Assembly: GCA_017479705.1 (NCBI GenBank)
Contig: JAFVCA010000008.1
Location: 1 to 64,000, forward strand
From: Bacteroidales bacterium
GTDB lineage: Bacteria > Bacteroidota > Bacteroidia > Bacteroidales > P3
Reading direction: 5' to 3'
Length of the DNA: 64,000 nt
Positions 1-64,000 of this stretch are shown here, one piece after another (within the stretch, counting starts at the first letter, position 1; each line of letters begins with the position of its first letter). The notes below the pieces were generated by a model that worked only from the letters and a program-made list of their open reading frames with translations, was not told the DNA's origin and ran no database searches. The translations under genes and the position numbers were made by a program.

Positions 1-1077
1 GCCGCCAACGCCATGCTGAGCGGCACTGGCACAGCCACCGTCAACGGTGCCGACGACGACGGCATCACCCTCTCCTCCGATGCATCCCACGCCGTCTCCC
101 TCCGCCTGTCGGGAGCCACCAACGTCACCCTTGCCGCCGGTGCCCAGTCCGCCTTCGACATCTACGTCCCCTCCTTCCCCACGGACAACGTCACCATCAC
201 CCTCACCACCACCAACGGCTACTACTTCGAACTCACCAAGAACAACGTAGCCCTGCGCCACAACACCTACACCATCGTCACCCTCAACGTAGACCAACTC
301 ACCCAAATCCTCGCCGCAGAGTTAGTAGACGGCCCGACATTTTGTGATGCTATCCCTTATAACGTTACAAAAGTGGTTTTCGAATACAACAGTTCGGTAT
401 CCTCTGGCACACTGCTTTCCACAAGCAACTCCCCAGTCCCCATCTATGGCAACATGGACGGCACCACCTGGAGAGTCTCCACCAGTGCCAGCATAATTAA
501 TGCTAACGCAGACTGCACAAACATGTTTTATGGAGCCTCCAAAAGAAATACGGCAAAATGGTGTGATGCCTTATCAATAAATTTCGGTGAAGGTTTTAAT
601 ACCTCAAATGTAACAGATATGCATGGGATGTTTGCTGGCTGTTTCAGTCTCAAAGAACTTGATTTATCACACTTCATTACCTCAAATGTGACAAACATGA
701 CTGCGATGTTTCAGGGTTGCTATGATTTAAAAAACATAGACTTATCATCTTTCAACACAGAGAATGTAACGTCTATGTATGAGATGTTTTGGCTCTGTAC
801 CAGCCTGACAAGCCTTGACCTCTCCAACTTCAACACCGAGAATGTGACGAGTATGAACACGATGTTTTGGTGCTGCTGGAGCCTGACGAGCCTCGACCTC
901 TCCCACTTTGACATGAGCAGCGTTACTGATAAGTCCTACATGTGTTATGCTCTCGCCACCACTTCTCGTGCTATCACCATCACCTGCCCGGCGGCAGTGC
1001 AGACGGCATTGGAAAGTGGCACAGAGCTGCCCACAAGCGGAGTTACCTTCACTTGGGTGAGACCCACATCGAAGTAA
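1..1077 (+). CDS. Fimbrillin-like/BspA-like surface protein, C-terminal part
   Basis: The frame is open to the left window edge, so the N-terminus lies outside. The first ~100 residues resemble the beta-rich fimbrillin-like domain of the protein at 51996-53513. From about residue 190 there are four to five DUF285 (BspA/mycoplasma-type) repeats of about 25 residues, with the pattern NVTsMxxMFxxCxsLxxLDLSxF. The last two repeats are nearly identical at DNA level, suggesting recent duplication. The family is exported to the cell surface and often mediates adhesion; that role is inferred here. Base composition changes near position 330, from GC-rich upstream to AT-richer in the repeats, so the gene looks mosaic. 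Confidence 0.75.
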   Translation, partial: AANAMLSGTGTATVNGADDDGITLSSDASHAVSLRLSGATNVTLAAGAQSAFDIYVPSFPTDNVTITLTTTNGYYFELTKNNVALRHNTYTIVTLNVDQLTQILAAELVDGPTFCDAIPYNVTKVVFEYNSSVSSGTLLSTSNSPVPIYGNMDGTTWRVSTSASIINANADCTNMFYGASKRNTAKWCDALSINFGEGFNTSNVTDMHGMFAGCFSLKELDLSHFITSNVTNMTAMFQGCYDLKNIDLSSFNTENVTSMYEMFWLCTSLTSLDLSNFNTENVTSMNTMFWCCWSLTSLDLSHFDMSSVTDKSYMCYALATTSRAITITCPAAVQTALESGTELPTSGVTFTWVRPTSK

Positions 1078-1107
1078 GGTAATTGCCAACGGAATACTTT
1101 TGCAGCC

Positions 1108-1215
1108 TGACCGTGCCGGAGGCACGGCATCCTATTAACCCCACACTAAGCGACCAAAGGGAGCGCAGTGTGGGGTTTCCTGTCGCCCCGTCCTGCGTGT
1201 CGAAGACACGCTACA
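1108..1215 (+). repeat. Cloverleaf dispersed element, copy A (partial)
   Basis: Hairpin 1 (CCGTGCC/GGCACGG, 1111-1127) is followed by ATCCTATTA, a central stem ACCCCACAC (1138-1146)/GTGTGGGGT (1168-1176), and hairpin 3 GCGTGTC/GACACGC (1195-1211). This is the same order as copies B and C, but hairpin 1 has a different sequence that still pairs. I see no clear terminal inverted repeats, so it is probably a decayed copy. Confidence 0.75.
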
Positions 1216-1324
1216 ATCATTATAATTCCAGTAACTTGCAGAGGTTGCTCTCCAGAAAGAGCAAAAAATGCGGATTTTGCTCTCCCGACAGAACAACCAT
1301 TATTGAGTTTTGACATTAACATTG

Positions 1325-1455
1325 TAGATCAAATGATTACGGAAGCACACCCACACTGCACGGAAGCGGGGATGCTTCCATTCGGTCGCAATCCCATTCC
1401 CGTTTGTGTGGGCTATTGAGATTCAACCCATTCAAGGTTGTTGAAAAATCAGTCC
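1325..1455 (-). repeat. Cloverleaf dispersed element, copy D (degenerate)
   Basis: Read on the minus strand this shows ACTGATTTTTC, a hairpin CAACC/GGTTG (1424-1440), the spacer GAATCTCAATA, and the central stem CCCACAC (1350-1356)/GTGTGGG (1406-1412). The far hairpin has decayed. It lies in the opposite orientation to copy A, about 110 bp away. Between the two copies (1216-1324) I see nothing recognisable. Confidence 0.65.
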
Positions 1456-1516
1456 ACTACCAAAATAAATCTAAAAGTGGTTGCACCTTTTTCTTATGGT
1501 CGTCCTTTGCCCTGTT

Positions 1517-1569
1517 GTGCACTAAAAAAAGTGCAGTTTTTACCTCATTCTGCACTTTTTTTAGTGCAT
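1517..1569. repeat. 18-bp perfect inverted repeat
   Basis: The arm at 1518-1535 (TGCACTAAAAAAAGTGCA) is exactly complementary to 1552-1569 region when folded about a loop of roughly 15 nt. Each arm is itself nearly palindromic (GTGCACT..AGTGCA), so a cruciform is possible. It lies about 15 bp upstream of the alkD promoter and could be a terminator, a protein-binding site or a relic repeat. Confidence 0.7.
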
Positions 1570-1584
1570 GTGGGAATTATTGTG

Positions 1585-1592
1585 TATCTTTG
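1585..1592 (+). promoter_or_regulatory. Bacteroidota -7 element (TATCTTTG) for alkD
   Basis: TATCTTTG lies 30 bp upstream of the alkD ATG at 1623. It matches the TAnnTTTG consensus recognised by the Bacteroidota primary sigma factor, and the same octamer precedes many genes in this window. Confidence 0.8.
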
Positions 1593-1622
1593 CAGTTGGA
1601 AAACAGTAAACAACAGAATGCT

Positions 1623-2336
1623 ATGAACGAATTGATGCAGCGTGTTATGGCGCGGGCGAATGCCGCTGAGGCGGTGAACCTGGCGCGGTTTTTCAAGACC
1701 GGGCCGGGGCAGTATGGTGCCGGCGACCGCTTTCTGGGTGTCAAGGTGCCCGTGGTGCGGGCGGTGGTGAAGGAGTGCTGGCGCGGCGCGGACTTCGGCC
1801 AGTTGGAAGAGTGCCTCGCGTCGGAGTGGCACGAGGTGCGGTTAGCGGGCCTGTTGGCCCTCGTGCAGCGGTTCCACCACGCCAAAAAGGAACCCGCCGA
1901 GCAGCAGCGGTGCGTCGACTTCTACCTCGCCCACCTGCCGGCGGTGAACAACTGGGACCTCGTCGACCTCTCCTGCTATGAAATCCTCGGCACCTGGTAC
2001 CTTACGCACGACGCCTCCCCGCTCTACGCCCTCGCCCGCGACGGCAAAACCATCTGGGAGCAACGCATCGGCATCGTCAGCACCATGATGTTCCTCCGCC
2101 ACGGGCGGTTGGACGACACCTACGCCATTGCCGACATCCTGCTGCACCACCCGCACGACCTCATTCACAAGGCCGTGGGCTGGCTGCTGCGCGAAGCCGG
2201 CAAGCGGGACGAGGGCCGTCTGCGCCAATATCTCGCGCCGCGCATACAATCCATGCCGCGCACCACGCTGCGCTACGCCATAGAGCGCTTCTCCCCTGCC
2301 GACCGCGCGGCCTTCCTTGCCACGCCCCGAAAGTAG
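1623..2336 (+). CDS. alkD: DNA alkylation repair glycosylase, AlkD family
   Basis: The product (237 aa) matches the usual length of AlkD, a HEAT-repeat DNA glycosylase that removes N3- and N7-alkylated purines without base flipping. The motif NNWDLVD supplies the Trp-x3-Asp pair known as the catalytic cleft of AlkD (Trp109/Asp113 in Bacillus cereus), and GWLLREAGKRD follows as in family members. An upstream in-frame extension exists, but the ATG at 1623 is preferred because the -7 element sits at 1585 and the homology begins here. It is a monocistronic gene between repeats and the mrdA promoter. Confidence 0.88.
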   Translation: MNELMQRVMARANAAEAVNLARFFKTGPGQYGAGDRFLGVKVPVVRAVVKECWRGADFGQLEECLASEWHEVRLAGLLALVQRFHHAKKEPAEQQRCVDFYLAHLPAVNNWDLVDLSCYEILGTWYLTHDASPLYALARDGKTIWEQRIGIVSTMMFLRHGRLDDTYAIADILLHHPHDLIHKAVGWLLREAGKRDEGRLRQYLAPRIQSMPRTTLRYAIERFSPADRAAFLATPRK

Positions 2337-2552
2337 CCGCCCCTCGGCCCCTCACACTGCCGCAGCTGGAAAAATCTGCCCTAACCCTTCGCCCAATAAT
2401 TCTTTTCATCGTCTCCCAAATTTCGCCTACATTTCTCCTTTCGCCGTTGGAGAAACGAAGAGAGCTGTGACCCGCAACGGGAAGGGAAGGATCGGGCAAA
2501 GGGGGAAGGAACAAATGTGGAACAGGAAACCGTCTAATTGGATTTTTTTATG

Positions 2553-2560
2553 TATCTTTG
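2553..2560 (+). promoter_or_regulatory. -7 element (TATCTTTG) for mrdA-rodA
   Basis: TATCTTTG lies 23 bp before the mrdA ATG at 2584, which also argues against longer starts for mrdA. The preceding gap from 2337 holds only a weak TTTCTCC/GGAGAAA hairpin (2432-2455). Confidence 0.8.
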
Positions 2561-2583
2561 CAACTTGGTTTGTTCGAGATAAA

Positions 2584-4434
2584 ATGTCAAACAAGTATAC
2601 TCATCGCAGTGGCATTGTGAAGATTATCTTCTTGGCGGTCGGAGTGATATTCGTGCTCCGGCTGTCGATGTTGCAGCTGTTTGACAAAGAGTACAAAGAA
2701 AAGGCCAAGAGCCAGTCGCTGCGCAACATCACGCAGTATCCGGCGCGAGGCCTGATGTACGACCGCAACGGCAACCTGCTGGTATACAACGAGGCGGTGT
2801 ACGACCTGATGGTCATTCCCCGCATGGTGAAGGACTTGGACACCGCGTTCTTCTGCCGCTCGGTGGGCATCACGCGGGAGGACTTCCTCGCCCGCATGGA
2901 GAAGGCCTACACCTATTCACCCTACTCGGCTTCGATATTCCTGAAGCAAATCTCCAAGGAAGATTTTGGCCGATGGGAGAACGTGTTATACAAATTCAAG
3001 GGCTTCTACATCTCCAAGCGCACGCTGAGGATTTACGACCGGCCCATCGCGGCCCACGTGCTGGGCTATGTGGGCGAGGTGAACGAGCATGACTTGGAGA
3101 CCAACCCCTACTACAAGCGCGGCGACTATATTGGCAAGAGCGGGCTGGAGGCCTCGTATGAGGAACAGCTGCGCGGCGTGAAGGGCAAGAAAATCATGCA
3201 GGTGGACGTGCATAACCGCGAAATAGGCCCCTACTTGCACGGGCAGATGGACACCATGCCCATGGAGGGGATGAACCTCTACACCACCATCGACGCCGAC
3301 CTGCAGGAGTATGCCGAGAAGGTGATGGCCAACAAGCGCGGCTGTATCGTGGCCATTGAACCGTCGACTGGCGAGGTGCTGACCCTCCTCTCCGCGCCCT
3401 GCTATGACCCCAATTTGCTGGTGGGCCGCATCCGGGGAGAAAACTTCAAAAAGCTGAACAGCGACATCTCCAAACCCCTCTTCAACCGTGCCTTGCAGGC
3501 ACAATACCCTCCGGGCTCGATATTCAAGGTGGCACAGGCCATGATAGCCCTGCATCTGGGCGTGATAACGCCGCAGACGGGCTTTGTGTGCGACAAGGTG
3601 ATCGGGTGCCACAACCATCCGAGCGCCCGCAGTGTGCAGGAGGCCATCAAGATGTCGTGCAACCCATACTTCTACTACACCTACCGGCGTGTCATCCAGC
3701 AGGGCAAATACAAGAACATCTACAAGGACAGCCAGTACGGCCTGACCGTGTGGCACGACTACATGACCCGCTTCGGCTTCGGCTACCGGCTGCCCATAGA
3801 CCTGCCCAACGTGAAGAAAGGCAACATCCCGGACACGGCCTTCTACAACAAATGGTACGGCCGTGAGCGGTGGGCCTTCACAACCATCTACTCCAACAGC
3901 ATCGGGCAGGGCGAAGTGGAGGTGGTGCCGCTGCAGATGGCCAACCTGGCATGCATTGTGGCCAACCGGGGCTACTTCTACACACCGCACTTGGTGCGGT
4001 TCTACGGCCCCGACTCCATCCGGCCGCCGGAGTTCTACGAGAAGCACGAAACGGGCATCGAGCGGGAATACTTCGACATTGCCGCACGGGGCATGTACGA
4101 CGTGGTGCACGGAGCCGGAGGCACGGCCCACAAGGCCGACATCCCGGACATAGACGTGTGCGGCAAGACCGGCACCGCCGAGAACTACGGCAACGACCAC
4201 TCCGTCTTCATAGCCTTCGCGCCCAAGGAGAACCCGAAGATTGCCGTGGCCGTGTATGTGGAGAACGCACAGGGCGGCGGCGGCACGTGGGCAGCCCCCA
4301 TCGCCAGCCTGATTATTGAGAAGTACATCCGCGGCGAAGTGAAGCGCAAGGATGTGGAGAAATATTACACCGAAATCAACCCCTGCCAGAAGCTGCCGCT
4401 GACGCGCAGGATCAAGAAACCCCGCAAGAGATAA
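2584..4434 (+). CDS. mrdA: Penicillin-binding protein 2 (elongasome transpeptidase)
   Basis: A class B PBP of 616 aa that crosslinks peptidoglycan during cell elongation. It has one N-terminal membrane anchor (about residues 10-30), a dimerisation/pedestal domain (arg-rich PARGLMYDRNG motif), and the transpeptidase domain. The active-site motifs are visible: SIFK (nucleophile Ser about 312), SCN (about 358) and KTGT (about 528). The 3' end overlaps the rodA start (TAATG), so the two are a translationally coupled pair, as expected for the PBP2-RodA complex. mreBCD is not in the window upstream. Confidence 0.95.
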   Translation: MSNKYTHRSGIVKIIFLAVGVIFVLRLSMLQLFDKEYKEKAKSQSLRNITQYPARGLMYDRNGNLLVYNEAVYDLMVIPRMVKDLDTAFFCRSVGITREDFLARMEKAYTYSPYSASIFLKQISKEDFGRWENVLYKFKGFYISKRTLRIYDRPIAAHVLGYVGEVNEHDLETNPYYKRGDYIGKSGLEASYEEQLRGVKGKKIMQVDVHNREIGPYLHGQMDTMPMEGMNLYTTIDADLQEYAEKVMANKRGCIVAIEPSTGEVLTLLSAPCYDPNLLVGRIRGENFKKLNSDISKPLFNRALQAQYPPGSIFKVAQAMIALHLGVITPQTGFVCDKVIGCHNHPSARSVQEAIKMSCNPYFYYTYRRVIQQGKYKNIYKDSQYGLTVWHDYMTRFGFGYRLPIDLPNVKKGNIPDTAFYNKWYGRERWAFTTIYSNSIGQGEVEVVPLQMANLACIVANRGYFYTPHLVRFYGPDSIRPPEFYEKHETGIEREYFDIAARGMYDVVHGAGGTAHKADIPDIDVCGKTGTAENYGNDHSVFIAFAPKENPKIAVAVYVENAQGGGGTWAAPIASLIIEKYIRGEVKRKDVEKYYTEINPCQKLPLTRRIKKPRKR

Positions 4435-5708
4435 TGAATGCCAACCGACTGCCCGCAACCGAAAAGAAACACTACGACTGGGTGCCTATACTGCTGTATG
4501 TAGGCATCGTCCTGTTTGGCTGGCTGAACATCTATGCCGCTTGCTACGACGAGTACCACGCGCAGGTGTTTGACTTTTCGCGCCAGCATGGCAAGCAACT
4601 GCTGTGGATGGGCATCGCCTTCGTGATGGCCGTGTGCGTGCTGCTGATACACCCGCGGGTGTTCTCCAACGGGTCGTACATCATCTATGGCGTTGTGCTG
4701 CTGCTGCTTGTGGCCACACTATTTATTGGCACCGTCACCAACGGCGGCCAGTCATGGATCAATTTCGGGGCATTCAAGTTGCAGCCATCGGAGTTTGCCA
4801 AGTTCGCCACCGCACTGGCACTGGCCAAGTATATCAGTGCCATCGACATAGACCTCACGCTGCCGCGCACGCGCCTCACCTTGGCACTGATCGTTCTGGT
4901 GCCCGCGGGCCTCATCTTTTTGCAGCACGACACGGGTTCCGCCCTCGTCTTCCTGGCCTTCCTGCTCCCCTTCTTCCGCGAGGGCCTGTCGCACTACATC
5001 CTGCTCATAGGCCTGTTGGCCATCGTGCTGTTCATATCCGCCTTGCTCATCAACAAGTTCCTGCTCATGGGCATCCTGCTGGCCATTTGCCTGTTGTACC
5101 TCTTCGTGTGGCTCTCCAAGCGCACGTCGAAAAACTATTGGCACACCGCCATCTTCTTTGTGGTGTGCAGCCTCTTCACCCTCTCGGTGGACTTCACCTT
5201 CGACAACGTGCTGGAAACCCACCAGCGCAACCGCATCTACGTGCTGTTAGGCAAGGTTGAAGACCCCCGCGGCGTGGGCTATAACGTCAACCAGGCAAAG
5301 ATAGCCATCGGCTCCGGAGGGTTAGTGGGCAAGGGGTTCCTCAACGGAACCATCACCAAAGCGGACTTCGTCCCCGAGCAGGAGACGGACTTCATCTTCT
5401 GCACCGTTGGCGAGGAATGGGGTTTTGTGGGCAGCCTGCTGCTCATTGCCGCCTACGTGTGGCTGCTGGTCCACCTGATAACCATGGCGGAGCGACAACG
5501 CTCCGTCTTCTCGCGTTTCTATGGATACTGCGTTGCCTCCATCCTCTTCTTCCACTTTGCGGTAAACATCGGCATGGTGCTGGGGTTGGTACCCGTCATC
5601 GGCATCCCACTGCCATTCTTCAGCTACGGAGGCTCGTCCCTCATAGCCTTCACACTGCTGCTGTTCATCTTCATCCGCCAAGACGCCGACCGCAACGCAC
5701 TGATATAG
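4434..5708 (+). CDS. rodA: Rod shape-determining SEDS glycosyltransferase RodA
   Basis: A 424-aa polytopic SEDS protein, the peptidoglycan polymerase partner of PBP2. About ten hydrophobic segments are apparent. The SEDS signatures include WINFG..KLQPSE near residue 110, a DTGSALV segment near 165, and PFFSYGGSS near the C-terminus. The ATG overlaps the mrdA stop by one base, so translation is coupled. After the stop, 5709-5804 is AT-rich spacer with AATTAATAATTAA tracts. Confidence 0.95.
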   Translation: MNANRLPATEKKHYDWVPILLYVGIVLFGWLNIYAACYDEYHAQVFDFSRQHGKQLLWMGIAFVMAVCVLLIHPRVFSNGSYIIYGVVLLLLVATLFIGTVTNGGQSWINFGAFKLQPSEFAKFATALALAKYISAIDIDLTLPRTRLTLALIVLVPAGLIFLQHDTGSALVFLAFLLPFFREGLSHYILLIGLLAIVLFISALLINKFLLMGILLAICLLYLFVWLSKRTSKNYWHTAIFFVVCSLFTLSVDFTFDNVLETHQRNRIYVLLGKVEDPRGVGYNVNQAKIAIGSGGLVGKGFLNGTITKADFVPEQETDFIFCTVGEEWGFVGSLLLIAAYVWLLVHLITMAERQRSVFSRFYGYCVASILFFHFAVNIGMVLGLVPVIGIPLPFFSYGGSSLIAFTLLLFIFIRQDADRNALI

Positions 5709-5804
5709 GAGGAATTAAAAATTAATAATTAATAATTAAAAATTGACTCGCATATTCACGAATTAAAACATTCACGAATTAACACCCAATACCACCACAC
5801 AAAC

Positions 5805-7064
5805 ATGGCTAACAATACTGACAAACAACGTGTATGCTCCTTCTGTGGCCGACGGGAGTCGCAGGTCAACCTGCTTTTCTCCAGTTCGGGAGGCAGCTGC
5901 ATTTGCGACCAATGCGTGACGAATGCCTACGACATAATAAGAGAGAACATGGAGCAAGAGGCCGCCACCGCAAGCCCCTTGGCCAAGATGGAGCGCATAC
6001 CCTCGCCCGCTGAAATCAAGACCCATTTAGACCAATATGTCATAGGGCAGGAGGATGCCAAGCGCACCCTCTCCGTGGCCGTCTACAACCACTACAAGCG
6101 CATCAAATATGCCGACCAGAAGCACGAGGCCGACGATGTAGAGATAGAGAAGTCGAACATCATCATTGTCGGCGAGACGGGCACAGGCAAGACCCTCCTG
6201 GCACGCACTATTGCGCGCGTGCTGCAAGTCCCCTTCTGCATAGCCGACGCCACCACACTGACCGAAGCGGGCTACGTGGGCGACGACGTGGAGAACGTCC
6301 TTGTGCGGCTGCTCCAGGCGGCGGACTACGACGTGGCCGCCGCGGAACGCGGCATAGTCTTCATCGACGAGATAGACAAGATAGCCCGCAAGAGCGACAA
6401 CCCCTCCATCACGCGCGACGTGTCCGGCGAGGGCGTGCAGCAGGCCATGCTCAAACTGCTTGAGGGGGCTGTGGTCAACGTGCCCCCGCAGGGCGGACGC
6501 AAGCATCCGGAGCAGCCCATGATACAGGTCAACACCCGGAACATCCTCTTCATAGCCGGCGGCGCATTCGACGGCATAGAGCGCTCCATCGCCTCCCGCC
6601 TCAAATCCAACGTCATCGGCTACAACGCCACCGAGACACGCCGCGAGCTGGACCGCCACAACCTGCTCCGGTACATCCTGCCCATGGACCTCAAACACTA
6701 CGGTCTCATCCCCGAGCTGGTGGGCCGCTTCCCCATGCTCACCCATCTGCAGCCCCTCGATGCCGACGCACTGATGCGCATCCTCACCGAGCCCCGCAAT
6801 GCATTGGTGAAACAGTACCAAGCCCTCTTCAAAATGGACAATGTGGAACTCCTATTTGACGACGATGCCCTGAAAGCAGTGGTGGAAACCGCCGTGCATT
6901 ATAAGCTGGGGGCCCGCGGCCTCCGCTCCATCATGGAGAGCATCATGACGGACTACATGTACACCCTGCCCCAGATGGAGGCCGGCAGCACCCTCCGCAT
7001 CACCCTCCAGATGGCTCTGGAACACATCAACAAAGCCAATATCAACACATCATTATTACAATAA
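5805..7064 (+). CDS. clpX: ATP-dependent Clp protease ATP-binding subunit ClpX
   Basis: A hexameric AAA+ unfoldase that feeds proteins to ClpP; 419 aa, normal length. The N-terminal zinc-binding domain shows CxxC...CxxC (CSFC and CDQC, residues ~9-35). Walker A is GETGTGKT, Walker B is VFIDEID, and the sensor region reads PELVGRFP, followed by the GARGLR sensor-2 motif. clpP is not adjacent, which differs from the usual clpP-clpX order. The nitroreductase gene follows after 13 bp and may be cotranscribed. Confidence 0.97.
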
Positions 7065-7077
7065 AAAACACACACTC

Positions 7078-7800
7078 ATGAAAAAAGTAATCGCATTAGC
7101 CCTCCTCCTCGTCCTCGTTGCCGGGGGTGTGCTGGCGCAGAAACGCGGCAGCAACAAGAACAGCCGCAAAGTTCCCTCCTCAATGGTCAACGGCAATGCC
7201 CCCACAAACATAGCCAATGCCACCACCGATGTCCGCCAACTGCCCGCACCCGTCGAGGGGCTTGACGCCCCCCTGGTCCACGCTCTACAGCAGCGCCGCA
7301 CCATCCGCACCATCCGTGAGGAAGAGCTGCCCATCGGTCTCGTCTCGTCACTCCTGTGGAGTGCCTACGGCATCAACCGCCCTGAAGAGGGTCGCCGTGT
7401 GGCTCCCTCGGCAGTCAATGTGCAGGAATTTGACATCTACCTCTTCGACCGTCAGGGCGTCTATCTATACAATGCCGAGAAGAATACCCTCAGCATGGTA
7501 ACAGAAGGCGACCACCGCGCCGAGATCAGCAAGCAGAAACACTTTGCCCAAGCCCCCGTGTCGATAGTCCTGGTGGCCAATTATGACCGCATGAAGGTGT
7601 TCAAGGAGGAGGATGTGCGCGACTTCTACGCTGCCGTCGACTGCGGCTACATCAGCCAGAACATCTACCTCTTCTGCTCCTCAGCCAAGCTGGCCACAGT
7701 GGCTTGCGGAGCCATAGAGCGCGAACTCCTCAACAGCCTCCTCGGCATCAAGAACGGCAAAGCCCTCATCGCCCATCCCGTGGGATTCCCGGAGGAATAA
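7078..7800 (+). CDS. Exported nitroreductase-family protein (SagB-like)
   Basis: A 240-aa protein with a clear signal peptide (MKKVIALALLLVLVAGGVLA, cleavage near residue 21). The mature part fits the nitroreductase/SagB fold: RRTIRTIREEELP is the FMN-phosphate-binding Arg segment, SSLLWSAYGINRP is the typical helix, APSAVNVQEF is the substrate/FMN loop, and there is a GYISQNI segment. Family members are FMN-dependent oxidoreductases; the substrate is unknown. An exported version implies work in the periplasm. Confidence 0.85.
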   Translation: MKKVIALALLLVLVAGGVLAQKRGSNKNSRKVPSSMVNGNAPTNIANATTDVRQLPAPVEGLDAPLVHALQQRRTIRTIREEELPIGLVSSLLWSAYGINRPEEGRRVAPSAVNVQEFDIYLFDRQGVYLYNAEKNTLSMVTEGDHRAEISKQKHFAQAPVSIVLVANYDRMKVFKEEDVRDFYAAVDCGYISQNIYLFCSSAKLATVACGAIERELLNSLLGIKNGKALIAHPVGFPEE

Positions 7801-7810
7801 TAGCGGAATT

Positions 7811-7855
7811 GAAAAATGAAAAGTGAAATAGGTGTACAAGCAGATTTCATTTTTC
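7811..7855 (+). terminator. Possible terminator hairpin after the nitroreductase gene
   Basis: GAAAAATGAAA (7811-7821) pairs perfectly with TTTCATTTTTC (7845-7855) across a 23-nt loop just after the stop codon. The stem is AT-only and there is no clean U tract, so termination is uncertain. Confidence 0.35.
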
Positions 7856-7892
7856 ACTTTGTTTCCAATTTACACATTGCTATAGTGTAAAG

Positions 7893-8069
7893 TATGACTG
7901 ATTTTTTGCAGATAGGCTCAATGTCGCGTGTCTTCGACACGCTGAGATGTGGAGACATTTCTGACCCCACACTGCGGGATAGAGGGTTGCTCCCTTTCGG
8001 TCGCGACCCCTATCCCTTGTGTGGGGTTAATAGGATTCAACCTCTTCGAGGTTGTCAAAATCAGTCATA
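7893..8069 (-). repeat. Cloverleaf dispersed element, copy B (complete, with terminal inverted repeats)
   Basis: The 177-bp element is bounded by perfect 13-bp inverted ends TATGACTGATTTT/AAAATCAGTCATA. Inside are three stem-loops: GCGTGTC-ttc-GACACGC; a long central stem ACCCCACA/TGTGGGGT with an inner GATAG..CTATC stem; and CAACCTC-ttc-GAGGTTG. The ends close a cloverleaf. It fills most of the 322-bp gap between the nitroreductase gene and queD. No transposase is encoded, so this looks like a miniature inverted-repeat element. Confidence 0.85.
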
Positions 8070-8122
8070 TACGAAAATAGAGCCTTACACATTCAACATT
8101 TTCAATCTTCAATCATAATAAG

Positions 8123-8590
8123 GTGAAACTGCGACTTACCAAACAATTCAGCTTTGAGATGGCACATGCCTTGCCCCTATACGAAGGCAAGTGCCACAAC
8201 ATCCACGGCCACTCCTACAAACTGTTTGTCACCGTAGAGGGCACAGCCGCACTGCCGGATATGCACTCCAGCATCGGTGCCACCCGTGGTGGCGTTCCCG
8301 TCGGCATGGTAATAGATTTCAGCCAGATAAAACGCATCGTCGAAGAGAGCATCATCTCCCGCTTTGACCACGCACTGGTGCTGCCTGATATGGACGCGAC
8401 GGACAGCACGCGGAGTGACAGCCTTGGCGGCTATCCCGCCAACCTGATGCGCGTCCCCTTCCAACCCACAACTGAAAATCTGCTGCTGCATTTCGCCTCC
8501 TTGCTTGAAGGCAAGCTGCCGGACGGCACACGGCTCTATTCCCTCAAACTCTTCGAGACCGAGAGCTCCTGTGCCGAATTGGTGTTCTAA
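8123..8590 (+). CDS. queD: 6-carboxytetrahydropterin synthase (QueD/PTPS family)
   Basis: A 155-aa PTPS-family enzyme, most likely QueD in queuosine/7-deazaguanine synthesis. The zinc ligands appear as MAH near residue 15 and the CHNIHGHSY block (His-x-His), which also carries the catalytic Cys. FDHALVL supplies the conserved Asp-His, and ETESS supplies the substrate-binding Glu. The start is GTG at 8123, because the family begins a few residues before the first His and no upstream ATG is in frame. The stop overlaps the stop of the convergent gene at 8587 by 3 bp. Other queuosine genes are not nearby. Confidence 0.9.
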   Translation: MKLRLTKQFSFEMAHALPLYEGKCHNIHGHSYKLFVTVEGTAALPDMHSSIGATRGGVPVGMVIDFSQIKRIVEESIISRFDHALVLPDMDATDSTRSDSLGGYPANLMRVPFQPTTENLLLHFASLLEGKLPDGTRLYSLKLFETESSCAELVF

Positions 8591-9024
8591 TAATTACTGA
8601 TGTAGAGGAGCAGGCCGTCGTAAAAAGTGCGGTACTGATAAAGCGGGCAGGAGGTCAGGCTCCCGTCCAACGGAAATCCATCGCCGAAGGTGCTGAACTT
8701 GGACCCACATCCCGGACACGAGAGCACAAGATTACCGTAGGCCTCGTCCATCTCTAACAGTTCATGGTCGTGAGGGCAGGTGCGCTCGTAGGCCACAAAC
8801 TCATCCCACGCCGTGCGGATGACCGCAATGCCCTGGTACCCGCCATAGATATATTCATAGCTGCTCATCGTGTTCAGCCCCGGATAGAGGGGCGAATTGG
8901 GGTCAATCTGACAAGTGGCATCCCCCACAGGGACATTACAAAAATACTCCTTTCCGCAGCCGCACAGGGCGGAAACGGAAAGGAGCATCACAATTGCCAC
9001 AACGGCTTTACTGCTTTTGGCCAT
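8587..9024 (-). CDS. Rieske-like lipoprotein with altered ligand set
   Basis: A 145-aa protein with a lipoprotein-type signal (hydrophobic stretch ending LCGCGK). The fold pattern is Rieske-like: CPH near residue 85, then about 15 residues on, CPGC in place of the expected CxxH. Ligands would therefore be C-x-H...C-x-x-C rather than C-x-H...C-x-x-H, and the cluster type is open. The ATG at 9024 overlaps the end of the upstream M28 peptidase gene by 17 bp, so the two form an operon with coupled translation. Role unknown; possibly electron transfer at the envelope. Confidence 0.7.
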   Translation of the reverse strand: MAKSSKAVVAIVMLLSVSALCGCGKEYFCNVPVGDATCQIDPNSPLYPGLNTMSSYEYIYGGYQGIAVIRTAWDEFVAYERTCPHDHELLEMDEAYGNLVLSCPGCGSKFSTFGDGFPLDGSLTSCPLYQYRTFYDGLLLYISNY

Positions 9025-10024
9025 AGTCGCCATACAGCGTTTTGAGCAACACGATGCCAATCGCCTCCAAGCTTTTCTTGTCCACGTGCTCCATGTTGTC
9101 GCCCATGGTGTGCCAATACTTGAAGAAACTGCATCCTGGGGTGTTCTGCACAATGTCGATCATAGGCGTGTTGGACAGGCGGTTCACATAATAGTGGTCG
9201 TCGAGGATGGGATCTGTCTCCACATTTTGGAACATCTTGCCATAGCCCACGGCATCGGCGACACTCCAAATCTTGTTCAAGATGCCCGAAGCATACTGCC
9301 GGCTGAACTCCTCCTTTGTGTAGCGGGGAGTCTCCGTGCCCACCATGTCCAACAGCACACCGAACGTGGCATTGTAGAAGGGCACATGAGGGTTGCGGCT
9401 CCAGTATTGAGAGCCCTTGCACCAGCTGTCGGCGGAGTAGTCGTTGGCCCATTCGGGAGTGCCTTGATCCTCCACGTCGAAGAAGATGATGTCCACAGGC
9501 ACCGAGAGGCGGTCTGTGGCCAGAGACCTTGCCAACTCCATCAACACACCCACACCGCTGGCACCGTCGTTGGCACCGTCGAAGGGCTTGCGGTGGTTGT
9601 CGGGGTTGGGGTCGTGGTCAGCCCACATACGGCTGTCCCAGTGGGCACCCAGCAGCACCCTGCCGGTGGCCGTTGAGCCTGGACGGGCATTGATGGTGGC
9701 AATGATATTCTTGCCGTGCACCTCGCTGCCGTTCCACAACGTGGCGGGAAAATCCTGCACCACGACAGTGTCGCACCAGCGGCGCATCTGCCTTGCCAGA
9801 TAGTCGGCACAACGACGCTGCCCCTCGCTGCCGGGCGTGCGGTAACCAAAAGCCACCTGCGCGGCGACAAAGCTGTAGGCACTGTCGGCATCGAAATGCG
9901 GCGTGGCCACACTGCTGTAATTGATTGTATTGGACGCGGACGGCACTTTCTTGTCGGCTCCGCCATGGCACGCCGCCAGCAGCAACAATGCCATGCAAAC
10001 TACTGTAACCTTAACCTTGTTCAA
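9008..10024 (-). CDS. M28-family lipoprotein peptidase / glutaminyl-peptide cyclotransferase-like
   Basis: A zinc-dependent M28-fold protein, 338 aa from the TTG at 10024. That start gives an ideal lipoprotein signal (VCMALLLLAAC); a longer ATG start at 10096 would add 24 odd residues. The zinc-site motifs are visible: GAHWDSR (His), DGANDGASG (Asp), FDVEDQG (acidic), and YWHTMGDNMEHVD near the C-terminus. Bacteroidota homologues are annotated as glutaminyl-peptide cyclotransferases, which form N-terminal pyroglutamate on exported proteins, or as aminopeptidases. I cannot separate these here. It is cotranscribed with the Rieske-like gene. Confidence 0.85.
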   Translation of the reverse strand: MNKVKVTVVCMALLLLAACHGGADKKVPSASNTINYSSVATPHFDADSAYSFVAAQVAFGYRTPGSEGQRRCADYLARQMRRWCDTVVVQDFPATLWNGSEVHGKNIIATINARPGSTATGRVLLGAHWDSRMWADHDPNPDNHRKPFDGANDGASGVGVLMELARSLATDRLSVPVDIIFFDVEDQGTPEWANDYSADSWCKGSQYWSRNPHVPFYNATFGVLLDMVGTETPRYTKEEFSRQYASGILNKIWSVADAVGYGKMFQNVETDPILDDHYYVNRLSNTPMIDIVQNTPGCSFFKYWHTMGDNMEHVDKKSLEAIGIVLLKTLYGDYGQKQ

Positions 10025-10125
10025 TTCTTGGCTTTGTATTATTAATTCGAGAACTCGACAAGGTGAAAAGAGAAAACATGATTGCCATCTTTTCAATTTT
10101 CACCTTTCACTCTTCACTTAAAAAG

Positions 10126-10689
10126 TTACTTCAAACGCTCGGCATACTCGCAAGTGCGGGTATCGACCTTGATGCGCTCGCCCTCTTTGATGAACAGGGG
10201 CACGCGCACCTGCACGCCAGGTTCCACGGTGGCATCCTTCATGGCGTTGGTGGCGGTGTTGCCGGCAAAACCGGGCTCAGTGTAGGTCACCACAGTCTCA
10301 ATAAACGGGGGAAGCTCACAAATCAGCGGGGTCTCCGTGTCGGCAGCCACAGTGATTTCAACATACTGACCATCCTTCAGGAACTGAGGAGCATTGATGA
10401 TATTCTCAGGGATGTAAATCTGCTCGTAAGTCTCGGTGTGCATAAAGACATGCATGTCACCCTCTTTGTAGAGATAGGTGTACGGACGACGCTCCACACG
10501 CACCACGTCGATCTTGGCACCGCTGGGGAAGGTGTTCTCCAGCATACGGCCAGTCTTCACGCTGCGCATCTTGGTGCGCACAAAAGCGGCACCCTTGCCG
10601 GGTTTCACATGCAGGAACTCGACGATGGTGTAAATGTCATTGTTGAAATTAATGCAAAGTCCATTTTTAATATCAGTGGTTGTTGCCAT
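10126..10689 (-). CDS. efp: Translation elongation factor P
   Basis: A 187-aa EF-P, which relieves ribosome stalling at polyproline. It has the three-barrel length. The KPGKGAAF loop at the tip of domain I carries the Lys (about residue 32-34) that is modified or acts unmodified in different bacteria. The C-terminal domain includes FIKEGERIKVDTRTCEY. No modification enzyme (EpmA or EarP) is seen nearby. Confidence 0.97.
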   Translation of the reverse strand: MATTTDIKNGLCINFNNDIYTIVEFLHVKPGKGAAFVRTKMRSVKTGRMLENTFPSGAKIDVVRVERRPYTYLYKEGDMHVFMHTETYEQIYIPENIINAPQFLKDGQYVEITVAADTETPLICELPPFIETVVTYTEPGFAGNTATNAMKDATVEPGVQVRVPLFIKEGERIKVDTRTCEYAERLK

Positions 10690-10749
10690 TGGATAATAGA
10701 GTTTTATTGATTATTAATTTTATTGATTATATTCGATTCTCGACACGGG

Positions 10750-11031
10750 CTATTCCGCCTTGCCCTCGGCCTTTTTGCGGGCCTCGGCATAGAGCTGCGT
10801 GAGTCTGCGCAGGTCGTTTTTCAGCTCGTCATTCTCGGCATCGGCGGCCTGACGGCGTGTGCGTTCCATCATCAGGCGCGAAAACACAGCCACCACCAAG
10901 ATGCACAACGTGAGGTTCAGCGCCCCAGCCCCACGGCTGCGAAGCACAAAATAAACCACCGTGGCAGCAATAATCAGGATATACGAAATCCACTCGTAAA
11001 TGCGTAGCGTTCTTTGATAATTCATAGTCAC
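10750..11031 (-). CDS. Small membrane protein with coiled-coil tail
   Basis: A 93-aa protein with two predicted transmembrane segments (about residues 15-32 and 38-53) and a charged, helical C-terminal tail rich in Glu, Lys and Arg (about 55-93). No family is recognised. A CAAAGATA -7 element on the minus strand at 11141-11148 probably drives it, giving a leader of roughly 100 nt. It precedes efp on the same strand (60 bp gap), so cotranscription is possible. Confidence 0.7.
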   Translation of the reverse strand: MTMNYQRTLRIYEWISYILIIAATVVYFVLRSRGAGALNLTLCILVVAVFSRLMMERTRRQAADAENDELKNDLRRLTQLYAEARKKAEGKAE

Positions 11032-11424
11032 TATGCAGCAAACAGCTGCGATGTTGTTTGTTGTTATTAACTCATATTACCGTGAACATCTGCAAGATAC
11101 AGGCCCTATACCCCGCGGAAGCCACATAATTTCCAATCTGCAAAGATACAAAAAAACTATCAATTATAAATTAAAAATTTGCGTTTCTTATCGCAACCTA
11201 TCCTCTGGCCCGGAATTGTTCCCGTTTCGGTGCAACCGACAACACGCTTCAACCAAGTGGCAACATCGGTCGCAAAAACAGGGCACAGAGTATTAAAAAA
11301 ATTGAAAAGTTTGTTTATCTGAATATTTTTGTGTTATTTTGTAATGCGAAAAAGAGTCCGCAAGGCGGCTCTTCATTTATATTAAACATTGAATATTAAA
11401 CAATTATACAAATACTGCTGTACT
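11032..11424. other. Intergenic region with divergent promoters
   Basis: This 393-bp gap holds a minus-strand -7 element (CAAAGATA, 11141-11148) and a plus-strand TATTTTTG (11324-11331) with TTTG about 19 bp upstream. A hairpin AAGAG.CCGC/GCGG.CTCTT near 11349-11372 lies in the 5' leader of the small lipoprotein gene. The rest (about 11180-11290) shows nothing recognisable. Confidence 0.6.
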
Positions 11425-11628
11425 ATGAAAAAGTGTGCAAAGACCTTCTTGTCACTCGTGCTTGTAGTGGGATTGCTGGGAGTATTCGGAGGGTTGACCT
11501 CTTGCAGTTCCTCCCGTTCCGCCACCATGTATCCTACCAAGAAATACAAATCGAGCAAAGTCGTCAAGTCGAACATCTCGGTGAGAGGCACCAATAAGAA
11601 GAATGGCTCTACCTATCGCTCCTATTAA
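11425..11628 (+). CDS. Small lipoprotein
   Basis: A 67-aa protein with a lipoprotein signal peptide (lysine-rich start, hydrophobic core, then LTSCSSS with Cys about residue 30). The short basic mature part ends VRGTNKKNGSTYRSY; tails of this kind occur in tiny Bacteroidota lipoproteins of unknown function. It is preceded by the TATTTTTG promoter at 11324. Its 3' end overlaps the next gene by 26 bp, pointing to an operon with the thioredoxin-like protein. Confidence 0.75.
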   Translation: MKKCAKTFLSLVLVVGLLGVFGGLTSCSSSRSATMYPTKKYKSSKVVKSNISVRGTNKKNGSTYRSY

Positions 11629-12550
11629 GTACCTGTTGGTGGCGCTGCTGGTGCTGGTCCCCATAGCGGGCAGTGCCCAGGGGTTTGAAATCAGTGGTGA
11701 AAGCAGCCTCACGGGTTCCTTCACGTTGACCATCTTTGATGGCGATTCCACATCCCGTGATCTCACCGCCAAAGCCAACAAAGGGAGGTTCTTCTTCTCC
11801 GGCTCCGTGCAAGCCCCGGTGGTGGCGGCCATCCAGCACAGTGCCATGCAGCGTCCGCTCTATTTCTACCTCGAAAACTCGTCAGTCACCATCAACGTCA
11901 ACGCCACCCGTCCCGAGGCTTCGGTCATCAAAGGGTCGCGCAGCAACAGCGAGTACCGCTATTTGATGGAGCGTTACCGCGCGGCAGCGGACCCCAACGG
12001 GTTCCTGCGTCAGTATGTGCGCGAAAACCCCAACTCCATCTATGCCCCGTTCATTCTTTATGAGCAGATGCCCTCGTTGGACGAGACCGTTGTGCGGCAA
12101 CTCGTGGCCCAGATCACGGGCGATGCCCGCAAGGTGTACCACTATGCCATGCTGCGCCGCTGGATGCGACAGACCCCCGCGGTGGCCGAAGGGAGCGAGA
12201 TGCCCGATTTTGCCTTCCTCGATTCCAAGAAGAACCGCCGCACCTTCGCCGAGGTCCACGACACCACGGGCTACACCCTGCTTTTCTTTACCGCCGGATG
12301 GTGCGACCTCTGCTCACGGCAGCGGGGTCAGGTGCAAAACCTGATGGAAGGGAAAAACACCCGCATGGTCCTCATCAATATCGACGACAACCCCAACGGC
12401 TGGGACGCCCAATACCTCAAACAGCTTGCCGTGGACCACATCCCCTTCATCATACTGGTGGACCCGAGGGGCCTCGTAGTGGGGCGCGACCTGCGCGTAT
12501 GGGAGCTGGAACGGATTGCCAAGCGCATACCTAATGCAATTGAAAGGTGA
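11603..12550 (+). CDS. Exported DUF4369/thioredoxin-like protein
   Basis: A 315-aa protein with a signal peptide (about residues 1-25, ending GSAQ). The first part resembles the DUF4369-type beta domain found in front of TlpA-like thioredoxins in Bacteroidota. The C-terminal ~120 residues are thioredoxin-like, with the redox motif CDLC after FFTAGW and a cis-Pro-like DHIPFIILVD. It probably acts as a periplasmic thiol oxidoreductase or reductase. The start ATG lies inside the preceding lipoprotein gene, so translation is likely coupled. Confidence 0.8.
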   Translation: MALPIAPIKYLLVALLVLVPIAGSAQGFEISGESSLTGSFTLTIFDGDSTSRDLTAKANKGRFFFSGSVQAPVVAAIQHSAMQRPLYFYLENSSVTINVNATRPEASVIKGSRSNSEYRYLMERYRAAADPNGFLRQYVRENPNSIYAPFILYEQMPSLDETVVRQLVAQITGDARKVYHYAMLRRWMRQTPAVAEGSEMPDFAFLDSKKNRRTFAEVHDTTGYTLLFFTAGWCDLCSRQRGQVQNLMEGKNTRMVLINIDDNPNGWDAQYLKQLAVDHIPFIILVDPRGLVVGRDLRVWELERIAKRIPNAIER

Positions 12551-12606
12551 AAATTGAAACGAGCGGAGAACCTCCGTCGGTATTAGTTTTTAATTATTAA
12601 TTTGAA

Positions 12607-13659
12607 GTGGATTCTTTTCTATACCCATTGAAATTCCTCCCGCTTTTCAAGCAGAAAGTGTGGGGAGGCAACAGAATTAAAGATCTCGGCTTCGACTACG
12701 ACCCGCTGCCCAACTGTGGCGAGCTGTGGGCTCTCTCAGGCGTGGAGGGGAACGAGTCCGTCGTGGAGAATGGCTTCCTTGCCGAAAACCACATCAACGA
12801 ACTGATTGAAATCTATATGGGCGAACTGATTGGCGAGAAGAACTTCGACCGCTTCGGCACCGAATTTCCCCTGCTTGTGAAGCTGATTGATGCCACGGAC
12901 CGCCTCTCCATCCAGGTGCACCCGGACGATGCACTGGCGCAACGCCGGGGCATGGAGAACGGCAAGACGGAGATGTGGTACATCCTCGCTGCCGGCGAGG
13001 AGTCGGAGATTGTGGACGGCTTCGAGCAGCAGGTGACGCCCGAAGAGTACAAGCAGTTTCTTGCCGCTGGACGGGTCGAAAGCCTACTCCACATAGAGCG
13101 TCCCTACCCGGGCGACACCTTCTTCATCCCTGCCGGCCGCGTCCATGCCATCGGCAAGGACATCCTCTTGGCCGAGATACAGCAGAGCAGCGACTGCACC
13201 TACCGCATCTACGACTACAACCGACCCGACGCCGATGGCCAACTACGACAACTGCACACAGAGGAGGCCCTCGACGCCATAGATTTCAGCCCCACCGCCG
13301 ACGGCAAGACCCACTACACCTACCGTCCCAACGCCACCACTCCCCTCGCCCAGTGCCCCTATTTCACAACCAACCTGTTGGCTATCGACAAGCCCCTGCG
13401 CAAAGACTTCTCCTCGCTCGATTCCTTTGTCCTCTATCTCTGTGTTGAAGGCATTGCCGCTGTCAATTCGATGAATACCGTCGTGCCCCTCCATGCGGGT
13501 GAGTGCGTACTTGTGCCCGCTGTGGCGGACAGCGTCGAACTCTTTGCCAAAGGCCAGGCCCGGCTGCTCGAAGTCTATATCGACCCCGACCAGTGGAAAG
13601 GGGAGTCGCGCAACCACTCACACGATAACGATTGGTTAGCCGAATTGAAGTCTGTTTGA
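12607..13659 (+). CDS. manA: Mannose-6-phosphate isomerase, type I
   Basis: A zinc-dependent cupin isomerase (350 aa) interconverting fructose-6-P and mannose-6-P; with manC at 31874 it would supply GDP-mannose. Zinc/active-site motifs seen are QVHPDD (residues ~100), KTEMWYIL, and PGDTFFIPAGRVHAIG. The GTG at 12607 is the likely start, since the sequence immediately gives the typical PLKFLPLFKQKVWGG N-terminus. A copy of the short GC-rich hairpin repeat lies in the gap before it (about 12562). Confidence 0.93.
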   Translation: MDSFLYPLKFLPLFKQKVWGGNRIKDLGFDYDPLPNCGELWALSGVEGNESVVENGFLAENHINELIEIYMGELIGEKNFDRFGTEFPLLVKLIDATDRLSIQVHPDDALAQRRGMENGKTEMWYILAAGEESEIVDGFEQQVTPEEYKQFLAAGRVESLLHIERPYPGDTFFIPAGRVHAIGKDILLAEIQQSSDCTYRIYDYNRPDADGQLRQLHTEEALDAIDFSPTADGKTHYTYRPNATTPLAQCPYFTTNLLAIDKPLRKDFSSLDSFVLYLCVEGIAAVNSMNTVVPLHAGECVLVPAVADSVELFAKGQARLLEVYIDPDQWKGESRNHSHDNDWLAELKSV

Positions 13660-13674
13660 AATTGAAAATTGAAA

Positions 13675-13757
13675 TGCGGCAACCACGTCCGCTCCCCGTT
13701 TCAGTTTTCAATTTTCACATTTCAACTGGATTAATACCTGCGGAGGTTCTCCGCTCA
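13675..13757. repeat. Short GC-rich hairpin repeats in AT-rich spacer
   Basis: Two short repeats sit among AATTGAAAATTG-type tracts: GCGGcaaccacgtCCGC (13677-13693), which recurs at about 60059, and GCGGAGgttCTCCGC (13740-13754), preceded by TTAATACCT. The latter type recurs at about 12562, 20632-20672, 24760, 26440 and 60125. Confidence 0.75.
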
Positions 13758-13777
13758 ATTTTCACCTTTCAATAGAA

Positions 13778-14422
13778 TTATATCCGCGGCGGCACGTTGC
13801 CGAAGTTGCGCCCCTCCAACATGGGGACAAAGTTTGCGGGGCCAAGAACCTCATCCTGCCATTGGTCGGATGTTTCGCCCAACTTGGTGATGCGGTGCAT
13901 GGCCTGGTTGCCTTCGGGGCCTATGGGGATGACAATCAACCCGCCAGTTTTCAGCATCTGCATCAAGCCCATGGGCAACTCCGCTGCCCCACAAGTGACG
14001 AGAATGCGGTCATACTGGTACCCCTTCATCTCCGGCAGCCCGTTGAAGCAGTCGCCTAAAAAGCACCGTGCCGAATAGCGCAATGTGCTGAGCAGGGCTT
14101 TGGTCTTGCGGAAAAGCACGCTCTGCCGTTCGACAGTGAAGACCCTTGCGCCCATCTCACACAGCACCGCTGTCTGATAGCCGCTCCCCGTACCCACCTC
14201 AAGCACCGTCATGAGGGGTTCCAGCCTCAACAGCTGCGTCTGCCAAGCCACCGTATAAGGCTTGGAGAGAGTCTGATTACAATCTATCCGGATGGCGCAG
14301 TCTATGTCGTACAGCAGCGTATCCAGCAGCGTGTCGGGGCAGAACCACTGCCGGGGCAGCTTTTGCATCGCTGCCAGCAGACGCGCGTCCGTGATGCCGC
14401 GTTGCCGCAGCTGTTCCACCAT
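13778..14422 (-). CDS. pcm: Protein-L-isoaspartate O-methyltransferase
   Basis: A SAM-dependent repair methyltransferase for isoaspartyl residues. The glycine-rich motif I VLEVGTGSGYQ lies near residue 70, and SKPYTVAWQTQLL is the typical pre-motif region. The start is uncertain: the ATG at 14422 is conservative, homologous-looking residues (KYQAWRRR) continue a little upstream, and a TTG at 14545 overlaps the thiL stop but would translate AT-rich microrepeat. The C-terminal NVPPRI is read from a GC-rich repeat. It lies directly downstream of thiL on the same strand. Confidence 0.85.
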   Translation of the reverse strand: MVEQLRQRGITDARLLAAMQKLPRQWFCPDTLLDTLLYDIDCAIRIDCNQTLSKPYTVAWQTQLLRLEPLMTVLEVGTGSGYQTAVLCEMGARVFTVERQSVLFRKTKALLSTLRYSARCFLGDCFNGLPEMKGYQYDRILVTCGAAELPMGLMQMLKTGGLIVIPIGPEGNQAMHRITKLGETSDQWQDEVLGPANFVPMLEGRNFGNVPPRI

Positions 14423-14541
14423 TCGGCGGCGCCAAGCTTGATATTTAGGAGGGTCAGGAAGCAATTTTGAACGTGTTAAGTCGTGAATGTGTTTTTGAAT
14501 GCTTGAATGTGTGAATGTGTTAGTGCTTGTATACGCAAATT

Positions 14542-15600
14542 TCAATTTTCAATTTTTCCCGTCCAGCCTTGGGCGCGGAGTTCGATGGTGCTGTTCTGTG
14601 GCGTCACCATCACTGCGGGAGTCCCCGCCTCGGTGATATGTCCGATGATGTGTATCTCGCGGTTATCCTTGATTTTTTCATAGTCCTTCTGCCCGATGGT
14701 GAACAGCAGCTCGTAGTCCTCGCCACCATTGAGGGCATTGCTTACGGGCAGCATGTTCTGGCTCATCTCGGAGCAGACGCGGGTGGTCTGATAGTCTATC
14801 GGCAGCCGTTCTTCGTATATCTGGCAACCGCACTTGGATTGTTTACAGATGTGCAGCAGCTCGCTTGCCAATCCATCGCTGACATCAATCATCGCGGTGG
14901 GGACAATCTCCTTCTCAGCCAGCAGTTGGACAATGTCCGTGCGGGGTTCGGGCTTCAGGAAACGTTCCAGGACGTAGTCGTAACTGTCCAAGTCAGGTTT
15001 GAAATTGGGGTCGGCCTGATAAGTCACCTTTTCGCGTTCCAGAACCAGCAGACCGCTGTAGGCACTGCCCAGGTCACCGCTGACGCAGATGAGGTCATGC
15101 AGTTTCGCTCCGCTGCGGTAGGTAATCTTGTCGCTCTCCACCTCGCCGATGGCGGTGACGGAGATAACCATGCCGATGCGGCTGGTAGCGGTGTCGCCAC
15201 CCACCAAGTCCACGTCGTAACGCTCACAGCACAGGCGGATGCCCGCATAGAGTTCCTCCAAGGCCTCCACGGAGAAACGGTTGCTCACCGCCACGCTCAC
15301 CAGCACCTGCCGCGGGGTGGCGTTCATCGCGCAAATGTCACTCAGATTGATGGCCACAGCCTTGTAACCCAAATGGCGCAGGGGCGTGTAAGTCATGTCA
15401 AAGTGGATGCCCTCCACCAGCATGTCCGTCGTCACCACAGTCTTCTTTTTGCCTGTTCCCAACACAGCGCAGTCGTCGCCCACGCCTTTGACGGTGCTCT
15501 TGTTCACGCGGGGGAAGCCGTCCGTAAGCCGTTCTATCAAGGCGAATTCACCCAGCGACTCCAGCTCGGTGCGCCCCTCCTGATACTCCAGTCTCTCCAT
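14542..15600 (-). CDS. thiL: Thiamine-monophosphate kinase
   Basis: ThiL (352 aa) phosphorylates thiamine monophosphate to the active cofactor. Motifs are GVGDDCAVL (metal/ATP), TTDMLVEGIHF, AVNLSDI-like (AINLSDI) and VGGDTATS, in the order of the PurM/ThiL fold. A minus-strand -7 element (15629-15636) lies about 29 bp upstream of the ATG. No TPP riboswitch is seen in the short leader. pcm follows. Confidence 0.95.
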   Translation of the reverse strand: MERLEYQEGRTELESLGEFALIERLTDGFPRVNKSTVKGVGDDCAVLGTGKKKTVVTTDMLVEGIHFDMTYTPLRHLGYKAVAINLSDICAMNATPRQVLVSVAVSNRFSVEALEELYAGIRLCCERYDVDLVGGDTATSRIGMVISVTAIGEVESDKITYRSGAKLHDLICVSGDLGSAYSGLLVLEREKVTYQADPNFKPDLDSYDYVLERFLKPEPRTDIVQLLAEKEIVPTAMIDVSDGLASELLHICKQSKCGCQIYEERLPIDYQTTRVCSEMSQNMLPVSNALNGGEDYELLFTIGQKDYEKIKDNREIHIIGHITEAGTPAVMVTPQNSTIELRAQGWTGKIEN

Positions 15601-15628
15601 AGTTTGCGATTTAATGATTCAAACTGCA

Positions 15629-15636
15629 AAGATACG
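15629..15636 (-). promoter_or_regulatory. -7 element for thiL-pcm
   Basis: CAAAGATA on the plus strand reads TATCTTTG on the minus strand, 29 bp from the thiL ATG. Confidence 0.75.
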
Positions 15637-15849
15637 AAAAAAAATCCAATTATCGTCTTTTTGCCCTTGTTGGGTCAAATATATGCTTTCTGCATAGGTT
15701 CTTTTTGTATGCTATTTATATTCTTGATGAGAATAAAAATAGAAAACAAATAGAAAAAATGTAGAAAATAGATAGTGTGTAAGTGACTGAGGGCGTTGCG
15801 AGTGTCATTTGTTGAGGCGCGAGGTGTTTGCGGTGTGGCGAAATTGTTG

Positions 15850-15857
15850 TATCTTTG
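15850..15857 (+). promoter_or_regulatory. -7 element for the leucine-rich-repeat gene
   Basis: TATCTTTG lies 15 bp before the ATG at 15872, so the transcript leader is under about 10 nt. Confidence 0.75.
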
Positions 15858-15871
15858 CAGCTTTAATATGA

Positions 15872-17635
15872 ATGCTTATGGGTAACGGTGTTTTTGCGGG
15901 GCGGCGGAGAGTGACCGCTGGGCGGAGAGCCGCCGTCGGTATTAAAGGGGGCGTGGTTTGTGCTGCGTTGCTGGCATTTGGAATCAGCGGCGCGGCGGCG
16001 CAGACGTTCAGTTTCACCGCCCCGAGCGGGCATGTGCTGCGGGCCACGGTTGTGGACGGGGTGGCGGAGGTGTCAAGCCAGGCAGGGGTTGCGGTGAGCG
16101 GACGCTTGGTGATTCCCGACACGGTGCGGAACGGGAACAGGGCCTACAGGGTGGAGAGGATAGGGTCGTTCAGCACTACGACGGTGGACACGGCGGTGCT
16201 GCCCAACACGGTGAGGGTGATTACGAACAGGGCGTTCAGCAGTTGCGCACGGTTGGCGCAGGTGACGATGGGGGACTCGGTGCAAAGCATTGGGTCGTAT
16301 GCCTTTTATCGCTGCGGGACGTTGCAGGGCGTGGCGCTGCCGACGACGGTGGAGACGATAGGCGAGTATGCTTTTGCGGAGTGCGGAGGTCTGGCGGACA
16401 CGCTGACGATTCCCGATGCCACGCTGACGGTGGGGCGCGATGCTTTCAGCCAGTGCCGCCGGCTGCGGGCGGTGCACATAGGCGACGGGCTGCGGGTGGT
16501 GCCGGATGAGTGTTTTGCCTATTGCGACTCGCTGCGACGGGTGGACATGGGTCCAGGGGTGGACACGTTGAAGACGGGTGCTTTTTTCGGTTGCTTGAGC
16601 TTGACGGAAATCGTGTTGCCAGCAGGGTTGGCGACGGTGGGCATTGGCGTGTTTGAGAGGTGTACGGCTTTGCAGAGGGTGGCAATGCCGGACAGTGTGC
16701 GGGAGATAGGTGCATACGCCTTCAGCCAGTGCAGCAGTCTGGAACAGGTGACGATGGGATTAGGCTTGAGGTTGATTGGCCGCAAAGTGTTCAACCGCTG
16801 TCTGAGCTTGGACAGTGTCTGCTTCCTGTCGGCAGTGCCACCCGCTTTGGAGGTGGAGGCCTTTGAGAACATGGCGGAGGGCACGGTGTTCTACGTGCCA
16901 TGCGGGTCGGCAAGCGTATATGCAAATGCGTGGGGATTGGATGTCCCCTTGGTGGAGCCGGAGGCGGATGTGACCTTGCTGGTGGAGGTGGACGACCCTG
17001 CGCACGGAAGTGCTGCGGCAACGGATGGGGTGCGGTGCGACTCGACAGCGGTGGTGGTGGCAACGGCCGCCAGGGGCTACCGGTTTGAGGCATGGAGCAA
17101 TGGGCGCACAGCAAATCCCGACACGCTGCGGCTGACGGGCGACTCGACGGTGATGGCACACTTTGCGGCGGAGGAGTACAGGGTGCGGGTGGCGGTGAAC
17201 AACGGCGAGTGGGGCACGGCCACGGGAGAAGGCATCTATGAGTATGGCACGGAGACCGAGCTGGCGGCCACGGCATTTGCGGGTTTCCTGTTCCTGCAGT
17301 GGGACGACGGGGTGGCGGAGAATCCGCGGCGGGTGAGGGTGGAGAGCGACACGCTGTTCACCGCTCTGTTCGGCCGCGGGGAGGGCGTGGAGGACCCCAT
17401 CGCTGAAACGGGCGCAAGAGTACAGGCCACATGGAGAGGGAACGGTGTAACCCTGACGATTGTGAACGCCGAGGGGCAACAGGTGACGGTGTTGGACCGA
17501 TTGGGCCGACGGGTGGCCACGGTGCCTCACGCCTCGGCGCGACAGAGGATTGCCGTCCCGATGGGCAATGTCTTTATAGTCCGTGTGGGAACGGGAAAGC
17601 CTGTTGTTATCAGTCTTCCAGCAGCAGGGCGCTGA
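15872..17635 (+). CDS. Exported BspA-type leucine-rich-repeat protein with possible type IX sorting tail
   Basis: A 587-aa surface protein. The signal peptide has an unusually long basic N-region and ends GAAAQ (~45). Residues ~60-345 are LRR_5 repeats of about 23 residues (IGxxAFxxCxxLxxVxxPxxVxxI). Residues ~365-510 hold two InlB B-like repeats (FEAWSNG..NPD and FLQWDDG..NPR). The final ~75 residues (VTLTIVNAEGQQ..VLDRLGRRV..NVFIVRVG) look like a type IX secretion sorting domain. The N-region (TAGRRAAVGIKG) is read from a copy of the short GC-rich repeat (about 15918-15944). The 3' end overlaps the convergent gene at 17610 by 26 bp. Probably an adhesin. Confidence 0.85.
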   Translation: MLMGNGVFAGRRRVTAGRRAAVGIKGGVVCAALLAFGISGAAAQTFSFTAPSGHVLRATVVDGVAEVSSQAGVAVSGRLVIPDTVRNGNRAYRVERIGSFSTTTVDTAVLPNTVRVITNRAFSSCARLAQVTMGDSVQSIGSYAFYRCGTLQGVALPTTVETIGEYAFAECGGLADTLTIPDATLTVGRDAFSQCRRLRAVHIGDGLRVVPDECFAYCDSLRRVDMGPGVDTLKTGAFFGCLSLTEIVLPAGLATVGIGVFERCTALQRVAMPDSVREIGAYAFSQCSSLEQVTMGLGLRLIGRKVFNRCLSLDSVCFLSAVPPALEVEAFENMAEGTVFYVPCGSASVYANAWGLDVPLVEPEADVTLLVEVDDPAHGSAAATDGVRCDSTAVVVATAARGYRFEAWSNGRTANPDTLRLTGDSTVMAHFAAEEYRVRVAVNNGEWGTATGEGIYEYGTETELAATAFAGFLFLQWDDGVAENPRRVRVESDTLFTALFGRGEGVEDPIAETGARVQATWRGNGVTLTIVNAEGQQVTVLDRLGRRVATVPHASARQRIAVPMGNVFIVRVGTGKPVVISLPAAGR

Positions 17636-19460
17636 CACACCAGTGGCTGAACGAACCGGCTTGGGGCTCACCTTGGGGGATGGCCACGGTGAGGGTGTGG
17701 CGGCCGCGCGACAGCTTGGGAAAGGTGAAGTAGACGGGCTGTGTGGCGGTGCCGGGGCACCAGCCGGAGCGCGAGAAATCGCTGCTGGACATGCCGTTCC
17801 AGAAGTTGCCACTGACGGGATTCCATTCGCGGTAGCGGCCGCAATCACTGCGCCAAGGGGTGTAGGTGAAGAGGGGTTGGCCGTCGATGAGGATGGTGTG
17901 CGTCTTGGGATTGAACTCGTCGCCCCCGTCCCAGCCGCCGTGGCCGGTGGCAATGTAGCGGAGGCGGTAACGAACGGTGGTGTCGTAGATTCCAAAGTAG
18001 ACTTTGAGGCTGTCGGTACCGAAGAGTTTGCCGTAGTTCTGCCCAGCCATCTCCAATACGTTGCAGGTGTTGAAGAGTGAGCGAGGGCGGTTGTATGAGG
18101 GGTCTGGCAGGGTGGGGTCGGTGTCGCCGGGGTAGGACTTGATGTCGAGGGTGACGGTGTGGCCGCCCTTGTCATAGTTGCCAATCCAGATGCCAATCCA
18201 CACTTCGCCCTGTAGCAGGGAGGCGAGGTCGGTTACCTCCTGTTTGTAATAGGTCTCATCCTGCCAGTCGAGGCCGTCAATCTGCACGCGGTCGTTGAAC
18301 TGGCCCACACCGAAGGGGGTGAAGAAGCGCATCAGTTCCACGGGGGGCTCGTAGACGAAGGAGGAGATGCGGTATTGATGCAGGTGGCTGATGCCGGGGA
18401 GGATGCCCTGGTAGCGTTCGCCATCACGGCCAATAAAACAAGGAAGGCTGTCGGGATGGTTGTTGATGCCATCGAAAAAATTGGGCAGGAGGTTGTTTTG
18501 TGCTCCGGGAATGACGAAGACGGAGCCTGTGCGGTCGTAGGCGTCGCCATTGCTGCGCTGGTGCAGTTCGAGGAAAGTCTGGTAGTGTGCGGGCAGTTTG
18601 GGCAGCCGGATGCGTTTGAGAGCCAGGGTGCCGCCCGCATAGTGGAGCACGCTGTCGAAAGGTGTGTTTTGCCTGTAGTCGCCTTCAATATGGTCGTTTT
18701 TTCCGCACCAGCAGAGCTGCACGCTGTCGAACACGCGGGTGGCGATGACCATCCGTTGGCGTTTGAGGTTGGAAAGCTCTCGGCCCGAGACGAGCGGGAT
18801 GCGGTCGTCCAAGCAGAATTTGCTGCTGTGGGTCTTCTCGGTGCGTACCAACTGCATGCGGCACTGGCCGTTGCGCCAAAAGCTGACCAAAAGGCCGGGG
18901 AATCGACCATAGTAGGGAACGGGCGAGAGGCTGCGGGACTGCTTGCTCCGGGTGTTGGAGCCTCCGTGCCAGATGGTTTTAAAGGGCTGCACATAGAACT
19001 CCAGCTTGTTGCTGTTGATGGAGCAGGAGTAGCGGGTGAGACCGCCCACGTAGTCGGTGTCGAACTGGATGTCCTTACGGCTGTAGGGAGCCACGGTGCG
19101 GTAGTATTCCCAGTTGCCATCGTCGAAGAGGGCTGTAAGGTAGGTGATGGTGTCGGTATTTTCGTCGACGAAGAGGTCTTCGGTGGAATAGCCTTTGATG
19201 TAGGAGCCTTTTGCATTGGCCACATGGTTGTGGTATTCGCCGGGCAGACGGTCGCCGGACATGACAAGGTATTGCCAACTGCCGTGGATTTCAATCTGGG
19301 TGTACTGGGTGTCGATGTGCTCGCCGTACTCGTATGTGGCGTAGACGAAATGGTTGGCGTTTTTTGCCACTTTGACGGGTTGGGTCTGGGCGGTGAGGGT
19401 GGCATAGGCTGCTACGAGGAGCAGGAGGGCTATAGGTCTCTTTTTCATGGTGGTATTCAT
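17610..19460 (-). CDS. PNGase F-like peptide N-glycanase
   Basis: A 616-aa exported protein (signal ends TAQ near residue 25). The C-terminal ~180 residues match the PNGase F core: TGHGGWDGGDEFNP, PWRSDCGRYREWNP, SGNFWNG and SDFSRSGWCPGT are hallmark blocks. The extra N-terminal ~250 residues fit the bowl domain of the longer type II PNGase F proteins. The enzyme cleaves N-glycans from asparagine, so it would free glycans from host or dietary glycoproteins. The ATG directly follows the stop of the CNNM gene, so the two are an operon. No SusC/D pair is adjacent. Confidence 0.9.
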   Translation of the reverse strand: MNTTMKKRPIALLLLVAAYATLTAQTQPVKVAKNANHFVYATYEYGEHIDTQYTQIEIHGSWQYLVMSGDRLPGEYHNHVANAKGSYIKGYSTEDLFVDENTDTITYLTALFDDGNWEYYRTVAPYSRKDIQFDTDYVGGLTRYSCSINSNKLEFYVQPFKTIWHGGSNTRSKQSRSLSPVPYYGRFPGLLVSFWRNGQCRMQLVRTEKTHSSKFCLDDRIPLVSGRELSNLKRQRMVIATRVFDSVQLCWCGKNDHIEGDYRQNTPFDSVLHYAGGTLALKRIRLPKLPAHYQTFLELHQRSNGDAYDRTGSVFVIPGAQNNLLPNFFDGINNHPDSLPCFIGRDGERYQGILPGISHLHQYRISSFVYEPPVELMRFFTPFGVGQFNDRVQIDGLDWQDETYYKQEVTDLASLLQGEVWIGIWIGNYDKGGHTVTLDIKSYPGDTDPTLPDPSYNRPRSLFNTCNVLEMAGQNYGKLFGTDSLKVYFGIYDTTVRYRLRYIATGHGGWDGGDEFNPKTHTILIDGQPLFTYTPWRSDCGRYREWNPVSGNFWNGMSSSDFSRSGWCPGTATQPVYFTFPKLSRGRHTLTVAIPQGEPQAGSFSHWCVSALLLED

Positions 19461-20546
19461 TTAATCGGTTGATGTGGTGTCGTCGGCCTGTTCGTCGGGG
19501 AGGTCTATGACTTTGAAACGTGACTGGCGCTGATGCCAGCGGTCGAGGGCCAGCTGGCGCAGGTCGGCCACGTCGTCGCGCTCGTCCATGATTTCTAATC
19601 CCACGATAGTCTCAATGATGTCTTCGAGGGTGATGATGCCTTGGAAGCTGCCGTATTCATCAATGACGCAGGCGATGTGGCGTTTGTTGCGGAGCATGGA
19701 GTCCCAGATTTCGGACACGGGCATCTCCTCCCGGTACATGACAATGTCACGCTTTATCTCGCCGAGAGTCATGTTGAACTTGTCTTCGGTGAGGAGCTCC
19801 AAGGCCTCACTGCGCAGCACGTAGCCGGTGATGTACTCGTCGCTGTCGCTGTAGACGGGTATGCGGGAGAAATGGCTGTAGGTTTTGTCGCGATAGAAAT
19901 CCTTGAGAGTCATCTGCTCCGGGGCGATGGCGGCGACGGTGGTGGGGGTCATGACGTCCTCGGCTTTCACGTCGTCGAGCTTGATGACGTTCTGTATGAT
20001 TTTGTTCTCGTCCTCGTCAATGACTTCTTCGTCCTCGGCCATATCGGCCATGGCGGCCACCTCTTCGCGGCTTACGGCGGCCTCCTCCTCATCGTCAGTG
20101 GCAATGGTCTTGGAGAGTTTCTCCACAATCCACACGATGGGGAACAGCAGGATGATGATGAGGCGCAGTGTACGGGTGGTGAAACCCATCAACTTTTTCC
20201 AATAGCGGGTGCCTATGGTCTTGGGGATAATCTCGGAGAAGACGAGTATGAGGATTGTGGTAATGGCGGAGACAAGGCCGAACCACTGGCTGCCGAACAC
20301 CTCGGTGGCTTGCGCTCCAACCCCGGCGGCACCGATGGTGTTGGCAATGGTGTTGAGCGACAGGATGGCGGCAATGGGGCGCGCGTTGTCGGTCTTGTAT
20401 CGCTTGAAGCGAGTGGCGGGCTTGTAGCCTTCATCTTCCCGCATGTTGACGTAGGACAGCGGGGTGGACATGAGCGTGGCTTCCAGTATCGAACAGATGA
20501 ACGATATGGTCATCGCGCCCAAAAGAAATATCAGCAGGAGAGTCAT
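19461..20546 (-). CDS. CNNM/CBS-domain membrane protein (HlyC/CorC-like)
   Basis: A 361-aa DUF21 (CNNM) protein: four hydrophobic segments in residues ~1-150 with the conserved SEIIPKTIG motif, an acidic linker (~155-190), then a CBS pair (SRIPVYSD...; ACVIDEYGSFQGIITLEDIIE). The family is linked to magnesium/cobalt efflux or homeostasis. The usual C-terminal CorC_HlyC domain is short or absent, since the protein ends about 45 residues after the second CBS. The start is ATG 20546. The PNGase gene follows with no spacer. Confidence 0.9.
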   Translation of the reverse strand: MTLLLIFLLGAMTISFICSILEATLMSTPLSYVNMREDEGYKPATRFKRYKTDNARPIAAILSLNTIANTIGAAGVGAQATEVFGSQWFGLVSAITTILILVFSEIIPKTIGTRYWKKLMGFTTRTLRLIIILLFPIVWIVEKLSKTIATDDEEEAAVSREEVAAMADMAEDEEVIDEDENKIIQNVIKLDDVKAEDVMTPTTVAAIAPEQMTLKDFYRDKTYSHFSRIPVYSDSDEYITGYVLRSEALELLTEDKFNMTLGEIKRDIVMYREEMPVSEIWDSMLRNKRHIACVIDEYGSFQGIITLEDIIETIVGLEIMDERDDVADLRQLALDRWHQRQSRFKVIDLPDEQADDTTSTD

Positions 20547-20714
20547 TTTGAATTTAAAATTGAAAATTGAAATTTGAAAACTTTACGAATTGAAAACCTT
20601 GAAAATTAAAAATTAATAATTAAATTATACCTGCGGAGGTTCTCCGCTAATACCTGCGGAGGTTCTCCGCTCAATTTTCACTTTTACATTTCAATTGAAT
20701 TAACACATTTATTT
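20547..20714. repeat. Tandem short hairpin repeats in AT-rich spacer
   Basis: Two tandem copies of TACCTGCGGAGgttCTCCGC (about 20628-20650 and 20651-20673) sit within AATTGAAA/TTAATAATT tracts between the GH2 and CNNM genes. Confidence 0.75.
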
Positions 20715-24734
<4,020 letters not shown>

Positions 24735-24819
24735 TTAATCCAATTGAAAGGTGAAAATAGAGCGGGGAACCTCCGCAGGTATTATTTTTAATTATTTTTC
24801 CTGTTTCACTTTTTTTTTG

Positions 24820-24827
24820 TACCTTTG
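24820..24827 (+). promoter_or_regulatory. -7 element (TACCTTTG) for the gene at 24907
   Basis: TACCTTTG follows a run of T and lies 80 bp before the ATG at 24907. The gap from 24675 also contains a short GC-rich hairpin repeat (about 24757-24780). Confidence 0.65.
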
Positions 24828-24906
24828 CCGCTGCAAAAGCACCCGGCAGGAAGCAGCACGCCTCCGCCTAATCTATACTGCACCAGTTATTAACAAACAG
24901 AACTTA

Positions 24907-25350
24907 ATGGCCACACTGACCCTTGTACATAAACGACGATTCTATGAGGCGCGACTTCCGCATCTCGTCTTTATCGACGACCTCTATGCCGGCACCATGC
25001 GGGACGACACCTATCAGCTGCAACTACCCGCCGGACGCTACAAAGTGCGCATACAATTCGGCGGACGCATACCCTTGGGGCGCAGTCGGCACAGCATAGA
25101 CCTCTCCGTCAGTTCCACCATCCCTGATGCGGAAATCCGCCAGGCGTCAACACTCACCTTCCACGACCGCGAACGCCTCTGGAACCTCCTGTTCGACGTG
25201 GACCTCGTCCTCTGGCTCGTCTCCCTCTTCATCCCTCTCCCACGGCTCTACAAACTCCTCTCCGACCTCTTCTTCGTCGTCTGGCTTGTGCGGCTCCTCA
25301 TCATCCGCAAGCAATATTACAAAGTGAAATTTGAATGTGTTAATGCTTGA
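24907..25350 (+). CDS. Small membrane protein, unknown function
   Basis: A 147-aa protein from ATG 24907. Residues 1-80 look like a small beta domain (LPAGRYKVRIQFGGRIPLG, resembling the edge of a carbohydrate/PEGA-type sheet). Residues ~95-140 hold one or two hydrophobic helices. No family is recognised. The last residues (KFECVNA) are encoded by a GAATGTGTTAATGC microrepeat, so the 3' end has been shaped by repeat sequence. Followed by AT-rich spacer and a GCGGCGgtgCGCCGC hairpin (about 25390). Confidence 0.65.
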   Translation: MATLTLVHKRRFYEARLPHLVFIDDLYAGTMRDDTYQLQLPAGRYKVRIQFGGRIPLGRSRHSIDLSVSSTIPDAEIRQASTLTFHDRERLWNLLFDVDLVLWLVSLFIPLPRLYKLLSDLFFVVWLVRLLIIRKQYYKVKFECVNA

Positions 25351-25461
25351 ATGTGTGAATCGTTTTAATTATTAATTTTTAATTTACCCGCGGCGGTGCG
25401 CCGCTTTCAGTTTTCAATTCGTAAAGTTTTTAATTTTCAATTAATTCTAAACTCTTTAGTC

Positions 25462-26433
25462 ATGAAAGGATTGGTGATGCGAACCACTGGCAGCTGGTAC
25501 AAAGTGCTGCCCGAAGGCGGAGCAGACAACGCCACCGTGGACTGCCGCTTGCGGGGCAACTACCGTCTGCGCGGCAACAAACAGACCAACCCCGTGGCCG
25601 TGGGCGACTGGGTGGACTACACCCTCTACGACGACGGCACAGGCGTCATAGCCCAAGTGGACGACCGACGCAACTACATCGTCCGCCGGGCCACCAAGCT
25701 CAGCAAGCAGACCCACGTCATTGCCGCCAACGTGGACCGCCTCTGCATCGTCGCCGCCTTGGCCTTCCCGCGCACCTCCACCGGCTTCATAGACCGCCTC
25801 CTCGTCACCGCCGAAGCCTACCACATCCCCGTCGCCATCATCATCAACAAAATCGACCTCCACGACCCTGCCGACGAAACCCTCTTTGCCCGGTTCAAGG
25901 CCATATACCAGGATGCCGGCTACCCCGTCCACGGCGTCAGTGCCCTGCGGGGCGACGGCCTCGAAGCCCTCCGCTCCTCCATGCGCGGGCAGACCACCCT
26001 CTTCTGCGGCCATTCGGGCGTGGGCAAGTCAGCCCTCCTCAACGCCCTCGTCCCCGGTCTGCAACTGCGGGTGGGCGAAGTCAGCGACTGGAGCCTCAAA
26101 GGCAAACACACCACCACCTTCGCCGAGATGATCGTCGTCGATTCCGCGGGCGGCATCAGCCAACACCCCGCCGCGGGCGCAGCCCCCACGCTGCTCATTG
26201 ACACCCCTGGCATCAAAGAGTTCGGCATGGTCGACTTCAAGCCCGAAGAACTGTCGCACTTCTTCCCCGAAATGCGTACCCTGCTGCCGCAATGCCATTT
26301 TGCCAACTGCACCCACCGTCACGAGCCGCGCTGCGCCGTGAAAGAAGCCGTGGAATCCGGAACCATCAGCACAGAACGCTACACCAACTACCTCAACATC
26401 ATCGACCAGATAGAGGAAAGCGAGACGAATTGA
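25462..26433 (+). CDS. rsgA: Ribosome small-subunit-dependent GTPase RsgA
   Basis: A 323-aa circularly permuted GTPase that helps 30S maturation. The OB-fold comes first (residues ~1-75, VGDWVDY), then G4 (NKID), G1 (GHSGVGKS), switch/G3 (DTPG) in permuted order, and a C-terminal zinc finger (CHFANCTHRHEPRC, Cys-x4-Cys-x-His-x5-Cys). The ATG at 25462 fits the family N-terminus. Confidence 0.96.
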   Translation: MKGLVMRTTGSWYKVLPEGGADNATVDCRLRGNYRLRGNKQTNPVAVGDWVDYTLYDDGTGVIAQVDDRRNYIVRRATKLSKQTHVIAANVDRLCIVAALAFPRTSTGFIDRLLVTAEAYHIPVAIIINKIDLHDPADETLFARFKAIYQDAGYPVHGVSALRGDGLEALRSSMRGQTTLFCGHSGVGKSALLNALVPGLQLRVGEVSDWSLKGKHTTTFAEMIVVDSAGGISQHPAAGAAPTLLIDTPGIKEFGMVDFKPEELSHFFPEMRTLLPQCHFANCTHRHEPRCAVKEAVESGTISTERYTNYLNIIDQIEESETN

Positions 26434-26516
26434 AAATTGAGCGGAGAACCTCCGCAGGTATTAATTTTTAATTATTAATTTTTAATTTTCAAGGTTTTCA
26501 ATTTTCATCTTTCAAT

Positions 26517-27125
26517 TTACAAGGCATTCTCAACCGCCTTCTCCACCGTCGACATTGCATTGCCCGGCTCGAAACGCCTCTTCACCTCACCGTTGCGGTC
26601 CACAAGGAACTTGGTGAAATTCCACTGAATATCGCCCGGCTTCTTGCTCTTCAACCACACATAGAGCGGCGACGCCTGAAGCCCGTTCACGTTCACCTTC
26701 GCAAACTGCGGGAACGTGATGCCGTAGCGGCTCGTGCAGTAATTGTGGATGTCGTCATAGCTGCCCGGAGCCTGCGACCCGAACTGGTTGCAGGGAAAGT
26801 CAAGAATCACGAATCCGCTATCCTGATACTTCTCGTATATGCGCTCCAAATCAGTGTACTGAGGGGTATAGCCACACTGCGTGGCCGTGTTCACCACCAG
26901 CAGCACCTTGCCGCGGTACTGCGCGAGGGAGACGCTGTCGCCGTTGCCGTCAAGAACCTTGAACTGGTAAATATTGTCCGCTGGCTCCTCCGGCACCGTC
27001 GTGTCAGTCACCACCGTGTCAACCACAGGCTGCTCCTGTGTCCGGGGTTTCTCCTTTTTGCAAGCCGCGACACAAAACATCCCCGCCACAGCGAGAACAA
27101 AACCAAGATAAAAGACCTTCTTCAT
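26517..27125 (-). CDS. Glutathione-peroxidase-like lipoprotein
   Basis: A 202-aa protein with a lipoprotein signal (FCVAAC, Cys about residue 20) and a Thr/Pro-rich linker. The peroxidase domain follows: NTATQCGYTPQY with the peroxidatic Cys, DFPCNQFGSQAPG with the Gln/Cys block, and WNFTKFLVDRNG. Such enzymes in bacteria are usually thioredoxin-dependent thiol peroxidases, here tethered in the periplasm or outer membrane. The minus-strand -7 element is at 27186-27193. Confidence 0.9.
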   Translation of the reverse strand: MKKVFYLGFVLAVAGMFCVAACKKEKPRTQEQPVVDTVVTDTTVPEEPADNIYQFKVLDGNGDSVSLAQYRGKVLLVVNTATQCGYTPQYTDLERIYEKYQDSGFVILDFPCNQFGSQAPGSYDDIHNYCTSRYGITFPQFAKVNVNGLQASPLYVWLKSKKPGDIQWNFTKFLVDRNGEVKRRFEPGNAMSTVEKAVENAL

Positions 27126-27185
27126 AATAATTAATGTATTGTTTAAATGTGTGTTATAAATAATGATGTCGTTGCATAATATTGG

Positions 27186-27193
27186 CAAAGATA
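27186..27193 (-). promoter_or_regulatory. -7 element for the peroxidase gene
   Basis: CAAAGATA (TATCTTTG on the minus strand) lies 61 bp upstream of the ATG at 27125. Confidence 0.7.
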
Positions 27194-27430
27194 CAACTTT
27201 TTTTCGATTAAGCATTTTGTTGCCCACGTGCCGTGTAATGGACCCCCTCTTCATGCATAGTATACACATGTCTTGTAAAGATAGAAAACTCGTCATTTGT
27301 GATAAGAAAAGGCAAGAGATACTTTAGTTTGGGCAAGGAATTCCGTACCGCAATATGTTGTTTTATAACTGACAATAAAAAAAAACTTTATTCTTTTGAA
27401 ATAAAAACCTTTTTTTTCAAGAAAAAAGCG

Positions 27431-27438
27431 TATTTTTG
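27431..27438 (+). promoter_or_regulatory. -7 element (TATTTTTG) before the long-hairpin leader
   Basis: TATTTTTGCA starts a perfect 14-bp palindrome TTTGCAATTGCAAA (27435-27448). It is the only good promoter match before the ORF at 27746, implying a leader of about 300 nt. Confidence 0.6.
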
Positions 27439-27443
27439 CAATT

Positions 27444-27730
27444 GCAAATCAAAAGGAAGATTTGTATTGAGAAAGCGCATTTTCTCTTTGTTTCGTCGAT
27501 GTGAACTTGGACACTTCACAAAGTAATTAAGTCGAAATGAAGGAAAGTGAATAATCGCTTGGTATGATATCAGTAGTATATTCTCTGATATTTCCAAGTG
27601 GAGTTTATTCAAATTCCATATCTACTTAATTACAACAGGGAGTCCAAGCCCTCACATCGAGGATATGAAGATAAAAGGATGACTCCACTTTCTTGTTATT
27701 GTATAATAATAGCCTGAGTCAGCTATTGCA
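27444..27730 (+). ncRNA. Candidate structured RNA/leader 1 with a 163-nt interrupted hairpin
   Basis: After a small hairpin GAGAAA/TTTCTC (27469-27486), 27497-27659 folds into one long interrupted stem: CGATGTGA/TCACATCG, TTGGAC/GTCCAA, GTAATTAAGT/ACTTAATTAC (10 bp, perfect), GGAA/TTCC, GAATAA/TTATTC, CTTGG/CCAAG and ATATCAG/CTGATAT around an 11-nt loop. A smaller AATAGC/GCTATT hairpin (27708-27727) precedes the ORF at 27746. The overall shape recalls 6S RNA, but it could equally be a regulatory 5' leader. It fills most of the 620-bp gap. Confidence 0.6.
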
Positions 27731-27745
27731 CAAATATAATGTAAT

Positions 27746-28453
27746 ATGAAGAAAAACTACCACTTGCAAAAGCTGCTGAGAACAACTTTATTTGTTGTAA
27801 TGGTGTTTCTGTTGTTCCCAAATCAATCCATGTCACAAAATAGCCGTGAGTATATCCGTAGTGCCATCAGGGAAAAAGGGCAATGTAGAAATGTGGCCAT
27901 AACTCGATATGGGGGAGACCTCATGCTCTATGGAAAAAATGGATATGCGTACAAAGGCATACCATACGATTTGGCATCCAAAATTGACCAGCTTCACGAC
28001 GAGAGTAAGTTTATTGATGATATCCAACTGACAGAAGGAGGTAGATGGTTGATTTTGATTGGAAATAACGGTGCGTCATGGAATAACATCCCATATGGTC
28101 TTGAACAGAAACTGCGAGAATACAATAGTCGAGATGAGGTTATTACCTCAATAGCAATGAATGATGATGGAGATTGGGTTGTGGTTGGAACCACAATATT
28201 TGCAACATCCTCTTCTGCAATAACTCAGTGGCTTAAAGAAGGAATGGATTCCTATGGACAATTATGGACCGTACATATGACAGATGATGCTATTGTTGCC
28301 GTATATGAGCGTGGATTTAAATATTATGGGGAAGTCCCATATTCATTGAAAAGTGCATTGAAAGAGGTAACATTCAATGTGTATAGGCTAAAGTTTGCTG
28401 GTACAGCATGGTTTATTGCTGACAAATCTGGTAATTACCGGTATAACATGTAA
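27746..28453 (+). CDS. Exported repeat protein, unknown function
   Basis: A 235-aa protein with a signal peptide (hydrophobic ~14-25, ending SMSQ). The mature part is built of about four units of ~45-50 residues, each with a tryptophan/glycine beta segment (GRWLILIGNNG, GDWVVVGTT, AWFIADKSG) and an IPYxLxxKL helix (IPYDLASKI, IPYGLEQKL, VPYSLKSAL). The family is not recognised. It lies 14 bp upstream of the protease gene in an AT-rich segment and is probably the first gene of a three-gene exported operon. Confidence 0.75.
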   Translation: MKKNYHLQKLLRTTLFVVMVFLLFPNQSMSQNSREYIRSAIREKGQCRNVAITRYGGDLMLYGKNGYAYKGIPYDLASKIDQLHDESKFIDDIQLTEGGRWLILIGNNGASWNNIPYGLEQKLREYNSRDEVITSIAMNDDGDWVVVGTTIFATSSSAITQWLKEGMDSYGQLWTVHMTDDAIVAVYERGFKYYGEVPYSLKSALKEVTFNVYRLKFAGTAWFIADKSGNYRYNM

Positions 28454-28466
28454 AAAACACAGCATA

Positions 28467-29705
28467 ATGCATTTTTCCTCGATACGCCACTTGGCTCTGA
28501 TTATGGTATTTTGTGGGTGTACAAATTATGTATACTCACAAAACACCATAGTGGATAATCCTTACGTAGAGTCACAATATGTCAGCATGTATGGAAAAAC
28601 CTCGGTGAGTAGGATAGCCTTTGACGGTAAATATGTTTATGCGTATATTCATTATCGCCCTATTTCAGATGCTTCGGATATAACTATATCGGTTAGTTCA
28701 AAGATGACTATGACGGCAGACGCGCATTCTCCACAGAGAATCAAAGCACTGGAAGCAGATGTTGGTGGAGAGAGAATCAGAATGGATCTGGATGTGTCGT
28801 ATGAATTGTGGAGTAATGAAGGGATTGATTTTGTGTTGACTTTTCCTTGTCCCTATTCGAAGGTGTCAAAGATTTCGATTTCTGAGAATATTGAAGGAGG
28901 CTTTTATTGGCGCAATATATCATTAAAGAAGAGTCAACAAAAGCGAGCTAAGACAAAGAATGAGACCGCTCAAGAAGGAGGGAATACTATTCCGTGGAAC
29001 CGAGAAAGGTACAACGATAATGAGTCCTCTCCAGATGATATTTTCCGCAATAGAAATCCTCGCCAGAAACGTAACGACTATTTCGTTGTTAATGCTTCGG
29101 GCAGCGGGTTCGCCGTGGGGGGGAATGGTATTATAGCGACATGTTACCATGTGGTGGAAAATGCGAGAAGGATAAGGGTTCGTGGTATTAATGGTGATTT
29201 TGATACACCACTTTATGCAGATGTGATAGCTACAGATCGAGGGAATGACCTTGCAATACTTAAAGTGTCTGACCCCGATTTTTCACAGATACAAGATATC
29301 CCATATAGCATAATTTCAATGGTCGCTGATGTTGGGGAATCTGCAATTGTTCTTGGCTATCCGTTACGGGCCGTAATGGGAGATGAAATTAAACTCACAA
29401 ATGGCCTTGTTAGTGCCCGTTCTGGCTATCTGGGTGATACATCAAAATATCAAATATCTGCCGTAGTACAATCTGGTAATAGTGGTTGTCCGGTTTTTAA
29501 CCGTGACGGCAATGTAATAGGTGTTGTGAATGCACGGTTGATGGTAGAGGGCGCAGCATATGCAATTAAAGGGAAGTATTTGAATGAACTCTTGAAAAGA
29601 ACAGGTGTTTCCCCGGTACAAAATGTGCATAAAGAAAAAGACCGAAGTATTACGGAGATAGTCAAGGATGTTAAGTCTTTTGTATATATTATAGAAGTAG
29701 AATAA
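28467..29705 (+). CDS. Exported trypsin-like serine protease
   Basis: A 412-aa protein with a signal peptide (ending YVYSQ near residue 23). The N-terminal ~190 residues form an unrecognised beta-rich region with a basic, low-complexity linker (KKSQQKRAKTKNETA). The C-terminal ~190 residues are a trypsin/HtrA-like fold with all three catalytic residues: His in ATCYHVVE, Asp in DRGNDLAIL, and Ser in QSGNSGCPVF. No PDZ domain is seen. It sits between two other exported proteins of the island and might process or be inhibited by them; that link is inference. Confidence 0.85.
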   Translation: MHFSSIRHLALIMVFCGCTNYVYSQNTIVDNPYVESQYVSMYGKTSVSRIAFDGKYVYAYIHYRPISDASDITISVSSKMTMTADAHSPQRIKALEADVGGERIRMDLDVSYELWSNEGIDFVLTFPCPYSKVSKISISENIEGGFYWRNISLKKSQQKRAKTKNETAQEGGNTIPWNRERYNDNESSPDDIFRNRNPRQKRNDYFVVNASGSGFAVGGNGIIATCYHVVENARRIRVRGINGDFDTPLYADVIATDRGNDLAILKVSDPDFSQIQDIPYSIISMVADVGESAIVLGYPLRAVMGDEIKLTNGLVSARSGYLGDTSKYQISAVVQSGNSGCPVFNRDGNVIGVVNARLMVEGAAYAIKGKYLNELLKRTGVSPVQNVHKEKDRSITEIVKDVKSFVYIIEVE

Positions 29706-29716
29706 ATTATAGACAC

Positions 29717-30181
29717 ATGAGAATGAAAATAAAAATTTTTATTGTCGCGGTTGTTGTTTTTTGGGTAGAGATTGTTTCTCCAGTCAGTGCTCAAACAGGT
29801 AATGGAACAAGCATGGCACCGATTATCAGAGATGCTGTTGATTACATTAATTACATTGAAGACGATCTCAACCAAGAAATTGTCCGCATTGAATTCGACA
29901 TCTTGCAATCGTCAAAGTCGACAATTAGGACATTGTCTTCGGGGTATAGATATGGTATCGTTGCTTTTGGAGATTACCGTATGGCGGATATTGATGTTAA
30001 GGTGTATCAGAAATTAGGTTCGTCGTGGGTGTTAAAGGAATATGACACCGATACTGATAAATCAGCAATGGTTGTTGTTCAGCCGTCATATACGGGAGAA
30101 TATAAGATAGAAATATCATGTTACAAATTTCATAACGGATATACGGGAGGTCACTATGGTTTGATTATCTTTCATGAATGA
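29717..30181 (+). CDS. Small exported protein, unknown function
   Basis: A 154-aa protein with a signal peptide (ending PVSAQ near residue 27). The mature part is beta-rich (IVRIEFDIL, YRYGIVAFGDYRMADIDVKVY, SYTGEYKIEISCYKF) and resembles pre-peptidase C-terminal (PPC)-type sandwich domains: hydrophobic strands with an acidic DxD loop. It starts 11 bp after the protease stop, so it is the third gene of the operon. Confidence 0.75.
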   Translation: MRMKIKIFIVAVVVFWVEIVSPVSAQTGNGTSMAPIIRDAVDYINYIEDDLNQEIVRIEFDILQSSKSTIRTLSSGYRYGIVAFGDYRMADIDVKVYQKLGSSWVLKEYDTDTDKSAMVVVQPSYTGEYKIEISCYKFHNGYTGGHYGLIIFHE

Positions 30182-30343
30182 GATGGAATCCGCAGCATCT
30201 ATCGTGTAATTGAGTGTGAGCGGAAAGGATTGTCCACTTATGCTAAATTAGGAGCAAGTGGCATCAGACCCGAAGCGGGCATTAAACATAACAACGACAA
30301 CACAAGCACCTAATATACATTCGGTTGCTCTTTTCAATTTCTA

Positions 30344-30726
30344 ATGGCTGCCATTGGAGATGCTGGTGCTTATAGAATGGTCTTCTTGTTGTTCTTGGGG
30401 GGGGTGTTTGTTTCTTCGGGCCATCATATTCGCACGACCGTTTCTTTGGGGATGGCCCGTACTTCAGGATGCGACATTTATCCCACCGGGAGAGGGATCA
30501 ATATTTTATAAGTATACGGAATACGACTTACAAGGAGTGGCGGGGCATTGGTGGTAGGGACTATTTGCGGCGGGGCATCTGCGATGTTCTTCCTTTTCGG
30601 ATGCGCTTTTGCCTACAGGCTGACTGCAACTCACCCTATGTACAGTGCTACTACCGGGAAAACAGCGTTTTGTTTGTCGGCGACATTTCGCACAGCAGAC
30701 TTTGGGAGCTGGTCACTGAGGCATGA
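30344..30726 (+). pseudogene. Decayed small membrane-protein ORF with G-tract frameshifts
   Basis: No single frame stays open from the ATG at 30344. A run of eight G (30397-30404) separates a start with a hydrophobic segment (MVFLLFLGG) from a downstream open frame. Removing one G and adding one at a G4 run (30542-30545) would give a two-helix membrane protein (second helix near AMFFLFGCAFAY). Alternatively, adding one G at the G8 run alone would give a 127-residue ORF ending at 30726. I cannot say which was ancestral. Confidence 0.4.
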
Positions 30727-31029
30727 AGTACAATAGTATATTATTGATTATTACCAATTTACTATCATTCAAAATCGATCAATAGAGAATCGGAAATTCC
30801 TACGGAGTATAGAGACATGCGGAATCTTTTGGTGGCAGGAGTGGCTGAAAAAAGCACTTGGTTGTGGCCAAAGGTTAAAAGGGCGTTGTTTTTTGGGAGA
30901 GGGTATAATATTATTGTTTTTTTTGCGTTATGGGGTGTTGTGTTCCGGGAGGACGGCGGACAGCCGGGAGTGGCAGAATGGGTGACGGAACGCAGCATGA
31001 CGAAACTCTAAAACTGGTAATAAGGAAGT
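30727..31029. other. AT-rich gap before thyA
   Basis: A 64-codon open frame (30817-31011) with one hydrophobic stretch exists, but it has no promoter or family support, so I do not call it. A GC-richer composition returns at about 30940. No promoter octamer for thyA is visible. Confidence 0.4.
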
Positions 31030-31824
31030 ATGAAACAATATCTTGACTTGGTGGAGTATGTGTTGGAGCACGGGGTGGCGAAGGATGACCGCACGGGGAC
31101 GGGCACGATCAGTGTGTTCGGCTACCAGATGCGGTTCCATTTAGACGACGGTTTCCCGCTGCTGACGACGAAGAAGCTGCACTTGCGCTCTATCATATAT
31201 GAGTTGTTGTGGTTTCTGCGGGGCGACACGAATGTGAAGTTTCTGCATGACCACGGGGTGAGCATTTGGGACGAGTGGGCAGGACCCGACGGGGAGCTGG
31301 GACCCATCTACGGGCACCAGTGGCGCTCGTGGGGCACGGCGGACGGACGGCAGGTGGACCAGATAAGCAGCCTGATTGAGGAGATAAAAAGCAATCCCGA
31401 TTCGCGACGCCTGTTGGTGTCGGCCTGGAATGTGGGCGAGTTGGAGCAGATGCATCTGCCGCCATGCCACATCCTGTTCCAGTTCTACGTGTCGGACGGG
31501 CGGCTGAGCTGCCAGCTCTACCAGCGTTCGGCCGACATATTCCTCGGCGTGCCGTTCAATATTGCCTCCTACGCGCTGTTCACCATGATGGTGGCACAGG
31601 CCTGCGGGCTGAAGTATGGCGACTTTGTGCACACGCTGGGCGACGCTCATATTTACAGGAACCACGTGGAGCAGTGCCGCCTACAGCTGACGCGCGAGCC
31701 AAGGCCGTTGCCCCGCATGGAGTTGAACCCTGCAAAGAGGAGCATATTCGATTTCGACTACGACGACTTCAAGCTGGTGGGCTACGACCCCCACCCGCAT
31801 ATCAAGGGCGAGGTGAGTGTGTGA
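31030..31824 (+). CDS. thyA: Thymidylate synthase
   Basis: ThyA (264 aa, the standard length) makes dTMP from dUMP with methylene-tetrahydrofolate. Conserved motifs are DDRTGTGT (phosphate-binding Arg), [12 protein letters not shown] (nucleophilic Cys near 146), [18 protein letters not shown], and the C-terminal [10 protein letters not shown]. folA (DHFR) is not adjacent, unlike many Bacteroidales genomes; manC follows instead after 49 bp. Confidence 0.97.
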
Positions 31825-31873
31825 GGCGGCGCGCCACAGCGGGTGCTAATTAAAGTACGAAAAAAATTGAGAA

Positions 31874-32977
31874 GTGAATAAAGACACATATTGCATCATT
31901 ATGGCAGGAGGGTTTGGAAGCCGCTTCTGGCCAATATGCCGGGACAGCAGTCCCAAACAGTTTATCGACATCCTCGGCAACGGGCGTTCGATGCTGCAGA
32001 CGACGTTTGCCCGCTTTGAGCAGGTCTGTCCGCGGGAGAACATCATCATTGTGACGCACAGGATGTATGTGGAACAGGTCAGGGAGCAGATTCCGGGGCT
32101 GAAGCCTTACCAGGTGCTGGGCGAGCCCACACGGCGCAACACGGCTCCGTGTGTGGCATACGCGGCGGCAGTGATCGGCGAGTTGAACCCGAAGGCAAAC
32201 ATCATCGTCACCCCGTCGGACCACGCTATTTTTGGCGAGGACGATTTTGTGCACGATGTGGATCAGGCGGCGAAGGTGGCTGCAAAGGGTGGCTGCATTG
32301 TGACGGTGGGCGTGCGACCCACTACGCCGAATGCGCAGTATGGCTACATCCAGTTCAGCGAGGAGCCCGCGGCTGAGGGCGCACAGAACTTGCACCGGGT
32401 GATTACGTTCACCGAGAAACCCCCGGTGGAGATGGCGCGCCAGTTTATTGCGACGGGCGAGTTTTTCTGGAATACGGGTGTGTATGTGTGGAGTCTTGCC
32501 ACTCTCCGCAACGCTTACGAACGCTACTTGCCGGGGGTGGCAAAGAGTTTCTTTGAGCTGGGAGCCGCCTCTACGCCCGCGGAGGTGGAGGAAGTGTATT
32601 CGCTGAGCGAGTCTATCTCGGTGGATTTCGGCATCATGGAGCATGCGGAGGATGTGTATGTGCTGGAGGCCTCGTTCGGGTGGTCGGATATTGAGTCGTG
32701 GGAGAGCCTTTACGACACGGCACGGCTCGACGCCTCGGGCAACGGGGTGGTGACAGGACGCGCCTTCCTCTATGACGTGAAGAACACGCTGGTGCATGTG
32801 CCGCAGGACAGGACGGTGGTGCTGCAAGGGCTGGAGGGCTATGTGGTGGCCGCTGACGAGGACACGATTCTGGTGTGCCCGCGCGGCTACGAAGACCGCA
32901 TTGCCAAATTTGCATCGGACGTGGAGCTTTTCAACCTGAAGGAGCAGGACAAGAAGAAAAATACAACAAACAACTGA
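31874..32977 (+). CDS. manC: Mannose-1-phosphate guanylyltransferase
   Basis: A 367-aa GMP-type nucleotidyltransferase that makes GDP-mannose. The signature IMAGGFGSRFWP is at the N-terminus; TPSDHAIF, FTEKP and FWNTGVYVW follow in family order, and a left-handed-helix-like tail completes it. There is no fused isomerase domain, and the isomerase manA is at 12607. The start is GTG 31874. It is probably cotranscribed with thyA. Confidence 0.95.
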   Translation: MNKDTYCIIMAGGFGSRFWPICRDSSPKQFIDILGNGRSMLQTTFARFEQVCPRENIIIVTHRMYVEQVREQIPGLKPYQVLGEPTRRNTAPCVAYAAAVIGELNPKANIIVTPSDHAIFGEDDFVHDVDQAAKVAAKGGCIVTVGVRPTTPNAQYGYIQFSEEPAAEGAQNLHRVITFTEKPPVEMARQFIATGEFFWNTGVYVWSLATLRNAYERYLPGVAKSFFELGAASTPAEVEEVYSLSESISVDFGIMEHAEDVYVLEASFGWSDIESWESLYDTARLDASGNGVVTGRAFLYDVKNTLVHVPQDRTVVLQGLEGYVVAADEDTILVCPRGYEDRIAKFASDVELFNLKEQDKKKNTTNN

Positions 32978-33093
32978 TTTAAACATCATAGAAAAATTAA
33001 AAATAATAATAAACACAAATTGAAAAGTGAGAGCTGAGAGGATGTGCAAACAATAATTTCAATTTTCAGTTTTCAATAATAACGTATTCAAAC

Positions 33094-34500
33094 ATGAAAC
33101 GAACAGAGATTAAGCAACTTTTTGCACCCGCAGGCCAGCAGCTGGTCGGCACGGACGTTGTGGTCAAAGGATGGGTGCGCACTAAACGCGGCAACAAGAA
33201 TGTCGCTTTCATAGCTCTCAATGACGGTTCGACCATCAACAACATACAGGTGGTGGTGGATCCCACAGCTTTTGACGCCGAACTGCTGCGCCGCATCACA
33301 ACGGGTGCCTGTATCGGAGTGCAGGGCCAGCTGGTGGCCTCGCAAGGAGCAGGACAGAGCGTGGAGGTGCAGGCCCGCAACATCGAAATCTACGGCGAGG
33401 CGGACCCCGACAGCTACCCGCTGCAAAAGAAAGGCCACTCGATGGAGTTTCTGCGCGAGATAGGCCATCTGCGCCCCCGCACGAATACGTTCGGAGCCGT
33501 GTGCCGCATCCGGCACCACATGGCCTACGCCATCCACACGTTTTTCCACGAGCGCGGTTTCTTCTATTTCCACACACCACTGATTACGGCAAGCGACTGC
33601 GAGGGCGCCGGCGAGATGTTCCAGGTGACCACCCTCGACCTGAAGAACCCGCCGCGCCTTGAGGACGGCAGCATCGACTATAGCCAGGATTTCTTCGGCA
33701 AGCAGACGGCCCTCACCGTCAGCGGACAGCTGGAGGGCGAACTGGGCGCCACGGCTTTGGGCAAGATCTACACCTTCGGTCCTACCTTCCGCGCGGAGAA
33801 CAGCAACACCCCGCGCCACTTGGCCGAGTTCTGGATGATTGAGCCGGAGATGGCTTTCTACGACATCGACGACCTCACCGCTTTGGAGGAGGAGTTTATC
33901 AAATACTGCGTCACCTGGGCATTAGAGCACTGCCAGGACGACCTCCAGTTCCTCAACAATATGATTGACAAAGGTCTCATCGAGCGCCTGAAGAGCGTGG
34001 TGAGCACGGACTTTGTCCGTCTGCCTTACACCGAGGGTATCCGCATACTGGAGGAGGCTGTAAAGAACGGCCACAAGTTCGAGTTCCCCGTCTACTGGGG
34101 TGTGGACCTTGCCAGTGAGCACGAACGCTACCTTGTGGAGGAACACTTCAAGAAACCCGTCATCATGATTGACTACCCGAAGGAAATCAAGGCTTTCTAC
34201 ATGAAACAGAACGAGGACGGCAAGACGGTGCAGGGCACGGATGTGCTCTTCCCGCAGATTGGCGAGATTATCGGCGGCTCCGTCCGCGAGGAGAACTACG
34301 ACAAGCTGATGAACTCCATCACTGAGCGCAACATCCCGATGAAGGACATGTGGTGGTACTTGGACACCCGCCGCTATGGCACCTGCCCCCACGCCGGTTT
34401 CGGCCTCGGCTTCGAGAGACTGATGCTCTTCGTCACCGGCATGGCCAACATCCGCGACGTGATCCCCTTCCCCCGCACACCCAACACGGCGGAATTCTAA
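33094..34500 (+). CDS. asnS: Asparaginyl-tRNA synthetase
   Basis: A class IIb aminoacyl-tRNA synthetase, 468 aa. The N-terminal OB-fold anticodon-binding domain ([16 protein letters not shown]) comes first; motif 2 is [20 protein letters not shown] and motif 3 is [15 protein letters not shown]. The [11 protein letters not shown] and [11 protein letters not shown] details favour Asn over Asp specificity. Confidence 0.97.
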
Positions 34501-34643
34501 AGAGAGCGACTTCCATTCCACCTCCGAGGGGGCGGAATATGAATAACACTGTACAAGCGCGGCGATTATCTGGAACAACAGGATGCGTCCCGGTAAAGAT
34601 TCAAGTCAAAAAACAGAATCCTCCAGAAGTAAATGCCGCCAAC

Positions 34644-34685
34644 TGAAAGGTGAAAAGTGAAAGGTCTTTTACTTTTCACCTTTCA
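34644..34685. terminator. Inverted repeat between convergent asnS and symporter genes
   Basis: TGAAAGGTGAAAAGTGAAA (34644-34662) pairs with 34667-34685 at 18 of 19 positions around a 4-nt loop. The right arm overlaps the last codons of the symporter gene. It is placed as a bidirectional terminator, but it also resembles the AATTGAAAAGTGAAA spacer tracts of this genome. Confidence 0.5.
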
Positions 34686-36204
34686 CTTTTGAGGGAACGA
34701 GGAGGATGAGGGCTGAGAGAATCAGGCCGTAGTAAATAGGGTCGGCGGGGAGGCTGAGGAAACGCGCCAAGAGCATGGCGGCAGTGCCCGACACCATGGT
34801 GGGGACAACACGGCGGGACGGGATGCGCCCCGGCAGGAAGAGGGCGAAACTCAACGGGAGGAGCAGCGCCACGGCACGCAGACCGAGGGAGAGGAAGCCG
34901 AGGTCGTTGATGAAGGTGCCGCGGACGGAGAGTGCCACAACGACGGCAAGAGCCAGTAGCCCGACGATGGCAAGACGGGTCTGCACAAGGGTGGAGGCTC
35001 CTGTGGAACGGACGGTGCGGGGCAGACGGTTTCCAACCCGACGAGCGGCGCGGAGCTGGCGCAGGTTGGCGAAAACGTCGCGCACCAGAATGGTGGCAGC
35101 CCCAAGGGTGAGGCCACTGCCACAGCCAAGGATGTTGACAAGCATGGCACCGAGGGCGATGCCGCCAATCCATGCGGGCAGGTGGTTCAGCACAAAGGCG
35201 GGGAAGGCCTGGAGGGAACTCTCTATCACCCCAATGCCGTCAGGCAGTTGCTGACCAGCGGCGCGGAGGGCGGAGAATTCGGCAGCGGTGACGTAATGGC
35301 CGCGCATATACATCCCTACGAGGGTACAGGCGGCACCGATGACGGGTATGAGGCAGGCACAATAAACGGCGCCACGGCGAGCCTTGGGCGTTGAGGCAGC
35401 GGACCAGATGCCCTGGGCGTAGGTCTGGGTGGTGACAACACCGAGCATGAGCGACAGGCAGCCACCAATGTCCTTCAGGGGACCGCGTGCCACAAGGTTG
35501 CCGTAGCGGCGGTGGATGCTCTCAGCATCGGTGATGTCATTGATATTAGCCACAATGGAATCGGCATAAATGCTGTCGATGCTTGCTTGGATGCCCGTAA
35601 GGCCGTGGCCGAGATGCCACACCGCAGCCCCTGCGGCAAGGGAGGTGACGTAGAGGAGCACCAGCTTGATGATGCCGCCGGCACCGGCACTGCGTATGCC
35701 GCCAAAGAGGACGAAGAGCATGATGAGCACCGCGCTGATGACGGCGGCCCATGTGAGGGGAATATGGAAGAGGCTGGTGACCATGGCCGAGGAGGAGAGT
35801 ACCTGCGACATGATGCTGATGAAGATGCCGATGAGGAAGAGGATGGACCCGACGGTCTCGGCCCGGCGGCCATACTGACGCGAAACGATTTCGAGAAGCG
35901 TGGTGCAGCCGCTTTCGCGCAACGGACGGGCGTAGAGCAAGGCCAACACCAACGCACCGAGGGCGGCGCCGAGAGTGAACCAGATGGCGGAGATGCCAAA
36001 GCTGAAAGCCAGCTGGGCGGTGCCGATGGTGGACTGGCCACCGACCAGGGTGCCGAGAATGGCTCCGCAAACCATCCAGGAGCCCGAACGCCCTCCGGTA
36101 GTGAAGCTTTTTGCATCCTTCACCTTGCGGCCGGAAAGGATGCTCACCGCCAGCAAAAGGCCGACGGTGAGGAGGATGCCGATGATATGTACAGATGTTA
36201 GCAT
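34669..36204 (-). CDS. Sodium/solute symporter (SSS family)
   Basis: A 511-aa polytopic protein with about 12-13 hydrophobic segments and SSS features: SFTTGGRSGSWMVCGAILGTLVGGQSTIGTAQLAF in TM1-TM2, which carries the sodium-site region, and RESGCTTLLEIVSRQYG. It imports an organic solute with sodium. The substrate cannot be told from sequence. A minus-strand -7 element is at 36230-36237. The DUF4838 gene lies upstream on the same strand with a 117-bp gap. Confidence 0.88.
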   Translation of the reverse strand: MLTSVHIIGILLTVGLLLAVSILSGRKVKDAKSFTTGGRSGSWMVCGAILGTLVGGQSTIGTAQLAFSFGISAIWFTLGAALGALVLALLYARPLRESGCTTLLEIVSRQYGRRAETVGSILFLIGIFISIMSQVLSSSAMVTSLFHIPLTWAAVISAVLIMLFVLFGGIRSAGAGGIIKLVLLYVTSLAAGAAVWHLGHGLTGIQASIDSIYADSIVANINDITDAESIHRRYGNLVARGPLKDIGGCLSLMLGVVTTQTYAQGIWSAASTPKARRGAVYCACLIPVIGAACTLVGMYMRGHYVTAAEFSALRAAGQQLPDGIGVIESSLQAFPAFVLNHLPAWIGGIALGAMLVNILGCGSGLTLGAATILVRDVFANLRQLRAARRVGNRLPRTVRSTGASTLVQTRLAIVGLLALAVVVALSVRGTFINDLGFLSLGLRAVALLLPLSFALFLPGRIPSRRVVPTMVSGTAAMLLARFLSLPADPIYYGLILSALILLVPSKVKGEK

Positions 36205-36229
36205 AGATTGCAGTCAAAAAAAACGGCTG

Positions 36230-36237
36230 CAAAGATA
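36230..36237 (-). promoter_or_regulatory. -7 element for the symporter gene
   Basis: CAAAGATA (TATCTTTG on the minus strand) lies 25 bp before the symporter ATG. Confidence 0.75.
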
Positions 36238-36321
36238 CGTTTTTTTTTTGACATGACAACACATTGGACCCGACTTTAACGTCGTGACTGCCCTATCCGC
36301 GAACAATGTGTTCTGTTGCCC

Positions 36322-38718
36322 CTACTTGACAATAATCTCGTCGGTGAAGAGCCAAGGGTTGTTGCCAGTGGCGCGATGCCAGGAGGGGATGGTGGGTAGC
36401 GGGATGGCCTCGACACGCACATATCTGGCGCGGCGGCGGAAGGTAGGCGTAGCAATGGTCTTGATTTCGGGGACGGCAAGACGTGCCGGGTCATCGGGAT
36501 GTTGTGTGCCGACAAGATGCCACCGCTTGCCATCGTTGGAGACATAGAAGTTGACGGTCTGCGGGAGGAAAATCCAAGAAAGCGGGAAATAGAAAAAGTC
36601 GAGACGGATTTCGTGAATGGTCTTGCGGCTGCCGAGGTCGACGACAGCGTCGAGGGTGTCGCCATAAAAGCCAAGCCACGAATGGCGGTAGTCGAGTATG
36701 CCTGACCGGCCGTCGGTCAGCCCCTGTGCACCACCGGCAAAGTATTGGCTGCCGGGCTGATGGCGGAGGGCGACGGGACAATGGCGCGCCAGGTTGGGCT
36801 GGGTGGTCTTGGCAAGGAAGTTGTCGATGTCGGCACGATACTCTTGGAGGGTATAGCCCATCTCATGGAGGATGTTGATGCCGAGGCGGTTTCCGTCCGC
36901 GATAAAGCGGTCGGCACGGGGGACGAAAGTGCTGTCTAAAGGCAGATAGCCAGCCATGGTGAGCTCGAGGACGGCGTAGTCGATTGAGAGTTCGAGATAG
37001 CGGATGCGGTCGCGAACCACTTGGTCGGTGAAGAGACCGTATGGGTAGTGGTATATATTGGTGGTGGGGGTGTAGTGGCTGAGGCTGTCATAGGCAGCGA
37101 CGATGAGGGCTTGGTATTTGGCAATCTGGACTGGAGCAAGATAGCCCGTGGCGGCATCGACAGGGTAGCCGTAGATGTCTAACCGCTGGCCCGAAGCGAT
37201 GAGTGAGCGGTGCATCTCGCGATAGAGATTCTCGACAGGCTGAGCTGCCAAGCCATAGTAGTGGAGACAGAAATCATGGAGCAGCGAGTCGGGGTCTGCG
37301 TTGACGTTCCAGAGCAATTTGGCAAGGAGGTATTCGCGCAGTTCCATCCATGAGGTCACATTGTTGGCACCAGTTCCTTGTTCGAACATAAGGCGAACGC
37401 CATGGTCGTGGAAGTATTTGAGGTTGGGTTGCAGGACGTGGAGATTGGGGAAGGGGTTCCACATGTTGCGGAACTGCACCACATAATCCCACACATAGAG
37501 GTTGTCGGTCAGTGCCGCCCAATCCTCCATATCTTTGCGAAATGAGGCCTCGGCGGTAGCTGTGGCGATGGCCTCTTGACGGCCACATTCAATAGAGCAG
37601 AACATGATGTTCACATTGCTGTCGGGTTTCTCGATATGACCATTGACAATTTGGGGAGCACGGCGGGTGAACTGGTAGGCGAGGGTGGAGATAGTCTTGT
37701 CGGGGAAACGCCTTGCCACCTGATTGATGAAGTGGATGAGTGTACCGCTGGGACCACCGTAGAGTGAGTCGGCATGGCGGCAGCGAGGACACTGACAGAC
37801 GTTGTAGTTGTCATTGTTGGACACCGACCAAACCTGTGCATCTGGCTGGTCTGCCATCATCTTGGCAAGGTTGGCACAGAGTGTGTCGAGTACCTCGGGG
37901 TTGGAGAGGCAGAGCTGCCCGTCGCGCACCCGTTGGCCCCCGGTTTCTGTGAACCATTCGGGATGGCGGTCAAAGTAGCGTTGCGGGGGGATGAGTTTTT
38001 GAAATGTGTGGACATACATCTCTTCTGCCCAGCGGATAGGGCCTGAGGCCTGATGGTTCCAGATGTACTGGCCCTCGGAGTCGACACGGAGGCGGCGGTG
38101 GAGGGCATGCCAGTCGGCATAGTCCTGACTGTGATGAGGCGTGTAGTACCATATCTCGCGATAGGCGAAGGAGGGGTTGCTGACCTCGTCGACAACGGGG
38201 AGGCCGGGGTGTATGTCGGGGGCAACGTCAGGTATCTGGCAGTGTGTCATGCGGAAGCCCTTCAACTCCAACAGGCGGCAGGCTCCATAGTAGACTGCTT
38301 TGTCTTCGTGGCCATAGATGATGGCACTGTGGCCGTCGGAATAGAGGCAAAAGCCGTCATCAAGCAACTCCCGTGTGCGGGTGAGCGTGGTATGCGCCCT
38401 GTGGGTGTTGCCCACAAAGACAGCTATTGGCATGGAGCTATAGTTCTGGTTTGTAGGTGAATAGATAGAATCAGCATAGGCAGACTCCGGCATTACGACG
38501 AAACCTTCAAGGTACTCAGCCAGTAGGCGGGCGGCGCGGAGTTCGATGCTGTCAGCATTTTCAGGGACAAAGATATGCCCTACGGCAGTAGAAGGCATTG
38601 ACTCGTGGATGTGATAAACATCATGCTGCCAACGGGTCCAATTCTGCCCCGAAGCTGTAACAATGCCCACCGCTACAAGCACCATGAGGGATACTATTTT
38701 CAAACAGGTAGACCTCAT
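36322..38718 (-). CDS. Exported DUF4838 glycoside-hydrolase-like protein with C-terminal F5/8-type domain
   Basis: A 798-aa protein with a signal peptide (ending TASGQ near 25). Residues ~40-150 resemble the alpha-glucuronidase/GH20b N-terminal helper domain (AARLLAEYLEGF; VYYGACRLLEL). A barrel-like DUF4838 region follows (SVSNNDNYNVCQCPRCRH, WDYVVQFRNMWNPFPN, RLMFEQGTGANN). The last ~130 residues fit an F5/8 type C (CBM32-like) sandwich (VDLGSRKTIHEIRLDFFYFP; ARYVRVEAI). It probably acts on a complex carbohydrate in the periplasm or at the surface; the substrate is unknown. It follows the FISUMP gene on the same strand. Confidence 0.85.
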   Translation of the reverse strand: MRSTCLKIVSLMVLVAVGIVTASGQNWTRWQHDVYHIHESMPSTAVGHIFVPENADSIELRAARLLAEYLEGFVVMPESAYADSIYSPTNQNYSSMPIAVFVGNTHRAHTTLTRTRELLDDGFCLYSDGHSAIIYGHEDKAVYYGACRLLELKGFRMTHCQIPDVAPDIHPGLPVVDEVSNPSFAYREIWYYTPHHSQDYADWHALHRRLRVDSEGQYIWNHQASGPIRWAEEMYVHTFQKLIPPQRYFDRHPEWFTETGGQRVRDGQLCLSNPEVLDTLCANLAKMMADQPDAQVWSVSNNDNYNVCQCPRCRHADSLYGGPSGTLIHFINQVARRFPDKTISTLAYQFTRRAPQIVNGHIEKPDSNVNIMFCSIECGRQEAIATATAEASFRKDMEDWAALTDNLYVWDYVVQFRNMWNPFPNLHVLQPNLKYFHDHGVRLMFEQGTGANNVTSWMELREYLLAKLLWNVNADPDSLLHDFCLHYYGLAAQPVENLYREMHRSLIASGQRLDIYGYPVDAATGYLAPVQIAKYQALIVAAYDSLSHYTPTTNIYHYPYGLFTDQVVRDRIRYLELSIDYAVLELTMAGYLPLDSTFVPRADRFIADGNRLGINILHEMGYTLQEYRADIDNFLAKTTQPNLARHCPVALRHQPGSQYFAGGAQGLTDGRSGILDYRHSWLGFYGDTLDAVVDLGSRKTIHEIRLDFFYFPLSWIFLPQTVNFYVSNDGKRWHLVGTQHPDDPARLAVPEIKTIATPTFRRRARYVRVEAIPLPTIPSWHRATGNNPWLFTDEIIVK

Positions 38719-38780
38719 TGTACTTGTATCGGAGGCAGGTTAAAGAAGTCCATAAAGAATGGATTGTATATCAGTTTGTG

Positions 38781-39611
38781 CTATCGTGTCGGGAACACCG
38801 CCCGGACGGACATCCCTTCGTATCGGAAAACGTTGCGTACACTCGAATAGGAGACCGAAGCAAACTCGAAACACTTGGCTGCGAGGGTGGCATCCATAAC
38901 AGCAAAAACCTCATGGCTCGAATTGGCAAGCTCCATTTCGGTGTCGCCAAGGGCGTTGGTCCAGTAACAACCCAGTTCACCGAATTGTTCTAACCAGCCA
39001 TCGCAGCTGTAGCCGGCAGCGGGGAGGAAGATGCTGTTGCCATTAGGGCCTGTGAGGCGGATGCCCTTAACCCCTACAAAGTCTTCCCCGTCTTCAACAA
39101 CCCACTTTTTGGTGGTATTGTTGAACAGCTCTATCCATTCGTCGGGTGTGGGGATGCGGGCTCCCTTGTCCAAGCCGACTGTGGCAGCATCGTCTTCAGG
39201 CTGGAGGGTGGTAAGATTGTCGGCAAGGCCGTTTTTGCCGTATTGCGAATTGGTGCAGTATTTCAAGAGCTTGCCATAGTCTCCGGGACCGGACGCGTAT
39301 ATGGAAGGCACGTCGGGTTTACGGTCTCCCTCGGTGAACCGATAGGTCATCCAAGTGAATCTTCCTTCCCTGAAGGCGGTGTCGCCCCAAGCATAGAGAT
39401 AGTTGGTTTCTCCGGCTGTGGTGCCACCCATGTTGTATTTTGCCCACAACAGGCCGCTGGGAAGTCCCAAATCAACCCACATGTCGGGGTTTTGAGGCGT
39501 CTTGCTGGCTTCGGCTTTCTCTTTCAGCCACTGCAAAGCCCCCAGGCCGAGGAGTGCTAACACCAATAGCACACACAGAACCTTGCCGATGAATGATAAG
39601 ACTTTTTTCAT
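38781..39611 (-). CDS. FISUMP-domain exported protein
   Basis: A 276-aa protein with an N-terminal hydrophobic anchor/signal (~8-28). The rest matches the FISUMP (Fibrobacter succinogenes major paralogous) domain: WVDLGLPSGLLWAKYNMGGTT, NYLYAWGDT, RIPTPDEWIELF, FLPAAGYSCDGW and SVRAVFPTR, with spacing typical of Bacteroidota surface lectin-like proteins. The fold is C-type-lectin-like and probably binds a ligand. The -7 element is at 39664-39671. It is divergent from structured RNA 2. Confidence 0.85.
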   Translation of the reverse strand: MKKVLSFIGKVLCVLLVLALLGLGALQWLKEKAEASKTPQNPDMWVDLGLPSGLLWAKYNMGGTTAGETNYLYAWGDTAFREGRFTWMTYRFTEGDRKPDVPSIYASGPGDYGKLLKYCTNSQYGKNGLADNLTTLQPEDDAATVGLDKGARIPTPDEWIELFNNTTKKWVVEDGEDFVGVKGIRLTGPNGNSIFLPAAGYSCDGWLEQFGELGCYWTNALGDTEMELANSSHEVFAVMDATLAAKCFEFASVSYSSVRNVFRYEGMSVRAVFPTR

Positions 39612-39663
39612 AACGTTTGATTATTATATTATTACATTGAGAAATAAGAGACATTCACACATG

Positions 39664-39671
39664 CAAAGATA
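39664..39671 (-). promoter_or_regulatory. -7 element for the FISUMP gene
   Basis: CAAAGATA reads TATCTTTG on the minus strand, 52 bp upstream of the ATG at 39611 and divergent from the RNA 2 promoter. Confidence 0.75.
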
Positions 39672-39724
39672 AGCATTTTTTCTGTGGTATGGCAAAAAAA
39701 TATTAATGTTCCCGAAAAAAGTTG

Positions 39725-39732
39725 TATCTTTG
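39725..39732 (+). promoter_or_regulatory. -7 element for structured RNA 2
   Basis: TATCTTTGCACTC, preceded by AAAAAAGTTG. The same TATCTTTGCACTC opens structured RNA 3 at 51305. Confidence 0.8.
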
Positions 39733-39737
39733 CACTC

Positions 39738-39945
39738 GGTTTAGCACAGAAAACTAAGCCTAAAGTATAGAAGCGTTATACTTCTTCTTGTGACTGAAAA
39801 CCTGAGAAATTTTCAACGAGATACAAGAGAGTGTAATGATTCGCACGATTTGCGTGGATTGTTTATTACATCTTTATCTCAGGTATTTTCTCAGGACCTT
39901 CAGTCAAAGACGTGGTATACAGCACCACGCTTCTTTTATATATTA
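39738..39945 (+). ncRNA. Candidate structured RNA 2 (6S-like long hairpin with own terminator)
   Basis: Two small hairpins (GGTTTAG/CTAAGCC 39738-39760; GTATA/TATAC 39765-39781) are followed by a long interrupted stem at 39791-39906: TGACTGAA/TTCAGTCA, CCTGAGAAA/TTTCTCAGG (9 bp, perfect), GAGATA/TATCTC, TGTAAT/ATTACA and CGCA/TGCG. An intrinsic terminator follows: CGTGGT/ACCACG (39911-39929) with CTTCTTTTATA. Promoter and terminator together argue for an independent ~205-nt transcript. A single long bulged hairpin is the 6S RNA architecture, but I cannot confirm membership. Confidence 0.65.
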
Positions 39946-40012
39946 CTACTCCCCCTCGGTGCTGGAGGGAATAACTAAAGGTTGCGCCCGACACAAACAT
40001 AGGGACATTATC

Positions 40013-40768
40013 ATGAAAAAGGCATTATTTGCAATGGTTGCACTCCTGCTGACAGCAACAGGCCAGATTGTGGCCCAAGACATTATTACCTTAAAAGATG
40101 GGACAGACATCAAAGCCAAGATATTAGAAATAACCCCAACCGAACTAAAGTATAAAAAATACAACAATTTAGAGGGTCCAACAATAACAATCTTGAAATC
40201 ACAGGTCTTAATTGTGCGCTATGAGAATGGCGAAAACGAAGTGTTCAATGACTCCCAAAAGAATACTAACAATAACGATATACACAATAGTTCCTACATT
40301 CATGATTATATGAAATACTCTGAATACAAGAACCTATATGACAAAAATAAATACATACGTCAAATCGGCGATCCTTACAGCCCCAGTGGATGCGGATGGG
40401 CATCATTCTTCATTCCAGGATTAGGCCAAGCTATTGCTGATGAATGGGGACGTGCTGCATGGATATTTATAGTGAATGTTGGATTAGGTGCCGTTTCTGT
40501 AAGAGCAGCATACAATTACGCCTATTATGGTGACAATACCTCTACATTATTACTTGTGGCATCCTCTTTTGGAAGACTCGTATTTGATATATGGAGTATT
40601 GTTGATGCGGTCAACGTTGCCAAGATAAAAAATATGCACAGTCAGGAACTACGCGCTCGGCAAACATCGTCTCTCAATATATCAATGACTCCTTACCTCG
40701 GATTTGCATCCTGCAAGGATAATAGCAAACAGCCTGTTACAGGCTTATCTTTTAATCTTTCATTCTAA
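40013..40768 (+). CDS. Exported/membrane protein, unknown function
   Basis: A 251-aa protein with a signal peptide (ending GQIVAQD near 22). Residues ~22-75 form a small beta domain (IITLKDGTDIKAKILEITPTELKYKKY...) common at the N-terminus of Bacteroidota exported proteins. A polar linker follows, then hydrophobic segments (FFIPGLGQ; AWIFIVNVGLGAVSV; LLLVASSFGRLVFDIWSIVDAV) suggesting two or three membrane passes. It starts 70 bp downstream of the RNA 2 terminator, so its own promoter or readthrough is needed. Confidence 0.75.
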   Translation: MKKALFAMVALLLTATGQIVAQDIITLKDGTDIKAKILEITPTELKYKKYNNLEGPTITILKSQVLIVRYENGENEVFNDSQKNTNNNDIHNSSYIHDYMKYSEYKNLYDKNKYIRQIGDPYSPSGCGWASFFIPGLGQAIADEWGRAAWIFIVNVGLGAVSVRAAYNYAYYGDNTSTLLLVASSFGRLVFDIWSIVDAVNVAKIKNMHSQELRARQTSSLNISMTPYLGFASCKDNSKQPVTGLSFNLSF

Positions 40769-40978
40769 CAGGAGATTCTCCTTCAACCACTTTTCTTTCA
40801 ATAGAGCAAAGAGTGTTTTGATGCTAATGATTAACTTATCATCCTGCACTATTAAATAACGGATGCCTCGTTTTGAAGTTGTGATTTTCTGCGAAAATCC
40901 AAAGTACCGGTTTGGATTTTCGCAGAAAATCCAAAGTGGAGAATCTATCAATCCATTAGAAATCAGCTTACAGAATAA
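40769..40978. other. Gap with large double-palindromic inverted repeat
   Basis: The arms at 40883-40903 and 40911-40931 are perfect 21-bp inverted repeats around a 7-nt loop. Each arm is itself a GATTTTC-tgc-GAAAATC hairpin. A 63-codon minus-strand ORF crossing it (40760-40951) is partly made of the repeat and has no recognisable family, so I do not call it. Confidence 0.6.
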
Positions 40979-41188
40979 TTATTGCCCATTTTGCCATTCT
41001 AGGACTATCTCGTCGACGAGGTAGGCATCACTCATATTGTGCAGGTGGTACATTTTCTGAGACAGATAGCTGTATGTGGAAGTGTTGTAGAATATGTCTA
41101 AGGCCCGTTGCGGACTGATGCTCAACCGCTCGGACAGCAGCATGATGATGCGGGCATACTTCATTTGCAAAAGTGTCTCGTTTATCAA
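40979..41188 (-). CDS. DUF3791-like small protein (downstream partner of a decayed module)
   Basis: A 69-aa protein from a probable TTG start (MINETLLQMKYARIIMLL). The pattern resembles the second DUF3791-type protein of DUF3791-DUF3990-DUF3791 modules: a helix, SISPQRALDIFYNTSTY, then LHNMSDAYLVDEIV. In those modules a DUF3990 protein, probably an ADP-ribosyltransferase-type effector, sits between the two small proteins. Here the in-frame residues upstream (GSLMFSSHQV) may be the last scrap of DUF3990. Function is unknown; a toxin-antitoxin role is only suggested. Confidence 0.6.
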   Translation of the reverse strand: MINETLLQMKYARIIMLLSERLSISPQRALDIFYNTSTYSYLSQKMYHLHNMSDAYLVDEIVLEWQNGQ

Positions 41189-41247
41189 TCCGTTGGTTAC
41201 TTGATGGGAGGAAAACATCAAAGACCCACAACCGTTATGAATCTGAC

Positions 41248-41469
41248 CTATGAATTGGGGGTGCCCTTTTTGAGATACGACAGGCACTCATCTACAATAT
41301 ACTTCTTACTTTGAGTATGCAGTGTCTCATAGCTGGGGAAGAGGAACTAATCTATCCCCTCCTTTTCGTTGAACACACGATAGACAGCTGACCCAAGAAC
41401 GCCCAGCCGAATAGCAGTGTTTTCGATACAGAAAACAGCAAACTCCATCACTCTATCAGCATCAGTCAT
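41248..41469 (-). pseudogene. DUF3791 protein interrupted by an in-frame TAG
   Basis: From ATG 41469 the frame reads MTDADRVMEFAVFCIENTA..., meets TAG at 41349-41347 after 40 codons, and continues for 32 codons (PSYETLHTQSKKYIVDECL) to a second TAG. The two halves together form the classic DUF3791 pattern (helix; LHTQSxxYIVDE), so this is one gene broken by a nonsense change. The DUF3990 gene expected next is missing, with only about 60 bp remaining before the second small protein. Confidence 0.75.
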
Positions 41470-41534
41470 AATGTCATATAATAAGGCCACCTGACACAGT
41501 ATGCCAAGTGGCCTTAGATTATTGGGTAATATAA

Positions 41535-42098
41535 TTACTTCGCATCGCGGCCGGCGCGGATGGCCTTGATGTTGGTCTCGACGACGGCATCGCCCTTGCG
41601 GCCGAAGATGGCCTTGATAGCTTTCTCCAATTCGTCGAACTCAATCTCAAGGTAGGGAGCGGCGGCACCCAGCAGCACCATGTTGCCGCGGGCGTTGAGT
41701 TCCTTGGCAATGGCGTTGGCGTTGAAGCTGACGCATTTTTTCAGCTTGCCCAGCTCGGCATTGACCTTCTCCATGTCGGGATAGTTCTTGATGTTGATGA
41801 AGGGGTCACTGTTGGTGATGACCACGCCGTCGGGGGCCAAGAAAGGCAGATAGCGCAGAGCCTCCATGGGCTCGGAGCTGAGGATGATGTCGGCCTTGCC
41901 TTCGGGAATCACATCGGCGAAGATGGGGTCGCTGCTGATGCGGAGGTGGCTGAAAACGCTGCCGCCACGCTGCGACATGCCGTGGATTTCGCTCTGTTTG
42001 ACGTTCATGCCCAGATTGAGGGCTGCGTCGCTGATGATTTTGGCTACGGAGACAATACCGTCACCGCCTACGCCACAAAGTATGATGTCTTTTTTCAT
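41535..42098 (-). CDS. iorB: Indolepyruvate:ferredoxin oxidoreductase, beta subunit
   Basis: A 187-aa gamma-domain (POR_N-like) subunit: CGVGGDGIVSVAKII, SEIHGMSQRGGSVFSHLR and LSSEPMEALRYL are characteristic. With IorA it converts aryl pyruvates from aromatic amino acids to aryl-acetyl-CoA with reduction of ferredoxin; the reverse direction can serve amino-acid synthesis. It lies 84 bp downstream of iorA on the same strand. Confidence 0.95.
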   Translation of the reverse strand: MKKDIILCGVGGDGIVSVAKIISDAALNLGMNVKQSEIHGMSQRGGSVFSHLRISSDPIFADVIPEGKADIILSSEPMEALRYLPFLAPDGVVITNSDPFINIKNYPDMEKVNAELGKLKKCVSFNANAIAKELNARGNMVLLGAAAPYLEIEFDELEKAIKAIFGRKGDAVVETNIKAIRAGRDAK

Positions 42099-42182
42099 CG
42101 TTGTGTTCTATTTTTTGTGTCCGAGTAATCGGAGCAATCAGAGTATTCCAAAAACTCCGATTACTCAGACTATTCTAACTAT

Positions 42183-43772
42183 TTATTTGTTCTTAGCTGC
42201 AATGCGCTTTTTGTTCTCAACAATGCAGACACGCTGCGGGATGATGACGCTGACGCCGTCGTAGGCAATCTCCTCTTCCAGAATCTTGACAAACTCGTCA
42301 TGGTTCTTGGGCAGGGGAACGATATGGCGGATGTGGTCGGGGTCAACACCGAGGCCCTTGCAGATGTTGAAGAGCTTCATGTTGGCGCTGGAGGGCTGGC
42401 CGCCAGTCATGGCGGTGATGTCGTTGTCGAGAATCATGACAATGACGTTGGCCTTCTCGTTGATGCAGTCCAGGAGACCGGTCATGCCGCTGTGGCCAAA
42501 GGTGCCATCGCCGATAACAGCCACGGAGGGGAAGATACCCATCTCGGCAGCACCCTTTGCCATGGTGATGGAAGCACCCATGCAGACGGTGGTGTTGAGG
42601 GCACCCATGTTGAAGCCGAGGGTGTAGCAACCGATGTCGCCGAACACGCGACCGTGCTCGTATTTCTTCATCACATCAATGAGGGCCTGATAGCTGTCGA
42701 TGTGGGGGCAACCCTGACAGAGGGCGGGAGGACGGTTGGTGACCACCTCAGGCACTGCGGGACCGTTGGTCACGGTCATGCCGAGGGCCTTGGCCACCTT
42801 CTCAGCGTTCAGCTCGCCGTCGCGACGGATAACCTCATCGAGGCGGCCGTGTACGGGCTTGCCTTTGCCTAAGCAACCTTTTATCTGCTCCTCGACGAAG
42901 GGCTGGCCGTCTTCGAGCACCAGAATCTCGTCGCACTCGTCATACAGCTTGCTCAGCATGGCGGTGGGCAGGGGGTACTGGGTGATTTTCACCACGGGAT
43001 AGGGGCATTTGCCGCCGGGGAAATTCTCTAACAGGTAGTTGTAAGCGATACCCGTTGTGACGATACCGCGGCTCTTGTCGGTGCCGGGGATGTACTGGTT
43101 GTAGCCGCTCTTCTCCGAGCTCTCTTCAAACTTGGGCTGTTTGTCAATCAGGTCGCGATACAGGCGCTTGGCGTTGACAGGCAGCAGCACAAAGCTCTTG
43201 GGGTCGGTGGGGTAGCTGATGGGGTTCTGGGGCAGGGGCTCGCGGCGTTCAACACCGGCGCGGCTGTGGGCCAGACGGGTGGGGATGCGCATGAGGATGG
43301 GGGTACCCATCTTCTCGCTCAACTCGTAGCCAAAAAAGACCATGTCGTAGGCTTCCTGCTGGTTGCTGGGCTCCAGCATGGGAATCATGGCCCAGTGGCC
43401 GTAGAAACGGCTGTCCTGCTCGTCCTGCGAGGAGAACATGCTGGGGTCGTCGGCCACAACGATGATGACGCCCTTGGTGCCGATGATGGAGGCATTCATG
43501 AAGGGGTCGCCGCACACGTTCAGACCCACATGCTTCATGCAGGTCATGGCACGCTTGCCGGCGTAGGCCACGCCGATGGAGGCCTCCAAAGCGGTCTTCT
43601 CGTTGGCGCACCAGTTGGCGCGCACGCCCTTCTGGGCTGCCTCTTTGGACTTGATTACATATTCGGTGATCTGCGTGGAGGGGGTGCCGGGATAACTATT
43701 GATGGCACTGCCGCCAGCATCAATAAAAGCTTGAGCAATTGCTTCGTCGCCTAAAAGGAGTAACTTCGACAT
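42183..43772 (-). CDS. iorA: Indolepyruvate:ferredoxin oxidoreductase, alpha subunit (short form)
   Basis: A 529-aa thiamine-diphosphate subunit: LLGDEAIAQAFIDAG and SYPGTPSTQI at the N-terminus, MKHVGLNV, CQGCPH, and the ThDP-binding GDGTFGHSGM...NDITAMTGGQ. The C-terminus stops right after PQRVCIVE, so the two-cluster ferredoxin domain found at the end of archaeal IorA is absent. The start ATG 43772 matches the family N-terminus, and a longer in-frame start is not needed. A minus-strand -7 element (CAAAAATA) is at 43815-43822. Confidence 0.93.
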   Translation of the reverse strand: MSKLLLLGDEAIAQAFIDAGGSAINSYPGTPSTQITEYVIKSKEAAQKGVRANWCANEKTALEASIGVAYAGKRAMTCMKHVGLNVCGDPFMNASIIGTKGVIIVVADDPSMFSSQDEQDSRFYGHWAMIPMLEPSNQQEAYDMVFFGYELSEKMGTPILMRIPTRLAHSRAGVERREPLPQNPISYPTDPKSFVLLPVNAKRLYRDLIDKQPKFEESSEKSGYNQYIPGTDKSRGIVTTGIAYNYLLENFPGGKCPYPVVKITQYPLPTAMLSKLYDECDEILVLEDGQPFVEEQIKGCLGKGKPVHGRLDEVIRRDGELNAEKVAKALGMTVTNGPAVPEVVTNRPPALCQGCPHIDSYQALIDVMKKYEHGRVFGDIGCYTLGFNMGALNTTVCMGASITMAKGAAEMGIFPSVAVIGDGTFGHSGMTGLLDCINEKANVIVMILDNDITAMTGGQPSSANMKLFNICKGLGVDPDHIRHIVPLPKNHDEFVKILEEEIAYDGVSVIIPQRVCIVENKKRIAAKNK

Positions 43773-43814
43773 ATCCAATATTTTAATTATTAATATATTA
43801 CTTTCTTGATTTTG

Positions 43815-43822
43815 CAAAAATA
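43815..43822 (-). promoter_or_regulatory. -7 element (TATTTTTG) for iorA-iorB
   Basis: CAAAAATA on the plus strand reads TATTTTTG on the minus strand, 42 bp upstream of the iorA ATG. Confidence 0.65.
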
Positions 43823-43977
43823 AAGAAAATAATCGACATAACCAAATTTATTTTCTTCCTCACTCGACAAACATCTGAAATATAGCCACTAATCTCACTC
43901 TGTCCGAAGTCGCCATGGTGTTTCATCCCCACTTGGACGATTCACTTGGCAAGGTAGAACAAAACAGGGATTGGCCT

Positions 43978-45096
43978 TTAATGCCTTTTGCCTTGTTCAC
44001 TTATCGAATCCAGCCATTTAAGCAGATTCTCCAGCACCGCGCCGTCGGGAGCCTGACCGAGGTTGGCGTATTCGTCCACCGCACCCGTTTGGCACACCTG
44101 TCCCAGATGGTTAATGTCCTTCAACTGCACAATGCTGCATTTCACCCTGTTTTTCTTACACACACGCTTTATTGCCGACAGGTTTGCCTCCGCCAGCACC
44201 TGGCAGTCCTTCTCGCCGCCTATTGCCAAGAGCGGACATCGCATCTTGGCGATATAGTCGGCAGGATTCAATGTCAGGAAGGTCTGCATCCACGGCGTCA
44301 CCATGGCCAGTGCCCAGCCGTAGCATTCCGTATTCGTCAGTCCACACTGCTGCTTCTGTTCCTTGGTGAGGCCAGCGGCGTGCTGTTTGAACAGCGGGCG
44401 GAACGCCATGTTCAACGTCTTCACAGTATCCACCCCTTGTCCTATGGAAAGCGTGTCGCACACTGCAAACAAATCCCTCATACAGGCCAGCCGCCGCTCC
44501 ACAAGGCTGTCCGCCAGCCCTCGCAGACGGAATGCCGCCTCGTTCTGTTGCAGCAACACCGTTTTCCCGTCCATACCTGCTCCGCCCAGCATTGCCACCC
44601 CGGCCACCTCGGCACGTCGTGCCGCCACTATGGCAGCCACCGTGGCACCCTCGCTGTGCCCGAAGAGGAAGATACGCTGAGGGTCGAAAAGCTCTGGTTT
44701 CATCAATAGGTAATCCAACTGGTGCTCCACATCCTGTGCAAAGTCGAGCGTGGTGGCATGGACCATATCGCCTGTCGATTCCCCGACGCCCCTGTCATCG
44801 CACCGCAGCACGGCATAGCCCCGTGCCGACAGGTATTCTGCTATCACCTTGAAGGGCTTGTGCCCCATCAATTCCTCGTCGCGGTTCTGGGCACCCGAAC
44901 CTGTGATGAGAATCACGGCAGGCACCTGTCCCTCCACCCCGTAGGGCAAGGTCAATGTTCCTGCAATGCGCATTGTGTCGCGCGTTGTCTCGCTCACGAT
45001 ATTGAACACAAATTCCTGTTCCGTGAAGGTCTGCGCATGCAGTCCTCCCGCAGCCAGCAGCCATGCCAGCACCATGAGCCTGCGCCTCATCTCCAT
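43978..45096 (-). CDS. Exported alpha/beta hydrolase
   Basis: A 372-aa protein with a signal peptide (ending GLHAQ near 22). An alpha/beta-hydrolase fold follows: oxyanion region ITGSGAQNRDEE, DRGVGESTG, nucleophile elbow GHSEG (Ser near residue 147), a likely catalytic Asp in GGEKDCQV and His in INHLGQ. It resembles the esterase/acyl-peptidase-like hydrolases of Bacteroidota. The substrate is unknown. Its start overlaps the end of gldD by 10 bp, so it is in the gldD operon. Confidence 0.88.
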   Translation of the reverse strand: MEMRRRLMVLAWLLAAGGLHAQTFTEQEFVFNIVSETTRDTMRIAGTLTLPYGVEGQVPAVILITGSGAQNRDEELMGHKPFKVIAEYLSARGYAVLRCDDRGVGESTGDMVHATTLDFAQDVEHQLDYLLMKPELFDPQRIFLFGHSEGATVAAIVAARRAEVAGVAMLGGAGMDGKTVLLQQNEAAFRLRGLADSLVERRLACMRDLFAVCDTLSIGQGVDTVKTLNMAFRPLFKQHAAGLTKEQKQQCGLTNTECYGWALAMVTPWMQTFLTLNPADYIAKMRCPLLAIGGEKDCQVLAEANLSAIKRVCKKNRVKCSIVQLKDINHLGQVCQTGAVDEYANLGQAPDGAVLENLLKWLDSISEQGKRH

Positions 45097-45704
45097 CGGA
45101 GGGTCTCTATCAAGTGGTCTATGTCATCCTGTATATACTCCAGCACCGGGGCGAGCGAGTCGTTGTTGGGCGTGCAGTCTATGTACAGGGCTCCGCGCAC
45201 AAAATGGCTGCTGCTGTCCGTGGCCCAGAACTGGTAGGTGCTGGCCACATTCTGCCCTTTCAGGTGGTATGTGGTGCCGGAAACCCGGTGCGCCTTGTCC
45301 ATAAAACGGTTCTCGTCAATGCCCGACGAGTAGGAGAAATGCCCCTCCACAAACTTGTACGACGTGTCCACCTGCGCCCGCAGGTCTCGCACCCCGTTCA
45401 TCCGCTTGTAGGTCATAAACACATAGCCCTTATATTTCGGGTAGGTGATGGTGAACCACTTCTCGCCCGGCACGTCCTTCTTCCACTCCACATTGGCCAG
45501 GGCACTCTTCTCGAAGGTGAAGGGCAGCACGGCCGTGTCGCACACGGCATAGCGATGTGGCGGCAAATCTATGCGCAGATAAGCCTGTGGCTTGGGTGAT
45601 TCTCCGCTGTCGCCACACGCCGCCATCATCGCCACCCCAAGGCAGCAAACCATCCATTTCAGGCGGCGCACCGCCGTCGGTATTCGAATTGTCTTTTTCA
45701 TCAT
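45087..45704 (-). CDS. gldD: Gliding-motility-associated lipoprotein GldD
   Basis: A 205-aa lipoprotein (MMAACGDS, Cys about residue 30). GldD hallmarks: PKPQAYLRIDLP after the lipobox, FTITYPKYKGYVFMTYK, and the C-terminal SHFVRGALYIDCTPNNDSLAPV...HLIETLRWR. In Flavobacterium GldD is needed for gliding and for stable type IX secretion components. The signal-peptide N-region IRIPTAVRRLKW is read from a copy of the short GC-rich repeat (about 45661-45684). Between the methyltransferase-like gene and the alpha/beta hydrolase gene on one strand. Confidence 0.92.
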   Translation of the reverse strand: MMKKTIRIPTAVRRLKWMVCCLGVAMMAACGDSGESPKPQAYLRIDLPPHRYAVCDTAVLPFTFEKSALANVEWKKDVPGEKWFTITYPKYKGYVFMTYKRMNGVRDLRAQVDTSYKFVEGHFSYSSGIDENRFMDKAHRVSGTTYHLKGQNVASTYQFWATDSSSHFVRGALYIDCTPNNDSLAPVLEYIQDDIDHLIETLRWR

Positions 45705-45749
45705 ATTTTCTGTTCTTTCATTATCCGCCGGGAGAGCCGTCCCTTACGT

Positions 45750-46223
45750 TCACCGTAATATAAAATGCTGTCGGCACTGTCCGCGGTGCATCATCAGCAC
45801 CCCGACGTCATACATATCTATACTCACATTGTACTTCTCGTTGCCCTGCTGCGCCCGCCATCGCAACTCGCGGGCGTGGCACCTGTGCGGGCGGCACATC
45901 ACCTTCACCGTCTCCAACCCGTCGCCGCGGAGTCCTGCCGCATCAGTGTCGGCATGTTTCAGCACGGCCTCATCCTCGTCGTAGCACACCACCCGGAGCC
46001 CATAGTGGTCCCTCAGTTTGTACACCAACTCATGGTATGCCCTGTCCTTTCGCGGGGCAGAAGCCACCATGGCAGCCTCTTTCTCCGCCAACCCTTCGCA
46101 CATCCTGCCCCTTAGGGCTTTCCCCACACTGGCAAACAGCACCTTGCGGTACATCTCAAACACAAACGGCGAATGTACCCCATACTGTGTATCTGCCACC
46201 ATCCAATATTTCAGTCGCGTCAT
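45750..46223 (-). CDS. Shortened methyltransferase-like protein
   Basis: A 157-aa protein whose ends match a Bacteroidota SAM-methyltransferase-like family: YGVHSPFVFEMYRKVLF at the N-terminus and SIDMYDVGVLMMHRGQCRQHFILR at the C-terminus. Full-length relatives are about 240-250 aa. The central Rossmann part is reduced to VVCYDEDE and neighbours, with no clear glycine-rich SAM loop. It may be an inactive remnant or a structural derivative. The -7 element at 46234-46241 is 11 bp before the ATG, so the leader is very short. Confidence 0.6.
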   Translation of the reverse strand: MTRLKYWMVADTQYGVHSPFVFEMYRKVLFASVGKALRGRMCEGLAEKEAAMVASAPRKDRAYHELVYKLRDHYGLRVVCYDEDEAVLKHADTDAAGLRGDGLETVKVMCRPHRCHARELRWRAQQGNEKYNVSIDMYDVGVLMMHRGQCRQHFILR

Positions 46224-46233
46224 ATTCGGGCTG

Positions 46234-46303
46234 CAAAGATACAACTTTTTTTCCAATGTGTTGGTTCAAGATTTAACTCTTTGGAAAAAAAGTTGTATCT
46301 TTG
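46234..46303. promoter_or_regulatory. Divergent promoter pair
   Basis: CAAAGATA on the minus strand (46234-46241) serves the methyltransferase-like/gldD operon. TATCTTTG on the plus strand (46296-46303) serves the small ORF/lptE operon. Both are preceded by AAAAAAAGTTG. Confidence 0.8.
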
Positions 46304-46326
46304 CACAAGAAAAAAAAATCTCAACT

Positions 46327-46497
46327 ATGGATAACAACCTGAAAAAGAAGATTGACGACCTGGTTGCCGAAATCTCGGCCATCAACGACCTTACCCACAA
46401 AGTCTCCATCCTTGAATACATGGAGCAGCAGTCCTCCTACATGCTCTGGCAACTGCAGGACGAAATCCACATCGACTACGACTCGCAGAACGTCTAA
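46327..46497 (+). CDS. Small helical protein, unknown function
   Basis: A 56-aa ORF from ATG 46327, 24 bp after the -7 element. It is acidic and helical (KKKIDDLVAEISAINDLTHKVSILEYMEQ), with heptad-like spacing of Leu/Ile suggesting a coiled coil. No family is recognised. lptE starts 12 bp downstream, so it is the first gene of that operon. Confidence 0.7.
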   Translation: MDNNLKKKIDDLVAEISAINDLTHKVSILEYMEQQSSYMLWQLQDEIHIDYDSQNV

Positions 46498-46509
46498 ACC
46501 TTCCCGACC

Positions 46510-47019
46510 GTGAAAAAGTTCCTTTCCTCCCTCCTCTTCGCGGTCTCGCTGCTGACCCTCGGCGGCTGCTCCGGCGGCTATTCCTTCACCGGTGCCTCCA
46601 TCCCCGCCGAGGCCAAAACCATCTCCATCACTCAGTTCCCCAACTACGCCTCCACCGTCAACCCGCAGCTGAGCCAGAAACTCTACGACGGCTTGCAGCA
46701 GATGTTCTCCTCGCAAACCAGTCTGGGTGTCACCTCCGACGACGGCGACCTCCAAATAACCGGCGAAATCACCGACTACAGCACCCGCGCCTCCTCCATT
46801 GGCAGCGACGACAACGTGGCCACCAACCGTTTCACCATCACCATCAAGGTCTCCTTCACCAACCGCTTTGACCCCAAGGCCGATTTCGAGCAGTCGTTCT
46901 CCCGCTTCAAGGACTATGCCGCCACGCGCGACTTCTCCTCCGTCGAGCAGTCCCTCACCGACGAAATCGTCAACGAACTATGCGAAGACATCTTCAACAA
47001 GAGCGTCGTGAACTGGTAG
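46510..47019 (+). CDS. lptE: LPS assembly lipoprotein LptE
   Basis: A 169-aa LptE-like lipoprotein (TLGGCSGG, Cys about 21). The sequence YSFTGASIPAEAKTISITQFPNYAS, QKLYDGLQQMF and EITDYSTRA follows the Bacteroidota LptE pattern. LptE plugs LptD and helps insert LPS in the outer membrane. The start is GTG 46510. The last 40 bp overlap the DUF2723 gene. Confidence 0.88.
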   Translation: MKKFLSSLLFAVSLLTLGGCSGGYSFTGASIPAEAKTISITQFPNYASTVNPQLSQKLYDGLQQMFSSQTSLGVTSDDGDLQITGEITDYSTRASSIGSDDNVATNRFTITIKVSFTNRFDPKADFEQSFSRFKDYAATRDFSSVEQSLTDEIVNELCEDIFNKSVVNW

Positions 47020-49190
47020 CCGGATGGCTTCTGGCAGCCTTTGCCACCCTCGTCTACCTCCTCACGCTCGAACCCTCCGTCAGCTTTTGGGACAGCGGCG
47101 AGTTCATCTCCGTCTCCTATCTCCTCCAGGTGGGACATCCTCCCGGAGCCCCTTTCTACCAACTGCTGGCCCACCTCTTCTGCTGCCTTGCGCCCTCGCC
47201 CGCGCAGGTGGCTCTCTGCTGCAATGCCCTCTCGGCCTTTGCCGCGGGTCTCACCGTCATGTTCCTCTTCCGCACCCTCCGCATGCTGCCCCTGCACGGC
47301 AAACCCCTGCCCCTCTCCGCCGCCGCTGTCGGAGCCCTCTGCTACCTCTTCTGCGACACGGCATGGTTCTCCGCCGTCGAGAGCGAGGTCTACAGCCTTG
47401 CCATGCTCATTGCCTCCGTCATCCTGTGGGCCATGCTGCGCTGGTACCGCAGCCCCGACCCGCGCCAGGCCGGGCGTTGGCTCCTCCTCATAGCCCTGCT
47501 CCTCGGCCTCGGCGTCTGCACCCACCTCCTCACCCTCCTCACCACCCCCGTGCTGCTCCTGCTCTTCCTCTTCAAGTGGCACGACGTGCGCCGCGCGCCC
47601 TCGCGCCCGCGTCTCCTCCCCACTGCCCTCCTCCTGCCGCTGCTGCTCTTCTTTGCCATCGGCCTCTCGCCCTACCTCATCATCCCCATCCGCGCCGCCG
47701 CCGGAACACCCATCAACGAGGGCCATCCCGCCACCGCGGCCGCTTTCAAGTCTTACCTGACGCGCGACCAGTATGAGAAAGCGCCCCTCTATCCCCGCCT
47801 GTGGCGGCACCACGCCAACGATGCCCTCTATGCCTCCGACTGGAGCGGCGGCGACACCACCCTCTCGGGCAACCTGCGCTACTACGGTTCATACCAACTC
47901 ACCTATATGTACCTGCGCTACCTGATGTGGAACTTCTCCGGCCGCTACAACGACCGCCAAGGCTACGGCTCGCCCCAGAACGGCCAATTCATCACCGGCA
48001 TCCCACCCATCGACCGCCTTCTGGTCTGCACCGGAGCCCGCCCACCGGCCAGCCTCCACACCCGCACCCACAACACCTACTTCCTCATCCCCCTCCTCCT
48101 CGGCCTGGTGGGCCTCACCGTCCTTTCGTCGCGCAGCCGCACCTTCTGGGCGGTCTTCACCCTCTTCCTCATGGGTGGCGTCATCCTCTCCATCTACCTC
48201 AACCACCCCACCTACGAACCCCGTGAGCGCGACTACGCCTACATCCTCAGCTTCTATGCCTTCTGCATCTTCATAGCCTTCGGTGCCGCCTGGGCTATCG
48301 GCTGGCTGCGCCGCCTCTTGGGCCGTCTGCGGCTGCATCCCCGCTTGCGTGCCCTCCTCTCCTTCATCCCCCTCCTGGCCGTACCCGCCCTGATGGCGTT
48401 CCAGAACTGGGACGACCACGACCGCAGCCACCGCTACGTGGCACGCGATGCCGCGGCCAACATCCTCCACTCCTGCGACCGCCATCCGCAGGGCACCGTC
48501 CTCTTCACCTATGGCGACAACGACACCTTCCCCCTCTGGTACCTCCACTACGTCGAAGGCTTCCGCCCCGACATCCGCGTGGAGAACATCGGCCTCCTCG
48601 GCAGCACCCGCTTCGCAGCCCTCTTTGACGAGAGCCTTGCCCTCGGCCGCCCCATCTACTTCACCCACTACGCCCACGACCACCTTGGCCACTACTACCC
48701 CCACCGGCTGCAGTTAGAGGGCAACGCCTACCGCCTCATGCCGCACCCCTGCGACAGCGTGGCCGTCGAACCCTTCCTCCGCCACCTCGACAGCATGGCC
48801 TGGCACCCCGTGGAAAAGGTCTACATCGACGAGACCGGCCGCAAATTCATTGAGCAATACTGGAAAGACGTGCTGCTCCTCGCCGACAACCTCGCCACCC
48901 TTGGCAGGACCGCCGATGCCCGCCGCGTGCTCGACAAGACCCTGGCCCAACTCCCCCTCGCCACCCTGCAAGACGTGCAACTTATGTACAGCATCGGCCA
49001 GGCCTACCTCCTTGCCGCCGACACCGTCACCCACCAGCACCTCACCTCCCAGCTCCGCACCATCCTTGCCGAGCAGTTAGACTACTTCCACACCATCTCC
49101 CCGCGCCAGCAAGCCGCCATGCCCTACACCCTCCGCCCACGCGAGGAACTCATGCAACTGCTCCAACAACCCTCCTCGCCCCAACGCTGA
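46980..49190 (+). CDS. DUF2723 membrane glycosyltransferase-like protein
   Basis: A 736-aa GT-C-type membrane protein with about ten hydrophobic segments in residues 1-470 and a soluble C-terminal part with helical (TPR-like) character. The N-terminal loop FWDSGEFISVSYLLQVGHPPGAPFYQ is the DUF2723 signature and contains the acidic pair expected for protein O-mannosyltransferase-type enzymes. Relatives are usually longer (about 1000 aa). Involvement in protein O-glycosylation is an inference. The only in-frame start is ATG 46980, giving a 40-bp overlap with lptE. Confidence 0.82.
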   Translation: MRRHLQQERRELVAGWLLAAFATLVYLLTLEPSVSFWDSGEFISVSYLLQVGHPPGAPFYQLLAHLFCCLAPSPAQVALCCNALSAFAAGLTVMFLFRTLRMLPLHGKPLPLSAAAVGALCYLFCDTAWFSAVESEVYSLAMLIASVILWAMLRWYRSPDPRQAGRWLLLIALLLGLGVCTHLLTLLTTPVLLLLFLFKWHDVRRAPSRPRLLPTALLLPLLLFFAIGLSPYLIIPIRAAAGTPINEGHPATAAAFKSYLTRDQYEKAPLYPRLWRHHANDALYASDWSGGDTTLSGNLRYYGSYQLTYMYLRYLMWNFSGRYNDRQGYGSPQNGQFITGIPPIDRLLVCTGARPPASLHTRTHNTYFLIPLLLGLVGLTVLSSRSRTFWAVFTLFLMGGVILSIYLNHPTYEPRERDYAYILSFYAFCIFIAFGAAWAIGWLRRLLGRLRLHPRLRALLSFIPLLAVPALMAFQNWDDHDRSHRYVARDAAANILHSCDRHPQGTVLFTYGDNDTFPLWYLHYVEGFRPDIRVENIGLLGSTRFAALFDESLALGRPIYFTHYAHDHLGHYYPHRLQLEGNAYRLMPHPCDSVAVEPFLRHLDSMAWHPVEKVYIDETGRKFIEQYWKDVLLLADNLATLGRTADARRVLDKTLAQLPLATLQDVQLMYSIGQAYLLAADTVTHQHLTSQLRTILAEQLDYFHTISPRQQAAMPYTLRPREELMQLLQQPSSPQR

Positions 49191-49282
49191 AAAACTGCAC
49201 CCGCCACACAATAAAACACCCGCACGCCACGTTATCCACTTAACAATTTCAGAATAACAACATATTAAAAATAGTATCAATC

Positions 49283-49813
49283 ATGAAAAAAAGCTTCTTT
49301 ATCATCACCGTTCTCGCCACGATGCTCTTTTGCGGATGCGAGAAAGACCCTGTCAACAATCCCGGAGACAACAACACCCCCGCCACGATTGACATAACCC
49401 CCTATCTGGGCACCTACCTCATGTCACGCCACACCGACCTTGTCCTCTCCGTGGCCACCTTCAACATCCCCATCGACCGAGACTTAGATGTAGAGACCAT
49501 CACCGTCAAGAAAGACCCCCAGCAGAACTACGGCATCATCATGACCAGCTCTGACGGCATGTACCTCCGTGGCACCGTGGACACCGCCGGCCTCCACTTG
49601 CAGAACGACACTTTCGCCATCAACATCGACACCCTCGGCGTCAAGGCCTCGCTCCAAGCCACCCTCACCCACCCCGTCATCGCTCCCCCTGTCAACGGCG
49701 TTATGGACTGGACCAGCGTGGCCAGCGGCACCGCCACCGCCACCGTGCCCATCCTCGGACAACTCACCGGCACCATCACCGGCAATATGCACTACCGCAA
49801 CGTACTGCGATAG
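49283..49813 (+). CDS. Lipoprotein, unknown function
   Basis: A 176-aa lipoprotein (MLFCGCEKD, Cys about 19) with a Pro/Asn linker and a beta-rich domain made of hydrophobic and Thr-rich strands (GIIMTSSDGMYLRGTV; GTATATVPILGQLTGTITGN), similar in style to calycin or DUF-type Bacteroidota lipoproteins. No family is assigned. A strong terminator follows. Confidence 0.75.
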   Translation: MKKSFFIITVLATMLFCGCEKDPVNNPGDNNTPATIDITPYLGTYLMSRHTDLVLSVATFNIPIDRDLDVETITVKKDPQQNYGIIMTSSDGMYLRGTVDTAGLHLQNDTFAINIDTLGVKASLQATLTHPVIAPPVNGVMDWTSVASGTATATVPILGQLTGTITGNMHYRNVLR

Positions 49814-49832
49814 CATCAACGGAAATAACAAC

Positions 49833-49870
49833 AAAAAGAAAAGCAGACTTTCCAGTCTGCTTTTCTTTTT
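49833..49870 (+). terminator. Strong intrinsic terminator
   Basis: A perfect 17-bp stem AAAAAGAAAAGCAGACT/AGTCTGCTTTTCTTTTT with a TTCC loop and U-rich 3' side follows the lipoprotein gene. It can also act on the opposite strand after tRNA-His. Confidence 0.9.
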
Positions 49871-49874
49871 CAGG

Positions 49875-49947
49875 GTGGGAGGTGGGGCTCGAACCCACGA
49901 CCTCCAGATCCACAATCTGGCGCTCTAACCAGCTGAACTACGCCCAC
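49875..49947 (-). tRNA. tRNA-His (GTG)
   Basis: Read on the minus strand, GTGGGCG starts the acceptor. The D arm is GTTC/GAGC, the anticodon stem is CCAGA/TCTGG around loop TTGTGGA (anticodon GTG), and the T arm is GTGGG-TTCGAGC-CCCAC. The base before the 5' end is G and can pair with the C after the acceptor, as the G-1 of tRNA-His requires. One acceptor pair looks mismatched. The CCA appears not to be encoded. Confidence 0.92.
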
Positions 49948-50022
49948 CGTATTGATTCGGAAATCGGCTGCAAAATTACTACTTTTTTCTGACATGACAA
50001 AATTTTATTTCAAAAAAAGTCG

Positions 50023-50030
50023 TATCTTTG
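50023..50030 (+). promoter_or_regulatory. -7 element for a leaderless transcript
   Basis: TATCTTTG ends only 4 bp before the ATG at 50035. Transcription normally starts a few bases after this element, so the mRNA should begin at or next to the start codon. Confidence 0.8.
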
Positions 50031-50034
50031 CCTT

Positions 50035-50787
50035 ATGATATCCAAGAACAAACTAAAGGAACTCGCTGTATACAAGCAACAAAAGCACTGCGAAAGCGAC
50101 GCAGTTTTTATTGTCGAAGGGGTGAAAATGTGTGGCGAAGCACTCGCCGCAAAAGCCCCCATCAGGGTGGTCTGTGCAACAAATTTGTGGCTCTCGCAGC
50201 ACCCCGAGCTGCCAAAAAACGCAGAAGTATATGAAGTAGACGAACTTGCGCTCTCCCGCCTCAGCCACATGCCCACACCCAACGAGGTGTGGATGCTCCT
50301 CGACCGCCAACTGCCGCCCGCAGCCCAAAGCATCCACGGCCTCACCCTGGCCCTCGACCACCTCCAAGACCCCGGCAACCTGGGCACCATCATCCGCACC
50401 GCCGACTGGTTCGGCGTGCACCGCATCGTTTGCAGCAACGGCACCGTCTCCTGCTTCAACCCCAAAGTGGTGCAAAGCACCATGGGCAGCCTCTTCCGCA
50501 CCGAGGTGCTCTATGCCGACCTCCCGGCCTACCTCTCCTCCTGCGGCCTTCCCGTCGTGGGCGCGCTCCTGGACGGGCAGAACCTCTGGGGTTCCCCCTC
50601 GCCCCTGCCGCCCCTCGCCGGCGGTGCCGTGCTCGTGGTCGGCAACGAAGGCCGCGGCCTCACCCCGCAAGTCAGGTCCTGCGTCACCCACCCCGTCACC
50701 ATCCCAAACATCGGCGGCACTGCCGAATCCCTCAACGCCGCCGTGGCCTGCGCCATCCTCATGGCGCAAATGCTCCAAAAGACCTAA
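50035..50787 (+). CDS. TrmH/SpoU-family RNA 2'-O-methyltransferase
   Basis: A 250-aa SPOUT methyltransferase. The N-terminal RNA-binding domain reads SKNKLKELAVYKQQKHC..FIVEGVKM, and the three SpoU motifs are LDHLQDPGNLGTIIRTADWFG, VVGNEGRGL and IPNIGGTAESLNAAVACAI. The target is probably 23S rRNA or tRNA ribose; which position is not clear. Start 50035 fits the family N-terminus, and the -7 element implies leaderless translation. Confidence 0.93.
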   Translation: MISKNKLKELAVYKQQKHCESDAVFIVEGVKMCGEALAAKAPIRVVCATNLWLSQHPELPKNAEVYEVDELALSRLSHMPTPNEVWMLLDRQLPPAAQSIHGLTLALDHLQDPGNLGTIIRTADWFGVHRIVCSNGTVSCFNPKVVQSTMGSLFRTEVLYADLPAYLSSCGLPVVGALLDGQNLWGSPSPLPPLAGGAVLVVGNEGRGLTPQVRSCVTHPVTIPNIGGTAESLNAAVACAILMAQMLQKT

Positions 50788-51300
50788 CCCCGCCGCCCCG
50801 CACCCCCCTCGTCCCCAAAACACCACTTCAACGCTCCTTCTATATTCATTCAATATTGAAGGAACGTTGAACGAGGGTCGAAGAGCCGTTCCAGCAACCT
50901 GAATACCTGACCCTTACACCCCGCCCACCGCCACCCCCATACAAACGCGCAACGAGCTGCAAACAGCTCCCAACCCCAAGAAGGCCAACACAACCCATCA
51001 CAACCACAAAGTTTCGTAGCTTTCTCCAAACTACAGACACTGGGTTATGCGGGTGGAACCCCTTATCTCATATCCCAAACCCACGCTTTATATGTTAGGC
51101 TCTATTTTAACATGTAACTGATTTTCAAACAGCCTCGAAGAGGCTGAATCTCAATAACCCCACACAAGGAACGCAGTGTGGGGTCAACGAAATCCCCGAT
51201 TCTCAGCGTCTCGGAGAGACGCTACATTGATTCTATAGGTAAAAAATCTGTCATACTCTATACTAGAGCGATATGTAAAAAGTCTCCACATCAAAAAAAA
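50788..51300. repeat. Repeat-rich gap: palindromic element and cloverleaf copy C
   Basis: 50827-50871 is an inverted repeat TTCAACGCTCCTTC/GAAGGAACGTTGAA (one mismatch) whose near-identical inverted copy lies at 62376-62420. Cloverleaf copy C spans about 51113-51254: ACTGATTTT end, CAGCCTC-gaa-GAGGCTG, the shortened central stem ACCCCACAC/GTGTGGGGT, GCGTCTC-gga-GAGACGC, and an imperfect right end AAAATCTGTCAT. No gene is seen in this 513-bp stretch. Confidence 0.75.
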
Positions 51301-51304
51301 TGTG

Positions 51305-51312
51305 TATCTTTG
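51305..51312 (+). promoter_or_regulatory. -7 element for structured leader 3
   Basis: TATCTTTGCACTC, the same 13 bases as before RNA 2. It lies about 345 bp upstream of the first ORF. Confidence 0.8.
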
Positions 51313-51317
51313 CACTC

Positions 51318-51640
51318 ATAAATCAATACACACAACGGCATGTAAACAATAGTAAAAACAAGACATAAATAACTGAGCTTGACGCTCTTGTTCTCACTTG
51401 GAGAAGTCTGGAAAACTAATCGAACCGAGAATAAGATTGCAGAGAGTTCACGTCCATGGGGCGTGGATTTTCGTGATACTTATTTGGTTCAAAGGTTATT
51501 CCAGACACCTTCCAGGTAAATAAGCAGTTTCGACGAAAGACTCACGCCTTTCTTCATGCCCCTTATTCAGAGAATATCGGCTTTCCGGCTCAGGCAGGGA
51601 AGCCGAAAACTGTTTGTATAGAGTAGGCACAAACAAATCC
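51318..51640 (+). ncRNA. Candidate structured RNA/leader 3 with long interrupted hairpin
   Basis: After a GAGC/GCTC hairpin (51375-51387), 51396-51517 forms an interrupted stem: ACTTGG/CCAGGT, GTCTGGAA/TTCCAGAC (8 bp), GAACC/GGTTC, AATAAG/CTTATT, TCACG/CGTGA and TCCA/TGGA. It shares AGAGAGT, CACG, GCGTGGATT and ACCTTC segments in the same order with RNA 2, so the two are probably related. A second stem CGGCTTTCC/GGGAAGCCG (51578-51605) follows but lacks a U run, so this may be a leader of the next genes rather than a separate RNA. Confidence 0.55.
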
Positions 51641-51657
51641 AAAACACAACAAACAAA

Positions 51658-51819
51658 ATGACAGACAACAGGAAACGGGAGTATAATGCTCCTATGGTCG
51701 AAGTGCTTGCAGCCCGCGTGGAGCGCGGTTTCCAGGCCAGCGGCGAGTTGCTCCCCACGGGCAGCAATGAGAACTTGGTCAGCAGCGGCGAAGTGCACGG
51801 CGGCAGCGACTTCGACTAA
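51658..51819 (+). CDS. Small peptide upstream of fimbrillin/FISUMP gene
   Basis: A 53-aa ORF (MTDNRKREYNAPMVEVLAARVERGF...SGEVHGGSDFD). Short proteins with a YxxPxxEVxxxxxExGFxxSG core and an acidic Gly/Ser/Asp tail are common upstream of Bacteroidota surface-protein genes; their function is not established. There is no signal peptide. It ends 176 bp before the surface-protein gene. The spacer contains GC-rich hairpin repeats (about 51822-51870). Confidence 0.7.
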   Translation: MTDNRKREYNAPMVEVLAARVERGFQASGELLPTGSNENLVSSGEVHGGSDFD

Positions 51820-51995
51820 ACGGCGCACCTCCGCAGGTAATTAAAGCGGCGCACCACCGCAGGTACTGGAAAACGCGTCCCCGCCACTAACCACTCCCGG
51901 CGGCTCGCCGCCGCGTGGATTATTGTCGGTTGACCCTGTTTCCACAGTACGCAAGAAACAAATCACAATCAAAAAAGAAACAAACAAGAAACAAA

Positions 51996-53513
51996 ATGAA
52001 AAGAACATTAGTAAGTTTATTGAGTCTGATGACTCTGTCAAGTCTATTCACCCTGACCTCCTGCCAGAAGGAGACCGCGGGCGACGGCACACAGTTCCGC
52101 GCCACGATGGAAAGCCGCGACGGCAAGACCGTCCTCAACGGCACAGCCCTCAACTGGGTTGAGGGCGACCAAGTGGCCATCTACGGCACTGCGGGCTGCG
52201 GCATCTACTCCGCCACCCCGCAGACACCTGCCACCGTCGCCACTCTCGACAACGTGAGCGGCACCACGGGCGACGGTCCCTTCCGCGCCTTCTACCCCTC
52301 CACGCTGACCACGGACGGCGTGAGCATCACTCTGCCCGCCACCCAGACTACCGTCGACGGGTCGTTGGTGGACTTCCCGATGTATGCCGAAAGTGCTACC
52401 AACCAGCTGTCGTTCCGCAACCTCTGCGGCGTGCTGAAACTGCATCTCACCAAGGCCAACACCAACATCACCACCATCAGCGTCACAGCCAATGCCCCGA
52501 TAAACGGTAACTTCACCATCTCCAACATGAACGGAGAGCCCGTCCTGTACTATGCCGAAGGCGGCACGAACACCGTCACCCTCACCTGCACCACGGCGCA
52601 GGCCATTGACAACGGACGGGACTTCTACATCACCCTGCCCGCCACCTTCGACTCGCTGAAGAGCATCGAGCTGAACACTGACGACGGCCGTTACTGCATC
52701 AAGCCCGTCAAAGAGGGTGTCTGCATCAGCGTGCAGCGCAACACGGTGACCGAAATCGAGTTGGGTGAGAACGATTTGAACTTCGTAGAGCCCCTGCCTC
52801 AGGGAGCATTGCCCGGTCTCTTTACCATCAACGCCAATGGCGGGCAGGTGCGGTTCTCTCAAGGCAACTTGCAGTACCAGGCCAGCACAGATACTTGGCG
52901 TTTTGCCGAGCACCAGTATGACATGGTGGGCAATGCCAACAGCAATATCAGCGCCACCTACAGCGGATGGATAGACCTTTTCGGATGGGGAACGGGCAAC
53001 AATCCCACGCTTGCTTCCACCAATAACAGCGACTATGGCACTTTTGTGGACTGGGGTGTGAACGCCGTCAGCAACGGAGGCGGAGAGCCCAACACGTGGC
53101 GCACACTGACCAACAGCGAGTGGTACTACCTGCGTTACACCCGTGCCGGGGCCGGCAGCAAGTATGCAGCGGCCACAGTCAACGGGGTCCACGGGCTGGT
53201 GTACCTTCCCGACAGTTGGACACTGCCGGAGGGCTGCACGTTCAGCGCTGGAACGAATGGCTGGACAGCCAACAGCTACACGCTTTCGCAGTGGGCCGAG
53301 ATGGAGGCTTCCGGAGCCGTCTTCCTGCCTGCGGCGGGCTGCCGCTGGGGCACAGGCGTCTACAGTGTGGGCTACTACGGCTACTATTGGTCGTCCACGC
53401 CCTACAACACGAACGGCGCGTACTACATGCGCTTCAACGACTACAGCGCGGGCATGCTCAACGGCAATCGCGGCGACGGTCGATCGGTACGCTTGGTCCG
53501 GGATAACAATTAA
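51996..53513 (+). CDS. Fimbrillin-like lipoprotein with C-terminal FISUMP/C-lectin domain
   Basis: A 505-aa lipoprotein (FTLTSCQKE, Cys about 24). Residues ~30-270 are fimbrillin-like beta domains (NWVEGDQVAIYG; PFRAFYP; LSFRNLCGVLKLHL). Residues ~275-505 form a FISUMP/C-lectin-type domain: FSQGNLQYQASTDTWRFAEHQYD, GWIDLFGWGTG, WRTLTNSEWYYL, AVFLPAAGCRWG, YYWSSTPYNTNGAYYMRFND and a terminal GRSVRLVRDN. This C-terminal layout is the one used by targets of diversity-generating retroelements, but no reverse transcriptase is in the window. Probably a surface adhesin. Confidence 0.85.
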   Translation: MKRTLVSLLSLMTLSSLFTLTSCQKETAGDGTQFRATMESRDGKTVLNGTALNWVEGDQVAIYGTAGCGIYSATPQTPATVATLDNVSGTTGDGPFRAFYPSTLTTDGVSITLPATQTTVDGSLVDFPMYAESATNQLSFRNLCGVLKLHLTKANTNITTISVTANAPINGNFTISNMNGEPVLYYAEGGTNTVTLTCTTAQAIDNGRDFYITLPATFDSLKSIELNTDDGRYCIKPVKEGVCISVQRNTVTEIELGENDLNFVEPLPQGALPGLFTINANGGQVRFSQGNLQYQASTDTWRFAEHQYDMVGNANSNISATYSGWIDLFGWGTGNNPTLASTNNSDYGTFVDWGVNAVSNGGGEPNTWRTLTNSEWYYLRYTRAGAGSKYAAATVNGVHGLVYLPDSWTLPEGCTFSAGTNGWTANSYTLSQWAEMEASGAVFLPAAGCRWGTGVYSVGYYGYYWSSTPYNTNGAYYMRFNDYSAGMLNGNRGDGRSVRLVRDNN

Positions 53514-53575
53514 AATGTTAAAATATTAATCATTGTTTCGGGCTGCTGCGCCGCCCGCGTCAACAATGAATCAAG

Positions 53576-53609
53576 AAGAGCGCACCTCTGAAGCAGGGGG
53601 TGCGCTCTT
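53576..53609 (+). terminator. Terminator after the fimbrillin/FISUMP gene
   Basis: AAGAGCGCACC (53576-53586) pairs perfectly with GGTGCGCTCTT (53599-53609) followed by TTGC. It lies between convergent genes and may serve both. Confidence 0.8.
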
Positions 53610-53640
53610 TGCACAGCAGCGTTGCAGGTGTAACCGGGAT

Positions 53641-54579
53641 TTAGGGCTGCTCCGCGGGGCTGACGAAGGTGACAGCGTGGGGGAGGTTCTCGATGTGGTA
53701 GCGGGAGGCGTGGAGCATCTCGCCGTCGATGACGAGCCAGAAGGGTTTGGGGCTTTCGATGTCGACGGTGGTGGCTTGGCGGTAGCGCATGAGACGCTGG
53801 ACGTCGGGGCGGTTGATGTGGGTGCCGCGGCTGTAGTCGTCGATGAGGGAGGCGAACTTGACGAGCGACATGCGGCGGAAGAGGTTGACTTCGAGGAGGC
53901 CGTCGTCGTTGATGGAGCGGGGGGCGCACATGTATTTGCCACCGTTATAGCGGCCGTTGCCGAGGGTGCAGAGGAGCATCTTGCCATCGAAGAAGGGCTG
54001 GCCGTCGACAGTCATGCGGACGTAGTTGCTGCGGGAGGTGAAGATGCTTTTGACGATGCCGGTGGTGTAGGAGTGGCGGCCACCGATGATGGGGGTGCGG
54101 CGCACGTCGTTGCCCGTTTTGCAGACCATGGCATCGAAGCCGAAGTTGCAGATGTTGATGCTGTAGCGCGGGAGGTCAGTGCCGGGGAGAGTGATGCGCA
54201 TGACGTCGACAGGATGCGGGATGCCCTCGATGAGACGGGGGAGGTTGGTGAAGTCGGCCAGGGTGCCGTAGTACTTGATGTAGTCGTTGCCGCTGCCGCA
54301 GGGGAAGCAAGAGACCTGCGCGTTGGGGTGGCCGATGGCCCCGGCGACGACCTCGTTGAGGGTGCCGTCGCCGCCACAGGCGTAGAGGCGGACGGGGTCC
54401 GAGGGGTGTTCGGAACACCAACGGTCGGCAAAGCGGGTGGCGTCGGCCGGGGCTGTGGTGATGTGGGTGGTGTGGTCGAAACCGGGATGGGCTTCGGCGT
54501 AGCGGGCTATCTGCCGCTGGATGTCGGCGGAGGAGTCTTCGCGGCCGGCGTTGGGGTTGATGATGAATATGTGTTTCAT
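53641..54579 (-). CDS. Diacylglycerol/lipid kinase (DgkB/YegS-like)
   Basis: A 312-aa lipid kinase: INPNAG at the start, ACGGDGTLNEVVAG and PCGSGNDYIKYYG for nucleotide binding, and the beta-sandwich C-terminal domain (NGRYNGGKYMCAPRS..DDGLLEV). It phosphorylates a membrane lipid such as diacylglycerol for recycling. The -7 element at 54591-54598 ends 11 bp before the ATG, giving a leader of only a few bases. Confidence 0.9.
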   Translation of the reverse strand: MKHIFIINPNAGREDSSADIQRQIARYAEAHPGFDHTTHITTAPADATRFADRWCSEHPSDPVRLYACGGDGTLNEVVAGAIGHPNAQVSCFPCGSGNDYIKYYGTLADFTNLPRLIEGIPHPVDVMRITLPGTDLPRYSINICNFGFDAMVCKTGNDVRRTPIIGGRHSYTTGIVKSIFTSRSNYVRMTVDGQPFFDGKMLLCTLGNGRYNGGKYMCAPRSINDDGLLEVNLFRRMSLVKFASLIDDYSRGTHINRPDVQRLMRYRQATTVDIESPKPFWLVIDGEMLHASRYHIENLPHAVTFVSPAEQP

Positions 54580-54590
54580 GTTTCGGCGTG

Positions 54591-54598
54591 CAAAGATA
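54591..54598 (-). promoter_or_regulatory. -7 element for the lipid kinase gene
   Basis: CAAAGATA (TATCTTTG on the minus strand), 11 bp from the ATG. Confidence 0.75.
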
Positions 54599-54791
54599 CG
54601 GATAAAAATCCAAAAATTAGAAATTCCTAATAAAAAATTAAAAACAATGGGAAAAAGAGCCTTCTTCTTTGCCCGTGCGGGAATGCGCCGTAACGGTGTA
54701 AGCGGTTGTGATTTCGGGTTGATTTATAGCATTTAAAAGATGAATGCGGAAAAGAGGGGTAAAATAAATTTTGCAAATCAAAAAAAATAAG

Positions 54792-54799
54792 TATTTTTG
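54792..54799 (+). promoter_or_regulatory. -7 element (TATTTTTG) for the fused oxidoreductase gene
   Basis: TATTTTTG lies 27 bp before the ATG at 54827. The gap from 54599 holds nothing else recognisable. Confidence 0.75.
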
Positions 54800-54826
54800 C
54801 ACCTGCAATCAATAAAATACATTACT

Positions 54827-57800
54827 ATGTACAGAATCCAATCACACCCTATCTTAGACATCCCGCAAAGCGAGACAGTAGAATTCATCTATGATGGAAA
54901 AACAATCAAGGCCCAGAAGGGCTATACCATTGCGGCAGCCCTGCATCAGGCGGGCTATCCCGTACACAGCCACAGCATTGACGGCCGAAACCGCAGCCTG
55001 AACTGCGGCATAGGCAAGTGTGGCGCTTGCGAGATGCTTGTAGACGGGCAGGTGCGGCGCATCTGCATCACCCCCGTGGACGGTGTGAAGGAGGTGCGCT
55101 CGGTGACGGCACACGAGGACGAGCTGCCCGACATGCGTGAGCATCAGCCCCGCGAGGTGAAGGTGTACAAGACGCAGGTGGCCATTATCGGTGCGGGCCC
55201 TGCGGGACTGGCATGCCGCGAGCAGCTGAACGCTTTCGGCATAACCAATCTGGTGATTGACAACAACAGCCGCATTGGTGGCCAATTCAATATGCAGACG
55301 CACCAGTTCTTCTTCTTCGAGAAGGAGAAACGGTTTGGCGGTATGCGCGGCTTCGATATTGCCAAGACCCTTGCGGGCGAAAGCCAGGAGGGAATACTGC
55401 TGAACAGCACGGTGTGGGACCTGCTGGAAGGAGGGCGCGTGGCGGTGAAGAATATTGTGACTGGCGAGATGTCATACGTCGACGCCGAGCACTTAGTGGT
55501 GGCCACGGGAGCTGTGCCCTTCATGCCCACGTTTGAGAACGACGATGTGCCGGGCGTGTATACAGCTGCTGTGTTCCAGAAGATGATGAACCAGGAGCAT
55601 ACCCTGCTGGGCAAGCGGGTGCTCACCGTCGGAGCCGGCAACATTGGTTACCTGACCTCGTACCAAGGCATGCAGGCGGGAGCCACCATCAAGGCCATCA
55701 TCGAGGCCATGCCCCGCGAGGGCGGGTTCCCCGTACAGGCCAACCGCGTGCGCCGACTGGGAATCCCCATCATGACGGGCTACACACTGGTGAGAGCCAT
55801 ACCCAACAAAGACTATACGGGCGTGACGGGTGCCGTCATAGCCAAATGCGAGAACTTCAAAGCCATCCCCGGCACGGAGCAGGTGATTGACGGCATTGAC
55901 ATCATCAACATCTGCACCGGCCTCATCCCGGACAACCAGCTGCTGGTGAAGGGCCGCGAGGTGTTCGGCTTCAACACCTACGGTGCGGGCGACGCCATCC
56001 GCATCGGCGAGGGTACAAGCGCCGTGCTGCGAGGCCGCCAGGTGGCATACGAAGTGGCTCAAGCCATCGGCATACGATTCAACTATGACGACTACCTCGA
56101 CATCTCACGCCAGTATATAGACTCGCAGCAGCACCCCGTGCGCATCCTTGCCGAACCCGCTCTGCCCACCGCCGAGCGCATGAAGCTGAAACCTTTTGTG
56201 CAGTTGGACTGCCTCTACGGCTTTGCGTGCAACCCGTGCAGCTTCTCCTGCCCGCAGGGAGCCATCAGCAAGCCCACCACCAGCAGCACGCCGAGGGTGG
56301 ATTACGACAAGTGCATAGGCTGCATGCAGTGCGTGACCAGCTGTCCCGGATTGGCCATCTTCGGCTACGACATGCAGAAACAGACCTGCTTCCTCCCCAT
56401 AGAGTATGAGGTGGCCGAGGGCGCAGAAGTCTTCCTCGTGGACAACAACGGCGCCAAGGTGGGCGAGGGCGTTATCGAGAAGATTGTCCGCAAACCCAAC
56501 AAGACCAATCTGGCCCGCGTCAAGGTGACTGTCGGCAGCGAAAAGATTACTGACATCAAGGGCTTTATTGCCAAAGACAGATACCCCGATCCTTTGGCCT
56601 TGAAACCGCTGGTGCCTGTCGAGAGCGAGACTTACGTCTGCCACTGTGAGGACATCAAGCTGGACCGCGTGCTGCGTGTCATCGGCAACCGCAAGACCAT
56701 TTCCGTGGACGAGCTGAAACACATCACCCGTCTGGGCATGGGCCCCTGCCGCGGCAAACGCTGCATTCCGCGTGCCAGACAGATACTCCGCTCCTACGGC
56801 ATAGAGCTGGTGGGCGATACCACACCGCGTGCACCCCTCTCCAACCAGGTGACCCTTGCCGACCTCTACACCCCCGGCACCACAGAACGGTTTGTCTATC
56901 CGCAGACCAACGCCGTGAAGAGGGAACAGGTGGAAGTGCTGATTGCCGGCGGCGGCATAGCGGGCAGTGCCCTGTTCCGCTACTTCTCCGAAGCCAGCCG
57001 CCAACCCGTCATGATTAACTACAGTCGCGGAGCTTCGTGGCGTTGCATCGGTGGTGGCCGTCCCGCATTCTCCAATCCCGACATTGCCGACATCGCCGTC
57101 CACAACCACGAAATCTTCAAGCAGATGCAGACGGAGTGCAACATCAACTACCGCACAACCCACTACGTCAACCTGGTCCACGACGAGGCTACATACAAGT
57201 CGCTTGATGCCTCCCGCGCCTGGAGTGATGCCTACATGATAGAGCGCAAGGACTTCAAGAAGGAGATTTCGCCCCTGTGGGACGACACACGCAACACCTA
57301 CAGCCATGCTCTGATTACACGTGACTGCTGGCAAGCCACTCCGGGCCGGGTGATCGACTACATCCGCTGGATAGGCGTGCAGAAAGGTGGCCGCTACTAC
57401 GAGGACTGCGAGCTGCTCCATGTGCAGCGCGTGGGCGGACACTATGTGGCCTTGGTTCGCAACCACGAAGGACAGTATATAGAATACACTTGCGACCATT
57501 TCGTCAACGCCATGGGCTGGGGTGCCGAGAAGTTTATCGACCAGCTCGATCTTGACACTGGCCTCTACCCCGTCAAGCACCAGGCCTTCATCACGCGCCG
57601 ACTGCCCATGATGGGTGTGGGTGGCAATCCGCTCGACATGATCATTGACCGCCGCCACTATAAAGGATTCAGTGCCGTCTACGGCCAACAGTGGGGGCAC
57701 ACAGGCCAGATTATCGGCTGCGCCAGTCCCGACACCGACGCCTACGAGGCTCGGCAGAACATCAAGTACAACAGCAAGGAATTCCTTGAAATCGTCTCCG

Positions 57801-58054
57801 AGGTCTTTGCCGAATGGATTCCCAATCTGCGTGAGGTGGGCTTCTTGGCTGTCTGGGCCGGACGTTACACAGAACCCCGCTACATCATCGACCCCGAAGT
57901 GGGCCTCTGCACAGGCCTGCGCGGCCACGGATTCATGCTGGGGCAGTATTTAGCCAAGCTTTATGTAGACAAATACTTGGGACGCGAAGTGCCCTCCTAT
58001 ATGGAAGACCTGAAGATTGGCGGTCACGGTCTCTCCGAGAACGCTTTCAAGTAA
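54827..58054 (+). CDS. Fused FAD/iron-sulfur oxidoreductase (HcnABC / amine-dehydrogenase-like)
   Basis: A 1075-aa single chain joining parts that are separate subunits elsewhere. In order: [2Fe-2S] Fer2_4 domain (CGIGKCGACE, ~65-95); pyridine-nucleotide-disulfide-type FAD domain (GAGPAGLAC ~122, VGAGNIGYL ~268); two [4Fe-4S] motifs (CNPCSFSCP ~468; CIGCMQCVTSCPG ~495-507); BFD-like [2Fe-2S] (CHCEDI ~605; GPCRGKRC ~640); and a DAO-type FAD oxidase domain (GGGIAGSALFRYF ~708 to the end). The same parts make HcnABC and proline/hydroxyproline or opine dehydrogenases, so the substrate is probably a secondary amine or amino acid. No signal peptide; cytoplasmic. Confidence 0.88.
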   Translation: MYRIQSHPILDIPQSETVEFIYDGKTIKAQKGYTIAAALHQAGYPVHSHSIDGRNRSLNCGIGKCGACEMLVDGQVRRICITPVDGVKEVRSVTAHEDELPDMREHQPREVKVYKTQVAIIGAGPAGLACREQLNAFGITNLVIDNNSRIGGQFNMQTHQFFFFEKEKRFGGMRGFDIAKTLAGESQEGILLNSTVWDLLEGGRVAVKNIVTGEMSYVDAEHLVVATGAVPFMPTFENDDVPGVYTAAVFQKMMNQEHTLLGKRVLTVGAGNIGYLTSYQGMQAGATIKAIIEAMPREGGFPVQANRVRRLGIPIMTGYTLVRAIPNKDYTGVTGAVIAKCENFKAIPGTEQVIDGIDIINICTGLIPDNQLLVKGREVFGFNTYGAGDAIRIGEGTSAVLRGRQVAYEVAQAIGIRFNYDDYLDISRQYIDSQQHPVRILAEPALPTAERMKLKPFVQLDCLYGFACNPCSFSCPQGAISKPTTSSTPRVDYDKCIGCMQCVTSCPGLAIFGYDMQKQTCFLPIEYEVAEGAEVFLVDNNGAKVGEGVIEKIVRKPNKTNLARVKVTVGSEKITDIKGFIAKDRYPDPLALKPLVPVESETYVCHCEDIKLDRVLRVIGNRKTISVDELKHITRLGMGPCRGKRCIPRARQILRSYGIELVGDTTPRAPLSNQVTLADLYTPGTTERFVYPQTNAVKREQVEVLIAGGGIAGSALFRYFSEASRQPVMINYSRGASWRCIGGGRPAFSNPDIADIAVHNHEIFKQMQTECNINYRTTHYVNLVHDEATYKSLDASRAWSDAYMIERKDFKKEISPLWDDTRNTYSHALITRDCWQATPGRVIDYIRWIGVQKGGRYYEDCELLHVQRVGGHYVALVRNHEGQYIEYTCDHFVNAMGWGAEKFIDQLDLDTGLYPVKHQAFITRRLPMMGVGGNPLDMIIDRRHYKGFSAVYGQQWGHTGQIIGCASPDTDAYEARQNIKYNSKEFLEIVSEVFAEWIPNLREVGFLAVWAGRYTEPRYIIDPEVGLCTGLRGHGFMLGQYLAKLYVDKYLGREVPSYMEDLKIGGHGLSENAFK

Positions 58055-58107
58055 ACAACCGATTAAATTGAAAAGTGAAAATTGAAAATTGAAACAAACT
58101 AACACAT

Positions 58108-58761
58108 TCAAGCATTCAAACATTCACAGACGCTTTCAAAACTATCGACAAGATGAGTGGGCTTTGCGGTGAGCAATTGACTGCGCGACTGGTTGCCATA
58201 GGTCACCCCGCAAGTGTGGCAACCAGCCGCCGAGCCCATTTGAAGGTCGTAGATTGTGTCGCCCACCACAAGAGTCTCCTCCGCGGAGAGGCCGAGGTCG
58301 TGGAGCACCTTCAGTGCAAGATCAGGAGCCGGTTTAGGCTTCAGCCCCTCATCCTCGCCATAGACATGGCTCAGCGGGATATACCTTTCAATGCCCAACT
58401 GCCGCACCAAGGGATCCAGCGAAATATGGTGGCGGGAGGAGACAATGGCCATCACTACGCCTTGCTGCTCCAGCTGATGGAGGGTTTCCAAGACATGGGG
58501 GAAGATGGTGATATGGTCCAGCGCAAGGGAGGGGAAGATGTTGCGGTAAATGGCTGCCGCCTCCTCCACCCGATTTGCGGGGGTTGCAGTGGCGAGGCGG
58601 AAACACTCTGTTAATGGCAGTCCGATGGTGGCAGAGACTGCCTCAGGGGCTGCCTCTGGCAGTCCCATCTGCCTCAGCGTGCCCTGCACAGTGCGGATTA
58701 TGCCCTGGCGTGTGTCGGCAAGGGTGCCGTCGAAGTCGAAGAGAATATTTTTGTATTTCAT
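58108..58761 (-). CDS. gph: HAD phosphatase, phosphoglycolate-phosphatase-like
   Basis: A 217-aa HAD subfamily IA protein: DFDGTLAD (nucleophile Asp and acid/base Asp near 9-11), an alpha-helical cap, IVSSR (motif II), KPKPAPD (motif III Lys) and VVGDTIYDLQMG (motif IV). It resembles Gph/PpaX-type phosphatases; the physiological substrate is uncertain. Confidence 0.88.
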   Translation of the reverse strand: MKYKNILFDFDGTLADTRQGIIRTVQGTLRQMGLPEAAPEAVSATIGLPLTECFRLATATPANRVEEAAAIYRNIFPSLALDHITIFPHVLETLHQLEQQGVVMAIVSSRHHISLDPLVRQLGIERYIPLSHVYGEDEGLKPKPAPDLALKVLHDLGLSAEETLVVGDTIYDLQMGSAAGCHTCGVTYGNQSRSQLLTAKPTHLVDSFESVCECLNA

Positions 58762-58875
58762 AGTAACGAAGAGGTAACGCCAAAAGTGCGGAAAAAGTGT
58801 TTGAGAATGTGGGAATGTTTGAATGTGTTAATATGTTAGTCTTGTTTCAATTTTCAATTTTCAATTTTTTTTGTG

Positions 58876-58883
58876 TATCTTTG
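58876..58883 (+). promoter_or_regulatory. -7 element for galK
   Basis: TATCTTTG lies 22 bp before the galK ATG, after AATTTTCAATTTTCAATTTT spacer and GAATGTG microrepeats (58800-58835). Confidence 0.8.
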
Positions 58884-58905
58884 CATCCAAATATTATATG
58901 CCATT

Positions 58906-60048
58906 ATGAACACTTCATCACTGCGCAAGCATTTCGAGCAGCATTTCGGAAAGCCGTCGGGTGGCAGCTATTGGATGGCCCCCGGACGCATCAATCTTAT
59001 TGGCGAGCACACCGATTACAATGGAGGATTTGTTTTCCCCGGAGCGGTGACACAAGCCATCACCGCCCTCATCGTACCCAACGGATCCCGCACAGTCAGG
59101 CTGTGGGCCGTCGACCTTGGCCAGGGCTGCGAGTTCTCCATCGACGATACCAATGGCCCCACGGTGGTTCATTTCCGCTACGTCTATGGCGTGGTGCGTG
59201 AACTGATGGAGCGTGGTGTGCAAGTGCAAGGCTTCGATGCCGTCTACCAGGGTGACGTGCCTCTCGGTGCGGGCATGAGCTCGTCGGCAGCTCTCGAATG
59301 TTGCTTTGCCAATGCCCTCAACGAGCTTTGCCACGGCGGCCTCGACAAGATGTCCTTGGCTCTTGTCGGTCAAGCCACAGAGCATAAATACATCGGCGTC
59401 AAGTGCGGTATCATGGACCAGTTCATCTCCATGTTCGGGCGTGAGGACTGTTTGGTGCGCCTCGATTGCCGCAGTGGCGAGTATGCCTACTTCCCCTGGC
59501 GCCCCGAAGGCTACCGGCTGGTGCTGGTGGACAGTTGCGTCAAGCACATCCTTGTGGGCTCCCCCTATAACGACCGTCGTCTCAGCTGCGAACGGGTGGC
59601 ACACCTTGCGGGAGTGGAAACCCTGCGCGACTGCACCCGCGAGAGCCTCGAGAGCCTCAAACCATCCCTCAGCGACGAAGACTACCGTCGTGCCCGCTTT
59701 GTCCTTGGCGAGTGCGAGCGCGTGCTGACCGTCAGCGACGCCCTTCAGCAGGGCGACTACACCACCGTTGGCCGGCAAATGTTCCTCACCCACGAAGGCC
59801 TCAGTCACGACTACGAGGTGAGCTGCGCCGAACTCGACTTCCTCGTCGACCTCGCACGCAGTCTCGGAGCCACAGGTGCGCGCATCATGGGCGGCGGCTT
59901 TGGCGGATGCTCCATCAACCTCCTCCCCGACGAGGTGTACGACACCTTCGTGGCGGAAGTCCCGCAGCGTTACGAGCGGCACTTCCGCCGCTCCTGCCGC
60001 ATCATTCCTGTTGCCATAAGTGGCGGAGCCTCCAAAATTGAAAATTGA
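58906..60048 (+). CDS. galK: Galactokinase
   Basis: A 380-aa GHMP kinase that starts the Leloir pathway. It has the galactokinase signature GRINLIGEHTDYNGG near residue 25, the ATP loop PLGAGMSSSAALE near 120, and the C-terminal GGGFGGCSINLL. The start ATG 58906 is set by the -7 element. A glycosidase likely to release galactose (GH97) follows on the same strand. Confidence 0.96.
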   Translation: MNTSSLRKHFEQHFGKPSGGSYWMAPGRINLIGEHTDYNGGFVFPGAVTQAITALIVPNGSRTVRLWAVDLGQGCEFSIDDTNGPTVVHFRYVYGVVRELMERGVQVQGFDAVYQGDVPLGAGMSSSAALECCFANALNELCHGGLDKMSLALVGQATEHKYIGVKCGIMDQFISMFGREDCLVRLDCRSGEYAYFPWRPEGYRLVLVDSCVKHILVGSPYNDRRLSCERVAHLAGVETLRDCTRESLESLKPSLSDEDYRRARFVLGECERVLTVSDALQQGDYTTVGRQMFLTHEGLSHDYEVSCAELDFLVDLARSLGATGARIMGGGFGGCSINLLPDEVYDTFVAEVPQRYERHFRRSCRIIPVAISGGASKIEN

Positions 60049-60056
60049 AAATTGAA

Positions 60057-60140
60057 ATGCGGCAACCACGTCCGCTCCCCGTTTCAATTTTCAATTTTTA
60101 CATTTCAATTGAATTAATACCGGCGGAGGTTCTCCGCCTC
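60057..60140. repeat. Short GC-rich hairpin repeats between galK and GH97
   Basis: The repeat GCGGCAACCACGTCCGCTCC (60059-60078) is a second copy of the one at 13677. GGCGGAGgttCTCCGCC lies at about 60122-60138 in TTAATACC context. Confidence 0.75.
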
Positions 60141-60158
60141 ACGAATTTACAAAAAGTC

Positions 60159-62177
60159 ATGAAGAAAATCCTATTCGCCGCGGCCCTCTGCATGCTCCTT
60201 GTGGGGCAGGACCTTGCCAAAGAGAAACGTTTCACCCTCTCGTCGCCCAATGGCAAACTTGTCAGCCACATCGTCTCCACCGCCGAAGGCGAGCTGACCT
60301 ACGACATCGTCTTCCGCGGCGTCACCCTCATGCTCCCCTCCCACATTGGCCTCAACCGCCAGTACGGCAACAGCGTCACCGCCGACATGTCACTCTCCCG
60401 AACCAACACCCGCACCATCGACGAAACCATCCCCTCCCCTTTCACCCGTCAGGCCTCCATGCGCAACCACTGCAACGAGCTCACCTTGCAACTTAAAAAC
60501 GGCCTCGCCGTCGACTTCCGCGCCTACGACGACGGCATCGCCTACCGCCTCCGCACCACCGAAGCCTGCACCGTGCGCTACGAGAAAGTGGAATACAACT
60601 TTGCGGGCGACTACCCCGCCACCGTCCCCTACGTCATCAACTACGACGAGGACGACTTTGCAGTCCAGTTCACCTCCTCATTCGAGAACCTCTACGAGAC
60701 CCATCCCCTCTCACAGTTAGACCCCGGCCGGATTTCCTTCCTGCCCCTGTTGGTACATGCTCCCGGTGGTGTCAAGGTGTGCCTCACCGAGACCCACCTT
60801 GAGCATTTCCCCGGCCTATACCTCTCCGCAGCCCAGCGTCCCGACTCGCCCTCCGACGTGCGGCTCGAAGGCGTCCACGCACCCCTTCCCAAAACCCTCG
60901 AACAGGGCGGCCACAACAACCTCCAGCTCCTCGTCAAGGAGCGCGAGGACTACATTGCCCGCCTCGCAGTCGGCGACTACATGCCCTGGCGCATAGCCAT
61001 CGTCACCGCCTCCGATGCCTCCTTGGCCGTCAGCAACCTCAGCTACCTGCTGGCAGCCCCCTGCCGCGTCAACGACATCAGCTGGATACGCCCCGGCAAA
61101 GTGGCGTGGGACTGGTGGAACAACTGGAACATCGAAGGCGTGGACTTCGTATCCGGCATCAACAACGACACCTACAAGCACTACATCGACTTCGCCTCCC
61201 GCTACGGCATCGAATACGTCATCCTTGACGAAGGCTGGGCCGTCAACGGCCAAGCCGACCTCTTCCAAGTGGTGCCGGAAATCGACCTGCCCATGCTGGC
61301 GGACTATGCCCGCCGGCGCAACGTGGGACTCATCCTCTGGGCGGGCTACTATGCCTTCGACCGCGACATGGAGCGCGTCTGCCGCCACTACAGCGAGATG
61401 GGCATCAAAGGCTTTAAAGTCGACTTCATGGACCGTGACGACCAGCTCGTCACCGATTTCTACTACCGTGCCGCGGCCATGTGTGCCAAATACCATCTCC
61501 TTGTCGACTTCCACGGTGCCTTCAAGCCCGCCGGTCTCAACCGCACCTACCCCAATGCCATCAACTTTGAAGGAGTGGCCGGCTTGGAGCAACTCAAGTG
61601 GGCTCCCGCCACGTGGAACCAGGTGCAGTACGATGTCGAAATTCCCTTCATCCGCCAGGTTGCCGGTCCCATGGACTACACCCAAGGAGCCATGCACAAC
61701 GCCGCCCAAGGATGCTACTCCCCCTGCTGGAGCGAGCCCATGAGCCAAGGCACCCGTTGCCACCAGCTGGCCCTCTACATAGTGCTCGAATCCCCCCTCA
61801 ACATGCTCTGCGACGCCCCCTCCAACTATGCCCGCGAGCCGGACTACACCCGCTTCGTCGCCTCCCTGCCCACCGTCTGGGACGAGACCGTAGCCCTGCA
61901 AGGCGAAGTAGGACAATACATCGTCATTGCCCGCCGCAAAGGCAACAGCTGGTACATCGGCGGCATCACCAACTGGACTGCCCGCGACGTTGAGTTAGAC
62001 CTCTCCACCCTCCCCGGCCTCAGCGGCACCCCCTCCGTGCTTCTCTATGCCGACGGAGCCAACGCCCACCGTAAGGGCACCGACCACACCGTGCGCCGCC
62101 TCAGCCTTGACGGGTCAACCCTCCGGGTCCACATGGCCCCCGGAGGCGGCTTCGTGGCGCAGATACAAATGCCCTGA
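60159..62177 (+). CDS. GH97 glycosidase, probably alpha-galactosidase type
   Basis: A 672-aa GH97 protein with a signal peptide (~1-20). The N-terminal beta-sandwich is followed by the barrel: KVAWDWWNNWNIEGVDF, YVILDEGW, GLILWAGYYAFDRDM, and KGFKVDFMDRDDQ (Asp near 421) with the NFEG block (Glu near 470). In GH97 an Asp nucleophile in this position marks retaining alpha-galactosidases, while SusB-type inverting alpha-glucosidases use Glu bases. The adjacent galK supports galactose release. Calcium-binding Glu residues are expected but not mapped. Confidence 0.9.
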   Translation: MKKILFAAALCMLLVGQDLAKEKRFTLSSPNGKLVSHIVSTAEGELTYDIVFRGVTLMLPSHIGLNRQYGNSVTADMSLSRTNTRTIDETIPSPFTRQASMRNHCNELTLQLKNGLAVDFRAYDDGIAYRLRTTEACTVRYEKVEYNFAGDYPATVPYVINYDEDDFAVQFTSSFENLYETHPLSQLDPGRISFLPLLVHAPGGVKVCLTETHLEHFPGLYLSAAQRPDSPSDVRLEGVHAPLPKTLEQGGHNNLQLLVKEREDYIARLAVGDYMPWRIAIVTASDASLAVSNLSYLLAAPCRVNDISWIRPGKVAWDWWNNWNIEGVDFVSGINNDTYKHYIDFASRYGIEYVILDEGWAVNGQADLFQVVPEIDLPMLADYARRRNVGLILWAGYYAFDRDMERVCRHYSEMGIKGFKVDFMDRDDQLVTDFYYRAAAMCAKYHLLVDFHGAFKPAGLNRTYPNAINFEGVAGLEQLKWAPATWNQVQYDVEIPFIRQVAGPMDYTQGAMHNAAQGCYSPCWSEPMSQGTRCHQLALYIVLESPLNMLCDAPSNYAREPDYTRFVASLPTVWDETVALQGEVGQYIVIARRKGNSWYIGGITNWTARDVELDLSTLPGLSGTPSVLLYADGANAHRKGTDHTVRRLSLDGSTLRVHMAPGGGFVAQIQMP

Positions 62178-62543
62178 GCCCTCCCGGCCCCCTCCTCGCC
62201 CCACCCCCGTGCCGACCATCGGCACCCACACTCACCGATGGCGACATTTTGAGACACATTGCCACACCAAAGGCAGCGAAACGCACACAGCTCGCGGAAT
62301 ATTTGCATCCACGCCTGCCAGAAAGGGTCACAAAACCCGTCTATACAGGCAATTAATCCGCCCCTCCAACCTTCGTTCAACGCTCCTTCAATATTGAATA
62401 AATATAGAAGGAGCGTTGAAGTCGTGTTTTAGAGAAGCTGAAAAGAAAATGCGGGGATGTGGGAATGTGGGAATGCTCGAATGTGGGAATGTTTGAATGT
62501 GTTAGTCGCGTTTTAATTTTTAATTATTAATTATTAATTGTTG
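62178..62543. repeat. Gap with palindromic element and GAATGTG microrepeats
   Basis: 62376-62420 is TTCAACGCTCCTTC/GAAGGAGCGTTGAA, a perfect 14-bp inverted repeat with a 17-nt AT loop; it is the inverted copy of 50827-50871. 62455-62505 is a run of GAATGTGG/GAATGTTT units, then TTAATTATTAATTATTAATT. No gene is seen. Confidence 0.75.
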
Positions 62544-63785
62544 TTAGATCTTGGTTTTGCGGACGGCGAAGAGAACGGCGAGGCCGCTGAGGGCCATGAC
62601 CATGATGGTGGTGTTGAGGAAATCCACCGTCCGCATGGCGACGGGGAAGGCGGAGACGACGAAGTTGCTGCCCATCTTGATGATGCCGAAATGCTGCTGG
62701 AGGAAGCAGACGAGGAATCCGACAGCCAAACCCGCAAAAACGCCGATGGCGGAAATCATCAGCCCCTCGATGCGGAAGATGCGGCGCACGGCGCGGCCCT
62801 CCATACCCATGGCGCGGAGGGTGGCCACGTCATGCCGCTTGTCCATCATAAGGAGGGAGAGGGAGGCCACAAGGTTGAGGGTGGAGATGAGGACGATGAG
62901 GGCGAGGATGAGGTAGATGCCCAACCGCTCGGAGCGGAAAACCTTGTAGTAGATGGGTTGCTGCTCGAAACGGTCGAGGACGCGGTAGCCGTCGCCTACC
63001 GCTGCACGGACGCGCTCCTTGACCCGCTCGGGCTTTGCGCCGGGGGCAAGGGAGAGGCAGAGCTGCGTGCACTCGTCGGGGGCATAGTCCATCAAGTAGC
63101 GGACAAAGTCGATGTCGGTGACCACGTAGCGGTTGTCTATGTCCTGCTGGATGTAGAAATTGCCGCCGGGAAGGGCGTAGCCGGTGTTGAAAGCCTCCTG
63201 CATGGTGAGGCCGAGGGCGACACCCCGTTTGGGAATATGCACCTGGGCGGGTACGTTGGAGACCTCGCGCACGCCGAGATTGTAGTACACCTCCGCACCC
63301 ATCAGGAGGTAGTGGATGACGGTGGTGTCCGCTACGCCGTCGTCGGCAGGGGCCTGCAGCGTGTCCACTAAGCGGTATGTGCCCTCGTAGAGCAGCGTGT
63401 CGAGACCCGTGACAAGGTGGTAGGCCTTGTCCACACCGCGCAGGGAGACGATGGCCTGGTTGTGGCGATAGGTCATCTCCGCGTTCTCCTCCACCACTTG
63501 CGAGACGGCGGAGACCCCCTCGACACGGCCGAGGCCGGAGAGCCCCGGAGAGGAGACACGGAGTGTTTTGCCTTGGGCGGGCTGCACCACAAGGGGAGCG
63601 TCAAAGGAGTTGAAAAGGGTCTGGGTCACCTCGCCGATGCCGTTGTAGACGCTCAGCACCACGATGAGGGCGGCAGTGCTGACGGCAATACCTATCAGCG
63701 AAATCTCCGAGATGACGTTGATGACGGTGCGTTGCTTGCGCGAGAAGAAGTAGCGCCGTGCTATGTGGAAACCGAGGTGCATCAA
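62544..63785 (-). CDS. LolC/LolE-type ABC permease (FtsX family)
   Basis: A 413-aa permease with one N-terminal membrane helix (ISLIGIAVSTAALIVVLSVYNG), a large periplasmic MacB-like domain (~60-260) and three C-terminal helices of the FtsX domain (IYLILALIVLISTLNLVASL; LMISAIGVFAGLAVGF; the last near 390). It fits the lipoprotein-releasing LolC/E family that passes lipoproteins to LolA. The ATG overlaps the rbfA stop (ATGA), an arrangement seen in Bacteroidota. Confidence 0.9.
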   Translation of the reverse strand: MMHLGFHIARRYFFSRKQRTVINVISEISLIGIAVSTAALIVVLSVYNGIGEVTQTLFNSFDAPLVVQPAQGKTLRVSSPGLSGLGRVEGVSAVSQVVEENAEMTYRHNQAIVSLRGVDKAYHLVTGLDTLLYEGTYRLVDTLQAPADDGVADTTVIHYLLMGAEVYYNLGVREVSNVPAQVHIPKRGVALGLTMQEAFNTGYALPGGNFYIQQDIDNRYVVTDIDFVRYLMDYAPDECTQLCLSLAPGAKPERVKERVRAAVGDGYRVLDRFEQQPIYYKVFRSERLGIYLILALIVLISTLNLVASLSLLMMDKRHDVATLRAMGMEGRAVRRIFRIEGLMISAIGVFAGLAVGFLVCFLQQHFGIIKMGSNFVVSAFPVAMRTVDFLNTTIMVMALSGLAVLFAVRKTKI

Positions 63786-64000
63786 CCCTTCAGCAGCGAA
63801 TCGATACGTTCGGCGTAATCGAGAGAATCGTCAAGGAAATAGTCCAACTGAGGGATGATGCGCAGCTGTTTGCCTTCGCGCAGACCGAGACGGCGGCGTA
63901 TGTCGGAGCTGTGGGTGAGGATGGCATCGACAATGCCCTGCTTGGTGGCGGGCTGTTCGGGCTGGTCCGCATAGGCGGGGATGGTGCCGATGGGCATGAT
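63782..64000 (-). CDS. rbfA: Ribosome-binding factor A, C-terminal part
   Basis: The frame is open to the right window edge, so the N-terminus is missing. The visible residues include GIVDAILTHSSDIRRRLGLREGKQLRIIPQL and DYFLDDSLDYAERIDSLL, the characteristic C-terminus of RbfA, a KH-fold 30S maturation factor. It is coupled to the downstream permease gene by a 4-bp overlap. Confidence 0.9.
   Translation of the reverse strand: MMPIGTIPAYADQPEQPATKQGIVDAILTHSSDIRRRLGLREGKQLRIIPQLDYFLDDSLDYAERIDSLLKG

Follow-up and report, generated by a model that had tools for sequence, protein, structure and literature searches.

The hairpin-rich element described here is very probably a REP-MITE chimera, in which a REP-like core of Y1 genes stands inside IS1595-type ends and has two routes of spread. 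It was studied in a window of 64,000 nt (the whole stretch of DNA that was analysed) from a Bacteroidales bacterium (GCA_017479705.1, JAFVCA010000008.1:1-64,000, forward strand), and it is real non-coding mobile DNA of gut Bacteroidales. Within this genus, a set of Y1 (HUH/tyrosine) transposase genes has its three-hairpin core as a REP-like repeat partner. We infer movement by either enzyme, Y1 or IS1595: the Y1 enzyme would recognise the folded single strand and would copy or move bare units like copy A of the window, and an IS1595 transposase supplied in trans would move the group I units as double-stranded MITEs. In these group I units, which comprise copies B and C, the decayed copy D and further ones from several other species, the core is enclosed in IS1595-like terminal inverted repeats of about 30 bp, and most of them have AT-rich 8-bp target duplications. 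One core would have two routes of spread, and the window contains both forms. An earlier note on this DNA had offered a MITE and a REP-like element among its readings; each is supported for a different layer, the former for the IS1595-type ends and the latter for the Y1-linked core.

Copies in the window and the fold of their core

Copy B is a complete group I element, a REP-like core inside IS1595-type ends, of 207 bp (7878-8084, plus strand). The perfect 13-bp inverted ends formerly ascribed to it (TATGACTGATTTT at 7893-7905 and 8057-8069) do exist, but the inverted similarity extends beyond these 13-mers to GCTATA.../...TAGAGCC and TTACACAT flanks both sides, thus they are merely the inner part of imperfect inverted ends of about 30 bp and copy B has to be delimited at 7878-8084. 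The left terminal inverted repeat (TGCTATAGTGTAAAGTATGACTGATTTTTT, 7878-7907, plus strand) and the right one (GGCTCTATTTTCGTATATGACTGATTTTGA as read on the minus strand, 8055-8084) are 30 bp each, and the left 8-bp target duplication TTACACAT (7870-7877) agrees at 8/8 positions with the right one (8085-8092). The three hairpins follow each other on the plus strand in the fixed order that had been proposed: H1 (7926-7942, 7-bp stem), the central stem (7964-8027, where 7964-7972 pairs with 8019-8027, with a longer inner hairpin) and H2 (8038-8054, 7-bp stem, 7/7 pairs of which have changed on both sides among the copies). The 207 bp fold far better than shuffled sequences, with z-scores of -8.3 as DNA and -8.7 as RNA, and 0 of 200 shuffles were as good. 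Relatives of copy B on the host contigs C44 and C39 are 97% and 96% identical to it.

Copy C (51098-51270, minus strand, 173 bp) is likewise a complete group I element, with a short central stem and a target duplication of 7/8 in its flanks (TTACATAT/TAACATAT). Copy A (1106-1220, minus strand), a core model match that lies 28 bp past the stop of a 354-aa ORF, is a bare core without terminal repeats. Copy D (1318-1475, plus strand) is a decayed group I element with its core at 1318-1445; its right-end remnant reaches about 1475 according to a reading by eye. The earlier note had listed these four as copies of the element: all of them were matched by the covariance model, but only B and C have the same form, since A has no inverted ends and D keeps only a decayed right end. 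The core model scored 116.6 bits for C, 104.8 for B (7917-8059), 87.2 for A and 27.3 for D (E 0.00026), where the first three scores are partly given by construction, because the model includes B and A among its rows and one row has the same sequence as the core of C, while the score of D is independent of the model construction. An additional 23-bit core match lies on the opposite strand of copy C. Neither B (207 bp) nor C (173 bp) is covered by an ORF retained by the mechanical ORF script, which bears out the claim that the element encodes nothing.

The general layout of the core is H1, a spacer of about 21 nt, the central stem, which ends with T and then TA, and H2. Its fold was evaluated on an alignment of 34 non-redundant cores from the host and its relatives (omitting 5 redundant cores and 11 fragments in which no stem was recognised). 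In the three helices 97.1% of the cells are paired versus 87.5% in shuffles, 12 of the 23 pairs are compensated (changed on both sides) versus 6.5 in shuffles, and the covariation score is 0.273 versus 0.104; slid controls gave at most 0.051, a comparison that favours the structure since it came from one alignment row. A second set was composed of 24 of the 55 units matched in the flanks of Y1 genes, originating from 8 loci. Their sequences are widely divergent and the helices are kept, with 88.6% of the cells paired versus 72.6% in shuffles, a covariation of 0.418 versus 0.160, and two-sided changes in 16 of the 23 pairs versus 11.8. No excess of further pair types was detected in the 34-row alignment and the 24 Y1-flank units, 164 and 163 of 500 shuffles being as high. 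The final T and the following TA of the central stem were present in every aligned unit (34/34 and 24/24). At one locus in a sister genome (L031, start of G028:C1) the central stem contains its inner hairpin (GGGTTGCTCCC...GGTCGCGACCC) in about three tandem copies.

The element is dispersed well beyond the window. A blastn search with copy B yielded 35 pieces at 31 places of the host genome (74.7% complete), 27 of which were read, and the covariance model, searched through the genome and its relatives as had been suggested earlier, gave 51 core matches in the host. With the pairing above the shuffled level, these copies speak against the four loci being unrelated. Of the 59 genomes available for the genus, 50 (the host among them) gave a core match at E 0.01 or better, and the maximum was 62 in one genome; these are counts of matches and not of copies, because at most 64 candidates were scored per genome and matches on both strands are possible, as in copy C. 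A pattern scan of named genomes found at least 117 stretches, and the 80 that were listed are in Bacteroidales, Bacteroidetes or Prevotellaceae records, many with titles naming a ruminant gut compartment.

The conserved helices might also be explained by a structured RNA (a terminator, a 3'-end stabiliser or a cis-regulator) which is mobile by chance. The compensatory changes are in line with such a function, and so are the positions of the copies: judged on mechanical ORFs, 26 of 27 are intergenic and one lies inside a 215-aa ORF, possibly not a real gene, hence the assertion that the element sits only between genes holds with this one exception. Furthermore a core follows the same gene in three species, as at the syntenic place of copy A two other species have cores of 55.9 bits (G081) and 84.3 bits (G018), the next shared gene in G081 being further away than in the window. 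Against this explanation, the element has no constant orientation to the neighbouring genes (among 27 copies 7 have neighbours directed along the element, 9 against it, 5 converging, 3 diverging and 3 unassigned), at gathering score Rfam yielded only tRNA in the window and no family that matches the element, and helices recognised as single-stranded DNA would covary alike. A structured RNA as the main explanation is regarded as unlikely, though the element may also have a role as RNA.

Y1 transposase genes as partners of the core

A Y1 match is present in 39 of the 59 genomes. The host has one (gene at C41:7404-7745), with four cores in its flanks, two being rows of the model. From 82 listed Y1 matches 30 loci were examined, and 36 loci around DDE transposase matches served as controls (total lengths of 93 kb and 88 kb, respectively). 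The core is clearly associated with the Y1 genes: the model had 55 matches in 16 of the 30 Y1 loci, including two L009 units that are rows of the model, and 14 loci were without a match, versus 2 matches in 2 of the 36 control loci, one of them in a known group I copy close to where a contig ends, the other in a degenerate element.

Ten Y1 proteins have the sequence [GH]W..EYA (L009, L162, L163, L168-L174). All ten of their loci have a core match, of 25 to 85 bits, versus 6 of the 20 other Y1 loci, with 23 to 37 bits, and 7/7 of the Y1 loci with a core of at least 40 bits are of this type, which was defined only after the core matches had been seen. In seven of the ten loci the gene stands between outward-pointing cores, the nearest on the left being on the minus and the nearest on the right on the plus strand; the arrangement deviates in L170, while in L168 and L169 only one side of the gene has cores. 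Seven head-to-tail cores with a spacing of 122-124 bp were found in L174. In the tree of the Y1 proteins with strict bit labels the core-bearing genes are clustered, not as one clade, and require 3 changes at 40 bits, 5 at 30 bits and 6 at 20 bits, compared to means of 6.3-10.3 changes for shuffled labels; when the labels were partly set by the sequence type, a single branch with a support of 60/66 was obtained. Some core-rich genomes (G006, G061 and G073, with 56, 40 and 30 cores, 72-88% complete) have no Y1 match.

By motif, rather than by a tree with reference sequences, 29 of the 30 Y1 genes are assigned to TnpA-Y1 subclass 1.2: the Y motif Y---Q--HH occurs in 29 of the 30 loci, and L147 has YIEEQ, as in subclass 1.1. 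The HUH motif, which is DH[IV]H in subclass 1.2, appears as DHVH, DHIH, DHMH, NHVH or NHIH. According to the available text of a 2018 survey (PMC6006769), Y---Q--HH marks TnpA-Y1 subclass 1.2, which is found mostly in Cyanobacteria and Bacteroidetes and was entered there without REPs. The host Y1 protein does not fall into class 2 TnpA-REP (RAYT), since in NCBIfam it scores 27.5 for REP_Tyr_transpos (cut-off 80) and 63.5 for IS200/IS605 (cut-off 55), and its motif is that of subclass 1.2.

Repeats are not restricted to the core-bearing type of Y1 genes. When the 500-bp flanks were scanned for repeated 12-mers, these took up over 5% of the sequence in 21 of the 30 Y1 loci versus 0/15 and 0/15 of the controls (15 of the 36 DDE loci and 15 further loci). 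Many of the 20 other Y1 loci show, by eye, other repeated hairpins, e.g. CCCCGTAGGGG units followed by a TTAATAG-like or CAATAG-like stretch. The subclass 1.2-like Y1 genes outside the core-bearing type are those of L148-L161, L164-L167 and L175, and many of them are flanked by other short hairpin repeats such as tandem CCCCGTAGGGG units. This suggests that genes of this kind may generally have a repeat partner.

IS1595-type ends and other ends around the core

The source of the group I ends is indicated by a sister genome (G028), which has two complete elements of 1118 bp with group I-like ends around a 353-aa gene. The encoded protein is an IS1595 transposase (NF033547 2.3e-54, PF12762 1e-12, and the zinc ribbon PF12760 8.5e-6) and was matched in 12 of the 59 genomes, host included (E 1e-5). 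Ends of the same kind adjoin IS1595 matches in G021, G027, G067 and G071, and the end adjoining the match in G074 agrees in its outer part only; near the distant IS1595 matches of the host, G017, G030 and G081 no plausible end was found by pattern. The left end of copy B is identical to six IS1595-locus ends at 20-24 of 30 positions, where 0 of 20000 shuffles reached any of the scores, and its right end at 19-22 of 30, where 0 to 4 of 20000 shuffles were as good. For the four ends of B and C together the identity is 17-24 of 30, a level that no more than 24 of 20000 shuffles attained. A transposase with such ends, which the earlier note had recommended looking for, occurs in the intact elements of the sister genome; in the host genome (74.7% complete) no IS1595 gene with group I-like ends was found. 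The sole IS1595 match of the host (C3, 308-aa frame) was rejected as the partner because of its 28% identity and the absence of such ends by pattern. L108 (G067:C28) and L084/L085 (G028) agree in all of the 27 C-terminal residues of the IS1595 transposase, and such identity between two species hints at a recent transfer of the IS.

Target duplications were analysed in 45 end pairs, which remained after three of the 48 candidates (L003:1159, L235:1974 and L124:1462) had been dropped and included the two complete IS copies. The 8-bp duplication is perfect in 20 of the 45 and matches at 7/8 in 10 of the 45 (30/48 when the dropped rows are counted); in the remaining 15 at most 6 of 8 bases match. 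The mean match at width 8 is 0.76 versus 0.39 in the control, and at the other widths between 2 and 12 it is at most 0.10 above the control. The 30 duplications matching at 7-8 of 8 bases have an A+T content of 87.5% versus 64.3% in their flanks. The two complete IS1595 copies of G028 have no matching duplication (3/8 and 1/8). The dropped row L124 has a real core, poor ends and a duplication match of 3/8. An IS1595 member with AT-rich 8-bp direct repeats is described in the available text of PMC12561309.

Besides the duplications of B (8/8) and C (7/8), an empty site was recognised for copy B at the level of the locus. In the sister genome G081 the flanks of the copy B locus are 92% and 87% identical, and 29 bp without a core replaces 277 bp of the window; the intergenic DNA has diverged there, hence the site is empty at locus level. 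The artificially joined flanks of copy B aligned to G081 no better (score 291) than the undivided stretch from the window did when long gaps cost nothing (305). At the counterpart of copy C the sister contig breaks off. The core of copy A is syntenic in other species and copy B is absent from G081, which suggests that a bare unit can be of old date and a group I unit of recent date. Most group I copies resemble each other in the length of the stretch that separates the left end from H1, and in them it ends with TCAATGT or alike, suggesting a single old capture; judged from their different spacing, L204 and L213 may be separate captures.

It could be supposed that group I is a plain MITE with interior hairpins that arose by chance and a secondary link to Y1 genes. 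Its IS1595-like ends and 8-bp duplications would be accounted for in this way, and in some G028 copies H1 is replaced by other sequence; two of these (L088 and L089, 224 bp) still have perfect duplications, thus the entire core is unnecessary for mobility. Nevertheless the core occurs without these ends around Y1 genes and in copy A, and the Y1 association weakens the supposition further. Additionally, groups II and III hold the same core between other inverted ends, of the GATTATCCGCA type, which were found in other genomes too (host examples are C4:25602-25708, C4:32552-32658, C1:8124-8230, C34:9877-9994 and C25:4504-4621, among others). We consider the plain MITE improbable. For groups II and III no clear target duplication emerged from 23 candidate rows, several of them spurious (the best excess was 0.14, at scattered offsets), and no transposase was found for the GATTATCCGCA-type ends. 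One host copy (C47:20314-20419; L019, about 20287-20440) joins, by eye, a left end resembling that of group II to a right end of group I, and is apparently a recombinant within the core.

The derivation of the ends from an ISL3-type transposon instead of IS1595 is very improbable: ISL3 ends likewise start with GGCTCT and are accompanied by 8-bp duplications, and the host genome has six ISL3 matches, but the sole long ISL3 locus (L086) has, by eye, no paired ends and only a lone TATGACTGATTTG downstream, while IS1595 loci in several genomes do have such ends. The elements examined lend ISL3 no support, and it was rejected as the source of the ends. Five host contigs (C28, C39, C45, C51 and C53) have their first bases inside an ISL3-family match, so an ISL3 IS probably breaks the assembly.

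Relation to known repeat systems and significance

The REP-MITE chimera combines features of repeats which have been described separately. As far as the available text of PMC3733652 and PMC6006769 goes, REP/RAYT systems (REPtrons, BIMEs, REPINs) are likewise built on short palindromes between genes, which number in the tens and cluster, inverted or in tandem, around the genes of Y1 transposases. A GT.G foot is found ahead of H1 in 31/34 and 21/24 of our units. Unlike in those systems, the unit here consists of three hairpins in fixed order, the canonical GT[AG]G foot is present in 16/34 and 11/24 units only, with its last G inside the stem, where it is paired, and the Y1 genes have the motif of the subclass surveyed without REPs (PMC6006769). 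With IS1595-family MITEs the element shares ends like those of the intact IS of the sister genome, AT-rich 8-bp duplications and the lack of coding capacity; it differs in that its interior is a multi-hairpin repeat also found alone or between other ends. A further likeness is with the TIR/REP fusions around ppf 607 of P. putida and pfs 4255 of P. fluorescens, in which, according to the available text of PMC3733652, degenerate REP units are joined to other sequence and have multiplied by the hundred. There the partner is an unrelated stem-loop, whereas here it is an IS1595-like end pair with target duplications. In the titles and abstract beginnings of the open-access literature we found nothing about REP cores enclosed in MITEs of the IS1595 family, and nothing about a REP partner for subclass 1.2.

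A broader model can be put forward tentatively, as a possibility that falls somewhat short of being probable. Subclass 1.2 Y1 proteins may be REP transposases acting on multi-hairpin single-stranded units, and IS1595 ends, as well as ends of at least one further kind (groups II/III), may have captured the cloverleaf of this genus, in which case the repeat would be driven by two engines independent of each other, the first acting on the folded single strand and the second on double-stranded ends.

The element unites REPs and MITEs, small bacterial repeat classes which are usually catalogued separately, and it illustrates a repeat changing its means of spread. It should also be kept in mind that conserved, covarying three-hairpin folds in the intergenic DNA of Bacteroidales need not be regulatory RNAs. 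An orphan Y1 subclass gains a concrete candidate substrate, the natural variants of which have helices that covary from gene to gene, and the function of these mostly low-copy Y1 genes becomes directly testable in vitro.
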